Notes under the pieces: model-generated | What the model was told of the DNA's origin: nothing | The model's database searches: none | The model's input: only the letters and a program-made list of their open reading frames with translations | Assembly (NCBI RefSeq): GCF_028330965.1 | Contig: NZ_JAQMUB010000102.1 | Location: 1 to 32,130, forward strand | Direction of reading: 5' to 3' | Source of the DNA: Oscillatoria sp. CS-180 | GTDB taxonomy: Bacteria; Cyanobacteriota; Cyanobacteriia; Phormidesmidales; Phormidesmidaceae | DNA length: 32,130 nucleotides | Program-made: the position numbers and the translations under genes | Part shown: positions 1 to 32,130 of the stretch, piece after piece | Numbering within the stretch: position 1 is the first letter of the stretch | Layout of the letters: each line of letters opens with the position of its first letter

Positions 1-141
1 AGATAATCGGATTTATTGATTAAAATCCAATTCGGATAGTGCTTAATTGGAGTTAGAGCACACTGTGTCTAGATATTTACTAGGTACTTTACTAGCGATA
101 GTAGGGTTCCTCAGCTTGTATTGGCTCGGAGACAGCTTTCA
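1..141. repeat. Terminal overlap showing a circular molecule
   Basis: Bases 1-141 recur without change at 31990-32130, the last 141 bases of the window. The unit length is therefore 31,989 bp. An exact direct repeat at both ends of a contig is what an assembler leaves when it walks round a circle; 141 is also a common k-mer size, which is an inference about the software. The SPFH gene that starts at 47 is thus complete, and its second appearance at the right end is the same gene. Confidence 0.93.
21..36 (+). promoter_or_regulatory. 16-bp leader element shared with the 14613 gene
   Basis: TAAAATCCAATTCGGA lies 10 bases before the TTG of the SPFH gene. The same 16 bases occur on the minus strand at 14637-14622, 8 bases before the ATG of the membrane protein gene at 14613. 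The shared position relative to the start suggests a leader or operator element, or a common insertion history. No other exact copy was noticed. Confidence 0.5.
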
Positions 142-1156
142 ATATACTCTTAATCCTGAGAAAATATTGCGGATCTTCTGGGACTCAGCAACTCAAATCG
201 GAACACTAACAGTTTTATCAATAATCTTTTTAGTTACATCCTTTTTATCTAAAGGACAATATAGAAATCTTTTTTTATTTGGTTTCTGTGTAACTTTTAT
301 TTCACTGGCTTATTCCGTTACGAGAGGCCATACATTACTACTTTCTAGAGCCAGAACCATACTTCTTGGTTTTATGATTTTTGCAATTACTTATATAGGT
401 CTCTCAATTCGAACTACGCCTCAGGGACAGCAAGCTCTAGTAGAGCGCCTTGGAAGATATCATCGAAAACTTCGGCCAGGCATAAATTTCATAGTTCCTG
501 GCTTAGATAAAATTGTATATCAAGGAAGCTTAAAAGAAACTATTTTAGAGATATCACCTTTTACAGCAACTACAAAAGATTACGTAAAAATTCAAGCTAA
601 CATAATTGTTAACTATAAAGTCTTGGATATTGAAAGAACATTTTATGAGATAGACGATTATGAGAGTGGCATCATAAGCATAGCAGTCTCAGTAGTTCGT
701 TCAGAAATTGGACGCATTAATTTCAATGAAATATCGAGTGCTTTCGATGAAATAGTACAAGTATTTCTTGACGCAGCAGATATACTAACAGAGCCTTGGG
801 GCATAAAGCCAACTAACCTAGGAATTGTAGGAATTATCGCGTCAGAAGAATACACTGACTCTCAGAGATCTCTTGAGATAGCTAAGAGGAGTAGTTCTCA
901 AGAAAGAGAAAATCTTGTTTTAGAAGGCGAAAGTATCGCAAATTTTGCGAGTTCACTTCGAGAAGCATTACCTAGTGTTAGTGAAGAAGCAATTTTAAAT
1001 TATATTATTCTGTATAAATATTTCTCTAAACTCAAGGACTTTGAAGAAACCGAACTTAATGAAGACAAACAAGCAATCAAATCACTGAAAGACATTTTTG
1101 ATATGTCAGCCCTTATAAAATACTCAGATAAAGATACAAGCAAAAATGCAGAATAA
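47..1156 (+). CDS. Membrane-anchored SPFH/stomatin-like protein
   Basis: A 369-residue protein with four hydrophobic segments (about residues 8-27, 48-66, 70-90 and 102-120) followed by an SPFH/band 7 domain (about 120-290). The domain is recognisable from the opening GQQALVERLGRY, the nearby RPGINFIVPGLD, and the strand-rich TKDYVKIQANIIVNYKV. SPFH proteins form ring-like membrane scaffolds and organise microdomains. The start is a TTG at 47 right after an in-frame TAA; a GTG at 65 is an alternative, and neither has a strong ribosome site. The gene has low GC and no HIP1 site, unlike most of the plasmid. It lies 31 bp before the pentapeptide-repeat gene on the same strand, so the two are probably co-transcribed. 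The SPFH call is firm; the cellular role is unknown. Confidence 0.85.
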   Translation: MELEHTVSRYLLGTLLAIVGFLSLYWLGDSFQYTLNPEKILRIFWDSATQIGTLTVLSIIFLVTSFLSKGQYRNLFLFGFCVTFISLAYSVTRGHTLLLSRARTILLGFMIFAITYIGLSIRTTPQGQQALVERLGRYHRKLRPGINFIVPGLDKIVYQGSLKETILEISPFTATTKDYVKIQANIIVNYKVLDIERTFYEIDDYESGIISIAVSVVRSEIGRINFNEISSAFDEIVQVFLDAADILTEPWGIKPTNLGIVGIIASEEYTDSQRSLEIAKRSSSQERENLVLEGESIANFASSLREALPSVSEEAILNYIILYKYFSKLKDFEETELNEDKQAIKSLKDIFDMSALIKYSDKDTSKNAE

Positions 1157-1187
1157 ATGATATCAAAACGACCAGATCAACAAAGCT

Positions 1188-2375
1188 ATGATAGTAAAAA
1201 GGTGGAAAAATATTCCGTGGAAAACAGTTTTTGGTTTGATTCTTGCTTTTTTAGCAATGTACTTCATTAGCAAGTTGATTCTTTTAGGTGTTCAAAGTGT
1301 TCCTTTGTGTAAATCTGATGCTTCACCTCAAATATGTCAAGAACTGGAAGAGTTAATTATATTTATATTTCAAGATAATTTTGAATCTTTCGCTATTCTA
1401 GCAGGCGCTATATTTTACATAATCGATTCAAGAGAACGTACACAAAAAGGTCGTTATGAAGCCTGGCAAGTAGTGGATAGCTTAAAAGACGTAAAAAGTA
1501 GTCGCGCTAGAATTAAAGCTCTAGAGTTCTTGAACGAAAGCAATGATTCCTTAAAGAATATAAGCTTAGTTAACTCAGATTTAGATGGAATAAAATTAGA
1601 AGGAGCAGATCTAACCGGGGTAGACTTAAGGAGTTCTAGACTAGTAGGTGTTAATTTAAAGAGATCAATCTTAAAGAATGCTTTGCTCAGTAATACGTTG
1701 TTTTCAGACAATAGATGTGAAATAGATAATTCACAGAGAAATAACGATTTTGAATTTTCTGCAGATCTATCTTATGCAGATCTATCTTATGCAGATTTGA
1801 GAGGAATAAATTTATCTAGCGCCAACCTCTATAATGCAGACTTAAGAGGAGCCAATCTTCTCAATGCCAAATTAGATTATGCAGTTCTAAAGTCCGTCAA
1901 AATCAATAAATTAACCAAGTCTAATTTAGGAATACTAGTCGCTATATATCTATTAAGCAGAGTTCCAGAGACTCAAGAAGCGTCTTTATTAAGCGAAATT
2001 GATCTGAGAAATATTAATTTAAGCAGATTGAATTTATTTGGTATAGACTTTTCAAATTTACTTCTAGATGAATCTAATCTTAGCCAATCATATTTAGCAA
2101 ACGCTAATCTTCATAAAGCAGTTTTGCGCTCTGCCGAGATATTTGAAGCAGATTTATCAGAAGCCAATTTATCAAAGGCGAATTTAAGGAAGGCTAACCT
2201 GTCAGGAGCTAATCTATCAGGGGCTGACCTGTCAGGAGCTAATCTATCAGGGGCTGACCTGTCAGGAGCTAATCTATCAGGGGCTAAATTAGAAAATAGC
2301 AATTTTTCAAACGCAAAACTTCATAAAGTTCGCTTAGACAAGCAACAAATCAAACTCACTCGAAGAAGTAGATGA
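1188..2375 (+). CDS. Membrane-anchored pentapeptide-repeat protein
   Basis: 395 residues. Two hydrophobic segments (about 13-34 and 66-82) precede a long run of A(D/N)LxX pentapeptides from about residue 125 to 385, such as GADLTGVDL, YADLSYADL and GANLSGADL. These fold into a right-handed quadrilateral beta-helix. A less regular part (about 235-270) splits the helix into two blocks. The last block is nearly perfect and encoded by tandem 30-bp repeats. The gene follows the SPFH gene by 31 bp and shares its low GC, so the two probably work together at a membrane. The start at 1188 (ATG, MIVKRWKN) gives a positively charged end before the first helix. The function of such anchored pentapeptide proteins is not known. 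Confidence 0.85.
   Translation: MIVKRWKNIPWKTVFGLILAFLAMYFISKLILLGVQSVPLCKSDASPQICQELEELIIFIFQDNFESFAILAGAIFYIIDSRERTQKGRYEAWQVVDSLKDVKSSRARIKALEFLNESNDSLKNISLVNSDLDGIKLEGADLTGVDLRSSRLVGVNLKRSILKNALLSNTLFSDNRCEIDNSQRNNDFEFSADLSYADLSYADLRGINLSSANLYNADLRGANLLNAKLDYAVLKSVKINKLTKSNLGILVAIYLLSRVPETQEASLLSEIDLRNINLSRLNLFGIDFSNLLLDESNLSQSYLANANLHKAVLRSAEIFEADLSEANLSKANLRKANLSGANLSGADLSGANLSGADLSGANLSGAKLENSNFSNAKLHKVRLDKQQIKLTRRSR
2196..2285 (+). repeat. Three tandem 30-bp units in the pentapeptide gene
   Basis: Three 30-bp units, each including GTCAGGAGCTAATCTATCAG, run head to tail; the first differs from the others at its opening base. Each encodes two pentapeptides. Near-identical DNA implies recent slippage or unequal recombination, so repeat number may vary between strains. 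A shorter 15-bp duplication (GCAGATCTATCTTAT) lies near 1770-1799 of the same gene. Confidence 0.9.
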
Positions 2376-2416
2376 GAGTTGTATGGTTTTAAGACGGCAC
2401 AGTGGCCGCCCCATCA

Positions 2417-2869
2417 TCAAGCTAAATCGAAACGTTTCTGAGCGGCAATGAACAGACTGCTGGCAGCCCCCCGAATCGCGTGCTCCGGCGGTTCATGCTG
2501 CGCCAAATGCTTCACGGCCTCGCCGTAGCAGTAGCTATACAGCGCCGCCATATCTGTTACGTACTGGGCAATATCCGCTTTGCTGGTTCCTTCCAACAGT
2601 TGCGCCGGTGACGGCTGAGAGGCGGGCGCTGTCCCAGGAGTGGGGGGCTGTTCTGCGGATGACTCCACTAAGCTCAGCTTGCCTTTGTGGTCTTTCGTAA
2701 TTTGTACGGCTGAGCCTTTCCGATAGCTGAGGAAATGGGTGTCGCCGCCTGGTCGCCATAGGGCATCTTCGGAACCATCCGGCAAACGCAGATCGGCCAC
2801 GGTGCGTAGACCGTATTTGGTGTTTACTTCGCGCGGTGCGCTGGTCAGGGTTGCGGTGAGTAGTTGCAT
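2417..2869 (-). CDS. Conserved hypothetical plasmid protein, OB-fold-like N-terminus
   Basis: 150 residues. The first 70 residues are strand-rich (MQLLTATLTSAPREVNTKYG, then VADLRLPDGSEDALWRPGG), a layout resembling a small OB-fold single-strand nucleic-acid-binding module. A Pro/Ser/Ala linker (about 72-95) leads to a helical C-terminal part with CYGEAVKHL and a second helix. The OB-fold reading is an inference from secondary-structure pattern only. The gene lies downstream of the 3264 gene on the same strand with a 62-bp gap, so the two may share the GTATAC promoter near 3365. The start is ATG with a weak purine-rich site (AGAGAG). Confidence 0.6.
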   Translation of the reverse strand: MQLLTATLTSAPREVNTKYGLRTVADLRLPDGSEDALWRPGGDTHFLSYRKGSAVQITKDHKGKLSLVESSAEQPPTPGTAPASQPSPAQLLEGTSKADIAQYVTDMAALYSYCYGEAVKHLAQHEPPEHAIRGAASSLFIAAQKRFDLA

Positions 2870-2931
2870 GGTGTTCTCTCTGTAGTGATCAGGTTGGGGC
2901 AGCGGTGCCCCAAGTGCGCGTTAGAGAAGGG

Positions 2932-3264
2932 TTAGAAACCGATGTCCTCGAAATAGGAACACTGTGCTGCGTGGCTCTTAGGCAATGGCTCTAGCTCTGC
3001 CGATGCTCGTAAATGACAGTATCCTTGGCAGCGATCGCGCCAATGAACGCACTGGTCACAAGTCGGCTGCTGACTCTGTTTAAATTCAGTGATCGCCCGC
3101 TCTACAAATTCGTAGCCGTGACGATGAATGATTTCGAGGATCTGAGCCTGAGCCACGCCTTCGGCTATCTGCTCCTCCTCATACTCTGCTCTGGTGTCTT
3201 GAAGAGTGATGTGCTGTTCCTGCTCTCGCAGGTAAGCCAGCTCTAAAGGTTCGCGTACAATCAT
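2932..3264 (-). CDS. Small Cys-rich hypothetical protein
   Basis: 110 residues. An acidic helical N-terminal half (EQEQHITLQDTRAEYEEEQ) is followed by a Cys/His-rich tail: CDQCVHW, then CQGYCHL, then H-AAQC. That spacing (CxxC, CxxxC, final C) suggests a zinc or Fe-S site. The ATG at 3264 has GGAG ten bases upstream; the sequence ATGGAACTCCT on the plus strand also precedes the 6736 gene. Its promoter probably lies at 3361-3386, with a palindromic GTATAC operator between the -10 and -35 regions. I do not recognise a named family. Confidence 0.55.
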   Translation of the reverse strand: MIVREPLELAYLREQEQHITLQDTRAEYEEEQIAEGVAQAQILEIIHRHGYEFVERAITEFKQSQQPTCDQCVHWRDRCQGYCHLRASAELEPLPKSHAAQCSYFEDIGF

Positions 3265-3360
3265 GGGTATGGAACTCCTTCTATGGTTGGGGTTTTACTT
3301 GCCGCTACTGCCTCGCCAAAGTTCAGTAGCGGCATTCTCGAATCCCCTCAAGATATCAAT

Positions 3361-3386
3361 ATTATAGCATGTATACATGCATACAA
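3361..3386 (-). promoter_or_regulatory. GTATAC operator-promoter for the leftward genes
   Basis: On the minus strand TATAAT (3366-3361) is preceded by the perfect 14-bp palindrome GCATGTATACATGC (3368-3381). The block ATGTATACATGCTATAAT matches ATGTATACACGCTATAAT at 3725-3742 on the plus strand at 17 of 18 positions. A palindrome touching a -10 box is a typical repressor site; the RHH protein at 3459 is the obvious candidate. Confidence 0.6.
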
Positions 3387-3425
3387 GCCAGAAATCAGTT
3401 GCGATTCAACACTTGATTTTTGCAG

Positions 3426-3432
3426 GTATACT
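3426..3432 (+). promoter_or_regulatory. GTATAC site and -10 before the RHH gene
   Basis: GTATACT (3426-3432) contains the -10-like TATACT about 27 bases before the RHH start. A weak -35 candidate, TTCAAC, lies 16 bases upstream. It shares the GTATAC core with the sites at 3371, 3707 and 3727, which suggests autoregulation. Confidence 0.4.
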
Positions 3433-3458
3433 TAGAGCGGCAGCGATGAGAAGAAGCC

Positions 3459-3698
3459 ATGCCCGGAACCAAAGACAGCGGCAGACCTGGAGGAAACCCA
3501 GCCTTAAAGACGGCTGAGTACCAGGAGGAACACGGCTACCAGATCCAAGATCCTACGAGAGAGGAAGCCTTCACCGCACAGCTTCAGCTCCGGATCACGC
3601 CATCGATGCAAGCTGCACTGAAAGCAATGGGCAAACAGAGAAATCAATTTATTAGAGACGCGATCGCAGAAAAGCTAGAGCGTGAAAACCAGCAATAA
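3459..3698 (+). CDS. Ribbon-helix-helix (Arc/CopG-like) regulator
   Basis: 79 residues. The first 38 are polar and probably disordered. The rest fits an RHH fold: strand FTAQLQLRITPS (about 38-49), helix MQAALKAMGKQ, turn, and helix NQFIRDAIAEKLEREN. RHH proteins dimerise and insert the paired strand into the major groove. Four GTATAC sites lie within 350 bp: one before the left operon, one in its own promoter and two just downstream. This supports an autoregulated plasmid repressor. The ATG is preceded by a purine-rich GAGAAGAAG. It may control copy number or the neighbours; the target list is inferred. Confidence 0.7.
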   Translation: MPGTKDSGRPGGNPALKTAEYQEEHGYQIQDPTREEAFTAQLQLRITPSMQAALKAMGKQRNQFIRDAIAEKLERENQQ

Positions 3699-3702
3699 AA
3701 AT

Positions 3703-3742
3703 ACATGTATACTCGCTAAAATAAATGTATACACGCTATAAT
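3703..3742 (+). promoter_or_regulatory. Tandem GTATAC operator-promoters
   Basis: Two copies of ATGTATACnnGCTAnAAT lie 20 bp apart (GTATAC at 3707-3712 and 3727-3732). The second ends in a perfect -10, TATAAT (3737-3742). They face right, toward 3743-4279. The 20-bp spacing puts both on the same face of the helix. With the minus-strand copy at 3361 this makes three near-identical operator-promoters around one RHH gene. Confidence 0.6.
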
Positions 3743-4024
3743 CAAATAGAGGGCAGGGGCGGGGTAAAGCCTTTGATCGCAGCAGAGGGGCTTGCTCCTC
3801 GCCGTAAGCCGAGATGTTGAGCCTATCCGCTGCTGATGATTTCCCAGCCGCGATCGCACTGGCTGCTAGCGCTAGAAAGCAGTGAAGCAGAGGGAAGAAC
3901 GCCAACCGTTGTAGAGCGGAAGCACTCAGCAACCCACCGTAACAAGGGGCCATAGTTGCGGGCTAAACCGGGCAGAGAAACGCGCTTTATAAGGCACTCT
4001 GCCCAACCCAAACACAGCACAAAC
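3743..4024. other. Leader region without a convincing gene
   Basis: A GC-rich stretch between the GTATAC promoter (TATAAT at 3737) and the possible gene at 4025. It has one GCGATCGC at about 3850. Open frames exist on both strands but lack ribosome sites and family features. It could be a long leader or a regulatory RNA driven by the promoter; nothing further can be supported. Confidence 0.35.
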
Positions 4025-4279
4025 ATGCAGCAATTATCACTACTCACACATATCAAATGGGCACGGCCAGCAGCACGCGGCAGCGGCATTGTGGCTCGCA
4101 TTGCGCCAGGTGGGGCAGCGGAGTTGCGCGCCATTTTTCCCGAGCTACAGCTGATTGATGCGCGGCCATGTAGCCCGGATCTTTACGTGCTGCTGAGGGG
4201 CTGTGATGGTCTTCTCGATTTGACCGATGAGCCAGAGAGCCACGGGAGCCAAACAGACGGGGTGTTATTGCCTTGGTAG
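4025..4279 (+). CDS. Small hypothetical protein
   Basis: 84 residues from the ATG at 4025 (MQQLSLLTHIKWARP). The middle reads like a folded domain, with RGSGIVARIAPGGAAELRAI followed by FPELQLIDARP and DLYVLLRGCDGLLDL. The frame stays open upstream to 3956, but those residues look like leader. No clear ribosome site is seen. It lies about 280 bp downstream of the tandem GTATAC promoters, so it may be a target of the RHH regulator. The coding call rests on composition only, and I do not recognise the family. Confidence 0.4.
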   Translation: MQQLSLLTHIKWARPAARGSGIVARIAPGGAAELRAIFPELQLIDARPCSPDLYVLLRGCDGLLDLTDEPESHGSQTDGVLLPW

Positions 4280-4735
4280 CCGGTGACGCCCAGAGGGCCG
4301 CTAGCGGCAGAGCCGCCGCCGCCGCCACGCCTAAGAGCCGCACGAGCAGGGGACCCGGTGGCAAGGCCGGAACGAAGTGGAGAGCGTAGCGGGCCTTGCT
4401 CACTGGGGCGAGTGTGGCAACCTCTCTTGGTAGGCGGGGGATGGCGAAGCCGCGAAACAGAGCGACGCAGGAGCAACCTTATCGCGGGGTAGACCGGAGG
4501 GAGACGCCGCCACCTTCGATAGCTCGGCTGAAAGCGGAGCGACCATCTTGATGTATTCTTAGCTACCTAAGTAAACATTTTTTTCTAGTACAATCGCTTA
4601 AATATTTAAACGAAGTACGAGCAATTTAGAAGTTCTAAAAATCAGTACTTACATTAGGGAAATTTATATTTCCTGTTTTGGGTTGCAATCAGGGTTTGGA
4701 TCTCCTGAATATTCTAGAGTTTAGGTCTGCCAAAT
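4280..4735. other. GC-rich then AT-rich intergenic region
   Basis: 4283-4545 is GC-rich with (GCC)n runs near 4312-4326 and short inverted segments. From 4545 the base composition changes abruptly to AT-rich up to the start at 4736. No open frame here has a ribosome site or family features. The change marks the left edge of the AT-rich gene at 4736 and may be an insertion boundary. Confidence 0.5.
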
Positions 4736-5581
4736 ATGGAGCAGCCGTTCTCTGCTTTTATTGCTTCTATTTTCCAACAAACCCCAGGTGTTGTTCCTCC
4801 TGATTTGTTAGATATATTTGATGGTGGGCAGAGCAACAATAATGCTGTCGGTTCAACTGAGGATGCTTTCATATCTCACAGCATTTTCAATGAGACATCT
4901 AATCCATCGAGCATAAACGATTTTCAAGATTTTTTTGAAGCAAAAATCCCAGAGATATCTGGTTTTCAAGAGTCTCATCATCAGTATGTTAGTGATTCTC
5001 TTACAGGAGAACCACCAACAGTAAAGCCACAAAACCACGAAGATTCCTTATCATCTTATGAATTAGGTTACTCGAAAGGATATGCACAAGGGTTTAATGA
5101 AGGATTCAAGCACGGTGAAAAAAGCTCTAAGTTATATCTGGATCATACGATAAGAGAAATTGAGAATTTAAAGAAGGATATAGATAATATGAGCAACGGC
5201 AACAATCCTAAATATGATTTCCGTGGTTCTACGATTGGGAATTTATCTGATATCAACAATGGATCGATGTCTACCCAATTTATAAATAATCAAAATGACA
5301 TTACAGATTTAATAATTTCCTTGCGTGAGATGGCTGAATCCTTCCCTCAAACGCACAAAGAAGATGTACTGGATGAACTGGAAGCCCTTGAAACGGATAT
5401 CAACACATCAGAAAGTATCAACCCTGAACGCATTGGCCGACGTCTAAAGCGCTTAGCTGCCGCTGGTACTGCAGCCATAACATTTGCAAGCGGAGCTGCC
5501 GATTTTACTGAGAGTATCAATGAGTTTACGGGACACATCCAAGCAATAGGCGAGAACATTGGAATCGAGATAGGAGAGTAA
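4736..5581 (+). CDS. Unknown protein with glycine zipper and conserved C-terminal module
   Basis: 281 residues. Residues 1-105 are acidic and low in complexity. Residues about 107-127 form a four-residue glycine repeat (YELGYSKGYAQGFNEGFKHG, Gly every fourth residue), like Yae1-type or glycine-zipper helices. The C-terminal part from about residue 160 (YDFRGSTIGNLSDI, then two helices around LREMAESFPQTHKEDVLDEL and RIGRRLKRL, then an Ala/Gly-rich helix) matches a module I know from many cyanobacterial proteins of unknown function, some linked to NACHT or pentapeptide proteins. That link is from memory. The gene is AT-rich with no HIP1 site until its end, suggesting transfer. The ATG at 4736 has no strong ribosome site. 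Confidence 0.65.
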   Translation: MEQPFSAFIASIFQQTPGVVPPDLLDIFDGGQSNNNAVGSTEDAFISHSIFNETSNPSSINDFQDFFEAKIPEISGFQESHHQYVSDSLTGEPPTVKPQNHEDSLSSYELGYSKGYAQGFNEGFKHGEKSSKLYLDHTIREIENLKKDIDNMSNGNNPKYDFRGSTIGNLSDINNGSMSTQFINNQNDITDLIISLREMAESFPQTHKEDVLDELEALETDINTSESINPERIGRRLKRLAAAGTAAITFASGAADFTESINEFTGHIQAIGENIGIEIGE

Positions 5582-5631
5582 TCTGCGGAAAGAGATCGCT
5601 TTCTTCCCGCGATCGCTCCCCTCTCCAATGC

Positions 5632-5652
5632 AAAAAAAGGGGCCGCAGCCCC
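5632..5652 (-). terminator. Intrinsic terminator, minus strand
   Basis: On the minus strand GGGGC-TGCG-GCCCC is followed at once by seven T. It would stop any leftward transcript crossing 5653-6300 and shield the rightward gene at 4736 from antisense reading. The A-run side faces the plus strand, so it does not end the 4736 gene. Confidence 0.75.
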
Positions 5653-5945
5653 AACCCGCTAACGCACAACAGGCACCGACACCACCCAACAACAGCCCAA
5701 CACCTCACACACCGCAGACCGCACACAGACCGACACGCCCACCTGCCGCGACGCAGACCGACCAAACGCAGCTGCACCACCACGCGACCCAAAGAAAGCC
5801 CAAACCACAGAACCCGAGAACGACCGCCGCGACGACCGCAAGCACCAAGACGAGCAACCCGAAGCCAGCGCCAAACCAGCCACAGAGCGAAACGACACCA
5901 ACCGCTCAGCACGACCAAAACCAACCCAAAACGAAAACTGCATAG
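5653..5945. other. T-depleted A/C-rich tract of about 290 bp
   Basis: The plus strand has only about seven T in this tract, roughly 2 percent, and C and A dominate. Every stop codon contains T, and its complement contains A, so frames stay open on both strands by composition alone. The 105-codon Pro/Thr/Gln/Asn frame at 5628-5945, and the long minus-strand frames, are therefore weak evidence of coding. Such asymmetry favours an unstructured single strand on one side and a G/T-rich strand on the other. Confidence 0.7.
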
Positions 5946-6301
5946 CGAACAAGCCAAACGCAACGCATCCTCTCCACGCCTCCAGCCGTGATCACGCACG
6001 GAAGACGACTAGGCGCAAGGGTGGCTTATCCAGCAACAACGCGACGATAGGAGCACCCCCAGCAGCCACTTGCAGGAGGACGGCCCGGAGAGCGATCGCG
6101 CTCTGCCCCCTTTGCCCAAATCTTGAAACGGAGGGCAGGCCGACCGCCCTTGTGCCGGGTTATTCAGGCGTATACTTGCGTTGCCTGCGTTGGCTTACCT
6201 CACCAGACGCCAGCAGCGCGGGGAACCGGGGGGAACGACCGGAGCCGATGGAGCGGAGCGGAGACGGCCAGCCACCGATGGAGATGGAGCTAGATCACAT
6301 T
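5946..6301. other. Intergenic region with one GTATAC motif
   Basis: No supported gene. The region holds GCGTATACTTGCG at about 6168-6180 (a GTATAC core like those near 3371-3732), one GCGATCGC at about 6093, and a G-rich block near 6215-6280. Leftward transcripts are stopped just beyond it at 6302 and 5632, so a small transcript or an origin-type element could lie here; neither is shown. Confidence 0.4.
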
Positions 6302-6327
6302 AAAAAACCCCTGCCCGAGAGCAGAGG
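6302..6327 (-). terminator. Intrinsic terminator after the 6353 gene
   Basis: Read on the minus strand, CCTCTGC-TCTCGG-GCAGGGG (one mismatch) is followed by six T. It lies 26 bp past the stop codon at 6353, where a terminator for this leftward gene is expected. Confidence 0.75.
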
Positions 6328-6352
6328 CTAATTGATGACCTGGTGTGGAGCA

Positions 6353-6736
6353 TCAAGCCTTAAAGCCCGCGATCGCGCCTAACGACTGCAAGTGCTCTAG
6401 CCGCTTACCCGCCGCAAGGGGATTCTCCAGCCCCATTGCCTTAGCTAGCTTGCCAACAGTCGTCACGGTGAAGACAGCGCCCTCTTGCAAAGACACCAGA
6501 ATTTCGTAGAGCTTCTGCTGACCCGGAGAAAGGTTGAGGCAATAGTTCGTGTCAACGCTGATGTAGGAACAACCTTCGAGGACTTCGGACTCAGCATCAG
6601 CGGAGTTGCCATGAAAGACTAGCTTCGGCATCCCTGCCTCTTCCAAGTCTTCCGGCGTCAAATCCCAGTCAACATAACCGCTATCGTGCTCCAGATACAG
6701 CTCTAGATTCTCAAGGTTGTTTGAAACTGTGTACAT
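6353..6736 (-). CDS. Hypothetical protein with winged-helix-like C-terminus
   Basis: 127 residues from the ATG at 6736, which has GGAG seven bases upstream. The frame remains open to 6790, but that extension would contain a terminator hairpin (6752-6777), so 6736 is the better start. The N-terminal half is acidic (LENLELYLEHDSGYVDWDL). The C-terminal 60 residues (LSPGQQKLYEILVSLQEG, then TTVGKLAKAMGLENPLAAG and LEHLQSLGAI) have the helix-turn-helix-wing order of a winged-helix DNA-binding domain. It is a separate transcription unit between two terminators. The function is unknown. Confidence 0.6.
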   Translation of the reverse strand: MYTVSNNLENLELYLEHDSGYVDWDLTPEDLEEAGMPKLVFHGNSADAESEVLEGCSYISVDTNYCLNLSPGQQKLYEILVSLQEGAVFTVTTVGKLAKAMGLENPLAAGKRLEHLQSLGAIAGFKA

Positions 6737-6751
6737 AATGGAACTCCTAGC

Positions 6752-6777
6752 AAAAAAGGGAGTACACCCATACTCCC
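6752..6777 (-). terminator. Intrinsic terminator between the 7154 and 6736 genes
   Basis: On the minus strand the perfect stem GGGAGTA / TACTCCC with a six-base loop is followed by six T. It closes the leftward operon 8114-6807 and lies 15 bases before the ATG at 6736. It may double as an attenuator for that gene, because GGAG and the start follow directly. Confidence 0.8.
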
Positions 6778-6806
6778 ACATTCTACTCATAACGACCTTT
6801 CAGAAT

Positions 6807-7154
6807 TTATCCAAACGGCCACCAGCCACCACTTGCGGGCTGTTCATTCCGTTCGGTGATACTGTCATCGTCCTGCTCAGGCTCTAAGTCCTCATTAGAG
6901 TCAACCACCGGCTCCATGCGATAGCGGTGTTGCTCCGAGTCACGCTGATCGACTCTCCTTGCAGCATCGTACTGACGGCGAAGTTGATCATCGCGATCGC
7001 GCTCAACATTGTTGTCTCGCATGATACGCTCCACCGTTTCCTGACCATCAGCTGGAACATCAAAAACCGCATGGTCGCCACTGTCATTACTGATTTCACC
7101 GACGACGCGATCTGCTGACTCGTCCTCTGGCTTGAACCATTCTAAAATCCCCAT
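6807..7154 (-). CDS. Acidic hypothetical protein
   Basis: 115 residues from the ATG at 7154 (MGILEWFKPEDESADR), with GAGG seven bases upstream and the stop of the preceding gene 8 bases away. The protein is highly charged, with a long D/E/R/Q-rich middle (about 45-105) that is probably coiled or disordered, and it ends in GGWWPFG. An aromatic terminal motif on a disordered tail is often a docking signal; that is inference. It is the last gene of the leftward operon and ends before the terminator at 6752. No family is recognised. Confidence 0.55.
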   Translation of the reverse strand: MGILEWFKPEDESADRVVGEISNDSGDHAVFDVPADGQETVERIMRDNNVERDRDDQLRRQYDAARRVDQRDSEQHRYRMEPVVDSNEDLEPEQDDDSITERNEQPASGGWWPFG

Positions 7155-7161
7155 CGGAACC

Positions 7162-7449
7162 TCACTCTTTGATTTCAAAACCTGTCGCTGTAGTGCCGTC
7201 GTAGTAAACCCAAACCTTCTGGTCCGAACCTTCCACGCGGTAAATATCTGCCGTGTCTGTGCTGCGATTGGCCCGTCCGAAGGTGCTAGTCATATCGGCG
7301 TAGCTTTGAGGCCACGCCAGCCCTTTCAGGAACGCCACTTCACTTGAGCTGAGATAGCCCATACCGCCCCTAACAATCCCCTGCCCCTGCAAATCAGTCG
7401 GGTAGTAGTTGGGGCCATCAATCTCGGGAGTAGACGTGCAGGCCGCCAT
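7162..7449 (-). CDS. Small lipoprotein-like protein, BamE/SmpA-like
   Basis: 95 residues from the first ATG (7449), but the frame continues upstream and encodes GKVLGLLVCIAMAACTS, a convincing lipoprotein signal with the Cys at the lipobox. No ATG, GTG or TTG exists in that extension; an ATC at 7485 or a CTG is the only candidate start. The mature part (SSEVAFLKGLAWPQSYADM, then TFGRANR and VWVYYDGTTATGFEI) resembles the SmpA/BamE fold, in which a short lipoprotein recognises other proteins at the envelope. The upstream gene's stop (7470) falls within the extension, so translation may be coupled. The family call is tentative. Confidence 0.5.
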   Translation of the reverse strand: MAACTSTPEIDGPNYYPTDLQGQGIVRGGMGYLSSSEVAFLKGLAWPQSYADMTSTFGRANRSTDTADIYRVEGSDQKVWVYYDGTTATGFEIKE

Positions 7450-7469
7450 CGCAATACAGACGAGCAGCC

Positions 7470-8114
7470 CTAAGACTTTCCCGATTGAGAAGTCCTCGCC
7501 TGCGATCGCGCTTTCCGCAGCTGGTAGTAAGCTGTATCCTCCGCTTCCGTCTCAATCTGAAAGCGAGTGACGCCGCGCTTCATGCCAGCGGCCCGCATCG
7601 ACTCCACCTCCGCTGCGTCAAACTCTGCTTCCACTTGAGACTGGGACTCAATCAGGGCCTGGAGCTGCTGAAGCTGTTCATCGGCTGCCGTCTGCAATTT
7701 ACCGCCCTGGTCACGAAGTAGCGCCAATGCCCCGCCCAACTCCTCAGACACGCCCTCCGGTGTGACTCCACCGGGCATAAACTCACGGCTGTAGCGCTCC
7801 TTCGCCTCACTCACCCAGCGATCGCGTTGGGCCTTCTTACTCGGCACCTGTTTGAATTCCAACGCCAGCGATCGCGCCAGCTCGGTATAGCCCTCATCCG
7901 TCTTCAGCAGCTCAACCGGAGCGACCTTCTGAAGCCAAGGCAACCATCGCGTTCTAAAAGTGGATTCGCCAATCGTCAACTCCGCCGCCAACTGTTTACC
8001 GGCGTAGGGCGCTCCTTCAATCAGTTCCCCCTCGATAAGTTCGGGGATGTGCGCGACGGTGTGCGCCTCCTGTGCGACGGTTGCGCGGGAAGCCTGCGGT
8101 TCAATGTGCTGCAT
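7470..8114 (-). CDS. Hypothetical plasmid protein with HTH-like and coiled-coil parts
   Basis: 214 residues. The ATG at 8114 has an excellent AAGGAG eight bases upstream. Residues about 38-60 (GKQLAAELTIGESTFRTRWL) look like a helix-turn-helix that lets a protein read DNA. A helical domain follows, then a Gln-rich coiled coil (LQQLQALIESQSQVEAEF). It heads a leftward operon of three genes. The control region 8181-8252 carries GTGC repeats, and a similar repeat falls inside the first codons (8071-8089), which suggests autoregulation. It could be a plasmid regulator; I cannot name a family. Confidence 0.55.
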   Translation of the reverse strand: MQHIEPQASRATVAQEAHTVAHIPELIEGELIEGAPYAGKQLAAELTIGESTFRTRWLPWLQKVAPVELLKTDEGYTELARSLALEFKQVPSKKAQRDRWVSEAKERYSREFMPGGVTPEGVSEELGGALALLRDQGGKLQTAADEQLQQLQALIESQSQVEAEFDAAEVESMRAAGMKRGVTRFQIETEAEDTAYYQLRKARSQARTSQSGKS

Positions 8115-8180
8115 GGGTGCAACTCCTTTTTAATTGATAGCCCAAACCCTGATGGGATAGGCGTTTCTGAATGCGCTGTT

Positions 8181-8252
8181 GTCGTGCGGTGAGTGCGCGA
8201 TCGCTGCACGAAAGCTGTGCGGCTGTTGCGCGATGGGTGCACGACCCATCGC
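8181..8252. promoter_or_regulatory. Repeat-rich control region between divergent genes
   Basis: A 31-bp imperfect direct repeat (8181-8211 and 8214-8244; 23 of 31 bases equal, 33-bp period) carries GTGCGG, GCGCGAT and TGCACGA in the same order. The second copy includes a perfect 9-bp inverted repeat, GCGATGGGT / ACCCATCGC, with a 5-bp spacer (8230-8252). A related 19-bp stretch lies at 8071-8089. The layout suits a regulator binding between the 8114 gene and the 8344 gene. Confidence 0.5.
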
Positions 8253-8343
8253 AATGCATCGGATTGTAGCGTCTAGAATTAAATGATGCAAGTTGAATCA
8301 CATAGAATTAAATCGTTTCCATAGCACAGGAGTAAGCTAGGCA

Positions 8344-8547
8344 GTGGTAACTCGACGAAGTGATACTGTGGCCGATCGCGTAACGTTTGACATCGAAGGC
8401 TTACGAGAAGATATCGACGCAGCCTACGCCGAAAATCCCCTCTGGGCACGGCTATCCCTCGCTCAGAAATTGCGGATGCTGGTTGAAGAGCGGCTTGAAG
8501 AGATCAAGCAAGCTAAGGTACCCCCATCCTCGGAGCGCAAACAATGA
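8344..8547 (+). CDS. Small RHH-like protein
   Basis: 67 residues. The GTG start at 8344 has AGGAG eleven bases upstream. ADRVTFDIEGL reads as the DNA-contact strand and DIDAAYAENPLWARLSLAQKLRMLVEERLEEI as two helices, compatible with a ribbon-helix-helix fold. Its stop overlaps the start of the next gene in ATGA, so the two are translationally coupled and probably act together. The direct repeats upstream (8181-8252) are possible binding sites. The RHH call is by pattern only. Confidence 0.5.
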   Translation: MVTRRSDTVADRVTFDIEGLREDIDAAYAENPLWARLSLAQKLRMLVEERLEEIKQAKVPPSSERKQ

Positions 8548-9344
8548 CAGCCCCCAGCTTCCGATCGGGGCAAATCATCCCGCTGCGCTACAAGAGCCGG
8601 GAGATTAAAGCCATCATCATCGATCCCAACGGTTTAGGACCCGATAAACCCAGTATCGGCATGGGCTTTCGGGGCATGGATAGACACGTTGGCGTGCCCC
8701 AAACAACCCTTTCCAGAAGGGTGATGCAAATAGACGGGGACAAGTACCTAGAACTCCCGTCCAGCAATCGATTCAGGGTGATGCAAATCTTGGCCGAAGA
8801 CGGCAATGAGTATCTGCTTTTAGAAGCGTCAGACTGGGTCGCGCTGGCTCAGGACTGGGCCAAAAATCCAGGCAAACTGAGGAAGCCTGCTCGCGAGGGA
8901 CTGATTGATTTTCTCGCCTGGTTCGCGGCTGAGGGCATCTACGCTCAGGCGTACACCATCCTAAAGCGGGCCTACACCTACGAAGACGATCAGCGAGTCC
9001 AAAACTGGCTTATGCAGCGAGAGAGTGGCAAACCTGCTCGGCGTGAATGGGGGTTTGAAGTGCAGGACAAAGACCCCCGTGGCCGCTACGGGTATTGGAC
9101 CAACTACGTCTATCGGGGTCTGTTCGACATGGACGCCGCCACAATGAAGGAGGTCTGGGAAAGTCCAGTGAGTGGCAGTAGTCGCATTGCTCGAAATTAC
9201 ATTCCCCAGGCGGTGGGCCTAGAGGCAGTAGCTTACTGTGAAAAGATGGTGGCACAACTTGATTTAGATGATATCGAGCAGGCCCATGACCTAGCGATTC
9301 AAGCGACGCGGATTAAGTTTGCAAAGTACTTTCTACTTGCTTAA
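8544..9344 (+). CDS. Conserved hypothetical plasmid protein
   Basis: 266 residues starting in the ATGA overlap with the RHH-like gene. The N-terminal ~90 residues are strand-rich (FRSGQIIPLRYKSREIKAII), and the middle is helical. The C-terminal part has a striking block, GRYGYWTNYVYRGLFDMD, followed by SRIARNYIPQAVGLEAVAYCE. This resembles the C-terminal region of some phage or plasmid proteins that accompany antirepressor-type N-termini, but I cannot name a family. The stop codon lies inside the 26-bp palindrome at 9338-9363. Confidence 0.5.
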   Translation: MTAPSFRSGQIIPLRYKSREIKAIIIDPNGLGPDKPSIGMGFRGMDRHVGVPQTTLSRRVMQIDGDKYLELPSSNRFRVMQILAEDGNEYLLLEASDWVALAQDWAKNPGKLRKPAREGLIDFLAWFAAEGIYAQAYTILKRAYTYEDDQRVQNWLMQRESGKPARREWGFEVQDKDPRGRYGYWTNYVYRGLFDMDAATMKEVWESPVSGSSRIARNYIPQAVGLEAVAYCEKMVAQLDLDDIEQAHDLAIQATRIKFAKYFLLA

Positions 9345-9363
9345 TCAGTTAACTGATTAAGCA
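9338..9363. repeat. 26-bp perfect palindrome
   Basis: The half TGCTTAATCAGTT is followed directly by its exact reverse complement. The 19 bases at 9339-9357 recur at 11715-11733, beside parA. The pair brackets the DUF4236 gene and the partition genes. It is a likely binding site for the ParA partner or a recombination site, and it overlaps the stop codon of the gene ending at 9344. Confidence 0.75.
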
Positions 9364-9474
9364 TTTAATTGATTAGGCACAGTATGGGTGAGGCTTAGCT
9401 CTCAGATACCTCTCAATGCTTGCTGATTCTTGAATGAGAAGAACGAATTAGGTAGGCAGAGTTGAAAGTTGGCA

Positions 9475-10701
9475 ATGGGTTTCAAGTTTCGCAAAAGCAG
9501 GCGCACCGTCAAGATACTTCCTGGTGTTCGCCTCAACATAGGAAAAAAGGGCATCAACAGCGTCTCAATCGGCGGCAGAGGCAAGCGTTTCGGCGCAACC
9601 ACTAATGTCAATTTAAAGACGGGTAAAACTAAGACAACCTACAACATTAAGGGGGTAGGTTCCTTTGAACATAAACCGACTTCTTCAAAGGCAAACAAGC
9701 GCTCAAAGAGCATTTCTAAGCCGACGCCTCAATCAAGAAGTGCTGTCCAATCACCACCAGATAAAGCACCAAGGACTAGAAATCATTCAACTGATTCTCC
9801 GCGCTGGTATGAGCAAAGTTGGTTTGCGATTTTATCCATTCTCATCTTTCCTCCCCTGGGTATTGCCACCATTTGGTCTACTCGGTGGTCTAAGCCTTGG
9901 AAGATAACATCAACTGTTTTCGCCGTCTTTTGGACCTTCTACATCTTTGTTGGTGCCCCTTCCCAATCACCTCCTGAGCCTGCGGCCACATCTACTGAAA
10001 CAGAAGCGATCGCTGAGGCTCCCAATGGCTCTATCCCCGCCCCAGAAACACAAGCTCCTGAAACAACATCATGGGATGAGGTTTATCAAGAGGCTGAAAG
10101 GATCTCAGGAACAGTTCAAAGCTTGACCGAAAATGCTTTATCGCCTAATGACTGGTTACTCATTGCTAGCCGCTTAGAGCGCTCGATTCAGCTTTATGAA
10201 AGCATTCCAGAATCTGATTCTAATTACTCCAAAGCCCAGGCAGCAGTTGAAACGCTCGATCAGCAACTCTTTTATGCTCGAAAGGGACAAACTGTTCCAG
10301 AAGACACTTTCCCGCAGGCTATCAATGCCGCGACCAAAGCTGCGAATTTAACGCAGACCGCACAGTCCACCTCTGATTGGGAAGAAGTTGTAGCGACTTG
10401 GCAGGAATCCATTGGACTTTTGAAGCTGGTTCCCGAAGATAGTCCAAATCGTGAAACTGCTCAGGCAAAAATCACTGAATACGAGAATAACCTTCAGTAC
10501 GCTGAGGCAAAAGCATCAGAACCTCCCCCTCAACCTGTAGCAAGCAGTCAACCGACATTGGTTCGAGCTAGAGAATCACGAACAGGTAGTTGCGATTGCC
10601 CCTATGACTACACCTCCTCTGGAAGCCGCTGTGGGGGTAGGTCTGCCTACTCTAGACCGGGTGGAGCTTCTCCAGTCTGCTACGTTCCTGCTGAGCAGTA
10701 G
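9475..10701 (+). CDS. DUF4236 membrane protein with Cys-rich tail
   Basis: 408 residues from the ATG at 9475. The N-terminus MGFKFRKSRRTVKILPGVRL with SVSIGGRG is a clear DUF4236 domain (about 1-60). A basic linker, two hydrophobic segments (about 115-160), an acidic Pro/Thr linker, and two helical repeat blocks follow (SPNDWLLIASRLERSIQLYE and STSDWEEVVATWQESIGLL), each TPR-like. The tail has SCDCPYDYTSSGSRCGGR and PGGASPVC, a conserved Cys-rich end I associate with exported cyanobacterial proteins. Its biochemical role is unknown; by layout it is a membrane protein with an extracytoplasmic C-terminus. A TTG two codons earlier is a less likely start. Confidence 0.75.
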   Translation: MGFKFRKSRRTVKILPGVRLNIGKKGINSVSIGGRGKRFGATTNVNLKTGKTKTTYNIKGVGSFEHKPTSSKANKRSKSISKPTPQSRSAVQSPPDKAPRTRNHSTDSPRWYEQSWFAILSILIFPPLGIATIWSTRWSKPWKITSTVFAVFWTFYIFVGAPSQSPPEPAATSTETEAIAEAPNGSIPAPETQAPETTSWDEVYQEAERISGTVQSLTENALSPNDWLLIASRLERSIQLYESIPESDSNYSKAQAAVETLDQQLFYARKGQTVPEDTFPQAINAATKAANLTQTAQSTSDWEEVVATWQESIGLLKLVPEDSPNRETAQAKITEYENNLQYAEAKASEPPPQPVASSQPTLVRARESRTGSCDCPYDYTSSGSRCGGRSAYSRPGGASPVCYVPAEQ

Positions 10702-10727
10702 GTCACTTAATTCTGAGAGCAATCAAG

Positions 10728-10759
10728 AATCAATTACCCGATTAATCACTTAATTGATT
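10728..10759. promoter_or_regulatory. AT-rich inverted repeat after the partition genes
   Basis: AATCAATTA (10728-10736) and TAATTGATT (10751-10759) form a perfect 9-bp stem around a 14-base loop containing CGATTAATC. It shares TTAATC/GATTAA elements with 9338-9363 and 11620-11733, and abuts the stop codon of the RHH partner at 10759. It is either part of the centromere or a weak terminator without a T-run. Confidence 0.4.
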
Positions 10760-11022
10760 TACCGCTTAACCCACGCTTCCAACAGTTCAGCAATCAAATC
10801 AGAGAAATCCCCCTCATAGTCCACTAGCGATCGCTTCACCTCTTTGTTCAGCTCCTTGGGAATATAGGCCCCCACCTGAATGTAGTTCGGGTCCGATCGC
10901 TTCCCCGTCGCCTTCCGCTGTCGTCGCTTGGGTTCGTCCGGTGCTGGCTCTGACGGTGGAGTCGCCTTAGCTTTTTGGCGATTCTGCGCCAACTTGTCAA
11001 ACATGCTCGCGGGATCAGCCAT
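10759..11022 (-). CDS. RHH partition partner (ParB/ParG-type)
   Basis: 87 residues from the ATG at 11022, chosen because AAGGAGA lies about 10 bases upstream; a TTG at 11031 sits too close to that site. The first 45 residues are basic and Pro-rich, as in the mobile tails of ParG-like proteins that stimulate ParA ATPase. The rest, NYIQVGAYIPKELNKEVKRS then FSDLIAELLEAWVKR, is a ribbon-helix-helix domain. The gene overlaps the end of parA by 8 bases. It should bind the TTAA palindromes flanking the locus and both segregate the plasmid and repress the operon. Confidence 0.75.
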   Translation of the reverse strand: MADPASMFDKLAQNRQKAKATPPSEPAPDEPKRRQRKATGKRSDPNYIQVGAYIPKELNKEVKRSLVDYEGDFSDLIAELLEAWVKR

Positions 11023-11611
11023 AACTCTCAATCTCCTTTGCTAGCGACTCATACTCTCTCCAGGCGATGCGACCGAAGCGATCGCCCGTCTCATACACCG
11101 GCACCCCAGCAAGGGCCGCTTTTTCATAAGCGGTTAAACGCCTAATCATTTGATTAAACACCGGAATGCTTAAGCGGTTAAGCGTTTCTTTAGCTTGTTC
11201 AGCCGTACTTTTCTTACGGCTGTCTACCATCGTCAGGACGACCCCGTAGGCATCCAGGTTTTGGAGGTGATCGACGGTGACCAGCAGCGCTTCCAGGGCC
11301 AGCGCATCCGGTGTGGAGGGTAGCACCAGCAGATCACAGCCTGACGCGAGGGCCTCCAGTTCGTCTTCGTCGGGGTGCGCTTCAGTGTCTACGATGACAT
11401 GGTCTTTGCCGCGAGACGCCTTAGCCGCCGCCATCAAGTCACACACCTGGAAGGGCAGGGTGCCCCGCTTGGACCAGGAAAGAGAGGAGCGATTGGGGTC
11501 GCCATCAACGAGCAGGGTCTTTTCGGACTGTTGAGCGAAGTAGCAGGCTAGATGGATCGCGGTGGTCGTTTTGCCCACGCCCCCTTTGAAGCCAGCAACG
11601 GTGATGATCAT
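11015..11611 (-). CDS. parA: ParA/ParF-type partition ATPase
   Basis: 198 residues, typical of the short ParF/Soj-like type without an HTH domain. The deviant Walker A motif FKGGVGKTT is at residues 8-16, the A' region LLVDGDPNRSS at about 34-44, and the Walker B-like region DHVIVDTEAH at about 69-78. These proteins bind ATP and nonspecific DNA to move the plasmid-partner complex apart before division. It overlaps its RHH partner by 8 bases. Inside its coding region the dyad GCTTAAGCGGTTAAGC (11168-11183) resembles the flanking repeats. The ATG at 11611 follows TTAA repeats that probably serve as operator. Confidence 0.93.
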   Translation of the reverse strand: MIITVAGFKGGVGKTTTAIHLACYFAQQSEKTLLVDGDPNRSSLSWSKRGTLPFQVCDLMAAAKASRGKDHVIVDTEAHPDEDELEALASGCDLLVLPSTPDALALEALLVTVDHLQNLDAYGVVLTMVDSRKKSTAEQAKETLNRLSIPVFNQMIRRLTAYEKAALAGVPVYETGDRFGRIAWREYESLAKEIESYG

Positions 11612-11733
11612 TTGCTTATCCAGTTAAGCGATTAATCGATTAATCAGGCAGATGGCAAGCAATGGACTGCTTACTCACAAGGATTCTAGCGGTTAATTGG
11701 TAAATCAGCTAAACGCTTAATCAGTTAACTGAT
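11612..11733. promoter_or_regulatory. TTAA-type repeats upstream of parA (putative centromere/operator)
   Basis: The region contains GATTAATCGATTAATC (11630-11645, perfect 16-bp palindrome), TTAAGCG and GCGGTTAATTGG units, and GCTTAATCAGTTAACTGAT (11715-11733), which is identical to 19 bases of the palindrome at 9338-9363. Repeated short dyads next to parA are the usual form of a type Ib centromere, where the RHH partner binds and represses. Confidence 0.6.
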
Positions 11734-11823
11734 GGCGGCGAGGGAGAGGTGCCATCGCCCTTCAGATTTGGCGTTGCTGGCCAGCGAGATCGCGGCCAAT
11801 CAGCCTCCACCTGCCCCCTGGCT

Positions 11824-12002
11824 CGGTATCAGCAACTTGAGGAAATCGCGGCGAATGGCTGGCAGCTCCCGACTAGCGAGTTAGCCCACCTGCTGAGGCT
11901 GAAGACCTTGAGCGGGCTGAGCTAGAGCGTTATGGCTTCCGGTTCGTGAAGGTGGGCAAGGCTGGGATTGAGAGTGCTTGGAAGGTGGAGAAGTTGGATT
12001 AG
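11824..12002 (+). pseudogene. Frameshifted remnant of a small plasmid protein
   Basis: Frame one reads RYQQLEEIAANGWQL and SELAHLLRLKTLSGLS then stops at 11923. A second frame overlapping it reads LERYGFRFVKVGKAGIESAW then KVEKLD and stops at 12000-12002. Together they resemble a domain common on cyanobacterial plasmids (WxLpTseLA..L..k.lsg...eryGFrF.kaGk.g.esaWkvek). One frameshift separates the halves and no start codon is evident, so the gene is broken. It lies between parA and the AT-rich insert. The rest of 11734-12141 holds no other gene. Confidence 0.5.
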
Positions 12003-12141
12003 GTGTCGTTTGTCGGGCCGACAGTTAATGGACAGGTAACACATAACTGGCAGGTTAATGGCCAGACAAAGGCTACAGCGACCAAATTTTCTCCAATTCC
12101 ATACATCGGCCAACTAGCCTAACTCTCCCAATATGAGATGG

Positions 12142-13818
12142 TTAAAGCGCAAGAATTCTTTTTGCGTATCTATTTTTGTCTTTAAGATCAAGAATAAAAA
12201 AAGCATCAACTGAGTCAAATTTAGGATCATTACTTAGAGCGACAAACCGCGCTCCAAGCTTCAAATAAAACCTCATCAGATTTGTAACGCCTTTATCTCC
12301 TTGAGTTGATTCAAGATATTCAAGGAAATATGTCGGATTTAGTTTTGCGTCTTTATCGTACAAAATTTCGGGGAAGTTATTATTAAAGTAGATCCTGTTC
12401 CTTGGTTCCACTAAGCATTTGTCATTCAACACATAATATTTATTAAGAAAATCAAAGAGCATGCTTTTTGCAATCTCATTATATATTTTACTAATTGAGA
12501 CAAGACCCATTAAGCAGCTCGAACTAGATATCTTTACTATTTCACCTAAAGCATTCCATAGAGCAACTAGCGGCAAATATTGTCCTTGATATATTTGGTT
12601 GACAAACAACCTGCTCAGCTCTATTGAAGTGTTATATTTCCGAAAAAATTCTTGGCTAATGTAAAAGTTTTCACAAATATATGATTCTTTTATATAGCTA
12701 TCATAGCTGGAAAATTTGTTTAAAGGAACATGTCTACAGGCTCCAGCTATTCTTTGATTTAAGTTATCCCATACTAACAAATGCTGATAAATTTTATCAA
12801 ACCTATCTGAATATGCTTTTTTATCCGTGTTAAAGCCATATCCACTGAAAGCTATTCTTCTTAGACGTCTTATCTCATCAAGAATAGCCGATGATTGAGT
12901 TAGTTCGCTGCTTATCACAGAAAACCTTCCAGTAGATAATATTTCTTTTGATTCTAATAAAAGATTTACTTCTTTAGCAATCTTGTATTGCTGCGTACTT
13001 GAAGAGAGTCTAGACATACTTTCCTTTGGAAAGCGAGGTCTTTTTATATCAGTCTTTGAATTTTCAAGGACAAGAGTCTTAAGATTCAGCAATTTTGTAA
13101 TTTCTGTTTTTGAATAGGAATTATAAGCGTTTGAATAGTGGATAATATCTCCAATTGACAAGCGCACTTTCTTGTTTCTTTTGTTTGTCAGTTCCCAGCA
13201 TAATTGAAGAGTTCGTAGATAAGAGTTAACTACTCCCAAAGAATGAAATAAAAGGCTATTGCTTCCCTCTATATATATAGGAATCACTGAAGATCTTGAA
13301 GACTTAAACAGAAATCCTGCCAAATCATTCCATTCAGATTCGACAATTGAAAATTGAGAAAGCTTATAATGAGAAACCTCTCCAGAAGGAAAAAGTAGTA
13401 AACATTTTCCTTCTTTAAGCCAGTCAAGAGCCTCTCTAATAGATCTAGAGTTTTCAGGTTTTGACGTAAAGGGATTTACAGATATTAGATCTTCCGGAAT
13501 GTTTGGAATGCGCTCTAACAAATAGTTTCCAATCAGTTTTGAGTCAGTCCTGCGTGTATTCAACAAACTCATTACTGCTAATCCATCTAAAAAGCCCATA
13601 GGATGATTAGCAATTACCAATAAAGGTCCTTTCTGAGGTATATTTACGAGGGACTTATGATCGTAGCAAAGCTCAATTGAAAGCCTATCGAGAAATTCAG
13701 CATAGAATCTAGAACTATTTTTTATACTTTTAGATAGATTATAAATTTGACGGATACCCAAAAATCCTTCGGCGATAGAGAGCAATTGTGATTTCTTAGT
13801 ATTTATCAAATATCTCAT
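12142..13818 (-). CDS. Bifunctional acyltransferase, OlsF-like (ornithine lipid synthesis)
   Basis: 558 residues from the ATG at 13818 (a TTG at 13842 is an alternative). The N-terminal half is a PlsC-type acyltransferase: NHPMGFLDG gives the catalytic HxxxxxD (about 72-78), and FPSGEVSH (about 143-150) is the second conserved block. The C-terminal half (about 300-480) matches the OlsB/COG3176 'hemolysin' GNAT family: LRRIAFSGYGF, then HLLVWDNLNQRIAGACRHVP and a late SRLFVNQIYQGQYLPL. This order is that of OlsF, which makes ornithine lipid from ornithine and two acyl donors. The gene is strongly AT-rich and has no HIP1 site, suggesting recent transfer. Whether the aminoacyl acceptor is ornithine cannot be read from the sequence. 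Confidence 0.75.
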   Translation of the reverse strand: MRYLINTKKSQLLSIAEGFLGIRQIYNLSKSIKNSSRFYAEFLDRLSIELCYDHKSLVNIPQKGPLLVIANHPMGFLDGLAVMSLLNTRRTDSKLIGNYLLERIPNIPEDLISVNPFTSKPENSRSIREALDWLKEGKCLLLFPSGEVSHYKLSQFSIVESEWNDLAGFLFKSSRSSVIPIYIEGSNSLLFHSLGVVNSYLRTLQLCWELTNKRNKKVRLSIGDIIHYSNAYNSYSKTEITKLLNLKTLVLENSKTDIKRPRFPKESMSRLSSSTQQYKIAKEVNLLLESKEILSTGRFSVISSELTQSSAILDEIRRLRRIAFSGYGFNTDKKAYSDRFDKIYQHLLVWDNLNQRIAGACRHVPLNKFSSYDSYIKESYICENFYISQEFFRKYNTSIELSRLFVNQIYQGQYLPLVALWNALGEIVKISSSSCLMGLVSISKIYNEIAKSMLFDFLNKYYVLNDKCLVEPRNRIYFNNNFPEILYDKDAKLNPTYFLEYLESTQGDKGVTNLMRFYLKLGARFVALSNDPKFDSVDAFFILDLKDKNRYAKRILAL

Positions 13819-14040
13819 ATTCAGATTCCGACCAACTAGCAAAACTGAGCAGCGTAGCGGACAATAGTATCTAAAAAAGCAATGGATGAGCAGAAACCTT
13901 ACGGCGATAAGGATTGCGGTGGTTTATATAACAATCGCAAAAGTTCCAGTACAACGAGGCTTTACAGCCTCTATTGCCTGTCAAAGTCCAATACCGTCAA
14001 ACACCATTCAGATTGTACCTGTTTCAGTAACAAGCATATT
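13819..14040. other. Spacer between the acyltransferase and membrane protein genes
   Basis: About 220 bp, AT-rich. A rightward 76-codon frame (13886-14116) overlaps the end of the 14613 gene in antisense and has no ribosome site or family feature, so it is probably not a gene. No terminator with a clear stem and T-run was found. The two leftward genes may therefore be co-transcribed. Confidence 0.4.
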
Positions 14041-14613
14041 CTATACAGAAATTGATGGCGAGGAGAAAACAACAAATGTTATGAATAAAGCTAGTAGCAA
14101 AGCACTGCAAAAATAATGAAAGACAGGTTTATTTACAATGCATAGTGAAACCAAGACAAGCATTGCAAGCAGACGAATAATATTATCTATAAGGTTCCCT
14201 TTTGTATTGATCAAAAGATCTGCAATAAAGTTATTCATCTGAATAAAAGCGGCAATTCCATATATCATTCTATTTTGCTTCCAGTAGTACTTCTTCAAAT
14301 CAACTTTCTCTTCTCCAGAAATTTCTGGAAATATAATTTCAGAAACGAGATAGTATCCAACAGGACTAAGAAGTAAAACAAGGATATATAAAAAAGACCA
14401 GGTATTCAAATCTCGCTCTTCGAAAGTTCCTATCCAATATTGAATTTGAAGCAAGAATAGAAGGCATGATATAAGAGAATGCAAAGGGTAAAAAGACACG
14501 TTTTTAATATGCTTTAGAGATTTTGCGAATCCTTCTATTATGCCTCCAATTCCTAAAGCAAGTATTATTGAAACGAGAATAACCACATAGTTGAATACAT
14601 CTAAGTTTTTCAT
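14041..14613 (-). CDS. Hypothetical multi-pass membrane protein
   Basis: 190 residues with five or six hydrophobic segments (about 8-27, 43-62, 72-92, 113-131, 143-160 and 163-182). A charged loop, FPEISGEEKVDLKKYYW, sits near the middle. No catalytic motif is visible. It lies upstream of the OlsF-like gene on the same strand and shares its AT-rich composition, so the two probably came together. A 16-bp leader element before the ATG is identical to one before the SPFH gene. The function is unknown; a role near the membrane lipid made by its neighbour is only a guess. Confidence 0.6.
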   Translation of the reverse strand: MKNLDVFNYVVILVSIILALGIGGIIEGFAKSLKHIKNVSFYPLHSLISCLLFLLQIQYWIGTFEERDLNTWSFLYILVLLLSPVGYYLVSEIIFPEISGEEKVDLKKYYWKQNRMIYGIAAFIQMNNFIADLLINTKGNLIDNIIRLLAMLVLVSLCIVNKPVFHYFCSALLLALFITFVVFSSPSISV

Positions 14614-14621
14614 AAAATAAT

Positions 14622-14637
14622 TCCGAATTGGATTTTA
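14622..14637 (-). promoter_or_regulatory. Second copy of the 16-bp leader element
   Basis: On the minus strand the sequence reads TAAAATCCAATTCGGA, 8 bases before the ATG at 14613. It is identical to 21-36 in front of the SPFH gene, on the opposite strand. The surrounding bases are not conserved, so the element itself seems to be the shared unit. Confidence 0.5.
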
Positions 14638-14719
14638 CATCTTCACATCAAAAGATCTGGAGGGAACCTACATAAGTTCGACTTGTACTCTCCACATCAA
14701 TCCGGAAAATAAGCTTTTC

Positions 14720-14838
14720 TTATAAAAAATACAGGTGACGGCACTCCATCTCCGTGAACCGCTGCTCCACCGTCTTCAGCCGTCAACTTAGCGGTCCCAT
14801 ATCATCTTTTAGATCCGGGTTGAAATGAATATTGAGAA
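14720..14838 (-). pseudogene. Broken C-terminal copy of an RHH gene
   Basis: The minus strand reads HFNPDLKDDMGPLS, stop, RLKTVEQRFTEME. This aligns with HFNPVPADEVGQLRRRLELV and EQRLQTME of the intact gene at 15310-15561, with an in-frame TGA in place of the Arg. The 5' part is missing and the fragment abuts the recombinase remnant directly. It is a decayed paralogue left by recombination. Confidence 0.6.
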
Positions 14839-14849
14839 GGCATACACTT

Positions 14850-15040
14850 CTACAATTTGGCGATCACGTCTGCCTTCTCTTCCTCCGACACCTCCAAATA
14901 CCGCTGCAACGCCGCCATCGAAGTCCAGCCGCCCAGGCCTGGAGCGTCTTCAGACGAACCCTTAGCCTTGTTCAATTTGGTCGCCCAGTTGCGTCGATCG
15001 CTATGGATACTGAAGTCGCAAAATTCTAAGCGATCGCTCC
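14850..15040 (-). pseudogene. C-terminal remnant of a tyrosine recombinase
   Basis: The minus strand reads about 60 residues without a start codon: FCDFSIHSDRRNWATKL, a linker, then LGGWTSMAALQRYLEVSEEE and a normal stop at 14850-14852. HxxR (HSDR) and the nucleophilic Tyr in QRYLEVS are the last two catalytic motifs of the integrase family. An in-frame TGA lies just upstream, and the first Arg and most of the protein are gone. It marks a past integration or resolution system on this plasmid. Confidence 0.6.
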
Positions 15041-15056
15041 TCCTTCATCCCGCCCA

Positions 15057-15326
15057 TCACCACAGCTCCGGGTCAAACCCACTAATCACGATCCTTCCAA
15101 CTCGCGGCGAGTTGAGACGCTTCATCGTCCTCTCAGCATCACTCAGCTGGTTCCGTACCCGAATCGCCTCGATTCTCCTGTCACGCTGATCAATCAGCCG
15201 CTGTGTCTCCGCGATTTCCGCCTCAATCTCTTCCACCGCCGCCGAATGCTCCGCTCTGAACTCAGCCTCAGCCGCCTCAAGCTTCTGAAGGAAACGAGCT
15301 TCAAATTCATCAAACGTCTCTGCCAT
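15057..15326 (-). CDS. Coiled-coil protein, partner of the RHH gene
   Basis: 89 residues from the ATG at 15326 (MAETFDEFEARFLQKLEAAE), with GGAGG seven bases upstream. It overlaps the end of the RHH gene by 17 bases. Residues about 8-65 are a charged coiled coil rich in E, A and R; the end, SPRVGRIVISGFDPELW, is short and strand-like. A DNA-binding RHH protein coupled to a coiled-coil partner suggests a partition accessory or a toxin-antitoxin-like pair, but no toxin motif is visible. The function is unknown. Confidence 0.6.
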   Translation of the reverse strand: MAETFDEFEARFLQKLEAAEAEFRAEHSAAVEEIEAEIAETQRLIDQRDRRIEAIRVRNQLSDAERTMKRLNSPRVGRIVISGFDPELW

Positions 15327-15561
15327 TGCCACCCTCCATCGTCTGCAGTCGCTGCTCCACCAGTTCCAACCGTCGCCGCAGCTGCCCCACCTCATCTGCT
15401 GGCACTGGGTTGAAGTGAGCCGTGAGGATATCGATCACCACTTGGGACTTATTGCCATCGGTGGCCGCCGCCGCGATCGCCTCCATCAATTCTTGAGGCA
15501 CCCGAACAGAAAGTAAAGGACTCGGCATCGTCACCCTTGAAGCATCGTTATCTGTCATCAT
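15310..15561 (-). CDS. RHH regulator with C-terminal coiled coil
   Basis: 83 residues. LLSVRVPQELMEAIAAAATD followed by KSQVVIDILTAHF is a clear ribbon-helix-helix domain (about 16-50), and a leucine-rich coiled coil (about 58-77) follows. The start is the first or second ATG (15561 or 15558); no strong ribosome site is seen. Upstream lies an array of at least six TGTCATCA octamers, the first of which overlaps the start codons, so the protein probably represses itself by binding the array. The omega/CopG family binds comparable short direct repeats. A broken C-terminal copy lies at 14720-14838. Confidence 0.75.
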   Translation of the reverse strand: MMTDNDASRVTMPSPLLSVRVPQELMEAIAAAATDGNKSQVVIDILTAHFNPVPADEVGQLRRRLELVEQRLQTMEGGNGRDV

Positions 15562-15669
15562 GCCCAGCGGTAAATTGTCATCAGCACCAGAAGTGAGGTG
15601 TCATCACCTGCCATCAGCTTTGTCATCAGGTGTCATCAGCAAACCGACTCGCGATGACAGATGTCATCA
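15553..15669. repeat. TGTCATCA octamer array
   Basis: Exact TGTCATCA at 15553, 15576, 15599, 15621, 15631 and 15662; a one-base variant TGCCATCA at 15609; and a one-mismatch inverted copy at 15652-15659. Steps are 23, 23, 10, 12, 10, 21 and 10 bases, close to multiples of one helical turn. It lies directly upstream of, and slightly into, the RHH gene at 15561. Confidence 0.85.
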
Positions 15670-16414
15670 GCACCGGCGACGAAGAGCGCGAATCACCTCC
15701 GGTGAGGCTGCGCCAACGCATCCAAGACCAGGACACTTCACTGTGACAATTAGGCTAAAAAGTTGAGTAGTTGCTCTTATTGGCAACACTTCTTGAAGAT
15801 AAAAAATTCGTTTATTCCTGAACAGAGTAAGGGAACACGCGATGAGGGCAATCTTGGTTAGGCAAAATGGACTAGATTTGGACTAAATAGCGGCTTCTGA
15901 AGCGTTCAGCCGTACTATTTTTGAGGTGTGCTCTTAGGGTAGCCAAGAATGCCCAAGCTGCGCACCTGAGTTTTCAGCCTTGGGGCTCTTTCTCGATGGG
16001 GCGCGATCGCAGCTGGTTACAACGGGCAGATGGCGGCTGAGAGTCCCCCTCAACGGAAAGATAAACTTTAGTATCAGGCAGCGTCATTCATCCATCACAG
16101 GAGTACTCTAATAACTAAGAGGTGAATAAATATTCCCTCGTTTCACATAGTTCAGTCCACTTTAGATAGGAGGTTTTCTATCGATTTAGCGTCTGAATCT
16201 ATCGCATCAAAATCAGCAGCACTCTACTCAGTTGTTGATACTCCCTCCACTAATCTCTAAGAGAGCACTGCACTGATACCTAGAGACCCAACAACCTTAA
16301 ACGACGGTATCTCAGCATCTCTAGAAAAAACAACCTAATTGAGGAAGTTCCTCACGAACTAACCTGAGCGCTGCAAACAGTCTATTTAGTTTCAATTTAT
16401 CTATTTTCAATAGT
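15670..16414. other. Long region without a supported gene
   Basis: About 745 bp, moderately AT-rich after 16030. Only very short open frames exist. The palindrome GAGGAA-G-TTCCTC lies near 16340. It ends at a strong hairpin with A- and T-runs (16415-16457) that could terminate a rightward transcript, so a noncoding RNA is possible. No promoter was identified with confidence. Confidence 0.4.
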
Positions 16415-16457
16415 AAAAAATACCCTGTTTCTGCCTTCAGAGATTAGGGTGTTTTTT
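16415..16457. terminator. Bidirectional intrinsic terminator
   Basis: ACCCT (16422-16426) pairs with AGGGT (16446-16450), and inner bases TCTG/CAGA extend the stem. Six A precede and six T follow, so it can work in both directions. It suits the end of the leftward thermonuclease unit that stops at 16566, and would stop rightward transcription from 15670-16414. Confidence 0.65.
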
Positions 16458-16565
16458 ATGGCTGTTTGTCTGAGACTCATCAATTTTTATAGTAGCCTTC
16501 TTAGCGCAAAGAAAAAGGATTCCCTATCAAATTTTTCAGCTCTATGTCTGAACAAATAGGCTGCT

Positions 16566-16955
16566 TCATCGTCGATAGTCCCAGGGCTTAACAGCATTCG
16601 TGTCAGCCCACACCCCCAACTTTGCCGCCTTCGCCTGTTCTCCAACTCTGGCCAGCACAGACCCATTGGGACAAGTATCGCTGTAGCGCTCGTAGTGATA
16701 GGCAAACCCATCCAGCACCATTTGACCCGTGAGTGACATCTCTTCCTCAGTACTCGTCAGCGGCACAAAGATTTCAGCGACCGTTCGACCATAGCGATCG
16801 CGCTCCACTTGCAACACAATCAACGTGCCGTCGCCCTGGTCGATCAGATTCCGCCAATGGTCTCGCGCTTCAATTCCCATCGGCTGCTCAATCTCAGGCG
16901 CATCGATGCCACACAGTCGAATCTTGATTTCCCGTAAGCCATCCGTCACACCCAT
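16566..16955 (-). CDS. Staphylococcal-nuclease-like protein, N-terminally truncated
   Basis: 129 residues. IKIRLCGIDAPEIEQPMG holds the SNase Arg, Asp and Glu (equivalents of R35, D40 and E43), and VERDRYGRTVAEIFV holds the second catalytic Arg (R87). LGVWADTNAVKPWDYR is the usual family end. The first strands of the OB fold, which carry the GDGDT block with the Ca-binding Asp21, are missing: an in-frame TAA lies 12 bases before the ATG at 16955. No signal peptide remains. The protein is probably inactive or poorly active, unless the N-terminus is supplied from another frame. It is the last leftward gene before the terminator at 16415. Confidence 0.75.
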   Translation of the reverse strand: MGVTDGLREIKIRLCGIDAPEIEQPMGIEARDHWRNLIDQGDGTLIVLQVERDRYGRTVAEIFVPLTSTEEEMSLTGQMVLDGFAYHYERYSDTCPNGSVLARVGEQAKAAKLGVWADTNAVKPWDYRR

Positions 16956-17187
16956 GGAGAGGCAATGTTAGGAGTCTCCACCTTGCTGCTGTCGAATCCC
17001 CATCCAGATCTCATCCAGCGTGACATCGTCGAGCCACTGGTGACGCGCTTGAGTATAGTTTCCAGTTCCAGTTTCCAATTACTTAAAGAACCACACCGCA
17101 TTCACATAGCCCAGGTTCTCCCTCAGGGTCTTGCAGACTTGGCGATTAAGGTCAGCCAGCGTCATACCATTCGCGTCCAATCCTCCA
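16956..17187. other. Decayed spacer between Uma2 and thermonuclease genes
   Basis: Two short minus-strand frames are visible: one reads MTLADLNRQVCKTLRENLG and stops after WFFK, the other reads TQARHQWLDDVTLDEIWMGI and stops just before the ATG at 16955. Neither has a good start or a family match. They may be small real genes or debris of a gene that once joined the thermonuclease. Confidence 0.35.
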
Positions 17188-18021
17188 TCACACCTCATCT
17201 GGGTCTACGCCCATGTCTCTTAACCGAGCCGCTAACCGCTCGGCTCGTTGTTGCTGAACATCGGCTCGCTGGCGTTCAGCCACTTGACCTTCAGCCCCAG
17301 TTAAAATTACCTGACTCTCGCGATCGCACCACCGCAGCCAGAGACGGGACACCTCATCTTCAAACGGCCCTTCCCACAACATCAAGCCCAACCCTACTCT
17401 GTCTAGCCACACAGATTGCCCCCCTGCAACAATGCCTTGAGCAGGGGTTAACTCTTCGTACCTTCCCGCATTCAAGCTCCACACACGGAGACGAGCATCG
17501 GCCATCTCCTCTGGCCCCTGAATTTGTTCTAGTGGGTCAAACACCCCATAGTAGGGCACCCCAATTTGGGCGTAGATATCCTTTTTGCTTTGGCGCTTGC
17601 CCTCTCGTTGGGCCTTGGCGCTAAGAGTCACTTCACTCCCTTCTTTATTGGAAACGATCTCGATGCAGACCTCAGGCACCTTGCCAAATTCCCACACAAA
17701 ATAAGAACGATGACGGCGATCGCTGTAGTCGGCTGCTCGCTCTACGCCCAAACTCAGGAGCACATCAGGAACAATGGGTTCCCCATACAGCTTGTAAAAC
17801 AAGCCCACGTTGGCATCAGCAAGGAACGGTCGGGGCAGAACATTAGAGCTGTAGAGCGGTTCCACCAGCAATCGTTGCTGCTGAGCGGATTGTAAGTTAT
17901 CCACCGGGGTATCGTCCTCAATCACCAGATGACTGATATCAAGTTCAGTCACCACCGCTGCATCTGTTGGATCTTCGTTTTCCAGGAGTTGCTGGGGAGT
18001 CATAGGAGATACTTGAATCAC
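17188..18021 (-). CDS. Uma2-family (DUF820) PD-(D/E)XK nuclease-like protein
   Basis: 277 residues from a GTG at 18021, 6 bases after the stop of the TolC-like gene; an ATG at 18003 is possible. The core motifs are PDVLLSLGV (catalytic Asp, about 85) and VPEVCIEIVSNKEGSE (Glu and Lys, about 116-124), followed by YAQIGVPYYGVFDP, the standard DUF820 block. A helical tail rich in Arg, Glu and Gln (about 235-277) is usual for longer cyanobacterial members. Uma2 proteins are predicted restriction-like nucleases, multiplied in cyanobacterial genomes, with unclear biology. The arrangement with HlyD- and TolC-like genes is unusual. Confidence 0.88.
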   Translation of the reverse strand: MIQVSPMTPQQLLENEDPTDAAVVTELDISHLVIEDDTPVDNLQSAQQQRLLVEPLYSSNVLPRPFLADANVGLFYKLYGEPIVPDVLLSLGVERAADYSDRRHRSYFVWEFGKVPEVCIEIVSNKEGSEVTLSAKAQREGKRQSKKDIYAQIGVPYYGVFDPLEQIQGPEEMADARLRVWSLNAGRYEELTPAQGIVAGGQSVWLDRVGLGLMLWEGPFEDEVSRLWLRWCDRESQVILTGAEGQVAERQRADVQQQRAERLAARLRDMGVDPDEV

Positions 18022-18027
18022 GTTTCT

Positions 18028-18813
18028 TTATTCTAAAGGAGTAAACTGACACACCACCTCCAACGCCCTCACCCCCTGTGATCGCTCAATCTCCACCTCC
18101 TCGATCACGGCCCTCAAATCCTCCGTCTGCTGCCACAGGCTGAGCATCGTCGCCGTACTGCCCTGCCCCGTGCGATAGGCCATCTCCATTACCGCCTGTC
18201 GCTGAAGCTGGGTTTCAAGCTGTCCCCGCAAGTTTTCCAGCCTGCGGGTCTGCGCTTCGTAGGCCAGCACCCCATCAATTACCTCGCGGCCCAGGCTCTC
18301 GGCCACCTCCTCACGCCGACGAATCAGGTCAGCCGCTCCGATTTCTAGTTCTGCGATCGCCAGCCGATTCCGCTGCACATCCCCGCCGCCCAACAGGTTT
18401 TGAATCAGCCGCAGCGGGTCAATCCAGTTGAGGGGATTCGCTGACAGCACCGCATCAAACGACGACGGCAGGAACTCTAACCACTGGTGCGCCTCGGCGT
18501 ATTCAATGCGATCGCCCGTCAGATCCAAGCGCTGGTTAATCGCCTCAATCTCGCGACTGTTCGCGATCGCTAGCACCGTCAGCGTCGTCAGGCATTCCTC
18601 GCTGCTGTCCAGACACGGGAGCGGGGAGGGATGGGGCGTTGGGGAGTTGAGGGGGTGGGGTGAGGTTTGGTGCGTCGTCGGTGGGGTGGCCATCGCGGAC
18701 GAGCAAAGTAAGCTCGACAGACAACAGGCCGTCAGCACCTTGGCCCAACCATTTGATTTGCCGAATCCGCCCCGCGTAGGGACTGCGGACGACAGCGAGA
18801 GACGCGATCGCAT
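18028..18813 (-). CDS. TolC-like exported coiled-coil protein
   Basis: 261 residues from the ATG at 18813. A hydrophobic segment, VLTACCLSSLLCSSAMA (about 26-42), is a signal peptide; a GTG at 18738 would place it at the very start and fits better than the long basic leader. After a Pro/Ser/His-rich linker come long helices (LAIANSREIEAINQRLDL, AIAELEIGAADLIRRREEVA and ENLRGQLETQLQRQAVMEMA) and YRTGQGSTATMLSLWQ, as in the coiled-coil barrel of TolC-type outer-membrane factors. It is short for the family and lacks evident beta-barrel strands. It overlaps the HlyD-like gene by 269 bases in another frame (194 if GTG is used). Confidence 0.65.
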   Translation of the reverse strand: MRSRLSLSSAVPTRGGFGKSNGWAKVLTACCLSSLLCSSAMATPPTTHQTSPHPLNSPTPHPSPLPCLDSSEECLTTLTVLAIANSREIEAINQRLDLTGDRIEYAEAHQWLEFLPSSFDAVLSANPLNWIDPLRLIQNLLGGGDVQRNRLAIAELEIGAADLIRRREEVAESLGREVIDGVLAYEAQTRRLENLRGQLETQLQRQAVMEMAYRTGQGSTATMLSLWQQTEDLRAVIEEVEIERSQGVRALEVVCQFTPLE

Positions 18814-19564
18814 TTTCTACCTCATCGAGTCGAAGCTGTGTTTGAGAGAGCTGATAGTCTCGGTCTCGCAAACGCTGCTCATACTCTGCCCACTGCCGCT
18901 GATAACTGAGCGCGGCTTGGTTGGCTCGCTCGACTCGTTCCGCCAAATCGAGGGAATGACGGTATTCCTGATAGTCGGTGTCGCTCTGAGCGTTGGCCAG
19001 CTTGCCCATTGATAGCTGGTAGTCCCTGACGGCTGCGGTGTGCGCTCGTTGCAGCTCGGCAAGCTTAGCCGTCTCATGCTCCAGCACTAGCGGGTTGAGA
19101 TTGGGCAGCTCCGCCAGATAGGTCAACTCCTGCTGCTTCGCCGCGATCGCCGCTTCAGCCTGCTCCACCGTCACCTTGGCGCGTTCGATGGTTGCCTGTT
19201 CTTCGAGGTAGTTGGGATGGGGTAGGGCCGCGATCGCGGGCACAGATGCCGGGGCCTGGGGTGGCGTAATGGTGGAGGCTTGCAGCTTTTGCAGGGTCAG
19301 GGTGAGCTGCTGGTATTGGGTCTCTAGGCGTTGGCGTTCGCGAGTGCGATCGGCGATGAGTTGGCCAGCAGAAACGCGATCGCCCTGCTGCACTTTCAGG
19401 TCTTCGGGGTCAGCAACAAAGACCGTAATGGTGAGACGTTTCGGGCTGTCAGTGTCGGATGGCTGAAGCGGTTCTGATGGGAGTTCTGGCGGTGGGGTGG
19501 TTTGGGCAGTGGCGACAGAAGCGATCGCAAGTCCAGACAAAACATAGGGAATCAGCCTTTTCAT
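18545..19564 (-). CDS. HlyD-like periplasmic adaptor (membrane fusion) protein
   Basis: 339 residues. A signal peptide (MKRLIPYVLSGLAIASVATA) is followed by half of a lipoyl/biotinyl motif (DPEDLKVQQGDRVSAGQLI, about 52-70), a long alpha-helical hairpin (about 72-255), and the second lipoyl half, VVRSPYAGRIRQIKWLG (about 262-278). The hairpin contacts TolC-type proteins in tripartite exporters. The ABC or RND pump is not encoded nearby. The last ~90 residues after ELTLLVRDG are Pro/Asp-rich and lie in DNA that also encodes the start of the TolC-like protein. The gene leads a four-gene leftward unit ending at 16566. Confidence 0.75.
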   Translation of the reverse strand: MKRLIPYVLSGLAIASVATAQTTPPPELPSEPLQPSDTDSPKRLTITVFVADPEDLKVQQGDRVSAGQLIADRTRERQRLETQYQQLTLTLQKLQASTITPPQAPASVPAIAALPHPNYLEEQATIERAKVTVEQAEAAIAAKQQELTYLAELPNLNPLVLEHETAKLAELQRAHTAAVRDYQLSMGKLANAQSDTDYQEYRHSLDLAERVERANQAALSYQRQWAEYEQRLRDRDYQLSQTQLRLDEVENAIASLAVVRSPYAGRIRQIKWLGQGADGLLSVELTLLVRDGHPTDDAPNLTPPPQLPNAPSLPAPVSGQQRGMPDDADGASDREQSRD

Positions 19565-19644
19565 CTCTACGCCCCATCGGACAGTTCTATTAGGAGAATG
19601 CCCAAAAATCAGAAATTTAGGGAAAGATCAATATCCCAAAAGCC

Positions 19645-20286
19645 TTACAAAGAATGGTAAATCATACGTAGATGCGATAGTGCTCTTTCTTTTCTTTTTC
19701 GTAAAGTAGAGAGAGACAACTCTCCGTAGCCTCGATCTATCCAAGCTCGTTGAACTTCAGGCCAGGACAAATTTTGAATGGATTTCAGAGAGAGCAGCAG
19801 CTGTTCCTCTTTTGAAAGCTTTACAAATGCGGCACCGACTTTGAGCATTTCATCAGTGAGTAGGTCTTCATCGACAGTCTTTGGAGACATCAATATCTCT
19901 AGAGATGAGGGTTCAGAATCAAGGTCACGTCGGTGCTTTCGGCTTAGCTCCTGAATATATCGAAAAGCTACAGAACGAATCCAGGCATAGTGGTTGGTGA
20001 TTGTCCGCCCTTCTTGAATCTTCTCTAAGGTTCTAAGGTAAATCTCTTGGAGAATAGCCGCCTCGTCATAGCGGGGCCAAAGTTCGTACTGGAGTAGCTT
20101 GCTTCGGATGAATGGGAAGATTGAAGAGGCGGAAGCACTCCTCCGATTCATAATCTCCTCAAAAGTTTCATTGAACTTATGCCACTGACGAACAATATGC
20201 TCATCCGCAAACTGCTTAGATAAACTTGTGATGTCAGATTGCTTATGTAAATGTTTGTCCTCCCAGGATTTTCCTGAGGTTCCCAT
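19645..20286 (-). CDS. Sigma-70-like (ECF-type) RNA polymerase sigma factor
   Basis: 213 residues from the ATG at 20286, with AAAGG seven bases upstream; the frame is open to a TTG at 20340. YDEAAILQEIYLRTLEKIQE and AWIRSVAFRYIQELSRKHRR fit sigma region 2. LSKEEQLLLSLKSIQNLSWP with LSTLRKRKERALSHLR fits region 4, the HTH that reads the -35 box. Region 3 is absent, as in ECF sigma factors. The first 60 residues are an extension not seen in small ECF proteins. The small membrane protein encoded just upstream could be a regulator, but no zinc-binding anti-sigma motif is visible. Confidence 0.75.
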   Translation of the reverse strand: MGTSGKSWEDKHLHKQSDITSLSKQFADEHIVRQWHKFNETFEEIMNRRSASASSIFPFIRSKLLQYELWPRYDEAAILQEIYLRTLEKIQEGRTITNHYAWIRSVAFRYIQELSRKHRRDLDSEPSSLEILMSPKTVDEDLLTDEMLKVGAAFVKLSKEEQLLLSLKSIQNLSWPEVQRAWIDRGYGELSLSTLRKRKERALSHLRMIYHSL

Positions 20287-20445
20287 AACGAGCCTTTCGT
20301 ATCGGTGAATTGAGTCGCCAACTCTGAACTGAGGTTGCAATTTTCAGAAATATCAGAGAGTGCTTTCGATAAAGGGCATATCTGAACTCCAAAAGAGTCC
20401 AGATATGCGGCGAAAACGAGTTAAAAATCAACTAATCAGTCATTC

Positions 20446-20697
20446 CTAACTCTTATTGGAGGAGCCTGATTGCTGTCGATTAGACAACAAAAAGGTTCCA
20501 CTCGAAGTAAAAGCAAAAGTCGCCAAATCAGCAAATGCAGGGCGCTGACTTGGATCCAGAACCGCCATAAAAAAAGAAAAGGTCACGACCATGGGGCAAA
20601 CCACAGCAAGTGACCATTCCTTCATGGAGACAGCGGCTCCTTGATAGGCAACATCCTCCCCCGACGAAAGGGGAGTCTGAGGATATTTTTCATTCAT
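20446..20697 (-). CDS. Small two-helix membrane protein
   Basis: 83 residues from the ATG at 20697, with GGA eight bases upstream; ATG 20706 and TTG 20745 are alternatives. Two hydrophobic segments (about 29-48 and 55-72) are separated by DPSQRPAFAD. Ends are polar. The gene lies upstream of the sigma factor on the same strand (159 bp apart), so they may be linked. The size and shape resemble the small protein at 23365-23571, though the sequences are not clearly alike. The function is unknown. Confidence 0.5.
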   Translation of the reverse strand: MNEKYPQTPLSSGEDVAYQGAAVSMKEWSLAVVCPMVVTFSFFMAVLDPSQRPAFADLATFAFTSSGTFLLSNRQQSGSSNKS

Positions 20698-20833
20698 GAG
20701 GTTCATCCATTTCGACGATATGTACTCGAATCCCTTAGAGACCAATCCAGTAAAATCTCAAAGGATAGACAATGCGACTGCCAATCGCACCGACATAATA
20801 TCAAGATAGTCGGAAAAAAAATTACGTCAAGAA

Positions 20834-20863
20834 GCGGACCATTGATTTAAATCAATGGTCCGC
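20834..20863. repeat. 30-bp perfect palindrome
   Basis: The half GCGGACCATTGATTT is followed at once by its exact reverse complement. It has no spacer and no T-run beside it, so it is not a normal terminator. It lies about 140 bp upstream of the 20697 gene and could be an operator, a cruciform or a recombination site. No second copy was seen. Confidence 0.8.
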
Positions 20864-21138
20864 CTATGGATCACAAACAGCATTAGCTCAAGTAGAAATT
20901 GCCAACGCCGATTTTCTGCTCTCTATTAAAATTTGGGGAATTGGCAGTTCCCCTTCCGGTACACCAATAGTGCTTCTTTGGATGAACCTCAGGAAAATAC
21001 TGACACTGGATTTATCGTCTTACCTGGAGGCAGCAGAAAGCACACGATGCTTCCATTAGTTAATGTAGCTGGGCTCGATTTTGTGACACGAAACAAATTT
21101 TCTTTCCCTGCTGGCTTCGAAGCCAATAGCGCAGAACA
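20864..21138. other. Intergenic region downstream of the YdjM-like gene
   Basis: A rightward open frame from a TTG at 20933 runs into the antisense of the YdjM-like gene. It has no ribosome site or family feature. The sequence GGGGAATTGGCAGTTCCCC (20935-20953) is an imperfect inverted repeat. No gene is supported here. Confidence 0.35.
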
Positions 21139-22155
21139 TCATGAGCCGATTGAAACAGCAAGCCTTCCGACCACCCACTGGTCGCTCAACTGCACCGTCG
21201 CCAGCTCCAGCGGATGCAGGTCAAGCGTTAGGGTTTCGCCCATGATCGCTGCCGTTTCATACTGCCGTCCTGGAGGCTGCAACGTAATGCCTTCGGGATA
21301 GTCCACCGTCAGAGTGCCCGTCAGATAGATGGCCTTGCCAGGGTGGGAAATGGCGAGCTGCTGCAATCGCTCCACCGGGTTCTCATCAGCAAAACTCAGC
21401 GTCTCCGTCTGCGTCTCCATCGGCTCACCGGCGCGGGCCTTCAGCGACTCCACTACCATGCTTTGCCCTGTGTGGTAGATGCCGCTGCCATCCGTCACGA
21501 TGAACTCTGAGCCGTCTGCTTTGAGGATCAGATACTCGCCATCCGCACGGCTCCGGTCGTCCGCCCACACGCCCTTAATATCGGCATAGACGGCGTTCTG
21601 AGGATGGGCGTTGTAGGTGGAGATCGCCGTCTCCCTCAGCCCAATACTCTGCCCCACCGCCACGCTGACACCACCGCCACCAGCCACATGAATTCCCACG
21701 AGCAGCAGCGCCACCGCTGCCGCCAACACCCAATACTCACCGGGACCACCCGTTCGTAGTCGTCGCCTCGGATTGCTGACACTGATAGCCCAAGCTGGGT
21801 CAGGCCAAAAGAGCTGCACGCCCTGCCGGGTAAAGCAGTCGCTAAAGCAGCTCAGCAGATGACCCAACGGCACCGCTGCCCCCGCTTTCCAGTTGCCAAA
21901 GTAGAGGGCGATGGGGAGGGAGAGGGCAGCGATCGCGCCCGTGGCCACCAGACTATGGGTGATGCTGCGATGGGGAAACCTGTCCTCAATCCATCGACTC
22001 ACCGGATACAGCACCTGCCCGATGATGCTCGTTGTCGTGTCCAGGTCCGGCAGCTGGGAGCCGAGGACAGCGAGGACCAGGGGTAGCGGATGGGATGTGC
22101 TGAGGAGAAGGGAGACGCCAGCGGTTGCGATGCAGGCGTGGGTGATAGCCATCAT
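21139..22155 (-). CDS. YdjM-like membrane metal-dependent hydrolase (DUF457)
   Basis: 338 residues from ATG 22155 (22152 also possible). The family signature is clear: MAITHACIATAG, SQLPDLDTTTS (metal-binding Asp residues, about 34-44) and FPHRSITHSLVA (metal-binding His residues, about 61-72). Three or four hydrophobic segments occupy the first 165 residues. A further domain of about 180 residues (IKGVWADDRSRADGEYLIL, then FIVTDGSGIYHTGQSM and IYLTGTLTVDY) is strand-rich and probably outside the membrane; it is common in cyanobacterial members. E. coli YdjM is linked to the SOS response and membrane stress. Substrates are unknown. Confidence 0.8.
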   Translation of the reverse strand: MMAITHACIATAGVSLLLSTSHPLPLVLAVLGSQLPDLDTTTSIIGQVLYPVSRWIEDRFPHRSITHSLVATGAIAALSLPIALYFGNWKAGAAVPLGHLLSCFSDCFTRQGVQLFWPDPAWAISVSNPRRRLRTGGPGEYWVLAAAVALLLVGIHVAGGGGVSVAVGQSIGLRETAISTYNAHPQNAVYADIKGVWADDRSRADGEYLILKADGSEFIVTDGSGIYHTGQSMVVESLKARAGEPMETQTETLSFADENPVERLQQLAISHPGKAIYLTGTLTVDYPEGITLQPPGRQYETAAIMGETLTLDLHPLELATVQLSDQWVVGRLAVSIGS

Positions 22156-22250
22156 TGAGATGAAATTCCAGTACAACTCTTTAGGTAGCTTGCCCTTGTT
22201 AAAGCAAACGGGCTATCCCATTAGGATGTCCTAACCACCATTTCCAGAAC

Positions 22251-22802
22251 GTGAACCCTCAACTTGTCGCTTTGATTGCTGCATCGATAGGAGCCTTAAC
22301 AACCCTCATTGGTTCACTCTTATCGCACTGGTTAACCATGCAACGTGAGCAGAAGCAATGGGAAAGACATCAGCAGGCAACCATATCAAAACAAAAGCAC
22401 TTACAGAAAGAAGAAACATATGAGAGAGCCATTCGATACTTGCTCAAAGCTAGAAACAAGCGCTCTATGCTGACCGCCGAGGGAGACGTGGTTCTAGAAG
22501 CCCAATACTTTAAAGAATGGGTTGATGACCTTATCGAGGGTCAGCTAGCTCTGACCCAACTGGCTATTATTGTGTCTATAGAACACCAGCCTGCTCTAAG
22601 TGAAGCTTTGAGCCAGCTCAGAAAAACGACAGACAGGCTTTTAAATATCCCAGTTATGCCTACGAAGCTAGGCTATGAGGACGTGACTCTCATTCGGCAT
22701 GGAGGAGCAGAAAATATCCTGCTATCTCTTGATGAGATTTACAACTTGGTTATTGGAGTCGCGAATCAAGATCTCAATCGACGGAAAGATATCTGCTACT
22801 GA
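22251..22802 (+). CDS. Hypothetical membrane-anchored helical protein
   Basis: 183 residues from a GTG at 22251. An N-terminal hydrophobic helix (LVALIAASIGALTTLIGSLL, about 5-24) anchors a basic coiled coil (EQKQWERHQQATISKQKHLQ) and a helical C-terminal part. This shape is typical of small inner-membrane proteins of unknown role. It precedes two more membrane genes on the same strand. No ribosome site is obvious. The family is not recognised. Confidence 0.6.
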   Translation: MNPQLVALIAASIGALTTLIGSLLSHWLTMQREQKQWERHQQATISKQKHLQKEETYERAIRYLLKARNKRSMLTAEGDVVLEAQYFKEWVDDLIEGQLALTQLAIIVSIEHQPALSEALSQLRKTTDRLLNIPVMPTKLGYEDVTLIRHGGAENILLSLDEIYNLVIGVANQDLNRRKDICY

Positions 22803-22859
22803 AGTTTCAGAAGAGTCAAGGCATAAATACTCGGACCCCTGTCTCAGCGTAAGATAGCT

Positions 22860-23372
22860 ATGCCGCCGAACAGTCAACATAGAAGGCTTAGAATGGCTTC
22901 ACGCTTCCTCCCCATAGTTGATTACGGCTTGAGGCTGTCCTTCTTCCTTGGCAGACTTGGATTTGCCGTTTTTTTACTTGTGCAAGGCGCTGAGTTAGTT
23001 CGCGATGAAAATCCCGGAGCAGGTTACACAGCAATTGGGGTTTCAGTTGCACTAGCTACATCTAGACTGGAGTTACTTCCTCGTAAACGCTCCTCCGCCA
23101 ACGAGCATGGCGATTATCAGCACCTCCAACTGGAGTACTCAACACTTGAGCAACAATATCAAGAACTAAAAAAGAACCATCAAATACTCACAGAGAACCA
23201 TCAAGCAACCGTTTATCAGCTCAAATCACTAGAAAACCAAGTGCGCTACGAAAGCTCAGCACATGCAGCCGAATTGAAGATCTTGAAACTAGAAACGGCA
23301 CTCCAGAACCAGAATTTATTACCTCCTTCCAATCCGTCCAATGAACCAACAGATAGAGGTAAAAATGGCTGA
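22860..23372 (+). CDS. Hypothetical membrane protein with coiled coil
   Basis: 170 residues. Two hydrophobic segments (about 24-42 and 54-68) sit in a basic N-terminal part, then a long coiled coil (about 85-150; LEYSTLEQQYQELKKNHQIL) and a polar tail. The gene ends inside the start of the 23365 gene (8-base overlap), so the two are translated together. The coiled coil suggests oligomerisation or a partner protein. The family is not recognised. Confidence 0.6.
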   Translation: MPPNSQHRRLRMASRFLPIVDYGLRLSFFLGRLGFAVFLLVQGAELVRDENPGAGYTAIGVSVALATSRLELLPRKRSSANEHGDYQHLQLEYSTLEQQYQELKKNHQILTENHQATVYQLKSLENQVRYESSAHAAELKILKLETALQNQNLLPPSNPSNEPTDRGKNG

Positions 23373-23571
23373 TCAAACATCTCCTATAAGAAAAGCATCA
23401 TTTATGGCTGGCGTAATCCAAGCCGCCGTCACACTCACGCTGGTGGGAGCTCTGAGTGCGGAGCCATTGGTGCAGCTCAGCCGCGAATCTAGGGATATTG
23501 GAGCATTCTTAGCTGGAATGTTTGGATTTGCCTCCATTGAGGCATTTCGCAAAAGCTTTGAGGACGAGTAA
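23365..23571 (+). CDS. Small membrane protein (holin-like size)
   Basis: 68 residues from the ATG at 23365, which has GAGG five bases upstream; the frame is open to 23341 but without a ribosome site. Two hydrophobic segments (about 14-33 and 45-60) with a Lys/Asp/Glu-rich end (EAFRKSFEDE). Size and topology resemble holins, but this is not enough to assign one. It overlaps the preceding gene by 8 bases. Confidence 0.55.
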   Translation: MADQTSPIRKASFMAGVIQAAVTLTLVGALSAEPLVQLSRESRDIGAFLAGMFGFASIEAFRKSFEDE

Positions 23572-23592
23572 TCCACATATCTGTTGACTGTT

Positions 23593-24444
23593 CTATTGCC
23601 CAAAGCGCTTCCTCGCCCCTCTCACACTGCCCAGCTGCTTCAACGTCATCCCCGTAATCAAAGCCGTGCCCCCAAAGATGTAGAGGCTCTTGTTCTTCGT
23701 CCCCATGCCCACAAAGCGCACCACACCAAACGCCATCAAACAAGCCACCAGAATCGGCATGATGACGATGTACTGAGTATGTTCAGGCCGTTGATGCTTC
23801 AGCCCTAACCGCCGTTGACGCACAACCTTGCGGGCCAGCATCGGATTGCGTCCCGCTAACGGTTGCAGCTCTGCCAGCTCTGAGCGCGACAACTGCAACC
23901 CTCGCCGCTTCGCCTCATCCGCCATCACTTCGCGGATCGCCTGATCGGTGGGCAGCTCTAGCTCAATCTCCAGCAGGTCTAGAAAGATGTCGCGTCCTGG
24001 GTTCACCGGCGAGAACAACACCATCCGACAGCCCGCCGCGATCGCGTCCTCCAACCAATAGCGAATAGAGCTGCTGAGCCGTTTGGCTTCCGGCAAAATC
24101 AGCAGCGTGTCGGGGCCGATGTTCATCAACAGCTCATCCTTGATGGCATCCATCGACATAGGCTTCTCGCCGGTGACGTTTCCCTCTCGGTCGTACTTGT
24201 CCTCGGTAGTGGGGATGTCCAGCGCCTCCGCCATCTTCTGAAAGAACAGCTTGCCGCTGCCCTTGTACTTTGCGATCGCTACATTCAGCCGCCCTTCAAA
24301 CTGCCGATACAGCAATTTGGGGAAGTCAGCATTGTTACCCGCTTCCCCCAACACCAACACATTGCAGCCCTGCCGAACCGCCTCACACACCTGCTGAAAC
24401 TCCGGCGTCTCTATGCCGCTACCGCTGTCCGTTGTTGTCGCCAC
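23593..24444 (-). CDS. Membrane NTPase-like protein with degenerate P-loop
   Basis: 283 residues. The N-terminal part has the order of an AAA+/STAND-type NTPase: CNVLVLGEAGNNADFPKLL (about 27-45), where GEAGNNAD stands in place of GxxGxGKT; a Walker B-like DTLLILPEA (about 112-120); and RMVLFSPVNPG at a sensor-like position. A helical part (LQLSRSELAELQPLAGRNPM) resembles the lid of the fold. Two transmembrane helices near residues 228-250 and 255-272 anchor the C-terminus. The lost Lys-Thr predicts no classic ATP hydrolysis. The gene overlaps the upstream MerR-like gene by 34 bases, so they act together. Confidence 0.6.
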   Translation of the reverse strand: MATTTDSGSGIETPEFQQVCEAVRQGCNVLVLGEAGNNADFPKLLYRQFEGRLNVAIAKYKGSGKLFFQKMAEALDIPTTEDKYDREGNVTGEKPMSMDAIKDELLMNIGPDTLLILPEAKRLSSSIRYWLEDAIAAGCRMVLFSPVNPGRDIFLDLLEIELELPTDQAIREVMADEAKRRGLQLSRSELAELQPLAGRNPMLARKVVRQRRLGLKHQRPEHTQYIVIMPILVACLMAFGVVRFVGMGTKNKSLYIFGGTALITGMTLKQLGSVRGARKRFGQ

Positions 24445-24959
24445 TGGCTGAGGAGTGCGGTCGCCACCTGCCGGGGCTGGGCCTTTGGGTCAGCAGCAGC
24501 CCTCACACTCTGCACCTTGGCCTGTACCGCTGGCGGGAGGTCGTCATAGCTCAGCTGCTCTGCGATCGCGTTTACCACCTGTTCCCGCATCGTCATCCGC
24601 GACCCGGCCAGCTCAGCCGCCTCTGAAATGATGGCCTGAATATCGAACTGCTCTGCTTGGTGGGTCTCAGCCTGTACTGGCTCCTGCTCTGGCTGCGCCA
24701 TATCACCATTGACCACCGTCGCCAGCTCACCCGGCATCTGGAAGCCATCTCGTTTCCCGATTTCTGTCACATGCTGTCGCAGCGCCGCTAATAGCTGAAA
24801 CTGCGCTTCATCCAGATAACTCTTACCATCAGAATCTCGGTTTGCCTTAATACCAAGAAACTTTAGATCATCGTAGTAAGCATCCTTTTTAAGCCCTAAT
24901 TGCTCCATCGCCTGCTCGGGCCGAATCTGGGGGACCACAACCGAATTCTGGTTAGTCAT
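24411..24959 (-). CDS. MerR-like HTH protein with helical tail
   Basis: 182 residues from the ATG at 24959. Residues about 14-65 (EQAMEQLGLKKDAYYDDLKF, then LGIKANRDSDGKSYLDEAQF and LLAALRQHV) follow the MerR winged HTH order. The middle is acidic and Gln-rich, probably disordered (about 80-105), and the end is helical (about 105-182). It overlaps the start of the membrane NTPase-like gene by 34 bases, which suggests a DNA-binding adaptor delivering DNA or a signal to the membrane partner. The role is unknown. Confidence 0.65.
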   Translation of the reverse strand: MTNQNSVVVPQIRPEQAMEQLGLKKDAYYDDLKFLGIKANRDSDGKSYLDEAQFQLLAALRQHVTEIGKRDGFQMPGELATVVNGDMAQPEQEPVQAETHQAEQFDIQAIISEAAELAGSRMTMREQVVNAIAEQLSYDDLPPAVQAKVQSVRAAADPKAQPRQVATALLSQWRQQRTAVAA

Positions 24960-25180
24960 AGCACTCACACGAATTTTATGCACTGCACATAATATGGGGG
25001 GTTGAACAAAAAAATCTGCTCCGCGACGCCCCCGAATTCGGGTTGAAGCTTCTATGAAGGCCGAAACGCAATTCGGCTTTTAGAGGGGTAGTTTTCTGAA
25101 ATTGAGGCAATAGAAACTAGAGACTGATCATCAGGCAGCGTAGGTGGTTTTCTAATGATTGGGTCTGCACTAGAAATACG
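24960..25180. other. Intergenic region with hairpins
   Basis: It contains the minus-strand promoter region of the MerR-like gene (TATTAT near 24992 on that strand), the palindrome CCCGAATTCGGG (25031-25042), and the hairpin at 25060-25081. No coding frame has support. Confidence 0.4.
25060..25081 (+). terminator. Hairpin with T-run, plus strand
   Basis: GCCGAA, six-base loop, TTCGGC, then TTTT. It looks like a short intrinsic terminator for rightward transcription, but no rightward gene ends here. It may end a small RNA whose body includes the adjacent CCCGAATTCGGG palindrome. Confidence 0.45.
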
Positions 25181-25381
25181 CTACGGACTCGCTTCAATAG
25201 CGTTAGTAGGAGAGTCGGGATGTGGCGCGAATTGAGTGTGCACCACAAAACTAGAGCCCAGTAGAACAGCGGCGATTACTGGAATGAGCTTGATGAGTGT
25301 TGACTCAGACAGCCGAACTTTGATTTCGATACCGTTAGACTCTGGTGGCGGAGGCAGAGCCTGCTGCTTGGATGAAGACAT
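25181..25381 (-). CDS. Small single-pass membrane protein
   Basis: 66 residues with AGGA nine bases before the ATG. A Pro-rich start (QQALPPPPES), a strand-like IEIKVRLSES, one transmembrane helix (LIKLIPVIAAVLLGSSFVV, about 30-48), and a short polar tail. It is the third gene of the leftward PadR unit, 29 bp after the membrane protein at 25411. A regulatory or assembly role beside that protein is likely but unproven. Confidence 0.6.
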   Translation of the reverse strand: MSSSKQQALPPPPESNGIEIKVRLSESTLIKLIPVIAAVLLGSSFVVHTQFAPHPDSPTNAIEASP

Positions 25382-25410
25382 AGGGCAGTTCCTGGTTGAG
25401 GGAGTTGAAT

Positions 25411-26298
25411 CTAATCGTCGATTTCGCGATCGCCACGAGGAAGGGTCAGATTCTCAAGCTGAACCTGAATGTAGAAGACCCACAGAAGCGTTAGAAATTC
25501 CTCAAGGAGCCGGAGGCGAATCTGCCAGGGAGAGGCTTTGCTCTTCTCCATACGCCGCTGCAAGACTCCTAGCTCAGCAGCACACTCTTCTGGCAAAAAG
25601 GCAATGAGGTGGGCTTTAGAGGGCACAGCATAACCCCGCGATCTAATCGTTAGAACCAGTAAGGCAAGCAATACAAACACCGACAACCCTAGTAAGACAC
25701 TGGCCTGGAGAAAAGCACGAGCACGGCTAGATTCACTCCCATGGAGGCGCTCTAAGTCTCTTCCCTGTTGGAGTTGCAACCCATGAACGTGTGCTAATTC
25801 GATGTCCACGACAATCACAAGTACACTCACCAGCTCCCGCTCCAGCGCCAGCTCCAGCACCAGCGCCCGCTCCAGCGCCAGCGCCCGCTCCAGCGCCAGC
25901 TCCCGCTCCCACGCCAGATCCAGCGCCAGATCCTGCTCCAGCGCCAGATCCTGCTCCAGCGCCAGATCCAGCGCCCGCTCCAGCGCCCGCTCCAGATCCA
26001 GCACCAGATCCTGCTCCAGCGCCCGCTCCAAACTCGCAGTCACGCTCAATTGCTTTCGGTCAGCTATCAGTTGAATTTCAGATCTTGCAGAAGCTTGCTG
26101 CTGACTTGAACTATTTGCATCAGTCAGCACCTCTACTTGCTGAGCCAGATCCAAAGCCCATTCGGGTTGCTGGGGGCGATGTCTTAACACCGCCTGTAGT
26201 TGCAGCACAGAAAGACCTAGAAAGGCTACGGCTCCAACACTCATCAGCACACGATCGCGCCACAGTCTCCGAATTTTTCGCTTCAGCGCCTTATCCAT
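25411..26298 (-). CDS. Two-helix membrane protein with a dipeptide-repeat array, PadR partner
   Basis: 295 residues. It begins one base after the PadR stop codon. A basic N-terminus (KRKIRRLWRDR) and a transmembrane helix (about 18-37) are followed by an array of ER/AL/DL/EQ/EL dipeptides (about 88-165; for example LEQDLALEQDLALDLA), a second transmembrane helix (about 197-217), and a C-terminal cytoplasmic domain with EECAAELGVLQRRMEKSKAS and an aromatic end. The array is encoded by hexanucleotide repeats; the plus strand in the same place reads Ala-Pro/Asp-Pro, but the PadR coupling and the transmembrane helices support this strand. A sensor or partner of the PadR regulator is inferred. Confidence 0.65.
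   Translation of the reverse strand: MDKALKRKIRRLWRDRVLMSVGAVAFLGLSVLQLQAVLRHRPQQPEWALDLAQQVEVLTDANSSSQQQASARSEIQLIADRKQLSVTASLERALEQDLVLDLERALERALDLALEQDLALEQDLALDLAWERELALERALALERALVLELALERELVSVLVIVVDIELAHVHGLQLQQGRDLERLHGSESSRARAFLQASVLLGLSVFVLLALLVLTIRSRGYAVPSKAHLIAFLPEECAAELGVLQRRMEKSKASPWQIRLRLLEEFLTLLWVFYIQVQLENLTLPRGDREIDD
25830..26030. repeat. Hexanucleotide array of about 200 bp
   Basis: On the plus strand six-base units CCAGCG, CCAGAT, CCTGCT, CCCGCT and CCAGCT follow each other with a strict period of six. On the coding (minus) strand they encode dipeptides ending mostly in Leu. Period-six arrays expand by slippage without breaking the frame. A different array of the same period lies in the 28248 gene. 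Confidence 0.85.
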
Positions 26299-26299
26299 G

Positions 26300-26674
26300 T
26301 CACGCCCCTCCCCACATCGCCTGAGCGGTCGTTGCCCGTTGCGCTAGCGCAGCTCGGTATTCTTGGACAGCCCGTAGCGATCGCGCTCCTAAGCCCGTCA
26401 CCTTGTAATACTTCCGTCGTGCCCCGCCCGACTCATCGACTTCATCTCCCCAGCGCCAGACAACTAGCCCCTTCTTCTCTAAGCGATTCAGCGCTGGGTA
26501 GAGGCTACCGAATTTCAGCTCATTGACAGGCCGGTCTAGGTTGAGCTGGTCTAGGATTTCTAAGCCATATAGCTCTCGGCTCAGCAGCACTGTGAGAATG
26601 TCCTCGTCGATCGCGGATATCTTCACAGGTTTAGAGGATTTGTCCTGAGAGTCTTTCTTGCGTTTGGGAGGCAT
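26300..26674 (-). CDS. PadR-family transcriptional regulator
   Basis: 124 residues with a strong AGGAGGT seven bases before the ATG. After a Lys/Ser-rich start, DILTVLLSRELYGLEILDQL (about 25-44) and KFGSLYPALNRLEKKGLVV (about 54-72) give the PadR winged helix; the wing holds RRKYYKVTGLGARSL. PadR proteins repress neighbouring genes and respond to small molecules or membrane stress. It sits one base before the membrane protein at 25411 and 28 bases (through that gene) from the small membrane gene, so it probably controls this three-gene unit. The upstream AT-rich stretch (26700-26760) would hold the promoter and operator. Confidence 0.9.
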   Translation of the reverse strand: MPPKRKKDSQDKSSKPVKISAIDEDILTVLLSRELYGLEILDQLNLDRPVNELKFGSLYPALNRLEKKGLVVWRWGDEVDESGGARRKYYKVTGLGARSLRAVQEYRAALAQRATTAQAMWGGA

Positions 26675-26915
26675 AGAGCCACCTCCTATCGATGACGATA
26701 AAAGTTGACTCTTCTATACTATTTGAAAAATATATAATTGTCACTACTTTTCTAGAATTGGGTCGTAGCGTTGTTTGCTGCGATATCACTGTGAATCCCT
26801 CAACCGTTGCCCCATCAGCACTTTGCAACAGGGCGCTGTTGATGTTTTGGGGCTAGCTGCAACAAGGGCGAGTGGGATATCACATCGGTATGCCCTGTGA
26901 ACGAGGACCCGACCG
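26675..26915. other. Intergenic control region of the PadR unit
   Basis: AT-rich segment 26700-26760 with a TATAGA-type -10 candidate and GTGACA upstream on the minus strand, in front of PadR. The spacing between these two is longer than normal, so the promoter call is weak. The right half is GC-rich without a gene. Confidence 0.4.
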
Positions 26916-27113
26916 ATGAGAACTACCGTGACCTTAACCCACAGCCACACTGCTCATCAGCGCCGCCTCCGGGAGATGGTGAAACGCTTGGTGATTGAGC
27001 TGGGCTATCTAGAGCATTGCCTAGAGCAGGGCTTACAGGAAGCCCATGTGCAAGCAGCGGCAACTGGAATTGATACTGCGATCGACCGGCTGAATGAGCA
27101 CTTATCGACCTAA
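26916..27113 (+). CDS. Small helical hypothetical protein
   Basis: 65 residues; GAGGA lies nine bases before the ATG. The protein is nearly all helix: a His/Arg-rich start (HSHTAHQRRLREMVKRLVIE), then LGYLEHCLEQGLQEAHVQAA and IDTAIDRLNEHLS. The two helices could form a dimeric bundle. A terminator follows at 27149, so it is a single-gene unit. Not recognised. Confidence 0.55.
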   Translation: MRTTVTLTHSHTAHQRRLREMVKRLVIELGYLEHCLEQGLQEAHVQAAATGIDTAIDRLNEHLST

Positions 27114-27148
27114 CCGCTAAAATCACTGGCGATATCTTCCAACAGAAC

Positions 27149-27177
27149 CCCCTCGCCCCGTGGTGAGGGGATTTTTT
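27149..27177 (+). terminator. Intrinsic terminator after the 26916 gene
   Basis: CCCCTC and GAGGGG form a perfect six-base stem around a ten-base loop, followed by A and six T. It lies 35 bp after the stop codon. Confidence 0.8.
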
Positions 27178-27230
27178 AGACGGGCATCCTATCAGCGTGT
27201 CATTGATATACATCTGAAAATTACTTCCAG

Positions 27231-27265
27231 CCCCTTCTTTGCCACGACAGAGCGAGGGGTTTTTT
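27231..27265 (+). terminator. Second terminator in tandem
   Basis: CCCCT (27231-27235) pairs with AGGGG (27255-27259), followed by six T. Coming after the terminator at 27149, it would stop read-through before the exported repeat gene. The stem is short, so it is weaker. Confidence 0.5.
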
Positions 27266-27437
27266 GGTCGTTGAGATCGCCCTCCCACTCATCCTCTCAG
27301 GCTCTTGTGTGGCAGCGCTCAGACTTCTCAGGAAGCGATTAAGGCAGGCTTATTTTGCAGTCAGGAACGCCTCAGGGAGGGCCTGCACTATAGAACTCAA
27401 GATGATTGAAACAACACATCAACCCAGGAGTTCAACC

Positions 27438-27944
27438 ATGAAACGCATTGCATTAGCCCTCACTGCTCTGACCGCTGTTACCATCGCTGTTGCCCCCGCT
27501 AGCCACGCTGCCATTGACTTCGACGAGCTACGCCGCGAGAACCTGGAAAAAGACGCCGTCAACTTTGACGAGCTGCGCCGCGAGAATCTTGACAAGGATG
27601 CAGTCGAAACCATTCAGGTGAAAGCGATCGACTTCGATGAATTACGCCGTGAGAATTTAGATAAGGATGCCGTAGACTTCGACGAATTGCGTCGTGAAAA
27701 CCTCGACAAAGACGCGGTCTACCAGGTCGCTGCCGTTGATTTTGACGAGCTACGCCGTGAGAATTTAGACAAAGACGCTGTGGACTTCGATGAGCTGCGT
27801 CGCGAGAACCTTGACAAAGATGCGGTTTATGAGGTGGTGGCCGCGATCGACTTTGATGAACTGCGCCGGGAAAACCTGGAGAAGGATGCCGTTGATTTTG
27901 ATGAGCTGCGTCGTGAGAACTTGGAGAAAGACGCGATTGCATAG
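27438..27944 (+). CDS. Exported protein with eight copies of a 15-residue repeat
   Basis: 168 residues from the ATG at 27438, with AGGAG eight bases upstream. MKRIALALTALTAVTIAVA and ASHA are a classic signal peptide, with cleavage expected near residue 24. The whole mature protein is eight copies of [DN]FDELRRENL[ED]KDA in four tandem pairs, separated by short linkers (ETIQVKAI, YQVAAV and YEVVAAI). Each copy would be a charged helix. The DKDAVDFDE part loosely resembles a calcium-binding or dockerin loop but misses canonical positions. The eight repeats are almost identical in protein yet use different codons. A terminator follows at 28015. I do not recognise an assigned function; a surface or periplasmic role is inferred. 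Confidence 0.8.
   Translation: MKRIALALTALTAVTIAVAPASHAAIDFDELRRENLEKDAVNFDELRRENLDKDAVETIQVKAIDFDELRRENLDKDAVDFDELRRENLDKDAVYQVAAVDFDELRRENLDKDAVDFDELRRENLDKDAVYEVVAAIDFDELRRENLEKDAVDFDELRRENLEKDAIA
27513..27941 (+). repeat. Eight-fold protein repeat with diverged codons
   Basis: The core FDELRREN is the same in all eight units, but the DNA is not: Glu, Leu, Arg and Asn codons vary from unit to unit (for example GAGCTACGCCGCGAG, GAATTACGCCGTGAG, GAACTGCGCCGGGAA). This is protein-level conservation rather than recent DNA duplication. Confidence 0.85.
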
Positions 27945-28014
27945 CTAAGAGTCAGAATGCAGTACTCTCCTCACTCTTGAGCCAACGAAACGCCAACGAC
28001 TCACACCCTCTTTT

Positions 28015-28045
28015 GCCTCCTTGCACTTACCAAGGGGGCTTTATT
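28015..28045 (+). terminator. Terminator of the exported repeat gene
   Basis: GCCTCCTTG pairs with CAAGGGGGC with one G-U pair around a seven-base loop, followed by TTTATT. It lies about 70 bp after the stop codon. Confidence 0.65.
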
Positions 28046-28247
28046 CAAGCTTGGTGCCCGAACTCCAACGAGCATCAATCATCTTCAGGGCACTAGGGGC
28101 CTCAGCTCGTCATGGGTTGGGGCCTTTCTCATGCAAAACTTTGGTCGGTCGGCACATTTCCTGAGTCGGCAAAGAGTGTAAATAGGATCAAGGCTGTAAT
28201 TCTCCTACTTACACATATAAAATCTCAGTGTCGTAGAACATGTAGAC

Positions 28248-29378
28248 GTGCAGAAACTCTTGCCTTCAACGCCTCCACAAACATTATCCTTTCAGGATCG
28301 CTTGTATATCATTCAGACTATGAATGGCTTACCATCAGCTCAGTTTGAGGAATTGTGTTTTGCTCTCAATCCCCCCAAAGGAATTCTCCCCTCCAACACT
28401 GCACCTCAGGGTGAAAGAACTAAAGCCTTATTAGATTGGGCAGAAGGTCCCACTGGGCCAGGGCTAGTATCCATTGACCAAGGATTAGAGATATTTGTCC
28501 CCAAAATTACTCAGCCTGAACAATCCCCAATCCCTAAAGCCTTTGCTGTCAGCGGCAAAATGGGTGATCTTTCTCCAGCGGAACTAGCAGCGATCGTTCA
28601 GCTCCTGAGACAAAAAACAGGTGATGGCTCCATTGAGCTTGCTTTCTTCACAGAGGGCAGTATCAAGCTAGTTCTAAACGGTACGCCTGAAGGATTAGAT
28701 AAGCTGCAAGAGCTGTTCGATTCAGCCGAACTGACTGAAGTTTTAGATAATCGACCGGTTGAGTATGTTCGTTCGATTGAGAGCAGTTCAACCGAAGCCA
28801 GAAAAGCTCGCTTACTTCAAGTTCTCAGAGTCTATGCAGAAAAAAGAAAACTAGATATAGTCCGAGCCCGAGAACTGGCCCGAGAACTAGCGCGAGACCT
28901 AAACCTAGACCTCGTCCAAGCTCAGACTCCGAACCGAGCCCGAGACCTAAACCTAGACCTAGCCCGAACTCTAGCGCTAGCGCTAGTACTAGCCCTAGCC
29001 CGGAACCTAGCCCTAGCCCGAACTCTAGCGCGAGACCTAAACCTAGCCCTCGTCCGATATCGAGAGCTAAACCGAGACTTAGACCTAGACCTAGCCATGA
29101 ACCTGGTTCACGCCCGTTACTTAGCCCTTGCCCGAGTCCTAAGCCTATTCGTAGATATTGATTTCGGCTATGCCGACTTGAGTGGCGCAAATCTCCGTAG
29201 ACTTGACCTCAGAGGAGTCATTCTTGAAGGGGCAGACCTCAGCGATGCTGACGTAACTGGAACCCTGTTTGGCGATAACCCAGGACTCACAGAAGCGAGC
29301 AAACGTGACTTACAGCAGCGTGGGGCCATCTTCCAAGAGCCTCCCAGTTCTGATGTGCCAAGCTTAGTACTGCGGTAA
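28248..29378 (+). CDS. Conflict-system-like adaptor: EAD-like domain, dipeptide array, pentapeptide repeats
   Basis: 376 residues from a GTG at 28248 (in-frame TAA 30 bases upstream; ATG 28320 is an alternative). Residues about 25-85 (MNGLPSAQFEELCFALNPPK, then GERTKALLDWAEGPTGPGL) match the effector-associated-type domain seen at the N-terminus of many cyanobacterial NACHT and caspase-like proteins. A second module (about 105-180) has GSIELAFFTEGSIKLVLNG and EGLDKLQELFDSAELTEVL, also common in that setting. Then comes an array of RDL/NL/DL/AL dipeptides (about 205-300) and a short pentapeptide block (YADLSGANLRRLDLRG and EGADLSDADV). No catalytic domain is present, so it is likely a signalling or adaptor part. 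The exact family number of the N-terminal domain is not asserted. Confidence 0.65.
   Translation: MQKLLPSTPPQTLSFQDRLYIIQTMNGLPSAQFEELCFALNPPKGILPSNTAPQGERTKALLDWAEGPTGPGLVSIDQGLEIFVPKITQPEQSPIPKAFAVSGKMGDLSPAELAAIVQLLRQKTGDGSIELAFFTEGSIKLVLNGTPEGLDKLQELFDSAELTEVLDNRPVEYVRSIESSSTEARKARLLQVLRVYAEKRKLDIVRARELARELARDLNLDLVQAQTPNRARDLNLDLARTLALALVLALARNLALARTLARDLNLALVRYRELNRDLDLDLAMNLVHARYLALARVLSLFVDIDFGYADLSGANLRRLDLRGVILEGADLSDADVTGTLFGDNPGLTEASKRDLQQRGAIFQEPPSSDVPSLVLR
28864..29145 (+). repeat. Hexanucleotide array encoding [RDNA]-Leu dipeptides
   Basis: Six-base units such as CGAGAC, CTAAAC, CTAGAC, CTAGCC and CGAACT repeat with a period of six over about 280 bp. The encoded protein alternates charged or small residues with Leu. 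The base units differ from those in the 25830-26030 array, so the arrays arose independently or have diverged completely. Confidence 0.8.
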
Positions 29379-29385
29379 CAAAGAG

Positions 29386-29883
29386 TTAGGTTTTGTGGCC
29401 ACGATCTCGCTCCATATCCACAAACCGTCCCTCCATCTGCCCCTCTCCCCGCCGCACCAAACCATACGGAGCGACCGCCCCCGGCAACAACGACAACTGC
29501 AAACCCTCTTCCCACGGGGCATCAATCCTGAGCTGCCCATAGAACTCAGCCTTAAGCCGCTTCTGTGTAGCACGAAACCGACTATCAAAGCGCAGATGAC
29601 AGACGGTACAGAGAGCCTTCAAGTTGGCGCGATCGCGATTCCCAGGCCGCTGATCCAAATGGGCCACCGTCAGCAGATAGCGCCGAGGTGCGGCGGCAAA
29701 GTCAGGCGGCTGAGGGGTGTTGGCCTGCCGCCATGCCTGCACCCGCTGGAGGAAATCAGCTAGTGGTTCGCTGGGCTGGCGACAGGGGCGCTGGCACTGT
29801 TCACAGCACCACTTTGCCTCGTGCTTTACTTGAAGCGCGATCGCGTCCCAGTCGTCGGGATATCTAGCGCGAATGATGGGCAT
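29386..29883 (-). CDS. HNH endonuclease-like protein
   Basis: 165 residues. WCCEQCQRPC (about 25-34) and ALCTVCHLRFDSRF (about 90-103) give the two CxxC zinc knuckles, and LTVAHLDQRPGNRDRANL (about 70-87) holds the His and Asn of the HNH motif. The fold is a beta-beta-alpha metal nuclease. It follows the Rep-like gene with a 4-bp gap and is co-transcribed with it. Such plasmid HNH proteins may nick or cut DNA in replication, recombination or defence. The C-terminal part after about residue 120 is unassigned. Confidence 0.85.
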   Translation of the reverse strand: MPIIRARYPDDWDAIALQVKHEAKWCCEQCQRPCRQPSEPLADFLQRVQAWRQANTPQPPDFAAAPRRYLLTVAHLDQRPGNRDRANLKALCTVCHLRFDSRFRATQKRLKAEFYGQLRIDAPWEEGLQLSLLPGAVAPYGLVRRGEGQMEGRFVDMERDRGHKT

Positions 29884-29887
29884 AGGG

Positions 29888-30961
29888 TCAGCTCCACTGC
29901 GTCATTGCTGCTAGCAGCAGATCCATATCATCGCCATCAAGATCGGCAAACTGTTTAGGTTCCCATCCATAGGCTTCAGAAAGCCGCTGAACGGCCTCAT
30001 CCCGATTTAGACCCAATCGCTCACACTCTAGGCTTATACCCAGCAGCACGCCGCTTAAATCCCGCACTGGCGGAACATTTGTTCTCTCCTGTTTCTGTTC
30101 GCTGTTTTGCGATCGCTTTTGCTTAGCTTGGTTGGCTGTAAAGCCCCGTTTAAGGGCGGCATTTAGAAATGCTTGGGGACTTCTTATATGGTCTTGCTCT
30201 TCTAAAGAAGAGAGTGCATTGCGAACTCTGGCAGCTGCGCTATCCGGATCGCTGTGATAGAGGTTCGTCAAAGTTGCCGCGATCGCTGGATTGACTGAAA
30301 CCCCAGCCGCCTCAATTCTCCCCAGCAATGTACCAATATCCTCTCTGTCAATTTCCACAGAGGGGTTCGCTTGAGAACCAGTCTGTTTGTTTAAATGTTT
30401 TAAAACAGATCTGGTACATTCTGTGGAAAACTCAGAATCGCTGAAAGCATCTCTCTGCAAGGCTTTTGCGTTTTCCACAGGCAAGGGCATTTCCCCCTCA
30501 AGTGTTGCCTCACGATCGTTTTTGTTGCGCTGAGGCAACACTTGTTGCACTGGTGCAACGCTGTTGTCCTGAGGCAACACTTTTTCCACAGCATTTTTGT
30601 CCGAGTGTTGCGCTGGTGCAACACCGTTGCGTAGAGGCAACACTTTTTCCCCACCCTGATTGGTGTGTAGCTTCACTCTGGCCGACATAATCTCTAGGTC
30701 GATCCAGCCTTTTGCATCAAGCGCTTTCAGGGCACGGCTCACCGTACTCGGGCTAACGTTGAGTTCCCTGGCCATCTCCCTCACTTTGATATCGATAGGA
30801 TTATCGCCAAAGGGGTCTAAGGTTCGTAGGTAGTAAAGGATGTCTTTTTCGCTGGGCCTAAGCTCACGGCAGGCCCGTATCCACTCTTCCGAGGTCAGGC
30901 GGTAATGTAGATTTCTTTCACCCTGCCTCGTCTGATGATATTCACTTTTCTGTGTCATCAT
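29888..30961 (-). CDS. Replication-initiator-like winged-helix protein
   Basis: 357 residues. The N-terminal domain (about 18-105) opens LHYRLTSEEWIRACRELRP, with LYYLRTLDPFGDNPIDIKVR and the HTH VSPSTVSRALKALDAKGWIDL. I associate this block with cyanobacterial plasmid replication or control proteins. A Pro/Gln/Asn-rich linker (about 105-160) contains the repeats KVLPLRNGVAPAQ and KVLPQDNSVAPVQ, and carries the DNA dyads described separately. The C-terminal part (about 180-357) is helical (IGTLLGRIEAAGVSVNPAIA). The start is ATG 30961 or 30958. It is the best candidate for the plasmid Rep; this is inferred from context, as no other Rep is visible. Confidence 0.65.
   Translation of the reverse strand: MMTQKSEYHQTRQGERNLHYRLTSEEWIRACRELRPSEKDILYYLRTLDPFGDNPIDIKVREMARELNVSPSTVSRALKALDAKGWIDLEIMSARVKLHTNQGGEKVLPLRNGVAPAQHSDKNAVEKVLPQDNSVAPVQQVLPQRNKNDREATLEGEMPLPVENAKALQRDAFSDSEFSTECTRSVLKHLNKQTGSQANPSVEIDREDIGTLLGRIEAAGVSVNPAIAATLTNLYHSDPDSAAARVRNALSSLEEQDHIRSPQAFLNAALKRGFTANQAKQKRSQNSEQKQERTNVPPVRDLSGVLLGISLECERLGLNRDEAVQRLSEAYGWEPKQFADLDGDDMDLLLAAMTQWS
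30524..30641. repeat. Five iteron-like 16-bp dyads inside the Rep-like gene
   Basis: GTTGCGCTGAGGCAAC (30524), GTTGCACTGGTGCAAC (30544), GTTGTCCTGAGGCAAC (30563), GTTGCGCTGGTGCAAC (30607) and GTTGCGTAGAGGCAAC (30626). All are GTTGC...GCAAC dyads, the second a perfect inverted repeat with a 2-bp centre. Within each group the steps are 19-20 bases. A half site GTTGCCTCA is at 30504. Two sub-types alternate. This is the size and spacing of replication iterons. Confidence 0.7.
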
Positions 30962-31021
30962 GGTTTCGAGATTAATTCTGTGAATTGTCTAGACGTTTGA
31001 CGTTTTCAGACGATTCCGTTG

Positions 31022-31053
31022 ATAATTCCCGGCCCCCCCAGGCTGGGAATTAT
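31022..31053. promoter_or_regulatory. Strong stem-loop upstream of the Rep-like gene
   Basis: ATAATTCCCGGCC and GGCTGGGAATTAT form a 13-bp stem (one mismatch or G-U) around a six-base C-rich loop. Next to it, 31057-31081 holds a second AT-rich inverted repeat. It lies between the small HTH gene and the Rep-like start, with no T-run directly beside it, so it may be an attenuator or single-strand origin rather than a simple terminator. Confidence 0.6.
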
Positions 31054-31089
31054 TCGTTAAGGAAAAATCCGTTTTTCTTAATCTTCAAA

Positions 31090-31344
31090 TCATTGGACTT
31101 TAACCTCTTTGTAGTCTTTCCAACGGACGAGCAGTTCGCCATCCATCGCTTCCACCAGTTCAGCGATCGCGCTATAGCGGCGGCCATCCGGTTCTTCCAG
31201 CGCTTTAGTAACAGCGCTAGATAGCTTTGAGATAGTTGTATCTTGTCCGTCTTGTTTCCGCAGCTCCACAACGCGACGGGTCAACTCATACTTGGTGATG
31301 TCTAACTCGTCGAGCCGTTCTTGCAGGATGTCTCTCATACTCAT
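31090..31344 (-). CDS. Small XRE-like HTH regulator
   Basis: 84 residues from ATG 31344; ATG 31338 (MRDILQERLDELDI) is also likely, and ATG 31353 less so. MRDILQERLDELDITKYELT with a later TISKLSSAVTKALEE fits the five-helix HTH of lambda-repressor type proteins, in a short version without a dimerisation domain. A pair of 10-bp repeats overlaps its start, which suggests autoregulation. It lies just upstream of the Rep-like gene on the same strand and may set its expression, acting as a copy-number control. Confidence 0.6.
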   Translation of the reverse strand: MSMRDILQERLDELDITKYELTRRVVELRKQDGQDTTISKLSSAVTKALEEPDGRRYSAIAELVEAMDGELLVRWKDYKEVKVQ

Positions 31345-31372
31345 GCCATACATACAGCGTGTTCATGCCATA
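31341..31372. promoter_or_regulatory. Direct repeats at the HTH gene start
   Basis: TCATGCCATA occurs at 31341-31350 and 31363-31372, 22 bases apart (two helical turns). The first overlaps the translation start region of the HTH gene. This is a likely operator for the HTH protein itself. Confidence 0.5.
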
Positions 31373-31989
31373 CGATAGATCGGTTTAGGGCAGATGACTC
31401 ACTATTTTGCTAACTTGAGCGGGATTTTTTGTAGCGGATTCATGATCGCTTAGTCTGCTTCAAGCAATCAGGGTCGATGTTGACGAGTGTTGTGTGGTGG
31501 GCGTTCCGCTGCGGCTCCTGAGGTCGCCCCGACGTCGGGCCACTGCCCTACGGGTGGAGTCAGTCTTCTGGTGAAGTGATAGGGAGCGTTGTGATCGCAG
31601 CTGTCTCCAGCAGAGCCAGTACCCCTAACGCGGCATAGCCTGACAGCGCCAGCCGAGGGCCTGCTACGCCCGTGCCCCTCCGCTTAGTCACAGGAACGAG
31701 CAGTCCCCCTAACCCCCCACGGGGGTATGTGGTTACTGCGCTCTTTCGCTCTCTCCACACCACGCGGCAGCGTAGCACTCCGCAAAGCCTCCGTGCTTCT
31801 GCTTGACCTTGGGTGCTCCGTTCACTAGCGGGGGTTTGGAGATTGGAGAGAAAAAAAGGAGTAAGGGTGTAGCGAGTCACTAGCAGGAATTATTGTAGTG
31901 ATCATCTGTTCTAGTCGTGCAATCAATATAAATCCTTCTCATATTGAGTAGTTGTTCTCTGAGATATGAGCATGCCTAAAAAGTATTTG
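31373..31989. other. Intergenic region, no supported gene
   Basis: A leftward frame of 106 codons (31880-31560) exists but has a low-complexity, Arg-rich composition and no ribosome site; I do not call it. The GC-rich block 31500-31560 holds CGACGTCG, and CCCCCTAACCCCCCACGGGGG lies at about 31704-31725. From 31900 the sequence turns AT-rich and leads into the SPFH gene across the circle junction; its promoter must be here but no clear boxes were found. Confidence 0.4.
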
Positions 31990-32130
31990 AGATAATCGGA
32001 TTTATTGATTAAAATCCAATTCGGATAGTGCTTAATTGGAGTTAGAGCACACTGTGTCTAGATATTTACTAGGTACTTTACTAGCGATAGTAGGGTTCCT
32101 CAGCTTGTATTGGCTCGGAGACAGCTTTCA

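What the first reader, a model, noticed from the sequence alone, without database searches (positions are those of the whole stretch)
27438..27944. Exported protein built only of eight near-identical charged repeats, under protein-level selection
After a clear signal peptide, the mature protein is eight copies of FDELRRENL[ED]KDA arranged as four tandem pairs with short hydrophobic linkers. The amino acids hardly change but the codons do, so the repeats are old and the peptide sequence is being kept. Such strong purifying selection on a simple helical repeat implies a specific binding role (cell surface, periplasm, or a polymer or metal ligand). I know of no described system with this repeat; similar fragments may exist in other cyanobacteria.
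Basis: partly seen in the sequence, partly recalled or inferred. Interest (0 to 1): 0.82.

Follow-up and report, generated by a model that had tools for sequence, protein, structure and literature searches.

The report
Exported repeats mirror a bacteriocin-type peptide
This cyanobacterial gene makes a probably exported chain of eight copies of a short charged peptide, and the same genome encodes that peptide a second time as a small precursor beside a bacteriocin-type export system, which points to one undescribed extracellular peptide system with two export routes.

Summary
Confirmed: 27438-27944 encodes a signal-peptide-like start and eight FDELRRENL[DE]KDA units in four pairs; codons are randomised while the peptide is nearly fixed (pN 0.034, pS 0.99). 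It is one of eight dispersed repeat genes in its genome. New: a ninth locus encodes the same two-unit peptide behind a double-glycine leader, divergent from an NHLP bacteriocin-type export operon; NHLP genes adjoin such peptides in 13 of 17 lineage-A stretches. In lineages with other versions of the peptide, the double-glycine core and the exported repeats change together (0 of 5000 permutations, 20 genomes; 2 of 720, 6 genomes), while leaders stay alike. Many repeat genes share a PhoB/OmpR-type promoter geometry. AlphaFold gives no confident fold (pLDDT 40.5). The two forms do not always co-occur. Best reading: one exported peptide in two forms, acting at the cell surface or in the matrix by multivalent contact. 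Export, partner and activity are untested. No paper holding the sequence strings tried was found.

The parts
27276..28129 (.). Dispersed unit: the stretch shared with other copies in the genome, promoter to 3' flank
   Evidence: Alignments to other copies: 27313-28127 (82%, C41), 27276-28074 (83%, C69), 27292-28079 (76%, C64), 27281-28129 (68%, C40); shorter for C34 and C92
27318..27378 (+). Promoter array: CTCAG at 27318 and five 8-bp boxes at 27327, 27338, 27349, 27360 and 27371 (11-bp spacing)
   Evidence: Conserved upstream of many repeat genes
27389..27394 (+). -10-like TATAGA, 10 bp after the last box
   Evidence: Same hexamer or a close one at 10 bp in 28 of 37 arrays
27426..27430 (+). 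Likely ribosome-binding site AGGAG
   Evidence: Read from the sequence; inference
27438..27509 (+). Signal-peptide-like segment, 24 residues, probable cut after SHA
   Evidence: Judged by eye; not predicted by a program
27519..27605 (+). Repeat pair 1 (units 27519-27560 and 27564-27605)
27633..27719 (+). Repeat pair 2 (units 27633-27674 and 27678-27719)
27741..27827 (+). Repeat pair 3 (units 27741-27782 and 27786-27827)
27852..27938 (+). Repeat pair 4 (units 27852-27893 and 27897-27938)

Best explanation
The gene encodes a multivalent, probably exported form of a short peptide motif (general form R-x-[ED]-[NH]-L-[DN]-[KN], written by me from the lineages seen). A two-unit stretch of the repeat is the core of a small double-glycine peptide encoded beside an NHLP-type export operon in the same genome. 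Shown by sequence: the repeats, the selection, the paralogs, the shared promoter, the double-glycine form beside the operon, and the genome-by-genome agreement of the two forms. Inferred: both forms leave the cytoplasm; both are met by one co-evolving partner, or by each other; a PhoB/OmpR-type response regulator switches on the repeat genes. Function I commit to: unmodified, acidic, mostly unfolded chains that act at the cell surface or in the extracellular matrix through many identical weak contacts (adhesion or matrix building), with the double-glycine peptide as the short two-unit form. It would work like the secreted double-glycine EbfG proteins of Synechococcus elongatus. My confidence in 'one peptide encoded in two export-directed forms' is about 0.9; the figure given is for the whole statement with the surface/matrix role.
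For: Eight repeat genes plus one double-glycine gene in the genome. NHLP models over cut-off beside the double-glycine gene: TIGR03796 1103 bits, TIGR03797 993, TIGR03896 209.7. NHLP genes beside such peptides in 13 of 17 lineage-A stretches; CAP_ED protein in 5 of 5 lineage-C genomes looked at and in one lineage-B genome, HlyD-like alone in three further lineage-B stretches. Leader-core-leader-core genes in three genomes mark the pair as the core. The two forms vary together: 0.670 own vs 0.501 permuted, 0 of 5000; 2 of 720 in family f24. Identical peptide units of the two forms share only 0.78 of their DNA in the own genome (0.80 among repeat units), so recent gene conversion is not the cause. 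Mature protein 49 acidic vs 25 basic residues of 143. No confident fold, eight short helices. EbfG1-4 are secreted double-glycine proteins needed for biofilm, with EbfG4 at the surface and in the matrix (passages of PMC4997328 and PMC9981879).
Against: No sequence link to EbfG was tested and EbfG1-3 form amyloid, which this acidic repeat gives no hint of. The forms do not always co-occur: G032 and G363 show a single, double-glycine match; G016, G035 and G314 have repeat genes while their over-cut-off CAP_ED loci carry unrelated double-glycine peptides. In four of eight lineage-B double-glycine stretches no CAP_ED or HlyD-like gene was found. The HlyD-like protein is below the TIGR03794 cut-off (72 vs 156.2). 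Within lineage A alone the agreement is small (0.753 vs 0.735, 79 of 5000). The permutations do not model species relatedness. AlphaFold had only 22 sequences.
Confidence: 0.4

Rival explanations
1. Bacteriocin with self-protection: the double-glycine peptide is a toxin against close relatives, and the repeat proteins are periplasmic decoys or blockers that occupy the same receptor in the producer.
For: NHLP operon and CAP_ED protein of the bacteriocin type; one lineage-C relative over the CTB bacteriocin cut-off; matching, lineage-specific sequences of the two forms; many repeat copies would give a high dose.
Against: Genomes with only the double-glycine match (G032, G363) and genomes with repeat genes only; acidic, non-amphipathic-looking peptide (inference); no toxic activity known for it.
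Confidence: 0.2
2. Peptide signal with two sources: the repeat protein is a polyprotein cut outside the cytoplasm into two-unit peptides, the same signal that the NHLP route exports directly.
For: The window protein equals four cores in a row with linkers; leader-core-leader-core genes release cores by double-glycine cuts (inferred); lineage-specific sequences as in pheromone types.
Against: No conserved cut site: linkers differ between lineages and lineage-B repeats run on without a separate linker. No receptor was sought.
Confidence: 0.2
3. Neutral or selfish repeat cassette: dispersed copies without a cell function, kept in frame by chance or by an unknown mobility.
For: Dispersed copies, a remnant with promoter and 3' flank but no gene at C30, relatives with stops inside the matched stretch.
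Against: pN/pS near 0.03 among units; promoter and peptide conserved across genera; agreement with the double-glycine form. No mobilising gene was identified; I did not search for one beyond neighbour comparison.
Confidence: 0.05

Closest known systems
Cyanobacterial bacteriocin gene clusters, group V (Wang, Fewer and Sivonen 2011, PMC3140520; first part of the text and find passages seen)
   Same: CAP_ED protein, HlyD, short C39 peptidase ABC and a second ABC without peptidase, with a double-glycine precursor nearby
   Different: The paper's passages seen mention no repeat proteins with a signal peptide that copy the core; in the loci seen here the peptide is divergent from the operon
CTB family bacteriocin, NCBIfam NF038167
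   Same: A lineage-C double-glycine relative scores 32.6 against a cut-off of 32
   Different: The own-genome double-glycine peptide scores 14.5; the window protein does not appear in its NCBIfam list up to E 10
EbfG1-4 and PteB of Synechococcus elongatus (PMC4997328, PMC9981879; passages seen)
   Same: Small double-glycine proteins, C39 peptidase transporter, role in biofilm, surface and matrix
   Different: No sequence comparison made; no repeat-protein partner in the passages seen
Pentapeptide MXKDX repeat protein, TIGR02953
   Same: Signal-like start followed by KD-containing repeats; 39.5 bits
   Different: Below the cut-off of 41 and no methionine repeat in the window protein
Cyanobacterial Pho boxes (SphR) (PMC1906773; passages seen)
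   Same: Tandem 8-bp boxes with 3-bp linkers; the paper gives 10 bp between boxes and -10 for E. coli PhoB
   Different: Boxes here are CTCAG-type, not CTTAACCT

Membership tests
Group V / NHLP export cluster (tests the double-glycine locus L045, not the window gene) | C39 peptidase ABC transporter TIGR03796 | tested here: met
   1103.1 bits, cut-off 853.3
Group V / NHLP export cluster (tests the double-glycine locus L045, not the window gene) | Second ABC without peptidase TIGR03797 | tested here: met
   993.4 bits, cut-off 709.4
Group V / NHLP export cluster (tests the double-glycine locus L045, not the window gene) | CAP_ED transport-associated protein TIGR03896 | tested here: met
   209.7 bits, cut-off 161.05
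Group V / NHLP export cluster (tests the double-glycine locus L045, not the window gene) | HlyD-like protein TIGR03794 over cut-off | tested here: not met
   72 bits, cut-off 156.2; 188 residues against a model of 421
CTB family bacteriocin NF038167 | Score over 32 bits | tested here: not met
   Own double-glycine peptide 14.5, L106 24.4, L118 13.3; only the lineage-C relative L190 passes with 32.6. Window protein not listed
NHLP or Nif11 leader peptide (TIGR03793, TIGR03798) | Score over cut-off | tested here: not met
   L190: 19.7 vs 50.9 and 17.6 vs 32.3; own peptide not listed
Pentapeptide MXKDX repeat protein TIGR02953 | Score over 41 bits | tested here: not met
   39.5 bits
Any Pfam family (window protein) | Score over a gathering cut-off | tested here: not met
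   Best DUF7348 21.2 vs 27
EbfG-type biofilm proteins | Secreted and needed for biofilm | not testable with these tools
   Needs experiments
Cyanobacterial Pho (SphR) regulon | Tandem CTTAACCT boxes of 8 bp with 3-bp linkers | tested here: inconclusive
   Spacing met, consensus differs; the comparison with PBP_like_2 genes was not decisive, best three-box scores 11-17 of 24

The most novel reading that the evidence does not exclude
A kind of system not described before: one diversifying exported peptide made in two physical forms, a short double-glycine form through an NHLP exporter and a long multivalent form through a signal peptide from many gene copies. Its sequence is kept alike within a genome but differs between lineages. 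It would act as a lineage-specific self-recognition or self-adhesion code of filamentous cyanobacteria.
Probability: 0.33. Interest if true: 0.92.

Novelty: new variant of a known kind. Interest (0 to 1): 0.8.

Why it matters
Cyanobacterial genomes hold many double-glycine peptides beside NHLP-type exporters, and for most of them no role is known (recalled, and the tone of the papers seen). A second gene family with a signal peptide that copies the core of such a peptide, in matching genome-specific versions, gives a direct handle on what the peptide binds and on whether these 'bacteriocins' are toxins, signals or matrix parts. It also means that precursor searches limited to genes beside a transporter miss most copies of this peptide. 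The shared promoter makes the condition of expression testable.

Tried and rejected
Known family: Pfam, NCBIfam and PDB searches gave no member for the window protein; PDB hits at E about 1 (TnsB) were taken as chance. For relatives, RHH_3 (23.7 vs 21.6) and Mst1_SARAH (24.2 vs 23.1) slightly exceed Pfam cut-offs on lineage-B and lineage-C repeats with no stretch passing on its own; taken as repeat artefacts.

Lone exported protein: rejected, nine matches in the genome.

Fixed neighbour of the repeat genes: in 33 loci compared, the recurrent neighbours besides the repeat gene itself and its upstream region were few: a 65-aa ORF in 5, an ORF like window 29386-29883 in 3, a DUF4278-like ORF in 4. 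No fixed partner.

Phage or plasmid gene: no plasmid match; two uncultured huge-phage records at 33% identity, not followed.

Calcium or metal binding: not tested.

SphR control: not concluded.

Gene conversion as the cause of agreement: identical double-glycine and repeat units share 0.78 (own genome, 74 pairs), 0.83 (G012, 1 pair) and 0.81 (G005, 13 pairs) of their DNA, maximum 0.889.

Obligate pairing of the two forms: rejected.

Caveats: units were taken by a pattern anchored on R, so divergent units were missed, and lineage labels A/B/C were given by me partly from the motif; the 20-genome permutation does not use the labels, but neither permutation models species relatedness. In one search the G156, G215 and others' repeats were typed from loci then in hand, not from all copies. 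In one search the collecting pattern fixes some box letters, and the -10 hexamers came from a list I wrote. The profile contains the leader, so some of its 45 matches share the leader only: G198's core is unrelated, and G253 and G302 were not resolved.

Full report
Observation. The ORF at 27438-27944 encodes 168 aa: a signal-peptide-like start and eight near-identical units in four pairs. Among the eight units pS is 0.993 and pN 0.034. Of 370 codon pairs for the same residue 230 differ; random codon draws give 227.5 +/- 10.0. The synonymous sites carry no memory of common origin while the peptide is nearly fixed.

A gene family. The genome (G000, 6.5 Mb, unnamed; the window is contig C45) has nine matches: eight repeat genes with a signal-peptide-like start and one short gene described next. 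In the relatives search 22 of 59 genomes match, own genome included. With the double-glycine profile, 45 of 388 genomes of the class sample match, 37 of them in the same family; some of the other eight share the leader only. Ten named loci place relatives in Tildeniella, Nodosilinea, Adonisia turfae, Leptolyngbya PCC 7375, Leptolyngbya Heron Island J, two unnamed filamentous cyanobacteria and three Leptolyngbyaceae MAGs.

The double-glycine form. At C7 the same genome encodes MTEQAKKDANPKGEQLSDDQLKDVSGG followed by VNFDELRRENLDKDATNFDELRRENLDKD. It lies divergent from an operon whose products score as CAP_ED transport-associated protein (209.7 bits, cut-off 161), C39 peptidase ABC (1103, cut-off 853) and second ABC (993, cut-off 709), with a reduced HlyD-like protein below cut-off (72, cut-off 156). 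NHLP genes lie beside such a peptide in 13 of 17 lineage-A stretches; the other four are contigs of 3.9-6.6 kb. Six of six further named lineage-A loci, four of them the same contigs again by length, show the CAP_ED and HlyD-like genes. The set matches group V of Wang et al. 2011 (PMC3140520; first part and passages seen). By eye I saw no modification enzyme among the ORFs of at least 150 aa in the three loci listed; only the transport proteins were scanned against families. In three genomes the gene reads leader-core-leader-core, which marks the two-unit stretch as the core. The window protein is thus, in sequence, four such cores in a row.

The two forms vary together. In Adonisia-like genomes (lineage B) a double-glycine core is NKLHEQRLEHLDNQSKSVKDIQAERLDQLDERTK, and the signal-peptide repeats are of the type VHKLRLEHLNNQTKAIEDIQAARLDALDARTK; 12 of 16 family genomes tested match that repeat profile. 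In family f24 (lineage C) the core is LNERFDQARLENLDKG and the repeats are LTDRFDEARRENLDKG. Smaller changes within f24 also go together: G239 has ERESTLNK and EKSQKDNLDS in the double-glycine form, EERQETLNA and DKSYRDNLNS in its repeats. Over 20 genomes with both forms in hand, own-genome similarity is 0.670 against 0.501 +/- 0.033 permuted, 0 of 5000; within lineage A alone 0.753 vs 0.735, 79 of 5000, 11 genomes. Within f24, six genomes, 2 of 720 permutations reach the observed value, the identity pairing being one of them. Double-glycine cores of A and B are 0.33 identical while A cores and A repeats are 0.69 and B cores and B repeats 0.54; leaders of A and B are 0.76 identical. Under separate vertical descent the cores should resemble each other across lineages more than they resemble the repeats; the opposite is seen. 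The permutations do not model relatedness. Identical units of the two forms share 0.78 of their DNA in the own genome, against 0.80 among repeat units, so recent gene conversion is not the cause.

Export genes in other lineages. A CAP_ED protein lies beside the peptide in 5 of 5 lineage-C genomes looked at. In eight lineage-B double-glycine stretches, one has CAP_ED, HlyD-like and C39 ABC genes, three have the HlyD-like gene only, and four show neither.

Limits of the pairing. G016, G035 and G314 have repeat genes, but their over-cut-off CAP_ED loci carry unrelated double-glycine peptides. G032 and G363 have a single, double-glycine match. The pair is not obligate.

Promoter. In the own genome, 9 sites fit CTCAGNNTTCTCAGNNANNNNTTA with at most one mismatch: 7 of the 8 repeat genes, one remnant that keeps promoter and 3' flank but no gene (C30), and one DUF4278 gene. 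At up to two mismatches there are 16 sites against 6 for the reversed-pattern control. A second, longer pattern gave 17 against 7. In eight further genomes there are 28 sites with at most one mismatch (control 2), all in four genomes; 23 of 28 lie upstream of a repeat gene, and G006, G034, G033 and G021 have none. In 37 distinct arrays five 8-bp boxes follow at 11-bp spacing, and in 28 of 37 a TATAGA-like hexamer starts 10 bp after the last box. PMC1906773 reports this geometry for PhoB boxes (passages); the box sequence differs from the cyanobacterial CTTAACCT. Regulator and signal are unknown. Nodularia CTB bacteriocin genes rise under phosphate limitation (PMC9846622, passages), a suggestive but separate fact. 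Double-glycine genes have their own upstream motif, TTTTTTCAGGCAGACA or a close variant, in 14 of 17 rows.

Structure. AlphaFold2 on 22 sequences gives mean pLDDT 40.5, pTM 0.14 and eight short helices. This fits a string of peptide units but is weak evidence.

Mechanism and rivals. The sequence facts support one peptide in two export-directed forms. I commit to multivalent contact outside the cytoplasm (adhesion or matrix), by analogy with EbfG proteins (PMC4997328, PMC9981879, passages). A bacteriocin with a decoy, and a peptide signal with a polyprotein source, remain open. No ligand, export or activity was shown.

Novelty. No paper in the library holds the strings tried for lineages A, B and C or the leaders; topic searches found known cluster types and no repeat-protein counterpart in what I saw of them (listings, and passages where named). 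The library lacks most subscription papers. I rate it a new variant of a known kind, the double-glycine/NHLP peptide systems; for the repeat-protein half I found no described counterpart.

Noticed in passing
L065:2776-2949 (G000 C92): A 58-aa DUF4278 protein (47.3 bits, cut-off 25.3) has the repeat-gene promoter array upstream; DUF4278-like ORFs also lie near repeat genes in four other loci.
   Followed up: partly
L067:3126-3590 and L045:10082-10588: Secreted-looking DM13 proteins: one 112 bp after a two-mismatch promoter site, one about 400 bp from the double-glycine gene; DM13-like stretches also near that gene in L099 and L109.
   Followed up: partly
L066:1996-2997 (G000 C37) and L222 (G003 C80): A promoter-array-like site lies about 540-590 bp upstream of a sigma-70-type factor in two genomes (two mismatches and one mismatch); it may be part of the same regulon.
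   Followed up: no
window 25411-26298 (-) and 28248-29378 (+): Two proteins flank the gene with long low-complexity stretches of short L/A/R/D/E repeats (ALERALDLAL and LALARDLNLDL types), also repeated at DNA level.
   Followed up: no
window 11015-11611 (-) and 29888-30961 (-): A ParA-like ATPase (CbiA domain) and a winged-helix protein of a kind I recall from cyanobacterial plasmids; the contig could be a plasmid or mobile region (recall).
   Followed up: no
window 26916-27113 (+): A 65-aa ORF without Pfam match lies upstream of the repeat gene here and near repeat genes in four other loci, so part of the copies arose by longer duplications.
   Followed up: no
LR745206.1:199422-199775 and LR756502.1:226154-226507: Two uncultured phage records of 635 and 642 kb encode a stretch 33% identical to the repeat protein, perhaps only by composition.
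   Followed up: no
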